Notes under the pieces: model-generated
What the model was told of the DNA's origin: nothing
Database searches by the model: none
The model's input: the letters and a program-made list of their open reading frames with translations, nothing else
Part shown: one piece after another, positions 1 through 64,000 of the stretch
How the letters are laid out: every line of letters starts with the position of its first letter
How positions within the stretch are numbered: position 1 is the first letter of the stretch
Source of the DNA: Sphaerolaimus hirsutus
Taxonomy: Eukaryota > Nematoda > Chromadorea > Monhysterida > Sphaerolaimidae
Length of the DNA stretch: 64,000 nt
Direction: 5' to 3'
Assembly: GCA_964036195.1 (NCBI GenBank)
Contig: OZ038460.1
Coordinates: 3,723,504 to 3,787,503 of the forward strand
Made by a program: the position numbers and the translations under genes

Positions 1-184
1 TTGCCAATTTACTTGCCATTTCACTTCGCTTTTGCCAATTTACTTGCCATTTCACTTCGGTTTTGCCAATTTACTTGCCATTTCACTTCGCTTTTGCCAA
101 TTTTCTTCTCAATTCAATTCTCACTTCTCATTTCACTTCGCATTTGCCATTTTACTTCTCACTTCTTAATTTGCAGAACTGGCA
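1..184. mobile_element. Right end of an introner-like MITE, satellite-filled
   Basis: The window opens inside an element made of a roughly 30-bp satellite (TTGCCAATTTACTTGCCATT repeats) and ends with TTTGCAGAACTGGCA at 184. The same terminus closes the elements at 17733-18487 and 49190-49909. It is followed by CCTGG (185-189), the 5-bp target motif seen at the other copies. On the minus strand this junction reads CCAG|GTGCCAG, a usable splice donor. The left end lies outside the window, so the TSD pair cannot be confirmed. Confidence 0.6.
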
Positions 185-185
185 C

Positions 186-988
186 CTGGTTTTTTGTGCA
201 GAAATCCATAAGAAGCTTCATCGATTGGATTGGCTTGGGCATATTTTTCACTCCTTTCATGTGTATGTGTATAAAATTTACACAAACAGTCCACGGAAGA
301 TTCATTTGCTGGCAAGTTTGGATCAATGTAGTCCAGATTAGAATGATTTCGACTGCAATTTACACAAAGACCGTTTTTTGGATGTTTTGTTTTTGTGTGA
401 CTTGGGTATGATTGATTCTATGTAAACTCTTTTCAGGGTTTTTTTGCGGCATTTGTGTAAAGTGCTTGCCTGGTAATACGAATTGGTTCGAATTTGATTT
501 CTCCTGCAAGTAAGAATGATTTTAATTCATTTCCGCTAATGGCGTCAACTCGGTGTCAACTGATTTCCATGTCAATTCAGAGTTTAGTTGACGGGTCGCA
601 GGACAATTTTTAAGTGCACACGCGGCAATGTCAAAAATGGATTAATATTGGTAAGTGTATTTGAACATGAACACGAAACCAGTCGAAACCATGAACTATG
701 TCGGCCCAGTAGACACCGATGTCATTGTCAACTAAAAGTGTGTGGGACTTTTAGACCGGTGCGTGCATCGGCCTGGCACTCAAAAAAAATTTTTGTAAAA
801 AAATATCAACTGCCAATTACAAAACAACTTAATTCTTTACCTCTAGATAGATCCTGTATGATGCTGGCAACTTCTTTCTCAACGCCTGGATATGGGCAGC
901 GTAAATTTGGCTTCATTTGCCATTCACACTTGTGTCTTAGTGGCCACACTGCCAACCGAATAATTGTGGTGTTCGGATCCGCTTTCAT
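186..988 (-). CDS. Ionotropic-receptor-like gene, third paralogue, 5' exons only
   Basis: Three minus-strand exons match the first three exons of the genes at 14850-20804 and 43657-52683. Exon 1 is 988-841 (NTTIIRLAVWP..., ends in phase 1 at AGAG|gtaaag). Exon 2 is 503-470, exactly 34 nt as in the paralogues (IKFEPIRIT). Exon 3 is 400-186 (LCVNCSRN...ESSVDC...EASYGFLHKKP). These encode the first lobe (S1) of an iGluR-type ligand-binding domain in the plasma membrane. Exon 2 ends with AG|gcaagc, so intron 2 would be GC-AG. Exon 3 stops at a transposon junction 1-184; the rest of the gene is beyond the window. The family call rests on the paralogues, whose membrane and S2 parts are visible. An upstream signal-peptide exon was not found. 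Confidence 0.65.
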
Positions 989-1082
989 GCTGTTTACTTT
1001 TTGCACTTTTTTGCAAAATGCGGTGCGCTTAGCTTTTTTTGCCTGCGGGTTGCGTCTGCTTTTGGGGGATAGTAGTAGTGAT

Positions 1083-1783
1083 TAGGGTTGGCCGATGTTT
1101 TTTTTAAAACGTTTTTTATAATAAAAAAAACGTTTTTTTTATAAAAAAACATGACGTCCGAAATGTTTTTTTTTTTTAAAACATCAGCCGAAATTTTTAG
1201 TACTAAGCACTAGGTATTTTGCAAAATTTTTGCGCGCAAGTGCGCAATTTCACACACAAATTGACATTGGTGGTTGTTTTCATTGGTTTTGTGGCATTTT
1301 TAGTATCAAAGTATCCATTTATATGTGCTACCATGGGTTAATAAGCCGTCATATGTTGCTGTAGTATATAATATTCAAGTAATGTGCTTCCATGTACCTC
1401 CACAGTGTGTAACTTCACTCCCAAAGTAACAACCTCCTATTATAACCTTGTTTCATCACTATTCCATGCCAAACTTTACCTGAAGTCACGAACATTCGAC
1501 TATAAGGCGATATACGAACGATATGTTGACGAAAAATGGATATTTTTGACACAAATCACCACTTATAATGCTATCCCATGGCTCCACAGACATTATATGG
1601 TCATATATAACATCACAGAGTTTTGCCACTGTCTGATATACCTATATATGTTGACACAAGGTCATATCTGGGAGCTTTTAAAAAAAAACGTTTTTTATTT
1701 AAAAAACCCGTTGTTTTTTTTAAAAAAACGTTGTTGTTTTTTAAAAACATCGAGTTAAAAAAAACGTTTTTTTTCCAACCCTA
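1083..1783. mobile_element. hAT-type MITE with poly-A/T CGTTTTTT repeats
   Basis: Termini TAGGGTTGGC and CCAACCCTA are inverted, and the subterminal regions repeat AAAACGTTTTTT. The element is flanked by GTAGTGAT (1075-1082) and GTAGTAAT (1784-1791), a 7/8 match consistent with an 8-bp hAT target-site duplication. No transposase is visible. Confidence 0.8.
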
Positions 1784-2221
1784 GTAGTAATTGAATATTA
1801 CTAAATCACTATGTCACTCAATCCAGAAAAAAAATGTAGGATGTCATGTATTTATCAACAGAAAAACCCACGAGAAAAATGACACCGTATTTGCTGTAGT
1901 TTGTGACTTTTCGCAGTGTTTGGTGTTTGGTGAGGCAATTATCTTTCAGAAATCTATTGAATAGAAATGAAAAACATTAGTAAATTCATTTTTTGCCAGT
2001 TTTGACTCGTTTCACTTGTGACTAGAAATTTGTTCGGATCACGTTTCCAAATTATTGTTTGTTTAACAGACATTCAATATTTTTAGATCACTCTTTTTAA
2101 TATAGTGATGCATAGAACCCTAGAATTTGCATTGGTTTGCATAAAATCCTTCAAAAACTGTAGAATGTCTGAAAGGAGGGAACATGAGTTTTTTTACTAA
2201 GGAAACAAATGGCCCTTACAA
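1784..2221. other. Unassigned AT-rich intergenic DNA
   Basis: No coding exon, tRNA or clear repeat terminus was recognised between the two MITEs. Confidence 0.5.
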
Positions 2222-2445
2222 GGTGACAGCGACACCAAATGTCAACTGGTTCCGATCCCAATTCAAAGCTTGCTGAATGTAAACGTGTTTAATCATGTTG
2301 GGTGAAATAAAGCTGTGGTGTTTAAAAGATATTGCAGTATGCGTAATTTACAATGCCTACAGGCATATTATATGAATAAATAGCTCATCAGCAAGCTTCG
2401 AATTGGGATCGGAACCAGTTGACATTTGGTGTCGATGTCGACTAG
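2222..2445. mobile_element. Palindromic MITE with about 52-bp inverted arms
   Basis: The left arm (about 2222-2275) contains AATGTCAACTGGTTCCGATC and AAGCTTGCTGA. The right arm (about 2386-2445) carries its near-perfect reverse complement. A related, more diverged element is at about 10980-11253. Confidence 0.7.
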
Positions 2446-2646
2446 TGTGTGTAAGACTGATCAAACAAATGGTATTTATATCGAAAACATATGACTTAAA
2501 TACAGTCTCCCATAAAAAATGACTGAGCCAACAAAAAGTGGATGCAGAATTGCAGCCATATAGTGCCACCATGTGTATGTCTTTCGAAACACAAAATGAA
2601 TATTTACCTAGGTATATTCACCGCCCCACAAATGGGTGGTGTTTCT

Positions 2647-3441
2647 TAGGGTGGCAGAATTTACCGTACCGTACCGTACCGCATTTTTGGAAAAATTACC
2701 ATACCGTACCGTTTACCGCACTTTTAGAAATTTACCGTACCGTACCGCGTACCGCATTTTCCAAAATTTACCGTACCGTACCGCGTACCGCACTCATTTA
2801 CCGCGGAAAATGCGGTAAATTTTACTCAGATTGACTTCAAAAATGCACCTTAAAATTTACTTTAAATGTGGTGTTCTGCAAATTTTTTGCGCGCAAGCGC
2901 GCAAATTTGACAACATTGTTTTGACTGATTTGAAGCTCTTCCATTTCCACATGCAATATGGCTGCAACTCTTCATTTACATGGCTTTACATGGAATTCAT
3001 GGCTCATTGCCATGTGCACTTATATACTTTTTTACCATTTTCACCCACTTTTGGCAATTTTTCACCCACTTTTAGCAATTTTTCTCCATTTCTTTCTTCT
3101 AAACCTTGAAAAAGCCTATATATTGAACCACTGCATTGTGGTTAATGTAATTCTATGTTATCACACTGTTATTGTGTTCTAAAGTCCATTAACACTTTGC
3201 ATAATTCAATTTAGTGTCAATTCATGAAGTAAAAGTTGTCTGTAGTCCGGCATTGGTACATTTCTGACGAGCGAAAATTTACCGTACCGTACCGTACCGC
3301 GAACCGCACTTTTCAGATTCACCATACCGTACCGTTTACCGCAAAATTGAAGATTTACCATACCGTACCGTTTACCGCAAAAAGAAAATTTACCGTACCG
3401 TACAGTTTACCGCAAGCCCGTATTTACCGTCTGCCACCCTA
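2647..3441. mobile_element. hAT-type MITE built of TACCG repeats
   Basis: Inverted termini TAGGGTGGCAGA / TCTGCCACCCTA lie next to identical 8-bp flanks GTGTTTCT (2639-2646 and 3442-3449). The subterminal parts are arrays of TACCG/ACCGT words in both arms. The 8-bp TSD and the YAGGG-type terminus fit the hAT superfamily. The element is non-autonomous. Confidence 0.9.
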
Positions 3442-3799
3442 GTGTTTCTCACAAACAATGTGGCCGAGCCTACGCTTAAATGCATCTAATAAGTAGATTG
3501 CCCTGTACGCACTGAGTTTCTACCGATATTTCAATTCTTTTTGGAGAACTCAAACACATTGGCGCTACGCACACTGAAGCCGAAATATTCGGCATACGCA
3601 CGTTTTTGACAAATGCCGAATTAAATGCTGAATAGAAAAAAACTTGCTGAACTCAAATCGTCCGTACTCTTGAAAATTAGGCGGTTTGTCAATTCAGCAT
3701 GTATTTCAGCATTCAAAAGATGCGTACACTTTTTCATGCGGAAACATTCAGCAATAGGATAAAATCTCAAATGCTGAAATGCAAAGATAAACGAGGATT

Positions 3800-4262
3800 G
3801 GTTTTTGAGATCTCGGGATCGGATCGGGATTGACCTTTTGGTATCGGGATTGGTTTTTGAGATTTCGGGATCGGGATTGACCTTTTGGGATCGGGATTGG
3901 CATTTTTCGGGATCGGTAATGGCATTTTTGAAAACATTCTAATATACACGTTTTTTGCCAATGTTTTCACAAAACAGGCTCAAAAACACGTCTGGATGCC
4001 AGAAAAGAGGCATAAAGTGGACATTGGTTAAAATTTATTAATGCAAAAAGGGCATTTAATGAGGTTGACCAAATTTTCTGGGATCGGGATTGTATAAATT
4101 TTTTCGGGATCAAGATTGTGATTTTGAAAGTTTCTGGATCGGGATCAGGATTGGCTTTTGAGATTTCGGGATCGGGATCAGGATTGAGGTTTCAGGATCG
4201 GGATCGGGACCACCAAATCCCGAAATGTTTTGGGATCGGGATCGGGATTCCGTTTCGACCCT
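3800..4262. mobile_element. GGGATCGGG-type hAT MITE, left end unclear
   Basis: Arrays of GGGATCGGGATTGG end at CGTTTCGACCCTA, matching the GGGATC family defined cleanly at 6090-6618. The left terminus could not be placed, so the element is probably truncated. Confidence 0.5.
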
Positions 4263-4402
4263 AGTGCCAACCCTATCCAATATACATAATCACTATTGTC
4301 TATTGACCGAAGTTGATGCTGTACAGAGAATGTAACTAATTATATCTTGTCATAAAGTTGACATCAAAAATTGTCATCAATTATATCTTGTCACACACTA
4401 GT

Positions 4403-4882
4403 CAGGGGTAGGAAAGGGGGGGTTCCCCCCCCCCCAAATCGCCCAGCTATCTATCTATTCCAGAGGCCGCTCAGCTATCTATCTATCCCGGAGGCAAAAT
4501 TTTGGGCTACTATCCCCTAAACCCCTCCCCCCAATCGGCCAGCTATCTACCTATCTGGAGCGATTTTTGGGAAACTATACCCTAATTTTCGCTCAAAATC
4601 GCTATTTTCATACCTATATATAGATTTTCACCTCCAAAATCACTAGTTCGTGCATCTAACTGCCTATTTTGAGCTATTTTTAGTACTATATGTCCTTATA
4701 TACCCATTTTTAGCCATTTTTCACCTACTTTCAGCAATTTTTCTCCTTTTCCTCCCTTCTATGCCTATATATTGAGCCCCCGCGAACCCCCCCCCAGAAA
4801 AATTTTCAGCTATCTATCCCTCCGGAGGAGTGATTTGCTATCTATCCAACACCCAGGAGGGCCGAAAACTAGAATACCCCTG
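4403..4882. mobile_element. hAT-type MITE of the AGCTATCTATC family
   Basis: Termini CAGGGGTA / TACCCCTG are bracketed by identical 8-bp flanks ACACTAGT (4395-4402 and 4883-4890). The interior carries GCTATCTATC arms and CCCCCCC tracts. Relatives with their own TSDs lie at 15789-16300 and 38267-38790, and a fragment lies at 8712-9140. Confidence 0.9.
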
Positions 4883-4946
4883 ACACTAGTTGACATCAAA
4901 AATTGTGTCAACTAAATTTTGGATAATTATTGGTTTTACTTGGCAG

Positions 4947-5218
4947 CAGGGTTGGCAAAATCTCAGAAAAAAAATCAAATACAATTTTTATACAATTTTA
5001 CTACAATTTTAGTAAAAAGAATTTCACAAAAACTAATCCTGGTCACAAAGAATAAAAAATAAAAATAAAATAATAATAAAATAATAATAAAATGGAAAAT
5101 TGAAGAATAAAAAAATAAAAATAAAATGGAAAATTGAAGAAAAAATAAAAATAAAATATAATTTATTTACAATTTTACTGCAGTTTCAGTAAAAATAATT
5201 TTACTAAAACCAACCCTG
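4947..5218. mobile_element. Small hAT-type MITE (272 bp)
   Basis: Termini CAGGGTTGGC / CCAACCCTG are flanked on both sides by CTTGGCAG (4939-4946 and 5219-5226). The interior is AATAAAAATAAAA-rich. Confidence 0.9.
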
Positions 5219-5473
5219 CTTGGCAGATGCTACAGTGTATGCACAACTTCATGTGTGCAGTGGCAAAAAGGATGAAAATTGGGGTTAAGGGTGACTTCTA
5301 GTGAAAATTATGGTCATCGTTTTCAAAAATACTTACTTTTACATTTTCCCATGGAAATAAAAGTAAAAAATTCTACTATACGTTTTCTGCACTCAGGAGT
5401 GACTAAAAATGAATATTTTACATTAACTTTGAAAACATTGATTACTTTCAACAATCTGGTTTGCAGGCATGCT

Positions 5474-6045
5474 TAGGGTGACAAATTTCCATTTCCCTTT
5501 TCTGCAGGCAAATTTTTTCCATTTTCCATTCCGTTTTCCGGTAATTGAATTAATTTTTCCATTTTCCGTTCCATTTTCCGACTACAAAATTTTTTTCCAT
5601 TTCCGTTCCTGTTTTTCTGGCTAATTATCCCTTTTCTGGCTAAATTTTCAGTTTTTCTGCCTTTTTCCAGCTGAATTTTCAGTTTTTCCGGCTGAATTTT
5701 CAGTTTTTCCTCCTTTTTCCCGTTTTCAGGCTCAATTTTCAGTTTTTCAGCCTCATATTCCCCTTTTCTGGCTCAATTGTCTGTTTTCTGTTTCAGCCAA
5801 ACTGGTAAACATGCATGCAGGTTTTCAATTATGTGACTTTTTCCATTTTCCATCAAAATTTCAGCAATTTTTAGCATTTCCAGGAAATTTCCACAATTTT
5901 TTTTGTTTTCTGGCAAAATTTCATTTTTCCATTTCCAGTTTTCCGGCCTTGTTTTCCTTGTTGCTGAAATTTTATTTCCGTTTTCTGGCAAGTGCAAAAA
6001 AATTTCCGTTTCCATTTTCCATAACAAAATTTTTTTGACACCCTA
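5474..6045. mobile_element. hAT-type MITE built of TTTTCC words
   Basis: Termini TAGGGTGACAAATTTCC and TTGACACCCTA are inverted, and the interior is TTTTCCATTTTCCG repeats. The flanks GGCATGCT / GGCACGCG match at 6 of 8 bases, a decayed TSD. A younger relative is at 52948-53146. Confidence 0.75.
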
Positions 6046-6089
6046 GGCACGCGCTGTTCCAATGTTTATCATTACTATTCGCTCATGTA

Positions 6090-6618
6090 TAGGGTTCAAA
6101 CGGGATCCCGATCCCGGATCCCGTGAAATTCCGGGATTTACCAGTCCCGATCCCGATCCTGAAACCCCAATCCTGATCCCGATCCCGAAATCTCAAAAAT
6201 ACCAATCCCGATCCCGAAAGTTTTCAAATCCCGATCCCGATCCCGAGAAACTCCCAAGTCCGGGATCCCGATCCCAGAAAAATTAGTGGAAATTATAAAA
6301 AGTGAAATAATGACGTTTTTGCATGCAAAAAAGTGGATGCAAACCCCCAGCGTCAATTTTATGCCACTTTTCTGGCATCCAACAGTGTTTTGAGACCTTT
6401 ATGAACAACTGTGAATGCCAGAAAAATGGCCAAAATTTCTATCCCTAGAACCCAATCCCGATCCCGGAAAAATGCCTATCCCAATCCCGATCCCGTGACC
6501 CCAATCCCGGCCAATCCCGATCCCGAAATCTCAAATTACCAATCCCGATCCCGAAATCTCAAAAAGTGAATCCCGATCCCGATCCTGATCCCGAAAAGTC
6601 AATCCCGTTTGAACCCTA
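6090..6618. mobile_element. hAT-type MITE built of GGGATC words
   Basis: TAGGGTTCAAACGGGAT and its inverse end at 6618. Identical 8-bp flanks CTCATGTA occur at 6082-6089 and 6619-6626. Both arms are arrays of ATCCCGATCCCG. Confidence 0.92.
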
Positions 6619-7110
6619 CTCATGTACACACATTGCCCAAATTCCCAAAATGGTTCGTACGTTTTTTCTGTTTACACACTGTTGAACTGTGCTGAACTAC
6701 AATATCTCAAGAATGAGCAGTTTTTAAAAAAAATTTATGGTCTTCATTTTTGAAGATCATGTTCATACATGTTCATAAAAAATGTTTCATGAAGATGTAT
6801 GAAAAACTAGATGAGATCTGGATCATTTCACAGCAGTAGATTTTCTGCCAATTGCTGAACTGGTTTGCTGAAATGAAAGTGTCCGGATACAATTTTTTCA
6901 CAAGATGCTGAAATGTTAAATTCAGCATATGACCAAAAATGCTGGAAAATCATCTAAATCCGTCCGAATTTGTCCGAATTCGTACGGTTGCTGAATGACT
7001 GGACCCAAAAATGCTGGTCTAAAACCGTCCGAACAGCATTTTTTTAGTTCGGATTCGGCAGATGAAAACGTGCGTATGCCGAATATTTCGGCTTCAGTGT
7101 GCGTAGCGCC

Positions 7111-7682
7111 ATTGAGTTCAGCGGAATGTGACGTCCGCCAACTACTGCCTCATTTCAATCTAATTTCTCTTGACTCATTTCAGTAAACTCAAGTGTTTTA
7201 AAAGCTGATGTTTGAGTTTTCCGATTTCTGTTAAATTTGGGTAGAATACTAGTGTTTGTTGGCACATAGTGTCCTGAAAAAGTAATTCCAAGGTTTCTTG
7301 GAGGGCGAGACAGTAAATACCACAGTAATATTAAAATTTTTGCTGACATATCCACATGTTGCCAAACTGAAACCACTACACTGGAAGGTCACGATTTAAA
7401 TTGTATAACCGCACTAGAAACCCGTCGTAGAGGTTGACAGCAAAAAGCTGGAGCTTACACAAATGAAAAACCCTACCATATTGACCGTGTACTCTTGAAT
7501 GAGTTCCATGGATATTGTGCACCGTGTCACTGTAGACAATACAAATAAATAGTTCATTGTAGAGACTGTAAATGGCGCACACACTGTAGACAAGATATTT
7601 TTTTACACATTTACACTGTAAACGAACGACCCCTCGATTAAATCCAATAAACCCAAAACACCTAAATACCCCCCCCCCGCAG
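7111..7682. other. Non-coding stretch before the GcvT-domain exons
   Basis: No exon or repeat terminus was recognised. A CCCCCCCC tract just before 7682 sits at the splice acceptor of the next exon. Confidence 0.4.
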
Positions 7683-10600
7683 TTTTCGAAAGTGAAGCCC
7701 ATGCTGATGCTGTCCGAACGGGGCAGGGTGATGGCATCGTTGAAGGTCATCCACCACGACCAGTTCAGATCAGAGTACATCCTTCTCACCGATCCGGAAC
7801 ATGAACTGAGGGATTTGTGGTTGGTTTTGGTTTGGTGTGATGGCGTGGCGTTTGGTGGGCCCTGTGCCTGTGGACATGTAAACCCGCCAGACATGTATAC
7901 AATGGTGAGGGGTCTCCAAGGTTTTGACCCCCGCGGGGCTGGATACAGTTAATCGCTTCGGAGTGATAGATAGCTGAAAATTACTCTGGAGGGCTCGCGG
8001 GGGGCAAAATATAGAGGGCTCTTTGAAAAAAAAAGAAGTTTTTTCTATCCCTACTACCCACAGGACATTTTTGAATCGTCCGCGAAATCGAAAACTTGCA
8101 GGTGGCTGCAACAAATCATCAACGAGCACAAATTCGAGGTGAAAATCAGCCCCGTGTCCGAATACCTCGCCTCATTTGCTTTAATCGGCCCTCAAAGTCG
8201 AGCCATTTTGTCCGAACTTGGCAATTACGACATGAGCGACGAGGCGTTTCCGCCAAATTCCACCAGACTTATTAGGGTGTCGGCTGTGCCCTGCATCGCT
8301 GTTAGGTCGTCCGCTACTGGTGTGCTGCGTTTTTTTGGACTTTTTTTGATTTTTCATGGGTTTTTTGAGAGCCGAATTAATTGGCAAGCCGTGTGAGAGC
8401 ATTTAATGAAGTGACAAGTTATTTACAAGTGACGGGAAAGTGATAAGTTGCGGTGGTTAAATTTTGGAGTAGGTGATAGGCCACAGGTGGTAGGTCAAAT
8501 TCAAGTAGACTGACAAGTATTTCAAGTGACATAAATACTTACATGTTTCCTTGTCACGTACTACTTTAGTACATTCATTACCACCTGCCATTTTTCTTGT
8601 CAACTTGCGAAATTGGCACTGGCGGTATTGTTTTATTATGGCGCTTATTTCGTGAGGCGTTATTTTTGCACCAATCCACCGGAAAACATTCCGGAAACCA
8701 ATCCACCGGAACAGGGGTCTCCAAGATTTTGGCCCTCGCGGGGGCCGGATAGATAGCAAATCGCTCCTCCCGAGGGGTAGATAGCGGAAAAAATTTTCTG
8801 GGGGGGGGGGCTCGCGGGGGCAAAATATATAGGCTTTTTCAGTGCATAGAAGGCCGAAAGGGGAAAAAATCGCTAGTAATTGGTTAAAAGTGGCTGAAAG
8901 TAGGTTTAAAATGGCTAAAAACAGGCATATAACCATGCATATAGCAGGAGAGCACCCATTTGAAGGTGAAAAACTATATTAAGGTGCGAAAATTAGTGAT
9001 TTTGAGCGAAAATTGGGGGAAAATTTCTCAAAAAACCACTCCAGATAGATAGATAGCTGAGCGATTTGGGGGGGGGGGGTCTTTGGGGGTAGTAGCCAAA
9101 AATTTTGCCTCGGGATAGATAGATAGCTGAGCGGCCTCCGGCAGGGACGTATCCAGGATTTTTGAGCGGGGGGGGGGGCTGCTTGTTTACGGGGGGCGGC
9201 GAACGGGGGGGGGCTCAGCCCCCCCTAAAATTTTTCCCTATATAGGGACGGAAAGGCGTTTTGGCGCTAGCGCCATACAAAGGCGCCACGCCATGGCGCT
9301 ATTGGCGTTGGCGCCAGCGCCAGGAACCGCTTTGTATGTATGTAAATATGCATACATATACAGCGAAATTTGGAAAAATCAGTTCATTTCCAAGGAAATT
9401 GGTTTTCAGGGGCCGATCCTCTGTAAATACAATGCATGGGCAAGAAATTGCGCGAAAAAATATAACGGAAAAGTGGCATTTTCCGGGACTTTTTAGGTCT
9501 CACCCCGNNNNNNNNNNNNNNNNNNNNNNNNNNNNNNNNNNNNNNNNNNNNNNNNNNNNNNNNNNNNNNNNNNNNNNNNNNNNNNNNNNNNNNNNNNNNN
9601 NNNNNNNNNNNNNNNNNNNNNNNNNNNNNNNNNNNNNNNNNNNNNNNNNNNNNNNNNNNNNNNNNNNNNNNNNNNNNNNNNNNNNNNNNNNNNNNNNNNN
9701 NNNNNNNAGGATTCAAAATTTGGGGCAGGGAGGTTTGTTGTTGGATTTTTTGTTGTGTTTTTGTGTGATTTTTTTATTGTTGATTTTAAGTGGAATTTTT
9801 GCGTTTTTATCGTCGCAGATTTCGCTGAATACTAATCCGTACGAGTTGGGGCAGGAATCGATGGTTGATCTGACTAAGGTTCGTGTGTTTTGCATTATCA
9901 GGATAATTACACCATTCTTTTAAGCGTCTTTGCTCTAATTGCTATTTGGAACTGAAAACCGTTCAAATCCTGCGGTTCACAAAAGATTACAACGTCCCGG
10001 TGAATCGACTAAACCGTCCGAGAGTGAAATGAAAATTTTCCGCGGCTGCAAGTGAAGTTTCGAATTGCTGCGCATAAATCAACCAGGAATTTCACACTGT
10101 CCTCAAGTTCCCCCACCCAAACCCCCCACCCCCCAAACCCCCTCATAACCCCCAACCCCTAAACCCCCAGGACAACTTCATCGGCAAAGCGGCGTGCGTG
10201 GAGTTGTCCACGAAGCCGGTTTCTCGGCGGCTGGCCCTACTGCAGGTCACCGACCAGGTGGACCCCCTGACGCAGCCCATCCCTCTGGGTATGGAGGTTG
10301 TGCGTGTGGATGGGCAAGAGGAGGTGTGTTTGGGGGGGGGGTTATTCTGGGGTGGACTAAGGTGATTGTGGGGTTATTGGGGGTTTCAACTGGTTTTTAT
10401 GTGAATTCAGATTTCAGTTGACAAGAAACAGAACCGTGTTCATTTTCTGATACTGCGGCGTGGGCGTTTCAACGGCCGTGTGTCTCAGCGCATGTGAACT
10501 CCCAGTGCATCTAAGCTCTCAGCGCATCTATTGTACTTTATGGTGTCTCGGCACGGCGCCACTATCAACTCATTCTGTGCCCCTCACCACACTGTCAGAA

Positions 10601-10945
10601 TACATGGTCAATTGTGTCATAAAGTGTTGATCACGCCTCCAGCACGGTGCGGCGAGGCAATATCTTTGATTGTGCCGCCGTGCATAGGGTGCCTAGATGC
10701 GCAGAGAGTTTCCGCGGACACAAGCACCCCCAAAAAACCTCCCAAGTGTCAACAATCCCCCCCCCCCTCCCCCGCAGATGGTGGGTCAAACAACATCCGG
10801 TTGCTACAGTCCCAAACTATCCCGGCCCGTGTCGTTCGCGTGGCTGTCGCGCGGCGTGTCCGACGACGCGACGGTGAGCATCGACATGACCGACTACCGG
10901 TTTGAAGGCGACCGTGTTGCCCAGACCCCCAGATATTATTACTGA
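7683..10945 (+). CDS. 3' exons of a PDPR / dimethylglycine-sarcosine dehydrogenase-like enzyme (GcvT domain)
   Basis: Five exons can be read. Exon A is 7683 to about 7823 (MLSERGRVMASLKVI, donor uncertain). Exon B is 8064-8319 (WLQQIINEH, LIGPQSRAILSEL, AFPPNSTRLIR; ends phase 1). Exon C is 9819-9878 (NTNPYELGQESMVDLTK). Exon D is 10171-10323 (DNFIGKAACVEL, SRRLALLQV). Exon E is 10778-10945 (VGQTTSGCYSPKLSRPVSFA, DYRFEGDRV, then TGA). Together they trace the folate-binding aminomethyltransferase (GcvT) domain and its C-terminal barrel. The exon for the usual GExGYE segment between B and C is missing and probably lies in the gap at 9508-9707. The ELGQES motif and the C-terminus resemble PDPR, a mitochondrial regulatory subunit of pyruvate dehydrogenase phosphatase, more than true dehydrogenases. 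That assignment is from memory of the family. The FAD-binding half is not in the window. Introns hold MITE fragments. Confidence 0.75.
8712..9140. mobile_element. Truncated AGCTATCTATC-family hAT MITE (intronic)
   Basis: It starts CAGGGGTCTCCAAGATTTTG and shares GATAGATAGC arms and G tracts with 15789-16300. Its right end is lost where another repeat starting CAGGGACGTATCCAGG (about 9143) runs into the gap. A smaller decayed piece of the same family lies at about 7905-8030. Confidence 0.6.
9508..9707. other. Scaffold gap, 200 N
   Basis: Exactly 200 N, the same length as the second gap, so this is a placeholder of unknown true size. It falls inside the intron/exon region of the GcvT-domain gene. 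Confidence 0.99.
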
Positions 10946-10979
10946 TGGGTGAGTTAGATGGCCCTAGTTGACACATATT

Positions 10980-11253
10980 AGTTGACGGCGATAACGAAAT
11001 GCCAACTGGTTGCAAAGACAATTCCGAGATAGCTGAGGAGTCACACTATGGATTTTTGTGTACACGTATAATTCCTACTGGCCTTGTAAATGCATTGCAC
11101 ATAGGTACTAAATACAATATTTTTTCAACGCTACAGCTACAGCTTCATTTGCAACACGCTTCAACAATTTTGCATTTAAAAGTCGTTCGTCGGCTCGTGA
11201 GCAAGCTTTGAATTGGGATCGGAACCAGTTGACATTTGAAGTCGTTGTCAACT
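10980..11253. mobile_element. Diverged palindromic MITE (GTTGAC ends)
   Basis: AGTTGACGGCG...ATGCCAACTGGTT on the left is inverted as AACCAGTTGACATTTGAAGT...GTTGTCAACT on the right. It is the same family as 2222-2445 and sits just downstream of the stop codon at 10945. Confidence 0.55.
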
Positions 11254-12155
11254 AGATAGGTAGTGTGTTTGGGACCAATTCGCTTTTGCACATGTAAACG
11301 ATTTCAGTTTACATACAAATATGGTTTTGGTTTAGGCTGTGTTCTGAAGTCATATACAGTTGTCGAGTATCTGCGGCTGCATAAGTTATCCATATTTGAT
11401 ATTTTTAGAGTTCTAAACAGCTTGGAACCTGTTTTGGTAGATGTTGCAGTTGATACTGAACTTCTTAGCGTAAAATCCTTTGGAATAGATGGATAAAAGT
11501 ATTGGCACTTGTCCAGATTTTATAGAATAAGACTTCGCGACATCTAGCTCAATAAAATAAAAAATTGCCAGTGCATCTGTTTTCAAACTCGATTGAAAGT
11601 GAAAAATTCACGCCACGCCAAATGTCATTTTTACCTACTATCCGTGTTACGGATTATGGTACTTCTAGAGCCAGTGCTGCGCCCTGTAAAATATCATGTA
11701 TAATAAAAAAGAACTCAAACTAATACAATGTCATTTTGTCTTTTTAGCGTGCATTTTAAATTTTACATGACATTTGGCAAGTGTCACATTGACGTTACAT
11801 TTGAGAAAATTGTGAAACATTTTACATAGAATTTTACAAGGTACGGCATCGCCCACTGGCATTTACCTGGAACACACAATAAGTACAATTTACCATCGGT
11901 ACATTTGGCCGGGTGTGTACGTATTTTAGTCAATTGGCATTACCCTCCAATGCTAGGGTTCTAGGCAAAATTTTTCGTCGGTATTTTGTTCTGCGTGTCT
12001 GCCTTCCGCTCGGTTTGCATTTTCTAGCCATATTTAGCTCATTCAGTTTTTTTTTCAGCTCTGATGAGTCCCTTTTCAGCTGGTTTTAGGTGCCTATTTT
12101 CCCATTGACACCCATTCTGGGGGTGGGGCCACGATGTTCTAAAAGAGAATATATT
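11254..12155. other. Intergenic DNA without recognised features
   Basis: No convincing exon or transposon terminus was seen. Confidence 0.4.
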
Positions 12156-12370
12156 TATACTCCGCTGACCGTACACCAAGCAGTTTTCTGAAGGAAACAC
12201 TCCATCATGATCGACTTGAATTTTTTAAAAAAAGTTTTATGCAAGAAAAATGCGTTTTTTTAATTTTTGTTTTTGTGAAAGTGAATACATAAGTGCTGCG
12301 TTGGCACGTTGTTGCACCAGACATAAGTATTGAGCTATGTGCACATGAAAACTACTGTCCGCGGAGTATA
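12156..12370. mobile_element. Short MITE with TATACTCCGC termini
   Basis: TATACTCCGCTGACCG at the left is inverted as TGTCCGCGGAGTATA at the right (215 bp). The ends resemble those of the elements at 29792-30001 (TATACTCGGCGGACC). Confidence 0.6.
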
Positions 12371-12915
12371 GGCACATTTTTTATGTACTTAAATAGATCG
12401 CTATTGCGTTATTTTATTTTACACATGTAAATTGGTCGACCCTTTGGGAAAATGATGTGTCATATGTAGTGCTCATATTTTAGTTATTGAAATTATCACA
12501 TTTTGCTGGTGGTGATGAGTACAATAATGCTTTAATTGTTGGTGTCTTTAGTTGAAAGTGAAACCGTATTTGTTGGGCCTATTGTTTTTTACATACCGTA
12601 ATCGCTTGAATAAATACACTGAATGTCTAAGTTCTTAAGGAAATTTTGGGGAAATAAATTTTCCGTAAACATCACATAAGCATTGCATCACATTAGGATC
12701 GTTATTTTCGCAATACATTTAGATATTTATTGTTTTTTTTTGGTTGTTTAAAATTGTTTTGAAGGCCATTGTATAGTCGACTTTTTACGTGTACGAGTGT
12801 TTTTTATATCTAGAGTCAATTGAAATTGAAATCACCGGGATAACTACGCACGCTTTATGAACAAATAAATGTGTACGATAACTTTAGTTTAATTGTAGTT
12901 CATTCCAGGTGGCAG

Positions 12916-13082
12916 TCCCAAGCCCTGTAGAGTGTAAAGTAAAGTGTCAAATGCAAAGTAAACTGTCAATTGTCGTGCATAGTTCAGTAATAAAAGCTTT
13001 TCGTTTTTTGTTTTGATTGACACTTTACTTTGTATTTGACTTTACATTTGACACTTTACATTACACTTTACAGGGCTTGGGA
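12916..13082. mobile_element. Palindromic MITE, CCTGTAAAGTGTCA family
   Basis: CCCAAGCCCTGTAGAGTGTA on the left is inverted as TACACTTTACAGGGCTTGG on the right, with TTTGACACTTTAC-type words inside. Relatives in the window: about 13229-13383, 14617-14771, 15107-15246, 21105-21232, 29516-29655, 45085-45235 and 51070-51215. Confidence 0.7.
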
Positions 13083-13117
13083 CCGCCCCTAGCAGATTGT
13101 TTGGGGACTGTTTATCT

Positions 13118-13784
13118 AACCCGGAAGCAAATTCGTTGCTTCTATACCCTGAACTCCCCCCTCCCAAAAAAAATTTTTTTCAGCTACCTGGAGCGATTTT
13201 AGAAAATTTTTGGAGGCCTCTTGGGGTACTCCCAGACTGTGTAAAAAGCCCTGTAAAATGTCAAATGTCATGCAAAGTGTCAAAAGTCATGAAAAATGGC
13301 AAACGTACGTTTGCCATTTTGCAGCGCGTTTTCCATGACTTTTGACACTTTGCATGACATTTTACATTTTACAGGGTCTGGGATATCGTTGACGATAAAT
13401 TTAAATCTCGCTATCCGTGTTGAAAAGGCAGCCTAAAATTGGCTTACCAAAACACCAAAATTTAAACTGCACAAATTGATCGAAATTTAGCAAAAACTAT
13501 CATTCCAATTGAAGTAATTTCGAAACAAATGAACCACAACACTGCGACACATGAACCAAATAGAAATGGTACCGAAAAGGCACTCATTTCACCCAGTGTC
13601 ATTTTTGGATACAGCTCTTCGTTGCGGTCACACACGACTGGACCGCGCCTGCGTAAGTGTTTATATAATTACACTCGGCGGACCGCATTCCAGCATTACA
13701 CCTCATTCCTGGGAGCTCTCCCAGACCCTGTAAAATGTCTAATGCCATGCAAAGTGTCAAAAGTCATGGAAAATGCCAAACGAG
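13118..13784. repeat. 667-bp direct repeat, copy 1 (left flank of LINE)
   Basis: This block is identical to 14506-15172 apart from one A/T change in an A8T7 tract, and the two blocks have exactly the same length. They immediately flank the LINE fragment 13785-14505. It contains a spare copy of the last exon of the IR-like gene (minus strand, 13648-13462) and a palindromic MITE. Confidence 0.9.
13462..13648 (-). pseudogene. Orphan duplicate of IR-like gene exon 8
   Basis: This is a base-for-base duplicate of exon 8 at 14850-15036, encoding the M4 membrane segment and a stop codon, created by the 667-bp direct repeat. It lies downstream of the functional copy and beyond an intervening LINE, so it would normally not be spliced. 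Its acceptor (ACGCAG|G) is intact. Confidence 0.7.
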
Positions 13785-14505
13785 GGTAGATAAGACCAGA
13801 TGGCTATATAGAGCATGGGATATTGACAGTACTTTGGCAGGAAACAAGAGATTGCGCGTTGATAACACTACGCGGACTATAAGAGAAAATGTCAAAAAAA
13901 ATATAGACTTGAATATAGATACAAAGACTCTGACCAAAGCGGATATAAAGACGCATATATACAGAAAGCGCAGAGTGATGACAATGAAAACTCTACGGAG
14001 TCAAACGGCGCTTCCATACAGAAACAATGAAGAAACATCAATAGAGATTAAAGGTCTTCGATATAATGAACTAAATTGGTTTGGAGCAAGATTAAATGCC
14101 CTGCACACACGGAGCCGGGGTGGTCACAAGATATGCAGCCTGTGCTCAAACAAATATACAAAAATAGTAGCGAATTTACATCACATACTATATGTGTGCA
14201 AGGGGACAGAACATCTAAGAGCTGAGCTAAAGAATGTTACATGCTCAGTTCCATGCGAATGGGGGTGTAATCCACTCGGCTACTCAGTATGCCATAATCA
14301 TAGGAGAGGTCTCGACAAATTATTGGTTTATGGAACCAGTCATCTACATGACAGATAGACAATATAAAACCTATCTGATACAGACATTAGATCTCAGAGC
14401 TGACTACCTCAGCTGTAACTAGAGTGAAATTGAGCGTAAGTGAGGGAAGGGCGAAACCCTGCAAAGGGGTAGGGCCCTGGATCCCATTATGAAATAATAA
14501 TAATA
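13785..14505 (+). mobile_element. 5'-truncated non-LTR retrotransposon (LINE)
   Basis: The insert is the C-terminal end of a LINE ORF2-type protein (codons to the TAG at 14356-14358), then a 3' UTR ending in an ATAATAATAA tail. The protein end has RLNALHTRSRGG followed by a Cys/His motif, CSLC...HHILYVC, typical of the post-RT region of R1/I/Jockey-like elements. Reverse transcriptase itself is absent, so this is a short 5'-truncated copy. It is absent from the paralogous segment near 43.6 kb. Confidence 0.8.
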
Positions 14506-15172
14506 AACCCGGAAGCAAATTCGTTGCTTCTATACCCTGAACTCCCCCCTCCCAAAAAAATTTTTTTTCAGCTACCTGGAGCGATTTTAGAAAATTTTTG
14601 GAGGCCTCTTGGGGTACTCCCAGACTGTGTAAAAAGCCCTGTAAAATGTCAAATGTCATGCAAAGTGTCAAAAGTCATGAAAAATGGCAAACGTACGTTT
14701 GCCATTTTGCAGCGCGTTTTCCATGACTTTTGACACTTTGCATGACATTTTACATTTTACAGGGTCTGGGATATCGTTGACGATAAATTTAAATCTCGCT
14801 ATCCGTGTTGAAAAGGCAGCCTAAAATTGGCTTACCAAAACACCAAAATTTAAACTGCACAAATTGATCGAAATTTAGCAAAAACTATCATTCCAATTGA
14901 AGTAATTTCGAAACAAATGAACCACAACACTGCGACACATGAACCAAATAGAAATGGTACCGAAAAGGCACTCATTTCACCCAGTGTCATTTTTGGATAC
15001 AGCTCTTCGTTGCGGTCACACACGACTGGACCGCGCCTGCGTAAGTGTTTATATAATTACACTCGGCGGACCGCATTCCAGCATTACACCTCATTCCTGG
15101 GAGCTCTCCCAGACCCTGTAAAATGTCTAATGCCATGCAAAGTGTCAAAAGTCATGGAAAATGCCAAACGAG
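14506..15172. repeat. 667-bp direct repeat, copy 2 (right flank of LINE)
   Basis: This is the partner of 13118-13784. It starts at AACCCGGAAGC directly after the LINE tail and ends ...GCCAAACGAG. It contains the resident exon 8 of the IR-like gene. Confidence 0.9.
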
Positions 15173-18100
15173 TTGCCATTTTGCAGGGCATTTTCCGTGA
15201 CTTTTGACACTTTGCATTACATTTGATATTTTACAGGGCCTGGTATTGGCACCAGTAATCAAATGCATTCAAAAGAGAACTATGGGCTTTCAAAAAAAAA
15301 ATGAATTTCGCAGAAAACTGTTGTGTGTAGTGCCAATCGGAATGAACTAACATTTAATAGTATGGTGAATTTATAGCTACAAATTTAAAAAGTGACCTGT
15401 TTTCAAAATAATATTTCCCTATAACCGCCATCAATTTATCCCTCGCCTTATCAATCGCCTTATTAAATGCATCCATTCCACCAAAATCCTTTCTGCAAAT
15501 AAATGACTGCGGTAGGTTGACAATCCTAATCGGAAAATATCCGTGCATTTTGCAAAAGCGCCGATTTCGGTGTAGATTGCGTGCGATATTTCTGGCACTC
15601 GTTATCTGGATGTAGCCTCCTGTGAGCATGTTGCGGTTTGCAATAAGTTGAGTAGTGAGGTTGAGGGGTTTCAGGCATAGCTGAAATCGGGGGTAGCATT
15701 TTAGGGGAAGGGGGTCGGCCATTTTCAGCTATGCTTTCAGGGCAATCTATCTATCTATCTATCTAGGTATCTTCTAATAGAAGGGTGCCAGTGGTATCTT
15801 GAATTTTGACCCTCCGAGTGGTTGGATAGATAGCAAATCGCTCCTCCGGAGGGATAGATAGCTGAAAAATTTTCTGGGGGGTGGTTGTGGTGGTTCGATA
15901 TATAGGCTTTTTCGGGGCATAGAAGGAAGAAAAGGGAGAAAAATCGCTAAAAGTAGGTGTAAAATAGCTCAAAATGGGTATACAAGAGCATATAGTACTT
16001 AAAATAGCTGAAAATAGGCAGTTAGACGCATGAACCAGTGATTTTGGAGGTGAAAATCTATATATAGGTATGAAAAATAGCGATTTTGAGCGAAAAGTGG
16101 GGTATAGTTTCTGAAAAATCGCTCCAGATAGGTAGATAGCTGGGCGATTTGGGGGGGGGGTTGAGGGGGTAGTAGCCCAAAATTTTGCATCCGGGATAGA
16201 TAGATAGCTGAGCGGCCTCCGGGATATATCGATAGCTGGGTGGTTTGGGGGGGGGGGGTAACCCCCCCCCCAACCCCCCCCCCCCCATTCGAAACCCCTG
16301 AAGGGTGCCCTTAATTTTTTAATAAATTTATCATTTTTTCATCAACCTTTTTTACCTGCTATTTTATCATCTACTGTCATTTTCACGCATTTGGCACAAT
16401 TCCAGCAGTTTTTGATCTTTTTATCGGAGATTATCCTATTTCTTTTGTGGCCGAAATAATGTCAAAACAGTGTACCTTCTATTGTAGACACGGCCTATCT
16501 ATTGAAACCCCAGGGACCACCCCTACAAACTACGCACTCCTAACAAATTTTTATCAGTTACCTATTTATCTGCATAAACAGCAAAAATCAAATTCTTAGC
16601 TACCAAACACAGGTTAAAAAATGGTCACCTTTAAGCAACAGCTTCTCACACTCTTCAGGAGTGGCAAATATAATCGGACTTTTGTCCAAGGCCTCCCTTA
16701 ACTGCACCAGATCACTACTGGCGCCTGTACGTATTGTATTCATAATAAATGATTCATTGCTGTATGATGTAGTGGCCCTGGGTGATGTGGGATGTTGGTT
16801 ATAACTTATAGGTTTGTTTTGGGAGGTCAAATAATCAGGGTTTTTATTATTTAAAGCCAAATTTTTGAGGAAAAGTCATTATGTTTTGTAATTTTGTTGA
16901 TAAAATACCTAGTATGTTTTAGTTGTTTTTGGTCAATTTATGCTTTCAAAATTTCTACTTATGCACAGCAATATGCATGGGATGTTACATTCTTCTTAAT
17001 AATGGATAACTTCTTAATAACTCTCAATGTGTTCACCTTTTATTCTATTGACCTTGTTTCACTTTCATTCACCATGCCCAAATTTTCAAAAAATCACAAA
17101 CAAACTTGCTTTTATCAACCCCTCCCGCATTTTCCATCTATTTATCGTAACTGTGAAATGTTACCCAACAATACCAACAGATGTTTACCCATTTTGAGGA
17201 AGTTTCAGAATTGCGCTAAATAAATGCATCTCTGTTTCATCTAGTTTGACGAATTTTTCCCCATTCTTGCCTTCTACACCTTGAAAAGCCCGTATTTATA
17301 TTGGAACCCTGCCAACATCCCCAACTCCATCCATGTCGCTTACTTGCCACTTTCCCAATGGAATTGGGTATTGTTGTATTGCTCAATGGTCAAGTAAAGT
17401 ATCACTGTTTACTTCAAAATTTTTCAATATTGAATTGAAGTGATAATTAAATAATTGAATTAATTAAATATTTGATAACAGTGCTTTCTAAACTCACTTA
17501 TAACCTTCATTGATGACTTGAGCCAATTCACCAAAATTTGTTGCTAGGATAGCGTGTGCACGTGGCTGCAGGATTATCCCCACATAGATTTTTTGGAACA
17601 GCATAGAAATGAAAAATGCAGTGAATCTGCCCATAAATAGAGCACACCTCATTGACCTTGTTTCATTTTTTCTCACTGTGGTGTAACCCAAATGTGGTTT
17701 ATATTTTGGGTATCTTGGTGCAGATGATCTGGGGCCAGTTCCCACAAGTGAAGAAGTGAAAAGCGACGTGAAATAAAAATAAAGACAAAGTATGAATTCT
17801 AACTGAGAAAGCCTTGTTTCTGATGTTGGTAATGATTATATAGTGAGAAACTTGCCGATTTTTCACTTGCGTCAGAACTTTGGAATTTAAAATGTTACCC
17901 TATTCAAATAACTTCAGTTCAAAATTTCAACTCGCTTTTCACTTCACTTTTCACTTCTCATTTCACTTCGCTTTTCACTTCTTATTGTACTCAGCTTTTC
18001 AGTTCGCCTTTCACTTCTCATTTCACTTCGCTTTTCACTTCTCATTTCACTTCGCTTTTCACTTCTTATTGTACTCAGCTTTTCAGTTCGCCTTTCACTT

Positions 18101-20804
18101 CTCATTTCACTTCGCTTTTCACTTCTCATTTCACTTCGCGTTTCACTTCTTATTGTACTCAGCTTTTCAGTTCGCCTTTCATGTCTCATTTCACTTCGCT
18201 TTTCACTTCTCATTTCACTTCGCTTTTCACTTCTTATTGTACTCAGCTTTTCAGTTCGCCTTTCACTTCTCATTTCACTTCGCTTTTCACTTCTCATTTC
18301 ACTTCGCTTTTCACTTCTTATTGTACTCAGCTTTTCAGTTCGCCTTTCACTTCTCATTTCACTTCGCTTTTCACTTCTCATTTCACTTCGCTTTTCACTT
18401 CTTATTGTACTCAGCTTTTCAGTTCGCCTTTCACTTCTCATTTCACTTCGCTTTTCACTTCTCACTTCTCCACTTGCGGAACTGGCACCTGGGCCACACT
18501 TGCCTGTTTAAAGAGAAAATCGGTTTTCAATTTATTAGCAAATGTGGATGAGGCATACATACCTGATGATATCCCACATAGGTATTATTCCATATTGCAC
18601 AGAATATGTTATTGTTGTTGTGATAGCCACTGTGAATATCAGTGTGAAGCAGACCAGCCATAGTAAACCTGTATGCCAGCACCTTTAAAAACTAGTGTTC
18701 TGGTTACAAAAAAAGCCAAATACCTATTACCTGAGAAGGCACTATATGGTGCCCACAAGTTTGTCAAAAGATTATCAGTGGGTACTTTGTACAGGAACCC
18801 ATAAGAAGCATCAGCAATGGGGTGAGCTAGGGCATATTCTGCACTTCTTTCATATGTATGAGTGTAGAATCGATTCAAACAGTCCACTGAAGACTCATTT
18901 GCTCGTGTGTTTTGGTTGATGTAGCTCAACATCAACAAATTGTCGCTGCACTTTACACAAAGCTCCAAGGTGTGATCACTTTGGAAAGTTCATAAGAAAC
19001 GGGGAATTATGGAACTCGATAAATAGATTTTAAAACTGGAATTCATAGTTCTTAAAACGTATTTACTCGATACTCGATAAATATCAAATAATAATATAAA
19101 TATCAAATTCAGATCAAAGCAGCTTTGTGTCAAGTGCCGCGGACCTAGTAATGCGAATTATCTCGAACTTTATTGCTCCTGTGAATATGTGGTGACAGTG
19201 TTTTTCACAACGGTGACTGTGTTTTTCATTTAAAACTTTCAGATTGTCAACTCTGCGAATACCGTAATTTTTACAATTGCGGTATATCCTCGAAATGCCC
19301 CCAGGGGTGTTTTTTTCAGACAGCCCCTTTAAGATCTGGGTGTATTTCAAGGGGAGCGTAAATCCAGGGCTTGGATTATTTTCATTTCATCAGCGTTTCT
19401 TCAAAATCCATGTGGGATTTTAACATAAACAAAGGTAATCAAATGTGAAACATGTTTTACATTATAGGTAAATTGAAATAATACCCCCCTGGAATAAGCC
19501 CCTCCTAATAAACCCCCTCCACATTTTCTGGCGAAATACTAAACCCCCTGGCCCTGGGGGTATGAAGAGGAAATGCGGTAGAACCAATATGTACCGTATT
19601 TCCTCGAAATACCCCCCCCCCCCCCCCCCTCAAAAGGGGCACTATGAATTTGTGGTCCGGGAAATGCATAACAGACGTTCAAAACACTTGCTGTGTAACG
19701 TTAGAACATCGTTTATACCATCTACCAGAGTTGTTAAAATACCGGTATTTTTGGAAAGTGTAAGTGTAAGCGTAAATACACTTTCCAAATTTTGAGTATG
19801 GATACCAAAGGTGTAAGGTATTTAAAAAATACCTAGGAAAGTGTAAAAAAAGTGTAAGTGTAAAAATTTTTTTTACAAAGGGCTCTCACTGTTGAGCATT
19901 ATAAAACACCACTGTTTTCGCATTTAGATCAATTTATTTATCATTTTCATGCATTATTTCACATTTTACTGCCTTTTATGAAACATTTCAGACTGTAAGA
20001 AATACTGTAGTGGTATGAAGTTCCCTAATAATGGCACTTTTTCAGTGTTGATATTTCACTGATTAAGCAATGCGATACACACTGTTTGAATGGACATGCA
20101 GCAAATGTCAATGCAAAAGCCAGTCGACTTTGTGTCCAGCTGGTGAATTTCCATTGATTTTGTCCTTTTTACAAAAGTATGATGAAACTGTAGAATACCA
20201 CAAGTACTGATCAAAGGCTAGTTTGTAGTACAAACTTTGTACATTTGCCATATTTTCTACATTCAATGCATAACTGCATGTGTGCACTGTGCAGTTATTT
20301 TTTGTACATGACCCTATTTTATGCTTTCTCAAAAGCATAAAACAGGGCCATCTGAAAGAAAAAAATACACTTTCTGTACCCGGGTATTTTCCCAGGAAAG
20401 TGTAAACAAAGTGTATGGGTATTTTATGAAAGTGTAAGTGTAAGTGTAAATATAAATACCCATTTACCCGGGTATTTCAGGTAAGTGTAAATACACTTTC
20501 GCAACTCTGCCATCTACATCCTTATATAAGGCTGTAAAAACTTATCAATGGTGGTTATTGTTGCATTTTTCACGTTTTTCTTTCAAAATTTTCACTCTGA
20601 AAAAATAAACCCCCGGGGTGTAATTCAAGGAAATACGGTAAATACAATCACTAATGTAAATCATTCACCTCTGGACATGTCCTGTACGACGCTTGCGATT
20701 TCTTTTTCAATACCCGGATACGGGCAGTGCAAATTTGGTTTCATAACCCACGGACACTCGTTCGGTTCTGGCCACACCGCCAACCGAATTATTGTCGTGT
20801 TCAT
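14850..20804 (-). CDS. Ionotropic-receptor-like (divergent iGluR) gene, copy A
   Basis: A phase-consistent model has exons 20804-20669, 19178-19145, 18978-18731, 18668-18563, microexon 18503-18489, 17728-17498, 16777-16629, 15619-15397 and 15036-14850 (TAA). It predicts 442 residues. Parts in order: S1 lobe (TTIIRLAVWP, CVKCSDN, ADASYGFLYK, APYSAFS); M1 (LLWLVCFTLIFTVAITTTI); a second hydrophobic segment (FTAFFISMLFQKIYVGII); S2 lobe (LREALDKSPIIFATPEEC, GGYIQIT, LPQSF, AFNKAIDKARDKL); M4 (FLFGSCVAVLWFICFEI). This is the iGluR/IR plan of a ligand-gated cation channel without the large amino-terminal domain. The usual T-x-x-R ligand-binding motif of S1 is absent (KVPTDNLLTNLWAPY), as in divergent IRs, so glutamate is unlikely to be the ligand (inference). 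A signal-peptide exon may lie upstream. The gene is divergent to the mucin gene at 23730. Confidence 0.78.
15789..16300. mobile_element. hAT-type MITE, AGCTATCTATC family
   Basis: CAGTGGTATCTTGAATTTTG and ATTCGAAACCCCTG form the ends, flanked by identical AAGGGTGC (15781-15788 and 16301-16308). It lies in the intron between the last two S2 exons of the IR-like gene. The remaining intron sequence up to 16628 shows no other feature. Confidence 0.9.
17733..18487. mobile_element. Introner-like MITE inside the IR-like gene, copy A
   Basis: Termini GGCCAGTTCCCACAAGTG and CACTTGCGGAACTGGCA are inverted. Flanks are TCTGG (17728-17732) and CCTGG (18488-18492), a 5-bp TSD with one change. On the minus (coding) strand the junctions read CCCAG|GTGCCAG and GGCCCCAG|A. 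Splicing from 18488 to 17729 would therefore remove the element and one TSD and restore CCCAG-ATC in frame. The interior is an 84-bp satellite. The same insertion is in copy B, so it predates the duplication. Confidence 0.8.
17981..18484. repeat. 84-bp minisatellite, 6 units
   Basis: Unit starts CTTATTGTACTCAGC recur at 17981, 18065, 18149, 18233, 18317 and 18401. Each contains two further TCATTTCACTTCGCTTTTCA sub-repeats. It stays open in a frame on both strands because 84 is a multiple of three; this is not taken as coding. Copy B has one unit. Confidence 0.95.
19594..20638. mobile_element. TA-flanked MITE (CCGTATTTCCTCGAAATACC family), interrupted
   Basis: CCGTATTTCCTCGAAATACC begins at 19594 and its inverse ends at 20638, with TA on both sides. 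The copy B version (52255-52514) is 260 bp; copy A is larger because of the insertion at 19726-20509. It lies in intron 1 of the IR-like gene. Confidence 0.8.
19726..20509. mobile_element. hAT-type MITE, CAGAGTTG family (784 bp)
   Basis: Ends are CAGAGTTGTTAAAATACCGG and TTTCGCAACTCTG. Identical 8-bp flanks CCATCTAC lie at 19718-19725 and 20510-20517. Copy B carries the uninterrupted site. Subterminal words are AAGTGTAAGTGTAAG. Relatives: 32834-34161, and ends at about 30150-30218, 32453 and 34674-34737. Confidence 0.9.
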
Positions 20805-21373
20805 ATTTCACAAATGATGGTACACATCTATTTTGCCATTGTTGCCAAATTACCAAATGAAAGTTGGAATTGTTGCCATGTCAGCCGGATGGAGTTCGCA
20901 CAATTGCCTTCATCGAACAATTGACTTTCCAAAATTACGGTCGATTATCTAACTAGTGATGGAAAATCACCGGTACGGTGCTTTTTAAATTTTCAGAGGT
21001 GCCCTTCGGTTCGCTGGCTGTGCCATTTTTCAGAATAGCACGAGTGTGGTGCGATGCCTTTTTCCCTGGTACGTTTGGGTGCTAGCGCCAGGTGCCACTC
21101 CTTGATCTGTAAAAAGCCCCGTAAAATGTCAAATTTTCTGTTATTTTTTACCATTCGTTTGTCATTTTACACGGCTTTTACGTGACGCTTGACATTTTTC
21201 ATGACATTTAACACTTTACAGGGTTTGCGAGTAAACCAGGCGGCCGAGTAAACGGCTCTTCTGGATGTGTAATTTTCTCCCCAGCATGCGCTCATTCGGT
21301 ATTTAGAAACATGGTGCTAGCACCTGGCTACCTGCTGGTGCACCTTGGTGCTGGTGCCATTTTTTAGAATCTA

Positions 21374-21808
21374 CCGTATTTCCTCGAAATACCCCCCGGG
21401 GGGTGATTGTTTCATAGTGGTCCCGAGAGGGGGGGGGGTCAAACGAGGGGGGGGGGTATTTCGAGGGGGGGGGGTTATTATTTCACAAGAAATTTTTTGA
21501 AAACCAAGTACGAAATTGTCGTCTGAAACGTACGCAGACGTCGAAAAATGCGACAAAAACCGCCATTTATAAGGTTCTGTAGACTAATATTAGTATGTAG
21601 ATGGTATGTACACTGTTCTAACGTGACACCGACATTGTTTTAACGTGTGTTCTGCAGTACACTGAACACAAACTACAGTTATTGTCATGTACGTTCCCTT
21701 TACACTCAATTTGGGGGGGGTATTTCGAGGGGGGGGGGTGATTGTTTCATAGTGGTCTCGAGAGGGTGGGGGGTCAAACGAGGGGGGGGGTATTTCGAGG
21801 AAATACGG
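21374..21808. mobile_element. TA-flanked MITE, CCGTATTTCC family
   Basis: CCGTATTTCCTCGAAATACC and its inverse AGGAAATACGG are flanked by TA. Long G tracts fill the interior. It is not found at the matching place in copy B (about 53450-53500). Confidence 0.75.
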
Positions 21809-21953
21809 TATTACCCGTGCAGCTGGATCTGGTGCATTATTACCCGGAGCTGTTTTACATCACTATAACTGACTTTCTGTAATCTATTTACCTAATTCAA
21901 TTCTTTTCTGCATATAAAAATGCAGTGAGTTCCAGTCAAAAGTGCATACCAGG

Positions 21954-22168
21954 TGCCGGTTCCGCAAGTGGAAAAGTTAAGAGTTAATTGAGAGTTGTAT
22001 AAAATGATAAATGATAAGTTAAGAGTAAAGTTAAAAGTTAAGAGTTGAGTAAATTCATTTGCCGTTTTACTCAACTCTTAACTCTTAACTTTACTCATAA
22101 CTTGTCATTTGTCATTTTACTCAACTCTTAACTTTTAACTCTTAACTTTTCCACTTGCGGAACTGGCC
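21954..22168. mobile_element. Introner-like MITE in intergenic DNA (copy A only)
   Basis: TGCCGGTTCCGCAAGTGG and CCACTTGCGGAACTGGCC form the ends; flanks are CCAGG and CCTGG. Copy B has the empty site GCATACCTGGTAAGCG at about 53605. The interior is AGTTAAGAGTTAA repeats. Confidence 0.85.
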
Positions 22169-23010
22169 CCTGGTAAGCGTCGAAAATTGAGTTAAGCAAA
22201 TGTATCCGGGCAGTGTTACGCTCTTTTTAGAAGGAAAATTAGCATATTGTTCTCGCCAACAATATAAAATCGCAATTTTACACACGGTGGATCAAAGCAC
22301 TTTGTGCAATGAGAATTGATAGCTCTGCACGTATTTGAAAGCATGGAAGTTTTTTAAACCTTAGGCTTTGAATGCACAGTCAATATTCTGACTTGACTCT
22401 TGACATTTGATACTTTCAAGAAAGTTTTTATGTGGAACTATTCTGCGTCAGCAAATAGAATCATTCCGGTCGTATCAAATAACTTCAGGTATTTTACTCT
22501 GATAAGTAAAATGGTGACGTGATTTACATTTAATGCATTGCATAACGTTAAATATGTCATGAATAGAAAAATGTTCAAAAATTATGATTTACAACAAAAT
22601 GTTCAAGTTGTCTATCGATGGGTTGATTGTTTCGGCGATGTGTGTTCATGATTAGTGATGTAAAGGCACCGGGGCACCGAAGGGCACCAGCACCGGTAAT
22701 TTCCAAGACATTGCAACGCAGCGAATAAGTACGATAACATTAGACTGTCATTGTTTTCTTCTATTTTTCTGGTATTTTATACTGAATCCATGTTCTGAAT
22801 CATGGCTTTTCTAAGAAACAATTCCTAAAAAACGGAAAAACGCTCAACAACACTAGTTACTCACGCATTTTTCCCAAGACAAAACAAAAACAATCACATT
22901 CGTCGTTATGAATACTGTTTCTTCCATTTTCACAATCAGTATCACTGTGCAAGGCTTGCTTGAAATATAGATGTAAATCTGTATTTTTCTGCTGAAATCA
23001 CAGCGTAGTA
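22169..23010. other. Intergenic DNA between the IR-like and mucin-like genes
   Basis: Apart from a GGCACC-rich hAT-like fragment near 22655-22700, nothing was recognised. It is conserved in copy B at about 53610-54420. Confidence 0.4.
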
Positions 23011-23692
23011 AACTCGGCATACATGATACTCTACAAGTTTGGTTTACTTATGTTTCGCTTCGCTGAGCGTCAATGAAATTCAACGCCTTACTGAACAGCG
23101 AAGTGCGATACATCTTAAATACAGTAGAAAAACGGAGCACAGTGGGTCGTGCATATGTGAATAGGTATGTATAGTCAACAGACATATCGCATTCTACAAA
23201 ATCGGAAAGTTATATTTTGTTCTTGTAGAGCGAACGAGAAAGGAAATTAGTAAAAAAGAAAATATAAAGATAGTAAGAAGGAAAAAAAAGTGCTGTTCTT
23301 TATGCACTCGTTTACTCCTATTTTTGTGCTGATAGGTGCTGCAAATTTTTGATTATACGTTTACCTACGTTTAATCTAATTCATATTTAAAACATTTACA
23401 GGCTATCGATTCATTTTGAAGAAAACTTGTTACGTTCAAAATTTTGAATTCGGAAAACGTTCCCACTTTGTATTTATTCAGATGCTGTCCATCCAGAAGA
23501 CGCTTGGATGGCATCATGCCAAAAAACTAAATTACACTTTGATCGAGTGTTTGAATTGTGCAGGCACAATTGAATGGTTTCATTCCATATATGCATAAGC
23601 ACCAGTCACCAAAACAGAGTTCTACGGGTTGGATACAGCGTGCATGATATGACATCATGCAACTCATTGTAAAGTATCATGTATGCCGAGTT
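23011..23692. mobile_element. TA-flanked transposon just upstream of the mucin gene (copy A only)
   Basis: AACTCGGCATACATGATACT is inverted at the right end, with TA on both sides (23009-23010, 23693-23694). Copy B shows the empty site ATAGTATCACAG. The insertion ends 37 bp before the mucin start codon. No transposase was recognised. Confidence 0.88.
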
Positions 23693-23729
23693 TATCACAG
23701 TATTACACCACAAGCACCAGAAAACTAAA

Positions 23730-25786
23730 ATGCATGCAAAACTACTCACACTTGCATCCCTGATCGCATTTGGCGCCTGCAATGCACTTGAATGGCCCAC
23801 AGGCGACAGTGGCCAAAACTTACTGCACTGGGTAAAGTTCCAATCTTTATATCCAGCAAAATGTGATAAGATAGAGTTTTTTACATGAAGCGCAATTCCC
23901 AGGTTGCGTGTCACTCATTTTGTGCCACCTCATTTGGAGATGAGAAGGAAATGCAGTATCCTTGTCAAAAACAGTGCTTAAAGGGTACCCCTAAAGAGTG
24001 CCCTACATTTGCATCAGTAACAACTGCACCTCCAACAACTACACCTTCAGCAACTGCATCTCCAACAACTGCACCTCCAACAAGTACATCTCCAACAAAT
24101 GCACATCCTACAAGCGCAAATCCAGCTCCAACAAGTGCACCTTCAACAACTGCACCTCCAACAACTGCACCTCCAACAAGTGCACCTCAAACAAATGCAT
24201 CTCCAACGACTAGACCAACAACAAATGCACCTCCAACAAGTGCACCTCCAGCAAATGCACCTCCGAGAAGTGCACCTTCAACAAATGCATCTCAAACAAC
24301 TACACAAACAACAAATGCATCTCTATCAAATGCACCACCAAGAAGTGCACCTTCAACAACAACAGATGCATCTGCAACAGCTACACAAACAACAAGGGCA
24401 CCTCCAAGTAGTGCATCTCCAACAAATGCATCTGCAACAGCTACACAAACAACAAGGGCGCCTCCAAGTAGTGCATCTCCAACAAATGCATCTGCAACAG
24501 CTACACAAACAACAAGGGAACCTCCAAGTAGTGCATCTCCAACAAATGCATCTCCAACAAATGCACCTCAAACAAATGCACCTCCAAGTAGTGCATCTGC
24601 AACAAATGCACCTCCAAGTAGTGCATCTCCAACAAATGCACCTCCAAGTAGTGCATCTCCAACAAATGCATCTCCAACAAATGCACCTCCAAGTAGTGCA
24701 TCTGCAACAAATGCACCTCCAAGTAGTGCATCTCCAACAAATGCACCTCCAAGTAGTGCATCTCCAACAAATGCACCTCCAAGTAGTGCATCTCCAACAA
24801 ATGCATCTCCAACAAATGCACCTCCAAGTAGTGCATCTGCAACAAATGCACCTCCAAGTAGTGCATCTGCAACAAATGCACCTCCAAGTAGTGCATCTCC
24901 AACAAATGCACCTCCAAGTAGTGCATCTCCAACAAATGCACCACAAACAAATGCACTTCCAAGTAGTGCATCTGCAACAAATGCACCTCCAAGTAGTGCA
25001 TCTCCAACAAATGCACCTCCAAGTAGTGCATCTCCAACAAATGCATCTCCAACAAATGCACCTCCAAGTAGTGCATCTACAACAAATGCACCACAAACAA
25101 ATGCACCTCCAAATAGTGCATCTCCAACAAATGCATCTCCAACAAATGCATCTCCAACAAATGCACCTCAAACAAATGCACCTCCAAGTAGTGCATCTGC
25201 AACAAATGCACCTCCAAGTAGTGCATCTCTAACAAATGCACCTCCAAGTAGTGCATCTCTAACAAATGCACCTCCAAGTAGTGCATCTCCAACAAATGCA
25301 TCTCCAACAAATGCATCTCCAACAAATGCACCTCCAAGTAGTGCATCTGCAACAAATGCACCTCCAAGTAGTGCATCTCCAACAAATGCACCTCCAAGTA
25401 GTGCATCTACAACAAATGCACCACAAACAAATGCACCTCCAAATAGTGCATCTCCAACAAATGCTTCTCCAACAAATGCACCTCCAAGTAGTGCATCTCC
25501 AACAAATGCACCTCAAACAAATGCACCTCCAAGTAGTGCATCTCCAACAAATGCACCGCAAACAAATGCACCTCCAAGTAGTGCATCTCCAACAAATGCA
25601 TCTCCAACATATGCACCTCCAAGTAGTGCATTTACAACAAATGCATCCCCAACAGGGACACCAACAACAAATGCACCTCCAAGAAGTTTGCCTCAGACAA
25701 CTGCACATCCAACAACCACACCTGCGACAACTCCACTTCCAACAACTACAGCATACACATGCCCCCAACAGCCTGACAGGGGTTAG
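23730..25786 (+). CDS. Secreted mucin-like Thr/Ser/Pro/Ala repeat protein, copy A
   Basis: Two exons are inferred: 23730-23831 (34 codons) and 23903-25786, joined in phase 0 by a 71-bp GT-AG intron (TGG|gtaaag ... tcccag|GTT). The predicted product is 661 residues. Residues 1-19 form a signal peptide (MHAKLLTLASLIAFGACNA). A short Cys-containing segment with five cysteines follows (ACHSFC, PCQKQC, KECP). About 560 residues of 10-residue repeats of the type NAPPSSASPT follow, dense in O-glycosylation sites, then a short tail with a sixth Cys (AYTCPQQP). The organisation is that of a secreted mucin or cuticle/mucus protein. Terminal cysteines could link chains (inference). Without the intron the signal peptide would be separated from the repeats by a stop. 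A poly(A) signal AATAAA is at 25917. Confidence 0.8.
24390..25660. repeat. 30-bp coding tandem repeat array of the mucin, copy A
   Basis: The basic unit is ACAAATGCACCTCCAAGTAG plus TGCATCTCCA. Near the start three 60-bp units carry GCAACAGCTACACAAACAAC. Because all units are multiples of three and lack most stops, long alternative frames stay open on both strands. Confidence 0.95.
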
Positions 25787-26380
25787 TGTTCATGGATCTA
25801 TTCATATTTATGTTGTAATTAGTAGATCATCATGTAAATGTGCATTTAAAATTACTTATGTGTGAGCAGGATACTACTGATGCATACACTTTCACAAAAA
25901 GAAAATTAATTTATAAAATAAAAAGGCGGAGTCTCATACTATCAAACAACAAACGTTTTTTTCATGAAACATTTCGTTTTGGAATGATTTTTTTATATTA
26001 CTGGTGACATCATGAATATGATGGTGTGTTTCCTTTAGAAAAATGCATAGCATGCAGTCTGCAGAGTATAAAGTGGGTGGATTACAGACAGAGTGAGTTG
26101 TGAAATACATATTATAACAGTGTATCGAAAATTTGTCCCACTGTATAATGATCGTTCTTTTTGTGATGACTACCTAGTGTTTGGAAAGTGCCATTGTGCT
26201 GGCGCCTGGTGCTAGTGTCAAGGGAAAAAGCACCATGGCGCTTTTGGCACTCGGCGCTATTTGCTGTGGCAGATTTTTGCGATCATTGTGGCGATCATTT
26301 TCAATATCGCAAGATTTCACACGATAATTTCACAAAAGAAACTTTGAACTGCAATCGCATCTTTAGAACTGTGCCTCAAC

Positions 26381-26878
26381 TAGTGATGGAAAAGCGCCAG
26401 AAAAAAGGGCGCCAGGCGCCAATGGCGCCATGGCGCAATTCAGAAAGTGGGCGCCAAGCGCCAAGGGCGCCACAGAAAAAGGGCGCTGGGCGCCAAGGGC
26501 GCCATGGCGCCATTCGGAAAGCGGGCTCCAGGCGCCAAGGGCGCCACGGAACCGTTGCACAAAAGATTTATACCCACTCACACCACTTCGTCCATTTTTC
26601 TAGCGAATTCAGATCATCCATTAATGCATTTTTCATTTTTATTCCATGTACTCACCTTGAAACCCTGCTGGCGCCTTTTTGGCGCCCTTTAAAAGCAGGG
26701 CGCCAGGCGCCAAGGGCGCCACGGAAAACGGGCGCCAAGCGCCAACGCCAAGGGCGCCATGGCGCCTTTCAGAATGTGGGCGCCACAGAAAAAGGGCGCC
26801 AAGCGCCAATGGCGCCATGGCGCGGCGCCCTTTGGCGCCCTCAAATGGCGCCAGCGCCATGGCGCCATTCCATCACTA
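26381..26878. mobile_element. hAT-type MITE built of GGCGCC words (copy A only)
   Basis: TAGTGATGGAAAAGCGCC and GGCGCCATTCCATCACTA form the ends, with identical flanks GCCTCAAC (26373-26380 and 26879-26886). Copy B has the empty site GTGCCTCAACCCTC at about 57497. The insertion is 35 bp upstream of the Cys-rich exon at 26914. Confidence 0.93.
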
Positions 26879-26913
26879 GCCTCAACCCTCAAGTAACCGC
26901 GGTTCCACTGCAG

Positions 26914-27621
26914 CTGCGGCACAGTGGTCGCGCCCGGTCTTCGCGTGCATCAAAGACCACCACGTGGGAGAGCACAAGTGCACTTTCACGCCCAACCTGG
27001 ATCTGTGCAAGTCTGTTTTGTTGTGGAATGTGTACACTTGAACACACTGGAATGTACACTGAAAAAAACACTTGTCCAATCCAAATGATGATGCGTCTAC
27101 CTAATTCTAAAAGTCGGCAAGTCCACAAAGTGCGATTTGGTCCGATTTGATGTCCATGCCCATGGTTGACTTTTCTTGCTTTTTTCCCAATGAAAAAAGC
27201 TGCGGACGGTGGACTTTTCGACTTTTAGCCAAAAACTAAGTGGACTTGTCGAGGTCGACTTCTTGCCAATGTTTTTTTGCATTTTCCCAAAAAATGTCAC
27301 ATTTGTCACTATCATAAAATTTGTTTTATGAAAAACAATGAAAAAAATGCGGGAGTAGCCCCAGATAACGTTTCCGGACCCAATTCGAAATTTTCAATTA
27401 GAATTGGACGCCTCAAATGTCTTCGCAGGTCCCGCTGTCTGTCGACGCTGTGCTGCCGCAGCGTCGAGTGGACCGACCCCACCGACAGCCTGTACCCGGG
27501 CGACTGCTGCATGAACGACGTGGGCAGAGTGGGCGCGGGCGGCAACTACATCCAGCCGTGCTATGTATCAGCAACTACAACCTTGTTCACAGAGCTCAGG
27601 GGCGTGCGTGGCAAGCGCTGA
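26914..27621 (+). CDS. Secreted Cys-rich protein, exons 2-3 (copy A), first exon not found
   Basis: Exon 2 is 26914-27010 (97 nt, enters phase 1, leaves phase 2). It carries ACIKDHHVGEHKC and NLDLC. Exon 3 is 27429-27621, ending TGA (CCRSVEWTDPTD, YPGDCCMNDVG, NYIQPCY). The phases join in frame. The paralogue at 34865 has the signal-peptide exon and the same exon 2, so this should be a small secreted protein with nine cysteines. I do not recognise the family. No signal-peptide exon is visible upstream in this copy. The exon 2 donor is CAA|gtctg. It may be a partial duplicate; exon 3 substitutions between copies are few and keep the frame. Confidence 0.6.
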
Positions 27622-27631
27622 TGGCGTTCTA

Positions 27632-29495
27632 CCGCAAATCCTCGAATAAGACCCCCTTCGAATAACCCCCGTTGAATAACTCCCCCCTGTTTACGAGGTG
27701 AGGAAAAAATTATCTCGCCCTCGAATAACTCCCCCCTCTTGAATAACCCCCCTCCCCTCTGGAAGATACTGATAAAATACAAAAATACAAAACAATATTA
27801 GCCTACCACAGCGACAGCAGATACATGATGTGTATACACATCTTTTCGTTCTTCGACAGTTAAATACCTGAATTAAACACCTTCCCGATCAAGTCCGGCC
27901 CCCCATTTTTTATTTTACTTCTGACGTCCTTTCTCCTGTTCTAGGACGCGCCAGAAGCTGAAACTTGGTGTAGATATTGGCGCAACCCCCCTCTACTTCG
28001 CATGAATTGAAGGGGTCGCAACGACCCTCTACAGGGTGGGTCGCCGAGTGCAAAGAAAAATTGCAGCTTTTTTAGTGTCCCACACAGGTCCGGCCCCCAC
28101 TGATTTCTTTCACTGCGGGTGCCGTACCTCCACCTGTGGGAGGGGTATAAATCTAAAATTTTGGGGATGTGTCGCCAACATTCCTCCCCTACTATACACT
28201 GGCCAGGCGGTCTTTGGCAACTCACCACAGTGTGGGGTGCACAGTTTAAAATTTATGTAAATGTTACTGTCCCACACAAGTACAGCATCCAATTGAATTT
28301 TAAAAAAATGGACACTTGTGTTGTTATAACACTAATGTGGTTGACAATGTGAAATAAGCATGAAATATCCTCTAAAAAATATCGTATCCTACCTAAAACT
28401 GCCCACCACATGAACCCCTCCCCCCAAGTGGGTGACAAAAAAATCACTTTTTACAACCTTTTCATCAGACACTTGAACTGCTGGTTTACAATGATTTATA
28501 GAGGAGGGTTAAAGGTTTCAAATTGTGTAAAAAACCTTACCTCAAAAATGCCTTCATAAGAAAATTTGCTGGGGGTGAATTTCAAATCGTGAATTTTGCC
28601 TATTTTTGTTCCTGCAATGATGTCATTTTTACAATTTGAAATTCACCCCCAGCAAATTTTCTTATGAAGGCATTTTTGAGGTAAGATTTTTTACACAACT
28701 TGAGACCTTTAACCCTCCCCTATAAATTATTGTAAACCAGCTGTTCAAGTGTGTAATAAAAAAGTTGTAAACAGTGATTTTTTTGTCACCCACTTGGGGG
28801 AAGGGGTTCATGTGGTGGCCAGTTTTAGGTTGGATAAGATATTTTTTAGAGGATATTTCATGCTTATTTCACATTATCAATCACATTAGTGTTAAAACAA
28901 CACAAAAGTGTCCATTTTTTGAAATTCAATTGGATGCTGGACTTGTGTGGGACAGTAACATTTTAATAAATTTTAAACTTTGCACCCCACACTGTGGTGA
29001 GTTGCCAAAAACCGCCTGGCCAGCGTATAGTAGGGGAGGGGTGTTGGCGACACATCCCCAAAAATTTTAGATCTATACCCCTCCCACAGCTGGAGATACG
29101 GGACCCGCAGTGTAAGAGATCAACCGGGGGCCGGACCTGTGCGGGACAGTGAAAACGCTGCAAATTTTTTTCACGTATATGGCGACCCCCTCTATAGTGA
29201 GTCGCCGCTGCCCCATTTATTCATGCGGGGTAGTGCGGGGTTGCGCCTATATACCACCCAAGTTTTAGTTTTCCACCCCTCCCGCAACCGGAGATATGGC
29301 CTGCGAAGTGAAAAAGAAAATAGGCGACCGGACTTGATCGGGAAGGTGTTTACATGAGTTGACAGACTGCATCCATATAATGAATAAAGACTAGGTTTTC
29401 TGAGGAAAAACAAGTCCCCTCCCTTAAACAACTCCCCCCTCAAAAACGTCTGACGAAAAAATAACTCCCCTGGGGTCTTATTCGAGGATTAAGGG
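27632..29495. mobile_element. TA-flanked MITE (CCTCGAATAAGACCCC), split by a foldback element
   Basis: CCGCAAATCCTCGAATAAG and its inverse CTTATTCGAGGATTAAGGG are flanked by TA. The copy B version (58252-58878) has a different interior and lacks the 27878-29348 foldback. Confidence 0.7.
27878..29348. mobile_element. 1.47-kb foldback element (near-complete palindrome)
   Basis: CACCTTCCCGATCAAGTCCG at the left is inverted at the right end (29329-29348). The two halves pair along almost their whole length, with a centre near 28610. Symmetric words include CCCCCAGCAAATTTTCTTAT and ACTTGTGTGGGACAGTAAC. No coding capacity is evident. Present only in copy A. Confidence 0.85.
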
Positions 29496-29791
29496 TATTC
29501 TGGTCGACAGTCGCGCACCTTGTAAAAAGTCATACAACGTGTGATGTGAAATTGTATGAAGCCAGTAAAAAATAAACATTTTGCATGAACTTTTTACATG
29601 ACTTTTTGCACTTTACATGACATTTTACTTGTTAGATGACTTTTTACAGGGTGCGGTACTGGGACTTGGCTTGGTTGACAGGTCAATGACGGCTGTTGTA
29701 ACATGTTGGCTTTGTGTTTGATGACGAAAATTTAATGTGATACCAAGTCCGTCTACCAATTTCTTTAATTTCACTTTCAACTAAACTCACA

Positions 29792-30001
29792 TATACTCGG
29801 CGGACCGCAAAGTATACGCAGAATCATACCATAATTCAATTAATAAAATCTAGTGATAAATTTTCTAATGTGATAAATAATTGATTATTTCGTAGTAAAA
29901 ACGAAATATTATGATTAAAAAAAACTGTATAATTTTTGGTTAATTTTTCGGATGGGTTATGGTAGGTTTCCGTACTAAGTGTGTGATGTCCGCCGAGTAT
30001 A
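29792..30001. mobile_element. MITE with TATACTCGGCGGACC termini
   Basis: TATACTCGGCGGACC is inverted as GTCCGCCGAGTATA. The copy B counterpart (about 59180-59500) carries an extra insertion of about 110 bp after AACGAAATATAATGA. A relative missing part of its left end lies at about 35590-35753. Confidence 0.75.
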
Positions 30002-30241
30002 CCTATGAGGATGGATAATGAACACAAAGACATTACCGCAGTACAAATTTTCCGATAAAAAGTCCATCGATGGAGTGTGCATAGCATCATAACGCGCACG
30101 CACTTTGCTGTACTTTTGGGAAGTAAGCGCTCGCAATCTACATGTGAATTACACTTTTGAAAATTTTGAAAGTGTATTTACGCGCTTTCCAAAAATACCA
30201 GTACTTTAACAACTCTGATCGCGTGCTGCACAAATAACATA

Positions 30242-32167
30242 CCGTATTTCTTCTAATAGAACGGCGCCGTTCTATTTTTTCGTCAGCCTTTTTACCTGCC
30301 GTTCTATTGGAGGTGCCGTTCTATTGGAGATGCCGTTCTATTGGAGGCTGCCATTCCATTCAGATTCAAATGATTATCGACAAATTGATTTGAGCAAAAT
30401 TTACAAAATTGACCTTTTTATCCAACGTTTTTCATTCAAATTTGAATTTTACATCTCGCATATACTAAATTTGTGGGAAAACTTGAATATTGAACATGAA
30501 TTTTGAATAAAAAACTTGAAAACTATAAAAATAATAAATTTTTCGGTGACCTTTTATATGTCGGTTCACCTTTTATATGTCGGTTCACCTTTTATATGTC
30601 GTTATGCGGTAAATCCACCAAACCGCTCATTTAGATTACCATAAACGACCTTGCAATTTGCATGCTTGCACGCAAAGATTGCCAAGGCATTGCATTTCAA
30701 TGCAAGCGAATTAGTAGCAGTACAACGTTAAGCTGTCATTGTTTTCTTCTGGTTTTCTGATATTTTTTGATTAACCAAAACAATCGCATTTCGTATTCAT
30801 CGGTATAACGCGTAGTTTCTGATCTTTTTTCACGATCAGTGCCACTATATATGTATTTACAGAGCTTACTTCGAACTGAGCTGTAAATCTCCATCTCTCA
30901 GCTGTAGCCACAACATACCGTATTCCCTCGAAATAAACCTCCCCTTGAACTGACCGCCCTCGAAATACCCCCGTCTGGAATAAGGTACATCATTTATGCA
31001 AGGTACATGATGTATGTATTTGTGATGTTAATTTGCATCGCAGCTACACATAGACTACCCTAAATTCTCGAACATGTCCTCAGAGGAGTTAAATTTTTGC
31101 CAGAGTTTATGAGGGGGTGTTATTCGAGGGGGGGGCGAGTTATTCAAGAGGGGAGTTATTTTATCCCCAGAAGTTGTTTCAGGAAAACATAGATTACATT
31201 CATTGTAAAAATTCATTCCGTCAACTCAACAAATACAGGTATTAAACAGTTCAACAACAACAAAAACAAAGTATCCCTCCTAAAATTTATGTTCATCTGA
31301 TCCGATTGATTCAAATACACACATGTAGGTGTAGACTGCGTATTTTACACATTGTGTATCTGCTGTCGGCGCCAGCATAAATATTATGCTAACCAATGTA
31401 GGTTGTATTTCTTCGTTTCACACACTGCACTGCATTTGCATTCCATGGATCAGGGCTAGTGATGTAAAAGCGCCATGGCGCTTGGCGCTAAAATGCTGTG
31501 GCGCCATTGGCTCTTGGCGCCGTGCTTCCGAAGGGCGCCATGGCGCTTTTGGCGCTTGCCGCTACTTTTCTGTGGTTCCACTGGCGTTTGGCGCTAGAAT
31601 TTTATAAAGCGCCAAAAAGCGCCAGAGAGTGAAAATTTTGACGCGGTAGTTCACGAAAAGTTGCACAAAAATTTCATCAGACAGCGGTGAATCCAAGTCT
31701 AAAGCTGTGTTTACACTGTCACGTGTGCGGACAAACATTTTCTGTATTGGGACATAAGTTTCACAAAATGGGACATAAGTTTCACAAAACGGACACTTTC
31801 CGGAAAAAAATTACCATAATCCACTTTTTTCTTTACTTGGAACGAGCGTGGACATAACCACCCTTCCCATAGGTTAAATAGCTCCACTATTCTGCTTACA
31901 TGGACGCTGTGATTTAATGGCTTTGGTCCATTGATTTTGTGCTATTTGAACATCAAATGTTGAATGAATTCTATGTACACCCATTCTATGAACTGTCTGT
32001 GACGTAACACTTTTAAAAACCTTAGCAGAACTTAAAAAAGATTGGCTGAATAGTTAATGAAAACAATAGAAGGACGGTCTCAAATAGAAGGGCGTCTCCA
32101 ATAGAAGGGCAGGTAAAAAAGTTGATGAAAAAAATAGAAGGGCGCCTTTCTATTAGAAGAAATACGG
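30242..32167. mobile_element. 1.9-kb TA-flanked TIR element (CCGTATTTCTTCTAATAGAA)
   Basis: The left arm CCGTATTTCTTCTAATAGAA with CCTGCCGTTCTATTGG repeats is inverted at 32050-32167. TA lies on both sides. Other repeats sit inside, including a TAGTGATGTAAAAGCGCC hAT-like end at 31457. In copy B the left arm is at 59738 but the right arm is missing because homology stops at 61650. Confidence 0.75.
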
Positions 32168-32702
32168 TACCAAGGTATTTTATCGCCGCAGCCGTGAAAG
32201 CCAATGATTGTACTGCTTCTAAAAAAATGCTTTGTATTTTAAGTTTATCAAAACTGAATGAAAATAAATTCATACAGCCACACATTCCACCCATGCACAC
32301 TGAAAAACTACCTATGCAAGCATCAATTAAAGATAACATTAGACAAATTTTGAATCGCTTTCGAAGCTAAGACGGCCCATACCATAAGTAAAGAAAACGA
32401 ACACAGATCTGCAGCTAACTAAATAAACACTCTCGATGTTCATGCGTTCGGCAGAGTTGCGAATGTATACCTATTTACACTTATCCGAAATACCTGAGAA
32501 TTTGGGCATTTATACTTACGTTTACGCTTACGCTTTCAATGTACTGATGACGCTTTGTAACGTTTTTCTGGCCTTAGCATGTTGTCTGTGGATTTTAAAA
32601 ATTACTGCACACATAAATATATGCAGTTTTGCACTGAAAATATGGGGAAAATATTTATGTGAATATCTGTGAATATAAAAACACCAATACATTAAATATG
32701 TA
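32168..32702. other. Intergenic DNA with a hAT-like end
   Basis: A CAGAGTTGCGAATGTATACC end at 32453 belongs to the 19726-20509 family. No supported gene. Confidence 0.4.
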
Positions 32703-33072
32703 CCATATTACCTCCAATATAAGGTATACCTCTAATATAAGGTACCCTTTAATATAAGGTATACCTTTTGGCCTTTTTGAACGTGACAAAACAAATATAA
32801 GACATACCTCTATTATAAGGTATACCTATAATACAGAGTTGTACAAATACTGGTATTTTTGGAAAACGTAAACGTAAATGTAAATACCTTTTCGAAATCA
32901 AAAGTATAAATACTGAATCGTAAGGTATTTTTAAAATACCGGGGAAAGTGTAAAATAAAATGTAAACGTATAAATTATATAAAGTGCTTACGCTATCAGA
33001 GAATACCAAAACAAAATGTTTTTTTAAACAACATTATTGATGTTCATATGATCTCCATTGACATTTTCTGCT

Positions 33073-33321
33073 TATACTTGGCGTACATGATACTCTGCCC
33101 TCGCACTGATTTATGTCTCGTGTTGGAAGCGTGCCAATGATTATTCAATCATGCGATTTCCGTGAAAAAATGAAAAAATTCATCTATGTGAATATGTTAA
33201 TGAATAACATTATAACAACAATCAATTTTGTCATCTTTTTATGAAACTCGGACGCGTTAACCATCGTTGGCACACTTCCAGCGGGAACCACGCGTGCAGG
33301 GTGTAAAGTAACCGGAGTATA
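33073..33321. mobile_element. MITE, TATACTTGGCGTACATGATA family, first of an inverted pair
   Basis: The element runs TATACTTGGCGTACATGATA ... AACCGGAGTATA. An almost identical copy in opposite orientation is at 33519-33770, so the two form a hairpin with arms of about 250 bp. Confidence 0.8.
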
Positions 33322-33424
33322 CCTGTATTTGTTATATATTGAGAATGATGGGATTGGGATATCTAATTGGGATTTGAGCTCACATTTTGCGTCGTTGTCA
33401 ATGAGTGGGTGTCAACTATAAGGT

Positions 33425-33933
33425 GCCAATTCCGTAACAGGAGAACTAAAAAAAATTTATGAGTGAGAAGTAATGGCAAGTTGAATGGCAAGTCAAAATT
33501 GAAAGAAAAGTAAATTTGTATACTCCGGTTACTTTACACCTTGCACGCGTGGTTCCCGCTGGACGTGTGCCAACGATGGTTAACGCATGCGAGTTTCATA
33601 AAAAGATAATAAAATTGATTGTTGTTATAATGTTATTCATTAACATATTCACATCGATGAATTTTTTCAATTTTTTTTTACGGAAATCGCATGATTTAAT
33701 AATCATTGGCACGCTTCCAACATGAGACATAAATCAGTGCGAGGGCAGAGTATCATGTACGCCGAGTATAAGTGAAATGGCAAGTTAAAATACAAATGGC
33801 TATCATGAGCAAACACTCAAAATGTCTTTGACTTTTTATTTGCATTTCAGTTCTCCCTCACAAAAAATACTTTCCTTCAACTTTTTACTTTTCACTTACA
33901 AATTTGTGTTTGAGTTCTCCAATTGCGGAATTA
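33425..33933. mobile_element. Relative of the introner-like MITE family, diverged
   Basis: AAGGTGCCAATTCCGTAAC on the left and CTCCAATTGCGGAATTAGAA on the right are diverged versions of the TGCCAGTTCCGCAAG terminus. The right half is interrupted by the MITE at 33519-33770. Confidence 0.55.
33519..33770. mobile_element. MITE, second of an inverted pair
   Basis: Reverse orientation of 33073-33321 (TATACTCCGGTTAC ... TACGCCGAGTATA). It sits inside the TGCCAATTCCG element. Confidence 0.8.
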
Positions 33934-34864
33934 GAACTCCTCAACATTAGAACATGTTGAGCTCATCATAATACACTACATTTGTCAAACAATACAGTTC
34001 CGTTTAGCATATTTTTACGTTTTCTCTGGTACCCGGGTAATTGTGCCAGGAAAACGTAACAAAGCGTAACGGTATTTTTGAAAGCGTAAACGTAAACGTA
34101 AGTATAAATACCCGAATAACCGGGTATTTCGGGTAAACGTAAATACGTTTTCGCAACTCTGCTCTAATATAAGACACAGATGGCTGCATGCCAAAACGCA
34201 TCAAATCGTAAAAACAGTTGCCAAACATGGCGTAAAATGAAGAAAATGGGTGCCGAAGGGCACTTAGACAATTCTGTGCAACTTGTATAGGCCTGGTTCA
34301 CCTATTTCATTACATTCCAGTTTGATCAAATGAATTGTGTTGATGTTCACTTTTGGTAATATGTTTGAAAAATCTGACAAAAACAATATAAGGTATACCT
34401 CTAATATAAGGTGCCCTCTAATATAAGGTAAACCAAAATGCCGAAAAAAACTGACAAAATTAACGTAAGGTATACCTTATATTAGAGGTAATACGGTATT
34501 TATTGTTTGTAATTTTGTGGCTTTCAAAATGGATTCCGATGACAAAGTCACTGTCAAAAGTAGAAACAGTGGTGTTTTCTGCTGCTCAGCAGCGACAGCA
34601 CTCTCTAAAACATTTTTGACGCTTTCCTGGGTATATTAAAAATACATGTTGCTTTAGTATAAATACTCAGAATTTGGAAAGTATATTTATGTTTACGCTT
34701 ACGCTTTTAAAAAGTAACATTGTTTTTACAACTCTGGTGTTCGGCCCGGTACAATATAAAAATGGATCCCACCCAAAGGAAAGCCCAATTGAAATCCATT
34801 TCGTCTCTTCAACAATCATTAAAAAATCAAATTTTCAAATTCCACATTTTGAAATACAGTAACC

Positions 34865-35867
34865 ATGTTGAAGGTGACACTCGTTCTGCTGTGCCTGTCC
34901 GCCCTGCGTGTTGTGGGTACGTTTCGCTTGTTTTGGTTCAGCGAACACTCGTTCTCGTGGTGACCATTAACGATGGGGAAAAAATTCGAAAATTTGAAAA
35001 CCTTTTCGTATTTCCCAATTATTTTGTAGTTTTTGAATTTTTATTTGACCACCAGAAAAACACTTGAAAATCGATTTATTTATTTTTTAATTCGAAAATG
35101 TTTTCAAATTTTCGAACTTTTGGGATATTTTTGGTTTAACATGAGTGCAAAATGCAGAATTCCAAATTCAAAACATCAATTTCCCATGGACCTTTTTGTA
35201 GCGGCAGAACATTCAACATAGGTATATTAGGTATGTGCAATTGTGCACAGGGAAAATTAGAAAATGCAATTTAATGCAAAAAATTAGTAGCAAAGTACAA
35301 AATGCAAAGTAGTGAAAAAGATTTGAAAATTCGAAAGGTCATCAAAAAGATTAAAAAATTCGAAAATTCAATACATGCCAAATTTGAGGAAAATCGAAGA
35401 CATTTATACACCCCAAAAAAACATTTGCATCAGCGGTTGTAACCGTATTGCAGAAATTTTCTGCATGCAAATTTAGTGTTTATTAACCTAATTAACATGC
35501 AAATAACCTATACACACCAATTGTTGACTTTTAAAAAATTTGATTTTTTTCCGGGGACCGGTCCCCGGCCGGGGCCTGTGTAAATAGCCAGTATGAAAAC
35601 CTACCATAATTGTATGAATAAAATTTGGTGATAAATTTCGCAATTGATTATTTGCAACGAACTATTATGATAGAAAAATGTAAAAGTTTTGACTCATGAT
35701 TCAGATGGGTTATGGTAGGTTATCATACTAAGTGTGATGTCCGCCGCGTATAACCACGGTCCCCCTGCAGCTGCGGCACAGTGGTCGCGCCCGGTCTACG
35801 CGTGCATCAAAGACCACCACGTGGGAGAGCACAAGTGCACTTCCACGCCCAATATGGATCCGTGCAG
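34865..35867 (+). CDS. Secreted Cys-rich protein, third paralogue (signal-peptide exon plus exon 2)
   Basis: Exon 1 (34865-34916) encodes a signal peptide, MLKVTLVLLCLSALRVV, and ends in phase 1 at G|gtacgt. Exon 2 (35771-35867, 97 nt) follows a CCCCCTGCAG acceptor and restores the frame as AAAQWSRPVYACIKDHHVGE. It ends in the good donor AG|gtctg. Exon 2 is highly similar to 26914-27010 and 57533-57629. The product should be secreted; the family is unknown to me. Intron 1 (854 bp) and intron 2 contain MITEs. Exon 3 (CCRSVEW...) was not found before the gap at 43235, so the gene is either broken or continues in missing sequence. The start codon is supported by the hydrophobic leader and the phase match. 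Confidence 0.65.
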
Positions 35868-36290
35868 GTCTGTTTTCTTGTGGAATGTACCGTGAATCCT
35901 TGATTCGTACCCTCCCTTGAATACTCCCCCCTAAAAAACCTTGCCCAATCCAAATGAAGCATACAATTCTGAAAGTCGCCGAGTCCACGAAATGCGATTG
36001 TGTCCGAGTTGGTGTCCATGGTGGACTTTCTCTGTCCCGTCACATTTCTTGCATATTTGTGGCTATTTACACAGGTCCCGGCTGGGGACCGGGACCCGGC
36101 AAAAAATAATTTTTTTTAAAAGTCAATAATTTGTGTGTATGTGTTCTTTGCGTGTTAATTAGGTTAATTAACACCAAAGTTGCATGCACAAAATTTCTGC
36201 ATGACGGTTACACACGCCGATCCAAATTTTTTTTGGGGGGTGAATAGATTCATTCGATTTTTCTCAAATTTGGCATGCGTGTACTCCTTT
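35373..36290. repeat. Inverted repeat pair around exon 2 (GGGGACCGGTCCCC family)
   Basis: The arm 35373-35580 (ends CCGGGGACCGGTCCCCGG) is inverted at about 36060-36290. Shared words include GACTTTTAAAAAA and TTAATTAGGTTAATTAAC. The Cys-rich exon 2 lies between the arms. More GGTCCCCGG-type repeats follow at 36400-36660. Confidence 0.7.
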
Positions 36291-36727
36291 GTTAAGTGAG
36301 TTCACATGCCAAATTTGAGCTCAGAGCAGTCAGTGAATATTAATTTATTTATAGTTAAAGTTTTGTCGATCACTGTATTTTTCTACAGTGCATGAAATCC
36401 TGCCGGGGACCGGTCCCCGGCAATATTGAAATGGTCCCGACCGGGGCCAAATGTCCCCGGTGAGAAAATTATTTTTTCAGTATACAACGATTTTTGGTCC
36501 CCGACCGGGGTCGTTTGGCCCCGGTACCACACAAAAATTGCTGGTACTTTTCGGCACTTTGTGGTAAATGTCCCCGGTCGGGGCCAAACGACCCCGGTGA
36601 GACAAATTTTTTTTCAGTAAACAGAAATTTTTTGGACCGTACAGGGTCCATTCGGCCCGTGTGCCTTATAAAAATTTATTGCATTAGGGTGTTTAATTTT
36701 GTGTGATTATATTTAAATAAAAATACA

Positions 36728-37425
36728 TGAGCGGGCTGACAGTGCTCGCCATTCGCGCTAGGGGTAAGCTACGGTCATAAAATTTTAACACGTAAACGGA
36801 ACGGGTGTTTTGCGTTTTCACCCAAAATTTCACCCCTCTAGCTTCACCCACTGCGGAACTGTGGGGGTTACAATTTCGGTCATTTTGTACTGATGTACAC
36901 ATGGTGCTCTAGCTCAACGCTGCTTTCAGTTGTGATCATGAAACTTTGGCTAGTGTAAGCCAGTGTGTTGGCAATGTGCTGATAGTATTCAAAACTTTTA
37001 TCAACATCATTGCTATTAAAGTAAAATTAATATGCAAATCAGGGTGATGTGCAAAAAACGTGGGAACTGTGATTGATGTTTTGGTGATCATCTGAGATCA
37101 TGTTGTATTACAATGATTTTAATGTTCTTTTTAAATGTGGAGTAAATAATTATGTCAATCAAATTTCATTTGTGTTTCATTACTAATCTGTACTGGACAC
37201 ATTACCTGTGTTCAACAGCGGTGTGCATGTGCAGAGCACCATGTGTACATCAGTACAAAATGACCGAAATTGTAACCCCCACAGTTCCGCAGTGGGTGGA
37301 GCTAAAGGAGTGAAAGTTTGGATGAAAACTCAAAACACCTGATATATTAACATGTTACAATTTTATGACCGTAGCTTACCCCTAGCGCGAATTGCGAGCA
37401 CTCTCCAGGGACTTTTCAGCCTGAC
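36728..37425. mobile_element. Palindromic element with about 190-bp arms
   Basis: GCTAGGGGTAAGCTACGGTC and CCCACTGCGGAACTGTGGGG in the left arm are inverted in the right arm (37225-37425). The loop of about 310 bp is AT-rich and unassigned. Confidence 0.75.
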
Positions 37426-38266
37426 CATGTACATGCATGTGTCCCATGCTGTTGTAAATACATTGGCCGATTTTGATGTCATTTAAGTATGTTGGGGTTT
37501 GGGGTCTACCGTCTGGGCTATGACCAAAAATTTTTGTTTGCTCAAATAATCCCCCAGTCCTGAGAAAAACGGGGTCTATATAAAGGTGTTCATTTTGTAT
37601 GCCTTATCTGGACATTGATTTTGAAGCTTAATAAGTTGGTCATTTATGGGCTGTTTTGGATCGGTCAACAATTAAAATGATCAGGACAGCGTGCATATTC
37701 AATTTTTGTGGTCGGATTAGTGATGTGTAAATTTCATATGCTGATTTGATACAGTTGAATGAAAATGCATGCAACTTTAAAACTCAATATCTCAGCAATT
37801 TCTCAACCGATTTTCACCAATAAACACTTTAAATGATCAGAATCACCTGGAGCTTCCATGTTCCATTTATGTTCTGATTATCAGCTGCCACTCCTAGACC
37901 CTGTAAACGACTCTGAAAAGTGTCAATGACCCTTTGAAATTTCATGTGTCATGTAAAATATCCTATAAAGTGTCGTGTGTATCCAAATCTTATTTTATCA
38001 TATCCAAATCTTATGTTTTTGTATCCAAATCTTGCTTTTGACATAAGATTTGAATAACCTTCCTCGAATAACCTCCCTCCCTTGAATAACCTCCCTCTAA
38101 CTCCTCTAAAGTTGGCCTTGAATAATGCCCCTTGAATAAATCCATCCCTTAGATAAAATAGTTCACATTGAATAATTCCCACCTTGAATACCACACCCCT
38201 TCAAAAAACTGAACCTAGAATAACACCCCTTGAATAAATCCCTCCTCATTTAGTAATTCCTTGCTT
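37426..38266. other. Diverged relative of the 46-kb palindrome plus CTCGAATAACC repeats
   Basis: 37560-37880 shares phrases such as CCGATTTTCACCAAT with the palindrome at 46126-47381. 38050-38240 is a run of CTTGAATAACCTCCC-type words. No gene. Confidence 0.45.
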
Positions 38267-38790
38267 CAGGGGTATCTTGAATTTTGACCCTCCGAGTGGT
38301 TGGATAGATAGCAAATCGCTCCTCCGGAGGGATAGATAGCTGAAACATTTTCTGGGGGGGGGGGTTGGGGGGGGGGGGTTGTGGTGGTTCGATATATAGG
38401 CTTTTTTGGGGCATAGAAGGAAGAAAAGGGAGAAAAATCGCTAAAAGTAGGTGTAAAATAGCTCAAAATGGGTATACAAGAGCATATAGTACTTAAAATA
38501 GCTGAAAATAGGCAGTTAGACGCATAAACCAGTGATTTTGGAGGTGAAAATCTATATATAGGTATGAAAAATAGCGATTTTGAGCGAAAATTGGGGTATA
38601 GTTTCTGAAAAATCGCTCCAGATAGGTAGATAGCTGAGCGATTTGGGGGGGGGGTTAAGGGGGTAGTAGCCCAAAATTTTGCCTCCGGGATAGATAGATA
38701 GCTGAGCATCCTCCGGGATAGATAGATAGCTGGGCGGTTTGGGGGGGGGTAACCCCCCCCCAACCCCCCCCCCCCCATTCGAGACCCCTG
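38267..38790. mobile_element. hAT-type MITE, AGCTATCTATC family
   Basis: CAGGGGTATCTTGAATTTTG and ATTCGAGACCCCTG form the ends, with identical flanks CCTTGCTT (38259-38266 and 38791-38798). It is very similar to 15789-16300. Confidence 0.92.
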
Positions 38791-39089
38791 CCTTGCTTCA
38801 GTAAGATGTGATTGAGATTGATTAGTCCTTGGTTGGTTAATTTTGTGCACGATTCCTGCATGGTACTTGCAGACAGTGCAAACAAGTTGTAACAAGTTGC
38901 ATAAGTGCAAATCATTGTCATTTTGTGACATAAGGCTGCACAATACCGTATGAGTAGATAGCGAAAGCAAAACATAGGCAGAACAGATGGTGTGCATATG
39001 TATGGCGGTGAACATCAAAACATAAATGATCAAACAACATCAATTTTTTCATACGGCAATGTATTCAAGCAGGGCAATGTATTTTTCAG

Positions 39090-39163
39090 ATGCTCGATAG
39101 ACTCGCCAAAGTAATCGAGCAAGCCAATGTGAATGAACACGTCATTAAGATCAAAGAAATACG
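39090..39163 (+). CDS. Possible isolated coding exon, unknown gene
   Basis: TTTTTCAG precedes 74 nt reading MLDRLAKVIEQANVNEHVI and KIKEI, then ACG|gtatgt. The acceptor tract, the strong donor and the protein-like codons support an exon. No neighbouring exon with a matching phase was found. It could be part of a gene interrupted by the large element at 39225, or a chance match. Confidence 0.35.
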
Positions 39164-39224
39164 GTATGTTTGTTTTCTTTTTAGTCATATATTCTTTTGT
39201 CTGTATTGTGGCGCTATTTACAGC

Positions 39225-42200
39225 AGCCCATACAAAGGACCGGTTCCCAGTGAAAAATAATTTTTTTCAAAAGTCAATAATTGGTGTGTATGGGTTGCTT
39301 GCATGTTAATTAGGTGAATTACCACAAAATTTACATGCACAAAATTTTTGCAAGACAGTTACACGCACTGATGCATTTTCTTTGTACAAGTGTATAATTT
39401 TTGTTGGATTTGTCTCAATTTTGGCATGTGTGTACTCCTTCGTTTAGTGAGTATGCATGCCAAATTTTAGCTCAGCGCAGTCACCAGTTCTTAATTTTTT
39501 TGCTTTCATTTTTGTCGTTCACTGTATTCTTGTATAGTGAACGAAATCCCACCAGGGACCGGTCCCTGGTGGCAATAGAAACGGCCCTGACTTGGGCCAA
39601 ACATCCACAGTGAGAAAATTTTTTTTCAGTAAACAAAGAATTTTGGTCCCCAGCTGGGGCCGTTCATCCCCGACAGGGTCAGGGACAAAAATTATTTGTT
39701 TACTGAAAAATACATTTTCTGACCAGGGCTTGATCAGGGCTTTTTCTATTGGCCCCACACAAGCTGGTTTTCAAGGTTCCCTCTGTGAAAACCCATTATT
39801 TTGTTTTCAAATTCATTTAAACAGTCTGTGTAATGAGCCAAACGGCCGCCATCTTTGTTTTTTTTCTATTTTTCCTCCGGAAGAACACATATTTGAAAAC
39901 TCTGGTAAAATGCTGCAGACAAAATATTTTTTTGTCGAATAAGTACAAATTTGTAGGACAAGCTGTAAGCGGCATGTGATGCAGAAAATTATGCTTGATT
40001 TTTGGGACTGTATTGTATATTTTTAGCGCTGTTATACATATTTTTAAAAATTAATTCATTTTATAACTATAAATATTTTTAAAAATTTGGTTTTACATTG
40101 TATATGATATCCGTCTCAGATATATGTCCAGTTTTTTTTTCTCTTTCATTTGATACCATGTTTCATGATAGAAGTTCAAAGATGATGGAGAAATTGTTGT
40201 GATGCTCAAAACATTAAATAATTTTTTAAAATTACATCCCTGTATCTGTAATTATCACATTATCACAGTAAAAAGCCCTTATTTTTTCACATCAAACAAA
40301 AAAAAACTGAATTCAATAACATTTCTGCAAAACAAGTAATGATATTTTTATACAATTCACTTTATAATTTTTTTAAAAATCACAAGTGCAATTCAAACAG
40401 CTGATTTTGTATGTAAATGAAAGCCAAAAAAATGAACAACAAGTGAACACTGACTGCGACGATGTCACATTCAATACACTAGCACAAAAAAATAAAAACA
40501 ATTTTATTGTATTGTTTTCAGAAATGTTTTCATTTAATATTACAATCTGTCACGAAATTTAACATAAACATGAACCTTTTTGAAAACTCAAAAGTTATCT
40601 GGATCTATCCATGGAAATGAGGAATTGAGTGAAAGTCTTGAAAAAGAAATGTAAAGATGCAAAAAAGGCTTGGAAAAATCACATAGTCTTTTTATGTTTC
40701 CAGAGATTTTTTCAAAATTATTTACTGTATGTGCACAACTTCCAAGTGTCAGTGCAAAGGGTATAAATTAACTGCCAAGCACCCAGTGGAGGCCATTACA
40801 ACACTCCAGCCTGCAGCAAAAACTCCAAAAACTCCAGTCCAGCTGAGCCAAGCAGTGCTCAGGAAAACTCAGCTTAGTAAATGTGATGCAAGGTGAAAGT
40901 GCACAAAATAAGACATATGTTATATGCATAAAATCAGGTTTGGCAGCTAGCCAGATACTGTTTAGTTGTTTGGTCACCTTGGAGTGTTGATGCTGGTATT
41001 GACCCAAAGATTGTGCAAGCAGTTGGTCATACTGGTTTAATTCACCAATGACTGGCAATTGAGCAGTATCTAAGTCTGCCATGAGTACATCAAAACCAGT
41101 CTTTCATTTTCTCTGTGATGGCATCTTGAATTTCATCCCTGTGATTTGCATCTGAAATTTCATTTAGCCCATTGTACAGAGTGCCAACCTAACTGCATGT
41201 ATAAATCACTTTCACAAATATTTATCAATTAATGAAATGAAAAATTATATATATATTTATATTTTAATGCAAGATCATGACTAACAATTGCATGGTACAC
41301 ACAAATTTCAGAAAGATTGATTTAATTAACAGTAGTACCAAGTCCCAGATTCGGTGTTGTTGATAAATTTATGAATTCTGTCATGTTATAAGTACTTTTC
41401 AAGATTGGTAATAACTTATGGAAACAGGTGACATATACAGTTGTCACCTGAAACGTCGCCACAGTGACGTTTTTTAAAAAAAGATATTTTATTTTATATG
41501 CATCCCAAGTTTTCTACAACCCCATCAGTACATGCAGCATAAAATACTGCATGTACACTCTTAATTTTACATTAACCCATCCATCCAGTGTTTTTTTAAG
41601 GATTTTGGAGTAAGTTGGCGAAAATCCATAAACTAGCGACGCCTGGCGACGATTTTGCTACTTTTTGTGTGTACAGCGACGCATTTTCACATATGTTGCA
41701 CAGATATTGAAAACTGGCACGTACAGCGACGTACAGCGACGTCGCTGTACGTTGCACTTTTCACAAATGTTCAGCAAATTTGAAAACTAGAATGTACATT
41801 TTTCGAAAACTACATTATTCAATTTTAAGTTTTCAAAATTGTCTTCAGAGTATTTTGTTGGCGACGCGTCGCCTATGCGTCGCCTACGCGTCGCCCTACA
41901 GTTTTCAAAAATGTTCTGCAAATGTGAACTTTGAACGGCAAATGTGACTTGCCGAAACCAATATTCACATATGCTGTCACTTTTTGAAAAATAAAAGTGC
42001 AAATTGCACACTTTTTGAATTCCGTACAGCGACGCATCGCCTAGGAGAGTTTTCAAAAAGGAACATTGAAAACCAGCTTGTGTGGCCACATTGCTGCTGG
42101 GGACCAGTCCCTGGTGGGATTTCATTCACTATACAAAAATACAGTGAATGAAAATTGAAAGCATAAAAAACAAGTACCGATAACTGCACTGAGCTGAATT

Positions 42201-42430
42201 TGGCATGCACACTCACTTAATGAAGGAGTACACACATTCCAAAATTCAGACAAATCCTACAAATTATACCCTCACCCAAAGAAAATGCATCAGCGCATGT
42301 AACCATCTTGCAAAAATTTCATGCATGCTAATTTGGTGATAATTAACGTAATTAATATGCAAACAACCCATACACACCAATTATTGCCTTTTGAAAAAAA
42401 TATTTTTCACCGGGGACTGGTCCATTATAA
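39225..42430. mobile_element. 3.2-kb element with long inverted repeats (GGGACCGGTCCC family)
   Basis: 39242-39560 (AAAAGTCAATAATTGGTGTG, GATGCATTTTCTTTG, CCAGGGACCGGTCCCTGG) is inverted at about 42090-42425. The interior (39800-42060) is AT-rich. A GCGACG-rich patch (GTACAGCGACG, CGTCGCCTACGCGTCGCC) lies at 41630-42045. A 104-codon frame on the minus strand (41082-40768) starts MADLDTAQLPVIGELNQ; it is unassigned and may be chance. No transposase recognised. Confidence 0.6.
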
Positions 42431-42477
42431 AACAAACATAACATATACTTTTGGAGGTGAGTTTTACAAGGGAATGG

Positions 42478-43040
42478 GAACACTCAACTAACGGGGGGGG
42501 GGGAGAGGGGGGGTTGAGAGTGAAAAAATGGAGTAGCTTAGCATATTCCTTGGGAGGGTGTATATAAATTTTTCAATTTGTCTCAATTTTTGCGTGTTTA
42601 CTTTGATTTGTCTCAATGTGTTTACTTCTTCGTTTAATGAGTACACATGCCAAATTTCAGCTCAGAACAGTTAGCGGTTCTTATTTTTTTATGCTTTTAT
42701 TTTTATCATTCACTGTATTTTTGTATAGTGAATGAAATCCCACCAGGGGACTGGTATTTTTTATTTTTTTCTACACTCAACTAACAGGGGGGGGGGGGGT
42801 CGAGAGGATAAAATGGAATAACTTAGCATATTCTTTAGGAGGGTGTATAGAAATTTTGCTATTTGTCTAAATTTTTGTGTGTTACTTCAATTTGTCTCAA
42901 TGTGTTGACTACTTCGTTTAGTGAGTACGCATGCCAAATTTCAGCTCAGAGCAGTTAGTGGTTCTTATTTTTTAATGCTTTTATTTTTGTCAATCACTGT
43001 ATTTTTGTATAGTGAACAAAATCCCACTGGGGACTGGTAA
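42478..43040. repeat. Two tandem units of about 300 bp
   Basis: CTCAACTAACGGGGGG at about 42482 recurs as CTCAACTAACAGGGGG at about 42777. Both are followed by GTAGCTTAGCATATTC-like and GAGGGTGTATA-like phrases and end GAA(T/C)(G/A)AAATCCCAC. Confidence 0.7.
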
Positions 43041-43234
43041 GAACTAGGGTGTCAAAAAATTTTTTTATGAAAATCTGAAAATGGAAAGGTAAATTTTCCC
43101 CCTGTCGGGGACAAACATCCCCGGTCGGGTACGATCATCCCCGGTTGGGGACGAACATCCCTGGTCGGGGACCAAAATTATTTGTTAACTGAAAAAAAAA
43201 CTTTCTCACCGGGGATGTTTTGACCCCGGTCGGG

Positions 43235-43434
43235 NNNNNNNNNNNNNNNNNNNNNNNNNNNNNNNNNNNNNNNNNNNNNNNNNNNNNNNNNNNNNNNNNN
43301 NNNNNNNNNNNNNNNNNNNNNNNNNNNNNNNNNNNNNNNNNNNNNNNNNNNNNNNNNNNNNNNNNNNNNNNNNNNNNNNNNNNNNNNNNNNNNNNNNNNN
43401 NNNNNNNNNNNNNNNNNNNNNNNNNNNNNNNNNN
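43235..43434. other. Scaffold gap, 200 N
   Basis: Exactly 200 N, a placeholder. The contig to its right enters the duplicated segment within 160 bp. Confidence 0.99.
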
Positions 43435-44021
43435 CGTCGAAATCTGGAAGAGCCCCGACCTGAAACCATAATATATCCAAATTTCAACATTTTTCGCCAA
43501 GCGGTTCCCGAGTTATTAACACGTGCTGACTGGCGAACCCCCCCCCCCCCGCAAAATGCTAACACCAAAATCCCCTCTGGTCGCACCTGGTCGCGATATC
43601 GTCGACGATAAATTTAAATCTCGCTATCCGTGTTGAAAAGGCAGCCTAAAATTGGCTTACCAAAACACCAAAATTTTAACTGCACAAATTGATCGAAATT
43701 TAGTAAAAACTATCATTCCAATTGAAGTAATTTCGAAACAAATGAACCACAGCACTGCGACACATGAGCCAAATAGAAGTGGCATCGAAAAGGCACTCAT
43801 TTCACCCAGTGTCATTTTTGGATACAGCTCTTCGTTGCGGTCACACACGACTGGACCGCGCCTGCGTAAGTGTTTATATCCCATATAAAATGGCTAAAGC
43901 CAACAAAGAGTGGACGCTGCACCTAAACATGTGTATGCTTTTGAATGCACAAAAGTAATATATCATATACCATGCCGATTTTCTTATCGAGCTATCAAAA
44001 GATGTATATCAAGGGAATGTA

Positions 44022-44229
44022 TACAAATGCTAATAATATAGGCTATCAACACAGCAAACTGCATCACAAGAAACAATTTCACCAAACTTTTGCATGGCAG
44101 TGTGAGCTGTGTCAAAGTGCTGCAATCATTAAAGATACAAAAAGCTCACGCTGCCATGCAAAAGTTTGGTGAAATTGTTTCTTGTGATGCAGTTTGCTGT
44201 GTTGATAGCCTATATTATTAGCATTTGTA
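44022..44229. repeat. Hairpin with about 85-bp arms
   Basis: AATGCTAATAATATAGGCTA ... TTGCATGGCAG at 44022-44101 is inverted at 44152-44229, with a loop of about 50 bp. It is inside DNA specific to copy B (43880-45035), which otherwise holds CTCGAAACTCGAT-like words only. Confidence 0.85.
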
Positions 44230-45641
44230 AATTTGCATGGGGGTTCTTTTCGACACGGGCTATTCAATGGTATAATGGGTTTTGCCGTAGCTTGTCGCGT
44301 TCCGAAGTTATTGCGATTTAAATTTTGCGATTTCCGCATTTTGGTGTGTCTGACCATATTATGGGTGGGTCGCTTGCGCCCTCCCTCGGCAGCGAGGGAT
44401 GGCGCTGGCGCGCCCACCCGATAATTGAGGCGTTTGGTTCCGTAACTCGATAACAACCAAAGTGAAAAAAAATTGAGTTAGGTGTGGGATCTCATATAAG
44501 TGTACATATCTGTATATGATGTAAGAAAATCAGCTCAATATCTAACACCATTCCCGAGATACAGAGACACCGGATTTTTGAAAAAAGTGTAAATTTTCAT
44601 CCGATACTCGATATCTCCACCATCAAAATGGTGAATTTTCACTCGAAACTCGATAACTCCATAAATATCTATCATATTTTTCACTCGAAACTCGATATAT
44701 CCACTGAAAAAACTTTGCATCCGAAACTCCTTATAAATGATGGCACAAATCCCATACAAAAATGAAGTTTGCATCCGAAACTAGCTATCAAATTTAGTTC
44801 GTTAAATTTGTTGCCGTTATGACAGTCAAATGGCCCTAACTCTAGCCATATTTGCCGGCCAGAGGATTGTAAATATGGATAAAGTAGAGAAATTCGTTGG
44901 CTTTTCAAAAATTATTGGGCAAGAGTTGTCACTCAAAGCGTGCCCACTCAGGCCACTCTCAAATTTTTAAATGCAATTTTCACAAAACTGAAAAACATGG
45001 AGTTATCGAGTTTCGGAAGCAAACTCCTCAATTACACTCGGCGGACCACGTTCCAGAATTACGCCTGATTCCTGGGAGCACTCGCAGACCCTGTAAAATG
45101 TCTAATGCCATGCAAAGTGTCAAAAGTCATGGAAAATGCCCTGCAAAATGGCAAACGAGTTGCCATTTTGCAGGGCATTTTCTCTGACTTTTGACACTTT
45201 GCATTACATTTGATATTTTACAGGGCCTGGTATTGGCACCAGTAATCAAATGCATTCAAAAGAGAACTATGGGCTTTCAAAAAAAATTGAATTTCGCAGA
45301 AAACTGTTGTGTGTAGTTCCAATCAGAATGAACTAACAGTTAATGGTATGGTGAATTTATAGCTACAAATTTAAAAAGTGACCTGTTTTCAAAATAATAT
45401 TTCCCTATAACCGCCATCAATTTGTCCCTCGCCTTATCAATCGCCTTATTAAATGCAATCCATTCCACCAAAATCCTTTCTGCAAATAAATGACTGCGGT
45501 AGGTTGACAATCCTAATTGGGAAATATCCGTGCATTTGCACACACGCCGATTTCGGTGTAGATTGCGTGCGATATTTCTGGCACGTCGTTATCTGGATGT
45601 AGCCTCCTGTGTGAAGTTTGCGGTTTGCAATAAGTTGAGTA

Positions 45642-46051
45642 CAGTATTACCGTCGAAATACCCCCAGGGGGGTTTATTATTTCGCCAGCAAAATTTGAGG
45701 GGGGATAATTCGAGGGGGGTCTATTATTTCGCCAGAAATTTTCAGAAATTCCCCATACTCAGATGTAGAAAAATCAAACAATTACATAGATGTATATGTG
45801 TTTATAGGCATATATAACTGTATCTACACATAAAACATTCCTTAACATCACTCAATCATCATTTTTCACGTGTGTTCCGCATTGTACAGATCACAAACTG
45901 CGGTATTTGTCATGTACGTTCACTTGACACTCAATTTTGGGGGGGTGTATTTCGAGGGGGGCGTTTATTATTTCCTCAGCCGAATATTAGGGGGGGGGTA
46001 TTTCGAGGGGGGGGTTTATTCAAAGGGGGGGGATAATTCGAGGTAATACGG
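45642..46051. mobile_element. TA-flanked MITE, GTATTACCTCGAAATACCCC family (copy B only)
   Basis: CAGTATTACCGTCGAAATAC and CGAGGTAATACGG are the ends, flanked by TA. Copy A has the empty site GTTGAGTAGTGAGG at about 15647. Confidence 0.88.
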
Positions 46052-46125
46052 TAGTTAGGTTGAGGGGTTTCAGGCATAGCTGAAATCGGGGGTAGCATTT
46101 TAGGGGAAGGGGGGTCGGCCTGTCG

Positions 46126-47381
46126 ACACGCGTTTATAACTCGGCAACCGCTTGGTGAAAAACGTTCAAATTTGGATATAATATGGTTTCAGGTCGGGGC
46201 TAATTACAATTCCGAGCAAATTTTTCTACGACCCCCCTGACTGGAGATCGGTGGGTCTATAAAAACATGGTTATTTTACATGACCGATTCTGCATATTGA
46301 TTTTGAATCTTAATAACTCGCCCATTTCTGGGCCGATGACGATCGCTTAACACTTAAAATAATCGAGATAACATGCAAATGTCATTTTTGTTGTCGGATA
46401 AGTGATGTCTAAGCTCCGTATGCCCTTTTGACACGGTTTTTCAATGCAAAAAGTAAAGATTTCTGAACATGCTATCATATACTTCAGACAACGAGGATTC
46501 ATATGAAACAAAAATGAGTTCAATGTCTCTTTCCAATCAGAAGTTATAGCACTTAAAACTTTCGCCTCCCATCCACATAAATAACTGTATGAAGAACGAT
46601 GCGTGCAAATTCAAAACTTTGTATATCTGGACCATTTCTCTGCCGATTTTCACCAATCAGCACTTGAAATGATCACAATAACCTGAATATTTCATTGTTA
46701 TACTCTAGTTATTTGTATATTTAATTCAATTTCCCATACATTAAAATAATGCAATCTCTTGTATGAAATTGTCCTTATGAAAATGCATAGAGATAATATG
46801 AGCTAAGAAATGAAATATTCAGGTTTTTCTGATCATTTTAAGTGTCTATTTTTGAAAATCGGCAGAGAAATGATGGAGATACCTATGAAGTTTTGAATTT
46901 GCACGCATCTTTCTTCATGCAGTTATTTAGGTGGATGGGAGGCAAAAGTTTGAAGTGCTATAACTTTTGATTGGAAAGAGATATTGAACTCATTTTTGTT
47001 TTATATGAATCCTCATTGTTTGAAGTATATGATAGCATGTTCAGAAATCTTCACTGCGTGCGTTGGAAAACCGGGTCAAAAGGGCATACGGAGTTTAGAC
47101 ATCACTTATCCGACAACAAAAATGAAACTTACAGGTTGTCCCGATAATTTTAAGTGTTTTACGATCGAAATCGGCTCAGAAATGGCTGAGCTTTTAAGAT
47201 TCAAAATCAATATGCAGAATCGGCCATGTAAAATGACCATATTTTTATAGACCCACCCGATCTCCAGTCAGGGGGGTCGTAGAAAAATTTGCTCTGAGTT
47301 GTAATTAGCCCCAACCTGAAACCCTAATATATCCAAATTTGAACGTTTTTCACCAAGCGGTTGCCGAGTTATAAACACGTG
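46126..47381. mobile_element. 1.26-kb foldback palindrome (copy B only)
   Basis: ACACGCGTTTATAACTCGGC on the left is inverted on the right (CCGAGTTATAAACACGT). The halves pair along about 600 bp each around a centre near 46755. A fragment of the same family starts the contig at 43435-43530. Confidence 0.85.
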
Positions 47382-47613
47382 CCAAATTGGACCAGAGCCA
47401 CCAAATAACAGCATCTACTGTCATTTTCATGCATTTGGCACAATTCCAGCAGTTTTTGATCTTTTTTATTCGAGATTATCCTATTTCTTTTGTGGCCGAA
47501 ATAATGTCAAAACAGTGTACCTTCTATTGTAGACACGGCCTATCTATTGAAACCCCAGGGACCCCCCCTACAAACTACGCACTCTTAACAAATTTTTATC
47601 AGTTACCTATTTA

Positions 47614-48034
47614 CCGTATTACCTCGAAATACCCCCATGGGGGTTTATTATTTCGCCAGCAAAATTTGAGGGGGGGTTAATTCGAGGGGGGGGTTTATTC
47701 GAGGGGGGGTTTTATTATTTCGCCAGAAATTTTCGTGAAATTCATAGTAAAGAGTACGGTTTTTCTAACACAAAAACGGTAATAAATGTGAGAAAGTGGG
47801 TTATATTTGGGCTATAGATGTACATCTGTACGCAAATAAGCGTATAAGTGTAGCTGCGATGCAAATAAGTAGTAATAAATACATCATGTACATTGCATCC
47901 ATGATGTACATCATTCCGGAGGGGGGGGGTATTTCGAGGGGGGGGTTATTTTTTCCCCAGCCCATTTTGAGGGGGGGTTAATTCGAGGGGGGGGGGGGTT
48001 AATTCAAGGGGGGGGATAATTCGAGGTAATACGG
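47614..48034. mobile_element. TA-flanked MITE, CCGTATTACC family (copy B only)
   Basis: CCGTATTACCTCGAAATACC and its inverse GAGGTAATACGG lie between TA dinucleotides. Copy A has the empty site ACCTATTTATCTGC at about 16560. Confidence 0.9.
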
Positions 48035-49189
48035 TAACTGCAAAAACAGGAAAAATCAAATTCTTAGCTACCAAACACAGGTTAAAAAATGGTCACCTTT
48101 AAGCAGCAACTTTTCACACTCTTCAGGAGTGGCAAATATAATCGGACTTTTGTCCAAGGCCTCCCTTAACTGCACCAGATCACTACTGGCGCCTGTACGT
48201 ATGGTATTCATAATAAATGATTCATTGCTGTATGATGTAGTGGCCCTGGGTGATGTGGGATGTTGGTTATAACTTATAGGTTTGTTTTGGGAGGTCAAAT
48301 AATCAGGGTTTTTATTATAAAAAGCCAAATTTTTGAGGAAAAGTCATCATGTTTTGTAATTTTCGTGATAAAATACCTAGTATGTTTTAGTTGTTTTTGG
48401 TCAATTTATGCTTTCAAAATTTCTACTTATGCACAGCAATATGCATGGGATGTTACATTCTTCTTAATAATGGAACATCACTCTCAATGTGTTCACATTT
48501 TGTTCTATTGACCTTGTTTCACTTTCACCATGCCCAATTTTTCATAAAAATCACAAACAAACTTGCTTTTATCAACCCCTCCCGCATTTTCCATCTATTT
48601 ATCGTAACTGTGAAATGTTACCCAACAATACCAACAGATGTTGACCCATTTTGAGGAAGTTTCAGAATTGCGCTAAATAAATGCATCTCTGTTTCACCTA
48701 GTTTGACGAATTTTCCCCCATTTTTGCCTTCTACACCTTGAAAAGCCCGTATTTATATTGGAACACTGCCAACATCCCCAACCCCATCCATGTCGCTTAC
48801 GTGCCACTTTCCCAATGGAATTGGGTATTGTTGTTTTGCTCAATGGTCAAGTAAAATATCACTGTTTACTTCAAATTTTTTCAATATTGAATTGAATTGA
48901 TAATTAAATAATTGAATCAATTAAATATTTGATAACAGTGCTATCTAAACTCACTTATAACCTTCATTGATGATTTGAGCCAATTCACCAAAATTTGTTG
49001 CTAGGATAGCGTGTGCACGTGGCTGCAGGATTATCCCCACATAGATTTTTTGGAACAGCATAGAAATGAAAAATGCTGTGAATCTGCCCACAAATAGAGC
49101 ACACCTCATTGACCTTGTTTCATTTTTTCTCACTGTGGTGTAACCCAAATGTGGTTTATATTTTGGGTATCTTGGTGCAGATGATCTGG

Positions 49190-49909
49190 GGCCAGTTCCC
49201 ACAAGTGAAGAAGTGAAAAGCGACGTGAAATAAAAATAAAATAAAAATACCGTATTACCTCGAATTACCCCCCCTTGAATTAACCCCCCCCCCCTCGAAA
49301 TACCCCCCTAAAATTGAGTGTAACGTGAACGTACGTGACAAATACCGCAGTTTGTGATCTGTACAATGCAGAACACATGTTAAAACTGATGATTAAGTGA
49401 CGTTAATAAGGGTTTTGGTGTATATACAGTTATATATGCCTATAAACACATATACATCTATGTAATTGTTCGATTTTTCTACGTCTGCGTATGGGAAATT
49501 TCCGAAAATTTCTGGCGAAATAATAGACCCCCCCTCGAATAAACCCCCCCTCGAATTATCCCCCCCTCAAATTTTGCTGGCGAAATAATAAACCCCCTGG
49601 GGGTATTTCGAGGTAATACGGTAGACTTAAAGTATGAATTCTGACTCAGAAAGCATTGTTTCTGATGTTGGTAATGATTATATAGTGAGAAACATGCCGA
49701 TTTTTCACTTGCGTCAGAACTTTGGAATTTAAAATGTTACCCTAATCAAATAACTTCAGTTTAAAATTTCAACTCGCTTTTCACTTCACTTTTCACTTCT
49801 TATTGTACTCAGCTTTTCAGTTCGCCTTTCACTTCTCATTTCACTTCGCTTTTCACTTCTCATTTTACTTCCCATTTCACTTCTCACTTCTCCACTTGCG
49901 GAACTGGCA
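49190..49909. mobile_element. Introner-like MITE inside the IR-like gene, copy B
   Basis: Same insertion as 17733-18487: GGCCAGTTCCCACAAGTG ... CTTGCGGAACTGGCA with TCTGG/CCTGG flanks. Only one 84-bp satellite unit remains (about 49799-49882). A TA-flanked MITE (49250-49621) has jumped into it. Confidence 0.8.
49250..49621. mobile_element. TA-flanked MITE nested in the introner-like element
   Basis: CCGTATTACCTCGAATTACC and its inverse GAGGTAATACGG are flanked by TA. Absent from copy A. Confidence 0.88.
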
Positions 49910-50665
49910 CCTGGGCCACACTTGCCTGTTTAAAGATAAAATCGGTTTTCAATTTATCAGCAAATGTGGATGAGGCATACATACCTGATGATATCCCACA
50001 TAGGTATTAATCCATATTGCACAGAATATGTTATTGTTGTTGTGATAGCCACTGTGAATATCAGTGTGAAGCAGACCAGCCATAGTAAACCTGTATGTCA
50101 GCACCTTTAAAAACTAGTGTTCTGGTTACAAAAAATGCTAAATACCTATTACCTGAGAAGGCACTAAATGGTGCCCACAAGTTTGTCAAAAGATTATCAG
50201 TGGGTACTTTGTACAGGAACCCATAAGAAGCATCAGCAATGGGGTGAGCTAGGGCATATTCTGCACTTCTTTCATATGTATGAGTGTAGAATCGATTCAA
50301 ACAGTCCACTGAAGACTCATTTGCTCGTGTGTTTTGGTTGATGTAGCTCAACATCAACAAATTGTCGCTGCACTTTACACAAAGCTCCAAGGTGTGATCA
50401 CTTTGGAAAGTTCATAAGAAACGGGGAATTCTGGTTGGAATTCATAGTTGTTAAAACGTATTTACTCGATACTCGATAAATAGATTTACACGTCAGATCA
50501 AAGCAACTTTGTGTCAAGTGCCGCGGACCTAGTAATGCGAATTATCTCGAACTTTATTGCTCCTGTGAATATGTGGTGACAGTGTTTTTCATTTTAAAAC
50601 TTTCAGATTGTCAACTCTGCGAATACCGTAATATTTACAATTGCGGTATATCCTCGAAATACCCC

Positions 50666-51968
50666 CAGGCCCCAGATTTAATTGGGCAGACAAATTTTTG
50701 CCCTTCCTGCCTGGCACCTGACACGCCCGTCACGCCTGCCAGGCACCTGACACGACCATAGCGCCTGCCAGACGTGCCCTCACTGTGCCAGATTTGCCCG
50801 AAAAATGGCAAACGAGATTTAATTGCGAGGACAATTGCACGTCTGCCGGGCAGAATAAAAAAGGAAAAGGATATTCTGCCCTGCAGCCCCAGTGGTGGAG
50901 GGTGGGCAATTTTGCATGATTGTAATTAAAAGTTTAGATAAAAAAACATCTGAGGATGTCAGATGTAATTAAAAACGTTGAAAATCGCAAAAATCATCGT
51001 CAAAAACGTTGATTTTTATTGTCCATATTTAAAAAATACAATGTATACAAGAAAAAAATACAATACATTGGCAATTTTTAAGGTGTTCCATTACATCAGA
51101 CATTTTACAGGGTCTTTTACATGATATTTTACAGTTTACAGGGCCTTTTACACAACACATGACATTCTACAGGGAATTTTACACTTTACAGGGTTTTGTA
51201 CAGGGTCTGGGACAGCTCCCGGATGCCGATCAGCTATCTATCCCGAGGCAAATTTTTTCGCAACTATCTCCTGAACCCCCCCCCCCCCCCTCCCCCAAAT
51301 CGCTCTGCAACAATCTATTTACGTGTAGCAAATTATGAGCGATTTTTCCCCCTATTTTTTGCCCAAAATCGCTTAAATTCGCTCCATTTTGAAAACTGTG
51401 ACCATCATAATTGCTATTCTCATCGTTATACATCATTATATACCTATTTTTGGTCAATTTTTCTATATTTATGGTGATTTCGAAATTTTTGGCCGGCTGC
51501 CAAGTTTTCATAAGACGTATCTCCGATTTTTCTTTTTCTTTTCGGGAGTAAAATCCCGCCCGACCCGCCCGTCGCGCCAGGCACCTGACAGCTGCCGCCC
51601 GACACGCAATTAAATCTCGATTTGTCTGGCAGTTGGGCGGTGGCTGTCAGGTGCCTGGCGCGACGGGCAGGTCGGGAGGGATTTTACTCCCGAAAAAAAA
51701 GGAAAATCAGAGATACGTCTTGGCAGCCGGCCAAACATTTTGAAATCGCCTTAAATATGTAAGAAAAGTATATAACGATGTATAACAATGAGAATAACGA
51801 TTATGAAGGTCACAGTTTTCAAAATGGAGTGAATTTGAGCGGTTCTGGGCAAACAAGTGGCGGGCGGGCGGGCGAGGGCATGCCTGTCCAATTAAATCTC
51901 GACTTGCCAGACACGCCCGTCATGTCCTCCCTCTCAGGGATAATCTGCCCAATTAAATCTGGGGCCTG
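50666..51968. mobile_element. 1.3-kb TIR element, CAGGCCCCAGATTTAATTGG (copy B only)
   Basis: CAGGCCCCAGATTTAATTGG and its inverse end at 51968. The middle (51490-51740) is a further palindrome with GGCACCTGACA and GGGAGTAAAATCCCGC words. Copy A reads straight through (CCCCCAGGGGTG at about 19298). It sits in intron 1 of the IR-like gene. Confidence 0.8.
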
Positions 51969-52254
51969 GGGTGTTATTTTCAGACAGCCCCTTTAAGATC
52001 TGGGTGTGTTTCAAGGGGAGCGTAAATCCGGGGCTTGGATTTATTTCATTTCATCAGCGTTTCTTCAAAATCCATGTGGGATTTTAACATAAATATCACA
52101 AAGGAAATCAAATGTCAAACATGGTTTACATTATAAATTGAAATAATACCCCCCCTGGAATAAGCCCTTCCTAATAAACCCCCCGCCACATTTTCTGGCG
52201 AAATACTCAACCCCCTGGGGGTATGAAGAGGAAATGCGGTAGAACCAATATGTA

Positions 52255-52514
52255 CCGTATTTCCTCGAAATACCCCTCCCCCCTCGAAATACCCCCCTCA
52301 AAATGGGCACTATGAATTTGTGGTCCGGGAAATGCATAACAGACGTTCAAAACCCTTACTGTGTTACGTTAGAACATCGTTTATACTATGTACATCCCTA
52401 TATAAGGCTGTAAATACTTACAAATGGTGGTTATTGTTGCATTTTTCACGTTTTTCTCTCAAAATTTTCACTCTGAAAAAATAAACCCCTGGGGGGTAAT
52501 TCGAGGAAATACGG
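52255..52514. mobile_element. TA-flanked MITE, uninterrupted version
   Basis: 260-bp counterpart of 19594-20638 without the CAGAGTTG insertion. CCGTATTTCCTCGAAATACC ends, TA flanks. Confidence 0.85.
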
Positions 52515-52947
52515 TAAATACTACAATCACTAATGTAAATCATTCACCTCTGGACATGTCCTGTACGACGCTTGCGATTTCTTTTTCAATACCCGGATAC
52601 GGGCAGTGCAAATTTGGTTTCATAACCCACGAACACTCGTTCGGTTCTGGCCACACCGCCAACCGAATTATTGTCGTGTTCATATTTCACAAATGATGGT
52701 ACACATCTATTTTGCCATTGTTACCAAATTTCCAAATGAAAGTTGGAATTGTTGCCATGTCAGCCGGATGGAGTTCGCACAATTGCCTTCATCGACCAAT
52801 TGACTTTGCAAAATTACGGCCGACTATCTAACTAGTGATGGTAAATCACCGGCGCACGCAGCGGCGCCGGTACGCTGCTTTTTCAATTTTCAGAGATGCC
52901 CTTCGGTGGCTGTGCCATTTTTCAGAATAGCACGAGTGCGGTGCGAT

Positions 52948-53146
52948 TAGGGTGTCAAATTTCCGTTTCCGCTTTCCGCAGGCAAAATTCTTTCCGTTTT
53001 CCGCTTTCCGCTTTCCGCAGGCAAATGTTTTTCCGTTTTCCGACAAGTGCAAATATTTTTCCATTTCTGCTTCCGTTTTCCGGCAAGTGCAAAAAAATTT
53101 CTGTTTCCGTTTCCGTTTTCCGTAAAAAAAATTTGTTGACACCCTA
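52948..53146. mobile_element. hAT-type MITE built of TTTCCG words (copy B only)
   Basis: TAGGGTGTCAAATTTCCG and TTGACACCCTA form the ends. Flanks GGTGCGAT / GGTGCAAT match 7/8. Copy A has a single GGTGCGAT at about 21049, the empty site. Confidence 0.93.
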
Positions 53147-54456
53147 GGTGCAATGCCCTGGTTCCTTTGGGTGCTAGCGCCTAGTGCCACTCCTTGATCT
53201 GTAAAATGCCCCGGAAAATGTCAAATTTTCTGTTATTTTTTACCATTCGTTTGTCATCTTACACGGCTTTTACGTGACGTTTGACATTTTGCATGACATT
53301 TAACCTTTTACAGGGTTTGCGAGTGAACCAGGCGGCCGAGTAAACGGCTCTTTTGGATGTGTAATTTTCTTCCCAGCATGCGCTCATTCAACCTATTTAA
53401 AAACATGGTGCTAGCACCTGGCTACCTGCTGGTGCACCTTGGTGCTGGTGCCATTTTTTAGAATGGCATCACTGTTGCGAATGCGGTGCGGTGCCATATT
53501 ACCCGGAGCTGTTTTACATCACTATAACTGATGTAAAACAATCTATTTACTTAATTTAATTCTTTTCTGCATATAAAAATGCAGGGAGTTCCATTCCAAA
53601 AGTGCATACCTGGTAAGCGTCGAAAGTTGAGTTACGCAAATGTATCCGGGCATAGTTACGCCCTATTTAAAAGGAAAATTAGCAAATTGTTCTCTCCAAC
53701 ATTTCATAAAAAATCGCAATTTTACACACGATGGATCAACGCACTTTGTGCAATGAGAATTGATAACTCTGCACGTATTTGAAAGCATGGAAGTTTTTTA
53801 AACCTTAGGCTTTGAATGCACAGTCAATATTCTGACTTGACTCTTGACATTTGATACTTTCAAGAAAGTTTTTATGTGGAACTATTCTGCGTTAGCAAAT
53901 AGAATCATTCTGGTCGTATCAAATAACTTCAGGAATTTTGCCCTGATAAGTAAAATGGTAATGTGATTTACATTTAATGCATTGCAGAACGTTAAATATG
54001 TCATGAGTAGAAAAATGTTCAAAAATTATGATTTAAAACAAAATGTTCAAGTTGCCGATCGATGGGTTGATTGGTTCGGCGATGTGTCTTCATGATATTG
54101 CACACAAGCATTTCCAAGACATTGCAACGCAGCGCATAAGTACGATAACATTAGGCTGTCATTGTTTTCTTCTATTTTTCTGATATTTTATACTGAATCC
54201 ATGTTCTGAATCATGGCCTTCCTAAAAAACAATTCCTAAAAAACGGAAAAACGCTCAACAACACTAGTTACTCACACATTTTTCCCAAGACAAAACAAAA
54301 ACAATCGCATTCGTCGTTATGAATACCGTTTCTTCCATTTTCACAATCAGTACCACTGTGCAAGGCTTGCTTGAAATATAGATGTAAATCTGTATTTTTC
54401 TGCTAAAATCACAGCATAGTATCACAGTATTACACCACAAGCACCAAAGAACTAAA
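53147..54456. other. Intergenic DNA upstream of mucin copy B
   Basis: It matches 21060-23729 of copy A minus the three insertions found there. No additional feature recognised. Confidence 0.5.
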
Positions 54457-56897
54457 ATGCATGCAAAACTACTCACACTTGCATCCCTGATCGCATTTGG
54501 CGCATGCAATGCACTTGAATGGCCCACAGGCGACAGTGGCCAAAACTTACTGCACTGGGTAAAGTTCCAATCTTTATATCCAGCAAAATATGATAAGATA
54601 GAGTTTTTTACATGAAGCGCAATTCCCAGGTTGCGTGTCACTCATTTTGTGCCACCTCATTTGGAGATGAGAAGGAAATGCAGTATCCTTGTCAAAAACA
54701 ATGCTTGAAGGGTACCCCTAAAGAGTGCCCTACATTTGCATCAGTAACAACTGCACCTCCAACAACTACACCTTCAGAAACTGCATCTCCAACAACTGCA
54801 CCTCCAACAAGTACATCTCCAACAAATGCACATCCTACAAGCGCACATCCAGCTCCAACAAGTACACCTTCAACAACTGATCCTCCAACAACTGCACCTC
54901 CAACAAGTGCACCTCAAACAAATGCATCTCCAACGACTACACCAACAACAAATGCACCTGCAACAAATGCACCTCCAGCAAATGCACCTCCGAGAAGTGC
55001 ACCTTCAACAAATGCATCTCAAACAACTACACAAACAACAAATGCATCTCTATCAAATGCACCACCAAGTAGTGCATCTACAACAAATGCATCTGCAACA
55101 GCTACACAAACAACAAGGGCACCTCCAACAAATGCACCTCCAAGAAGTGCATCTACAACAAATGCATCTGCAACAGCTACACAAACAACAAGGGCACCTC
55201 CAACAAATGCACCTCCAAGAAGTGCATCTACAACAAATGCATCTGCAACAGCTACACAAACAACAAGGGCACCTCCAACAAATGCACCTCCAAGAAGTGC
55301 ATCTACAACAAAAGCATCTGCAACAGCTACACAAACAACAAGGGAACCTCCAAGTAGTGCATCTCCAACAAATGCATCTCCAACAAATGCATCACCAACA
55401 AATGCACCTCCAACAAATGCATCTCCAACAAATGCATCACCAACAAATGCACCTCCAAGAAGTGCATCTACAACAAATGCATCTGCAACAGCTACACAAA
55501 CAACAAGGGAACCTCCAAGTAGTGCATCTCCAACAAATGCATCTCCAACAAATGCATCACCAACAAATGCACCTCCAAGTAGTGCATCTACAACAATTGC
55601 ATCTGCAACAGCTACACAAACAACAAGGGAACCTCCAAGTAGTGCATCTCCAACAAATGCAACTCCAACAAATGCATCACCAACAAATGCACCTCCAAGT
55701 AGTGCATCTGCAACAAATGCACCTCAAACAAATGCACCTCCAAGTAGTGCATCTCCAACAAATGCATCTCCAACAAATGCACCTCCAAGTAGTGCATCTG
55801 CAACAAATGCACCTCCAAGTAGTGCATCTCCAACAAATGCACCTCCAAGTAGTGCATCTGCAACAAATGCACCTCAAATGAATGCACCTCCAAGTAGTGC
55901 ATCTCCAACAAATGCACCTCCAAGTAGTGCATCTGCAACAAATGCACCTCCAAGTAGTGCATCTCCAACAAATGCACCTCCAAGTAGTGCATCTGCAACA
56001 AATGAACCTCCAAGTAGTGCATCTCCAACAAATGCACCTCAAACAAATGCACCTCCAAGTAGTGCATCTCCAACAAATGCATTTCCAACATATGCACCTC
56101 CAAGTAGTGCATCTGCAACAAATGCACCTCCAAGTAGTGCATCTCCAACAAATGCACCTCCAACAAATGCACCTCCAACAAATGCACCTCCAAGTAGTGC
56201 ATCTCCAACAAATGCATCTCCAACAAATGCACCTCCAAGTAGTGCATCTGCAACAAATGCACCTCCAAGAAGTGCATCTCCAACAAATGCACCTCAAACA
56301 AATGCACCTCCAAGTAGTGCATCTCCAACAAATGCATCTCCAACAAATGAACCTCCAAGTAATGCATCTCCAACAAATGCACCTCAAACAAATGCACCTC
56401 CAAGTAGTGCATCTCCAACAAATGCATCTCCAACATATGCACCTCCAAGTAGTGCATCTGCAACAAATGCACCTCCAAGAAGTGCACCTCCAACAAATGC
56501 ACCTCAAACAAATGCACCTCCAAGTAGTGCATCTCCAACAAATGCATCTCCAACAAATGCACCTCCAAGTAGTGCATCTCCAACAAATGCACCTCCAAGT
56601 AGTGCATCTGCAACAAATGAACCTCCAAGTAGTGCATCTCCAACAAATGCACCTCAAACAAATGCACCTCCAAGTAGTGCATCACCAACAAATGCATTTC
56701 CAACATATGCACCTCCAAGTAGTGCATCTACAACAAATGCACACCCAACAGCTACACCAACAACAAATGCACCTCCAACAAATGCACCTCCAAGAAGTTT
56801 GCCTCAGACAACTGCACATCCAACAACCACACCTGCGACAACTCCACTTCCAACAACTACAGCATACACATGCCCTCAGCAGCCTGGCAGTGGTTAG
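54457..56897 (+). CDS. Secreted mucin-like Thr/Ser/Pro/Ala repeat protein, copy B
   Basis: Exon 1 is 54457-54558 and exon 2 is 54630-56897, again with a 71-bp phase-0 GT-AG intron. The predicted product is 789 residues, 128 longer than copy A. The signal peptide and the five-Cys segment are the same. The repeat region differs: it starts with several units containing NAPPRSASTT and NASATATQTTR, then PPSSASPTNA-type 10-mers. The tail is AYTCPQQPGSG. The promoter region lacks the 682-bp transposon seen in front of copy A. A poly(A) signal AATAAA lies at 57043. Confidence 0.8.
55070..56740. repeat. Coding tandem repeat array of the mucin, copy B
   Basis: Early units of about 75 bp containing GCAACAGCTACACAAACAAC are followed by 30-bp units of the CCTCCAAGTAGTGCATCTCC type. 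Order and number of units differ clearly from copy A. Confidence 0.95.
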
Positions 56898-57532
56898 TGT
56901 TCATGGATCTATTCATATTTATGTTGTAATTAGTAGATCATCGTGTAAATGTGCATCCAAAATCACTTATGTCTCAGTCGACAATGTGTGAGCAGGATAC
57001 TACTGATGCATACACTTTCACAAAAAGAACTTTAATTTATAAAATAAAAAGGCGGAGTCTCATACTATCAAACAACAAACGTTTTTTCATGAAACATTTC
57101 TGTTTGGAATGATTTTTTTTTATTACTGGTGACATCATGGATATGATGGAGTGTTTCCTTCAGAAAAATGCATATAGCATGCGGTCTGCAGAGTATAAAG
57201 TGTGTGGATTACAGACAGTGAGTTGTTAAATACATATTATAGCAGTGTATCGAAAATTTGTCCCACTGTAAAATGATCGTTCTTTTTGTGATGACTACCT
57301 AGTGATGGAAAGTGCCATTGTGCTGGCGTCTGGTGCTAGTGTCAAGGGAAAAAGCACCATGGCGCTTTTGGTACTTGACGCTATTTTGCTGTGGCAGATT
57401 TTTGCGATCATTGTGGCGATCATGTTCAATATCGCAAGATTTCACACGATAATTTCACAAAAGAAACTTTGAACTGCAATCGCATCTTTAGAACTGTGCC
57501 TCAACCCTCAAGTAACCGCGGTTCCACTGCAG

Positions 57533-58241
57533 CTGCGGCACAGTGGTCGCGCCCGGTCTACGCGTGCATCAAAGACCACCACGTGGGAGAGCACAAGTGC
57601 ACTTCCACGCCCAACCTGGATCTGTGCAAGTCTGTTTTCTTGTGGAATGTGTACACTTGAACACACTGGAATGTACACTGAAAAAAACACTTGTCCAATC
57701 CAAATGATGATGCGTCTACCTAATTCTAAAAGTCGGCAAGTCCACAAAGTGCGATTTGGTCCGATTTGGTGTCCATGCCCGTGGTTGACTTTTCTTGCTT
57801 TTTTCCCAATGAAAAAAGCTGCGGAAGGACTGGACTTTTCGACTTTGAGCCAAAAACTAAGTGGACTTGTCGAGGTCGACTTCTTGCCAATGTTTTTTTG
57901 CATTTTCCCAAAAAATGTCACATTTGTCACTATCATAAAATTTGTTTTATGAAAAACAATGAAAAAAATGCGGGAGTAGCCCCAGATAACGTTTCCGGAC
58001 ACAATTCGAAATTTTCAATTAGAATTGTACGCTCAAATGTCTTCGCAGGTCCCGCTGTCTGTCGACGCTGTGCTGCCGCAGCGTCGAGTGGACCGAACCC
58101 ACCGACAGCCTGTACCCGGGCGACTGCTGCATGAACGACGTGGACAGAGTGGGCGCGGGCGACAACTACATCCAGCCGTGCTATGTATCGGCAACTACAA
58201 CCTTGTTCACAGAGCTCAGGGGCGTGCGTGGCAAGCGCTGA
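57533..58241 (+). CDS. Secreted Cys-rich protein, exons 2-3 (copy B), first exon not found
   Basis: Exon 2 is 57533-57629 and exon 3 is 58049-58241 (TGA), with the same lengths and phases as copy A. Compared with copy A, exon 2 has Y for F (VYACIKD) and S for F (CTSTP). Exon 3 has EWTEPTD for EWTDPTD, and two Gly-to-Asp changes. Cysteines are all kept. As in copy A, no signal-peptide exon is visible. It is 0.6 kb downstream of the mucin gene on the same strand, but the mucin has its own stop and poly(A) signal, so it is treated as separate. Confidence 0.6.
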
Positions 58242-58251
58242 TGGCGTTCTA

Positions 58252-58878
58252 CCGCAAATCCTCGAATAAGACCCCCTTCGAAAAACCCCCCTTGAATAAC
58301 TCCCCCCTGTTTATGAGGTGAGGAAAAAATTATCTCGCCCTCGAATAACTCCCCCCTCTTGAATAACTCCCCCTCTGGATGAAAAGGATAAAATACAAAA
58401 CTACAAAACAATATTAGCCTACGACAGCGACACCAGATATACAGAGATGTATACACATCTTTTCGTCCTTGGACAGTTAGACCCCTTTCACACCTTTTTT
58501 TTCTGTGACGACTCCGACAACATGAAAAAGTTCAGTAATTTAAGTAAAAAGATCCATATTCATCAGATAAAATTGCCAAGTATACATACAATCTAAGCGT
58601 ATATGTATGTCAAATTGCAGATGAATCGTGCTTGTGTAGTATTTGATTGAATTACTACAATATTTAGTAATTCAATCAAATACTACACTTTTCGTTTAAG
58701 ACTTACAGACGTTTGAAAAAAATATGCCATTGCCGGAGCCCGACAGATGGCAACAATGGCAAAATTTTTCAAATGTCTACTCTTGAACAACACGTACGAT
58801 TCATCTGCAATTTGAATGCATTTACGCGTAGCCGGTATGTATGCTTAAACCCCTGGGGTCTTATTCGAGGATTTAGGG
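58252..58878. mobile_element. TA-flanked MITE, copy B version
   Basis: CCGCAAATCCTCGAATAAG ... TTCGAGGATTTAGGG between TA dinucleotides. The interior differs from copy A and has a hairpin around ATTCAATCAAATACTACA near 58640-58690. Confidence 0.7.
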
Positions 58879-59737
58879 TATTCTGGTCGACAGTCGCGCA
58901 CCTTGTAAAAAGTCATGCTACGTGTGATGTGAAATCTTATGAAGCCAGTAAAAAAATTGACATTTTGCATGAACTTTTTACATGACTTTTTGCACTTTAC
59001 ATGACATTTTACTTGTTAGATGACGTTTTACAGGGTGCGGTACTGGGACTTGGCTTGGTTGACTGGTCAATGATGGCGGTTGTAACCATGTTGGCTTTGT
59101 GTTTGATGACGAAAATTTCATGTGATACCAAGTCCGTCTACCAATTTCTTTAATTTCACTTTCAACTAAATTCACATATACTCGGCGGACCGCAAAGTAT
59201 ACGCACAATCCTACCATAATTCAATTGATAGAATCTTGTGATAAATTTTCTAATGTGATAAACAATTGATTATTTCGTAGTAAAAACGAAATATAATGAT
59301 TTTGTTTGCGGAAGGACTTTTCACCTTGTATAGGTAGGCTGTCCCTTATGTATGAGTATCTTTATAAATAAAGCACTACTTGTGCTTTGATCCGTTCTAT
59401 TCAAAATTAAGTGATGAAAAAACTATAATTTTTGGTTAATTTTTCGGATGGGTTATGGTAGGTTTCTGTACAAAGTGCGTGATGTCCGCTGAGTATACCT
59501 ATGAGGATGGATAATGAACACAACAACTTCACCGCAGTACAAATTTTCCGATAAGTATTCCATCAATAGGCTGTGCATGGCATTATACCGCGCACGCACT
59601 TTGCTGTACTTTTGGGAAGTAAGCGCTCGCAATCTTCATGTGAATTACACTTTTGAAAATTTTGAAAGTGTATTTACGCGCTTTCCAAAAATACCAGTAC
59701 TTTAACAACTCTGATTGCGTTCTGCACAAATAACATA

Positions 59738-61650
59738 CCGTATTTCTTCTAATAGAACGGCGCCGTTCCATTTTTTCGTCAGCCTTTTTACCTGCCGTTC
59801 TATTGGAGGTGCCGTTCTATTGGAGGCTGCCATTCCATTCAGATTCAAATGATTATCGACAAATTGATTTTAGCAAAATTTACAAAATTGACCTTTTTAT
59901 CCAACGTTTTTCATTAAAATTTGAATTTAACGTCTCGCATATACTAAATTTGTGGGAAAACTTGAATATTGAACATGAATTTTGAATAAAAAACTTGAAA
60001 ACTATAAAAATAAGAATTTTTTCGGTGACCTTTTATATGTCGGTTCACCTTTTATATGTCGTTATGCGGTAAATCTACCAAACCGCTGATTTAGATTACC
60101 ATAAGCGACCTTGGAATTTGCATGCTTGCACGCAAAGATTGCCAAGGCATTGCATTTCAATGCAAGCGAATTAGTAGCAGTACAATAACGTTCAGCTGTC
60201 ATTGTTTTCTTCTGGTTTTCTGATATTTTTTGATCAAACAAAACAATCGCATTTCGTATTCATCCGTATAACGCGTAGTTTCTGATTTTTTTTCACGATC
60301 AGTGCCACTATATATGTATTTACAGAGCTTACTTCGAACTGATTTTCAAATCTCCATCTTTCAGCTGTAGCCACAACATACCGTATTCCCTCGAAATAAA
60401 CCTCCCCTTGAACTGACCCCCCTCGAAATACCCCCGTCTGGAATAAGGTACATCATTTATGCAAGGTACACGATGTATGTATTTGTGTTTGTATTTTGTA
60501 TATGTTAATTTGCATCGCAGCTACACATAGACTACCCTAAATTCTCGAATAAGTTCTCAGAGGAGTTATATTTTTTCCAGAGTTTATGAGGGGGTGTTAT
60601 TCGGGGAGGGGGTTATTCAAGAGGGGGGTTATTTTATCCCCAGAAGTTGTTTCAGGAAAACATAGACTACATTCATTGTAAAAATTCATTCCGTCAACTC
60701 AACAAATGCAGGTATTTAACAGTTCAACAACAACAAGAACAAAGTATCCCTCCTAAAATTCATGTTCATCTTCATTCGATTCATTCAAATACACACATGT
60801 AGGTGTAGACTGCGTATTTTACACATTGTGAATCTGCTGTCGGCGCCACCATAAATATTATGCTAACCAATGTAGGTTGTATTTTTTCGTTTCACACACT
60901 GCACTGCATTTGCATGGATCAGGTGCCAGTTCCGCAAGTGGAAAAGTTAAGAGTTAAAACTTAAGAGTTGAGTAAAATGATAAATGATAAGTTAAGAGTA
61001 AAGTTAAAAGTTAAGAGTTGAGTAAAATCGTTTGTCGTTTTACTCAACTCTTAACTCTTAACTTTACTCATAACTTGTCATTTGTCATTTTACTCAACTC
61101 ATAAGTTTTAACTCTTAACTTTTCCACTTGCGGAACTGGCCTCAGGGCTAGTGATGTAAAAGCGCCATGGCGCTTGGTGCTAATATGTGGTGGCGCCATT
61201 AGCTCTGGGCGCCGTGCTTCCGAGAGGCGCCATGGCGCTTTTGGCGCTTGCCGCTACTTTTCTGTGGTGCCACTGGCGTTTGGCGCTAGCATTTTATAAA
61301 GCGCCAAAAAGCGCCAGAGAGTGAAAATTTTGACGCGGTAGTTCACGAAAAGTTGCACAAAAATTGCATCAGACAGCGGTGAATCCGAGTCTAAAGCTGT
61401 GTTTACACTGTCACATGTGCGGACAAACATTTTCTGTATTGGGACATAAGTTTCACAAAATGGGACTTAAGTTTCACAAAACGGACACTTTCCAGAAAAA
61501 ATTCTACCATAATCCACTTTTTTCATTACTTGGAACAAGAGTGGACATAACCACCCTTCCCATAGGTTAAATAGCTCCACTATTCTGCTTACACGGATGC
61601 TGTGATTTAATGGCTTTGGTCCATTGATTTCGTGCTATTTTAACATCAAA
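59738..61650. mobile_element. Left part of the CCGTATTTCTTC element, right end missing
   Basis: It matches 30242-31956 but is cut where copy B homology ends. It includes the nested introner-like MITE 60924-61141 and GGCGCC-rich DNA. Confidence 0.65.
60924..61141. mobile_element. Introner-like MITE with perfect 5-bp TSD (copy B only)
   Basis: TGCCAGTTCCGCAAGTGG and CCACTTGCGGAACTGGCC are flanked by TCAGG on both sides (60919-60923 and 61142-61146). Copy A has the empty site GGATCAGGGCTAG at about 31447. This copy defines the TSD length as 5 bp. Confidence 0.93.
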
Positions 61651-61905
61651 AATGGCCGGGAATGCCAATGTCCTACCAAAAAAAACGATAAAAAAATATT
61701 TTATATACTTAATAAATGGGCACAACTGCCCAGGGCTCCCGAGCCCACCGGCCCGCGGGCCGCCACCAACGCGCAACAAAACTGCCGAAATTTTTTGTGG
61801 CGACTGACTTTTTGGCGCGCAGCGGCGCACTGAAATGTGTGCGTGCCACTAATCCCGCCATGCAGATAGGAAATTGGCAGGGTGCTTGTGTAATTTGAAG
61901 TGCTC
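61651..61905. other. Unique spacer between duplication end and LTR-like element
   Basis: A short GC-rich stretch (CCCGAGCCCACCGGCCCGCG). No feature recognised. Confidence 0.4.
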
Positions 61906-63100
61906 TGTGATGAAGCCACCGAAGTCAGCGTCTTCTACCACCGAATCCAGCAGCTCCAAGACCGTAGTGAGAAACAGCCTTTAGAGTGGTTGATTTCCCG
62001 TTGTAGCCGAACGTCCACTTGTCGACAGCCAAGTTGAGTTTATTTCGTAGTTGTGTGTTGAAAAAGGGGGTTCGAATTGTTCCAGGTACTTTATTTAGAT
62101 CAGATACAGCGTGTTACAAAAGCGCAAAGTCTAGCGAGCTTCCTAATCGAAGTTTCTATCGCTAGCTTATTTTCGTTCAGTAGCTTGGGGTCCACAGACT
62201 GAAGTAAAAACTTCCAAAGTAGCTAAGACACGGAAATCATGTATAGAAAAACAGCTACAGTAATTTCCTAATACAAATGCACAAATAAACCACAAATATA
62301 ACAATAAGACACATTTGACCGAAACAGTTGGCCTATTCTATGCGTGCATACATTCAAATACTTATGGTAAAGAAATACCAGGTACAAATTGGGCTAATAG
62401 AAAAACTATTAATCTTGAGAGGCGCAAAGTCGGCAAACTTGGCCGATTTACTAATTTGCTTCAATTTGTCAGAAAACATTGACGCACATTGGAACTAATT
62501 TAATAGGGTTTGGAAATTGTAGATAGTGTTGTAAATGTTCCTAATGACGTAAATAGGACAGGGTATATTCAACATAATAATAATCACTTCCTGGAAACGT
62601 ATGTTAAATAATCTAGCAAATTGGGACTTATTCGAGGTAAATGGGTATTGTAATTGAGCAGGGTCTATAATATATTCAGCTTGAGCAGGGTATTATAAAT
62701 ATCAATATAATATGAGTAGTGAGCAGGGTTATGCTAATTATGCCTACGCGAAGGGCTTCGTAAATATGTACAGTAAATGCTAGTCACGCGCAGGGCGCTA
62801 ATTCTCTATTAGGACGCTGGCCAAAGTAAATACGTAGCACATAATATAATTACAAGATTTGAGTCTGTCAATTTGCAAGTAAACCATGTAAATGTATATA
62901 TAATAATGATCAGAAAATTACGGCGAGTTGAATGAGCCTAATTTCATATTAATACACCTAATAATAACTTATTTGACTTTTTAACCTAAATATTCCACAT
63001 AAACATATCAATAACTTACAATACACTTTCCTAATTGAATATTCTCCATGGATAAATAATATAGTGCAGGAAATAAGTAAATGTGCAAATAAGTAAATGT
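61906..63100 (-). mobile_element. Probable 3' LTR / 3' non-coding region of an LTR-type element
   Basis: On the minus strand the region follows the membrane-protein gene, is AT-rich and non-coding, holds a poly(A) signal (AAATAAA near 62095) and ends ...CATCACA, a CA-type LTR end. Three GAGCAGGGT words are spaced through it. The left LTR is outside the window, so LTR limits and TSD cannot be fixed. Confidence 0.4.
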
Positions 63101-63210
63101 GCGAATATGAGCCTAATTATCAACTCTCTGTATTTCTTTATCCATCCATTTTGCCACGGTCAGCACACTCCGGGCGGAAGAAGTTGCTGCACCTCGTTGT
63201 TGCAGCAACG

Positions 63211-64000
63211 TCACATGCTGGTGGTGGTGGGCGCCAACGTGATGAGTGGCGTTTCCACAGTCGCCTCGGTGGTGAACGTGGTCGTGCGCGAAGTCGTGGG
63301 CGTGCGTGAAGTCACAGGTCTGGTTGCTGGTGATGCCAACGCCGACCTAGCCTGATGATGGAGCAGGTAGTTGCCCGTATCGCTTCCTGCGCGTTCGCGT
63401 GTGGTGAATTTGCGGATATCAGGCATGTGAACACTGTCTCTGTTCCTGGCTCTGACTTGTCCTTCATCAGCTGAACTTTCATCTGGTTGAACGTATGCTG
63501 ATAGTGACTTTGCCATTCTGTCCTCTGTTTCTGCTCTCCTGGCAAATCTGACGGACTGTGTTGAGTTGGATCTGGCTCTCCTCTTGATTGCTGGTCTCAA
63601 CTCTGTCTTGTGTACTTTCCTTTGTGGATAATTGGTCTCTTTCTGAGTTGATTTCTTGATAGTATATCTGATGGCTCTGAAGCATAGCCATATGCATTTG
63701 AACGGGCATACTATGCATTTCCATATGCATGTGTATACACATGGTGGAATCACTGGCTTTCCTGTGGCAATTCTCCAATTGTACCACAGGTATCCTGCAG
63801 CTACGATTCCAGCTATCAGGATTGTGATTCCCAGCAGCATTGCGATTGTGTTGATGATCACTTGAAAGGGTCCTTTCAGCATTCCTCCCATAAAGTTAGT
63901 GTACCCTTTTGATACTCCAGATATATAGTGACCATATGCTTTGCCGATTCCTGCTGCTGTCTGTCCAATTCCAGCTCCAATGCCTTCTATTGAATTTCTG
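63211..64000 (-). CDS. Envelope-like single-pass membrane protein, 3' part
   Basis: An open frame on the minus strand runs from the window edge to a stop at 63211, without its start. In order it has a Gly/Ala-rich membrane-proximal segment, one strongly hydrophobic membrane span of about 25 residues, a short segment with seven closely spaced Cys (likely acylated) and a long basic, then Ser/Thr-rich cytoplasmic tail. The order resembles the C-terminus of a viral class III fusion/envelope glycoprotein such as those captured by LTR retroelements, and an LTR-like region follows. The resemblance is structural only; a host membrane protein is the alternative. The upstream ectodomain would decide. 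Confidence 0.45.
   Translation of the reverse strand, partial: RNSIEGIGAGIGQTAAGIGKAYGHYISGVSKGYTNFMGGMLKGPFQVIINTIAMLLGITILIAGIVAAGYLWYNWRIATGKPVIPPCVYTCIWKCIVCPFKCIWLCFRAIRYTIKKSTQKETNYPQRKVHKTELRPAIKRRARSNSTQSVRFARRAETEDRMAKSLSAYVQPDESSADEGQVRARNRDSVHMPDIRKFTTRERAGSDTGNYLLHHQARSALASPATRPVTSRTPTTSRTTTFTTEATVETPLITLAPTTTSM

Follow-up and report, generated by a model that had tools for sequence, protein, structure and literature searches.

A NuwaI-like MITE that probably became a spliceosomal intron on insertion into a coding exon of Sphaerolaimus hirsutus

A duplicated gene carrying the insert

The window analysed here, a stretch of 64,000 nucleotides of Sphaerolaimus hirsutus DNA (contig OZ038460.1, positions 3,723,504 to 3,787,503), contains a minus-strand gene in which a 757-bp MITE splits a coding exon. 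In the first copy of this gene (copy A), exon A (18989-18731) is an open frame with a GTAATA donor and a matching structure in the second copy, exon B (18668-18563) was defined by AG/GT boundaries and frame, and a 15-nt microexon (18503-18489) lies upstream of the insertion. Exon D lies at 17728-17498, and for exon E (16759-16629) a GTGACC donor recognized by visual inspection gave the 3′ end. Once joined, the five exons form a single open frame, and the native introns among the first three are 62 and 59 nt long. Protein, Pfam, and PDB searches returned no significant relative of the encoded protein; since no search assigned it a family, the label "IR-like" in the initial annotation is an impression only. 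Hydrophobic stretches of the protein, including one in exon B, were recognized by eye.

The element itself occupies 17732-18488 on the minus strand and leads with its GT-type end (GTGCCAGTTCCGCAAGTGGAGAAGTGA ... CACTTCTTCACTTGTGGGAACTGGCCC). Its two ends are inverted relative to each other, and it includes 6.3 copies of an 84-bp tandem repeat (17937-18468). The proposed intron (18488-17729, 760 nt) consists of the element plus one CAG target copy. The final CAG of the microexon (18491-18489) is the first target copy and the CAG at 17731-17729 is the second, so that both the last three bases of the exon and the AG of the proposed acceptor derive from target copies. The minus-strand junctions read ...GTGGCCCAG (to 18489) / GTGCCAGTTCC ... 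GGAACTGGCCCCAG (to 17729) / ATCATCTGC (from 17728). Excision of the element with one target copy rejoins the frame exactly, and retention of the insert would introduce 40 in-frame stops and a frame shift. The sequence, the junction coordinates, and the phase of the microexon as first annotated were all borne out. The insertion into coding sequence also held, but the limits given for the element, 17733-18487, were each one base short.

The splice pattern could nevertheless differ from exact removal if the microexon were lost together with the element. The native donor at 18562 would then be joined to 17728, QVWPR would be lost in frame, and the element would only lengthen an old intron. Very short exons are frequently skipped, skipping here keeps the frame because 15 is a multiple of 3, and the new donor, GTGCCA, is a poor fit to the metazoan consensus at positions +4 to +6, which counts against exact splicing. 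The microexon is identical in the two gene copies (15/15), which is weak evidence against its loss, and four further insertions described below (copy 5, L072, L082, and L134) are flanked by longer coding sequence on either side and are not explained by microexon skipping. We regard skipping as unlikely and return to exact removal of the element as the preferred reading.

The second gene copy (copy B; 50411-48097, minus strand) has exons at 50411-50153, 50090-49985, 49925-49911, 49185-48955, and 48227-48097, which likewise join in frame. Its intron at 49910-49186 is the same insertion as in copy A, with a shorter tandem repeat and a second MITE nested within the element at about 49241-49628; if retained, this insert would bring 16 in-frame stops and a frame shift. 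The copy near 17.7 kb and that near 49.2 kb represent a single insertion inherited through segmental duplication and not two events.

The segmental duplication pairs 13.4-32.0 kb with 43.6-61.7 kb, and its aligned pieces are about 83-98 percent identical. The duplicates differ by the presence or absence of many inserts and can be used as a catalogue of empty sites. The second MITE (ends ACCGTATT.CCTCGAA, with a G-rich interior) was found at 45642-46050, 47614-48037, 49241-49628, and 21371-21830; it inserted repeatedly, on one occasion (in copy B) inside the first MITE, and every copy is missing from the duplicate. Insertions at 19726-20511 and 26381-26878 (plus strand) are also missing from the duplicate; the former, with an 8-bp repeat and ends resembling CAGAGTTG...CAACTCTG, is hAT-like by eye. 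A long, mucin-like frame rich in Thr, Ser, and Pro with 15-bp repeats is present in both duplicates at different lengths (23870-25786 and 54597-56897, plus strand).

Comparison of the exons of copies A and B gave 5 synonymous changes over 163 sites and 4 non-synonymous changes over 578 sites, corresponding to a dN/dS of about 0.23. The difference between non-synonymous and synonymous sites had a one-sided Fisher p of 0.028, and a p of 4e-4 when intron sites were added to the synonymous ones. Over exons A-D alone there was 1 synonymous change against 4 non-synonymous ones and no such contrast, which makes the result dependent on exon E. Within the element's unique part, 6 of 137 sites differed, a level comparable to that of the introns. 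These values suggest that the duplicated gene has been under purifying selection while carrying the insert, and the gene seems functional. If instead the gene copies were decaying, the insert would be merely a disruptive transposon. The lack of any homologue or domain among the search results for the host protein, the substitution counts over exons A-D, and the second MITE nested in copy B would fit such decay. All 742 nt of exon are nevertheless open in both copies with their splice sites kept, the dN/dS of 0.23 holds when exon E is included, and two paralogs carry two different insertions that are each exactly removable. Decay is in our view improbable, and we continue with a functional host gene.

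Paralog 3 and the gain of the intron

A third paralog (L031) lies at and beyond the left edge of the window. Its coding sequence up to the junction described below (...GFLHKKP) lies at 369-186 on the minus strand, and its dN/dS against copy A was about 0.2 over 42 codons. At the place where copies A and B are interrupted, paralog 3 has RQVWPRSSAPRYPKY within one unbroken exon, in which the microexon is continuous with exon D. The DNA there reads GGCCAAGATCATC, and copy A reads GGCC-CAG-element-CAG-ATCATC; after removal of the insert the lengths are equal. Because paralog 3 has this exon uninterrupted, we interpret the insertion shared by copies A and B as having created the intron, that is, as an intron gain.

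Paralog 3 carries its own, independent insertion of the same family in a different exon (copy 5), of which the part within the window lies at 185-1 on the minus strand (CAG/GTGCCAG ... GGACCCAG/ATCAC). The copy 5 intron is 344 nt long (C16:3723345-3723688, window coordinate 185 down to -158). Its removal gives KKPDHFWINLWAPF in frame, and its retention would give in-frame stops.

The gain would be only apparent if the MITE had landed in an intron that was already present. Some copies of the family are indeed intronic, among them L069 and L070, which lie 13 and 15 nt after apparent native donors. For the insertion in copies A and B this was ruled out by the unbroken exon of paralog 3; the paralog has no intron at the site, and coding sequence adjoins the element on both sides. 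An old intron at this locus is thus extremely improbable, and the interpretation of intron gain stands as the one we pursue. The introner-like character proposed in the initial annotation is, in this respect, structurally well supported by the unbroken paralog exon, copy 5, and the three unrelated genes described below, but the origin that it assigned to the target duplication and to the donor G is not, as set out in the next section.

The element family, its target, and its copies in other genes

We searched the 348-Mb assembly (762 contigs) for the GT end of the element, whose ends are written for the family as GGGCCAGTTCCGCAA. Within the window, GGTGCCAGTTCC with up to two mismatches occurred 13 times against 3.2 expected. 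Across the genome, the exact 18-mer CAGGTGCCAGTTCCGCAA, which stands beside CAG, occurred 838 times, and the exact 18-mer CTGGTGCCAGTTCCGCAA, which stands beside CTG, occurred 933 times, with no occurrence of the reversed control in either case. The excess in the window and the genome counts against the reversed controls rule out a chance similarity of the termini. A scan of viral contigs with the terminus gave no match.

For closer inspection, 90 copies were fetched (70 with the CAG pattern and 20 with the CTG pattern), with loci taken in contig order, C1 and then C2, passing over L028 (a CAG place) and the CTG place beside L054. After dropping 8 CAG copies and 1 CTG copy without a recognizable right end and 4 CAG copies that repeated the flank of another, 77 distinct copies with both ends recognized remained (58 CAG and 19 CTG), with a median length of 227 bp. 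The target copies were CAG on both sides in 32 and CTG on both sides in 13 (identical in 45 of 77), differed only at the central W in 13, and differed otherwise in 19; this agreement is somewhat inflated because the right-end script gave a bonus to CWG and matching targets, the left CAG or CTG being fixed by the search pattern. The base before the target was C in 46 of 77 copies, and the base after it was G in 28 of 58. The right end, read inward, was GGG in 59 of 77 copies; the left end, GTG, was fixed by the search pattern, and the GGG-type TIR start is therefore met at one end only.

The genome copies fit a 3-bp CWG duplication within a CCWGG-like site (CAG at this locus). The duplication had been annotated as the 5-bp NCAGG, which is wrong: right flanks such as CCAGA, CCTGG, TCAGG, and others rule it out. 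A 2-bp YC duplication, with AGG belonging to the element, was favoured on the window copies and was ruled out by the CTG at the left of L013 and L009. The accompanying claim that the donor G comes from the target duplication also fails. Because the duplication is the 3-bp CAG, the element carries the whole donor GT, G and T alike.

Two further family copies within the window have empty sites in the segmental duplicate. The copy at 21953-22169 (plus strand) has CAG at its left and CTG at its right, with an empty site at 53610-53612, and the copy at 60923-61142 (plus strand) has CAG on both sides, with an empty site at 31451-31453. These empty sites confirm clean insertion for both copies, and paralog 3 supplies a paralogous empty site for the insertion in copies A and B. 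The 21.9-kb copy (21950-22172 with its targets) belongs to the W-mismatched cases, and its empty site reads CTG. Another MITE family, which has GTGGCAGTCCC / GGGCGGTCCC at its ends and shows the same GT/GG asymmetry, resembles this one and was seen at 12909-13088 (plus strand) and at L062 and L011; the target is CAG at the left and CTA at the right of the 12909-13088 copy, and CAG on both sides at L062.

Open reading frames that span the junction and measure 150 nt or more were compared with Pfam, using 240 nt on each side and up to two frames per strand, and matches were considered at E values up to 0.01. These comprised 64 frames from 42 CAG loci in the sense direction, 47 from 32 CAG loci in the antisense direction, and 28 CTG frames from 20 strand-loci. 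For 3 of the 70 CAG-class copies (L072, L082, and L134), evidence from the protein sequence supports an exon that is interrupted precisely at the junction. L072, in a FANCJ-like helicase, aligned without gaps with human FANCJ across the junction (E 6e-5); this alignment is better evidence than its Pfam match (Helicase_C_2, 0.0028), which is below the Pfam cut-off and begins 7 residues past the junction. L134, in an ANF/mGluR-like receptor, matched Pfam ANF_receptor across the junction (2e-6) and aligned without gaps with mGluR3 (E 0.003). L082 lies within a C2H2 finger, with a whole-sequence value of 6.8e-13 for zf-H2C2_5 from three fingers, the best of which spans the junction. If retained, the three inserts would add 3 (L072), 5 (L082), and 2 (L134) in-frame stops.

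Counting the insertion in copies A and B and copy 5, five independent exon positions show an intron structure in the DNA, formed by related sequences whose similarity extends to the splice boundaries. For introners, the intron is expected to be absent from a homologue: paralog 3 lacks it for copies A and B, and the FANCJ and mGluR3 proteins are gapless across the junctions of L072 and L134. Scaled to the 838 CAG copies, the proportion of 3 in 70 suggests that introns of this kind number in the tens, with a wide error.

Several other copies were less clear. L069 gave a sense match to LplA-B (0.0068, below the cut-off) in a lipoyltransferase-like gene. L068 matched the PSMD5 family in the antisense direction (1.5e-10) and was read by eye as intronic because a GTGAGT donor lies 35 nt before the element. 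L064 and L083 looked coding-like by eye and had no domain in Pfam, nor did L064 have a PDB match at E values up to 1. L118 is an exonic-looking sense copy, zinc-finger-like by eye and without a Pfam match; because its right target copy reads CTG, it has no AG at the right junction. The CTG copy L097 is apparently located in a frame that codes on the opposite strand, and a homologue search for it found none. If exonic, L118 and L097 would be non-spliceable exonic copies.

The initial annotation had looked to an excess of copies in spliceable orientation, and the results on this point diverged. Joined frames were longer in the sense than in the antisense direction for the 58 CAG copies (Wilcoxon p 0.009), with no sense advantage for the 19 CTG copies. 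A frame-shift control showed no excess of exact joins in any of eight groups; for sense copies with matched CAG targets, exact joining won in 7.8 of 32 cases against 10.7 expected. CAG copies were also slightly fewer than CTG copies (838 against 933). Across the genome, no reliable excess of copies of the spliceable class was seen, and enrichment is not claimed because the frame-shift control gave no signal despite the signal in frame length.

The family may be an ordinary MITE family and no dedicated introner, in which rare spliceable hits in exons survive without any preference for genes, and we give this possibility an even chance. The counts of 838 and 933, the lack of an excess in frame continuity, the shortness of the joined frames (90 to 198 nt) at the window copies near 21.9 and 60.9 kb, and the finding of a domain-supported exonic position in only 3 of 70 CAG copies all point this way. 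The sense bias in frame length, present in CAG copies and absent in CTG copies, points the other way, as does the fact that the domain-supported exonic cases all belong to the spliceable class (3 of 3, about 0.09 by chance, the class making up 42 of the 94 scanned strand-loci). On the genome counts and the lack of a reliable excess, we describe the family as, for the most part, an ordinary MITE that occasionally gives rise to introns. The question bears on the status of the family and is compatible with the reading that, at this locus, the insert became an intron on insertion.

Proposed mechanism and known systems

We propose that the insert is probably a non-autonomous DNA transposon of the NuwaI type (PHIS/Harbinger) that became a spliceosomal intron on insertion. 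In copies whose GT end is the upstream one and whose target is CAG on the coding strand, the gene has the form CAG/GT...CAG/, and removal of the element with one CAG restores the frame exactly. The spliceosome would use the terminal GT of the element as the donor. The purine-rich left end would, as an inverted repeat, give a pyrimidine-rich tract at the right, in which TTCAC or TTAAC motifs may act as branch points. The first AG after this tract, that of the second target copy, would serve as the acceptor; the AG-free stretch before it is 68 nt in copy A, 71 nt in copy B, and 46 nt in copy 5.

The proto-splice site is CAG/G. Because the target resembles this site, an exonic insertion would have about a one-in-four chance, set by orientation and target strand, of becoming an intron that can be removed exactly, and copies of this kind would survive in coding genes. 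The earlier statement that any NCAGG insertion in this orientation gives the same result can thus be restated: a GT end upstream, combined with a CWG that reads CAG on the coding strand, is one of four combinations. We suggest, tentatively, that a single change from G to T at one end may have turned a NuwaI MITE with a CCWGG target, corresponding to the proto-splice CAG/G, into a maker of introns. It may have produced tens of exact introns, perhaps in an ongoing process, and NuwaI-type elements in other genomes could be adding introns to animal genes in a way that has been overlooked.

Intron gain in progress is seldom observed in animals, and here an insertion, an unbroken paralog, and signs of selection on the gene that carries the insert are found together. 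The target site of the transposon would explain how an intron that can be removed exactly arises. In genomes with GT-ended elements of the NuwaI type, exonic copies are predicted to be mainly in sense orientation with a CAG target. The element would work, by analogy, in the manner of introners that use their target-site duplications, and its distinguishing feature would be a target that resembles the proto-splice site. The target of zebrafish Harbinger3 is palindromic with a CWG core and is longer than the target here, and we know of no link between Harbinger3 and introns. The group that studied introners derived from DNA transposons has reportedly described horizontal transfer of introners in a later paper.

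Introners, as described in PMC9860276, are similar sequences that make introns at new sites in exons, with TIRs, TSDs, and a splice site recruited from the TSD; they derive from DNA transposons, and mRNA length is usually unchanged. They were reported there in just two animal groups, and the main text of that study makes no mention of Harbinger. In the introner of Chrysochromulina (PMC9860276), the 5′ splice site is part of the element and the 3′ splice site is co-opted, the arrangement also proposed here, but that introner has a 4-bp TSD and no TIR, in contrast to the CWG TSD and TIRs of our element. The present family also differs from the introners of PMC9860276 in having no demonstrable enrichment in genes.

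Among the matches listed in our literature search, whose coverage leaves subscription journals and preprints largely outside, we found no paper that ties NuwaI to intron gain, and the available text of PMC4482050, which describes NuwaI as a member of the PHIS superfamily, makes no mention of intron creation. According to that text, NuwaI has a 3-bp CWG TSD, shown by paralogous empty sites, and a TIR that usually starts with GGG, and within that survey it was found only in animals (PMC4482050). The elements in S. hirsutus resemble NuwaI in the CWG duplication, the GGG end, and the paralogous empty sites. They differ from it in that one end reads GTG rather than GGG, and it is this end that would supply the splice donor.
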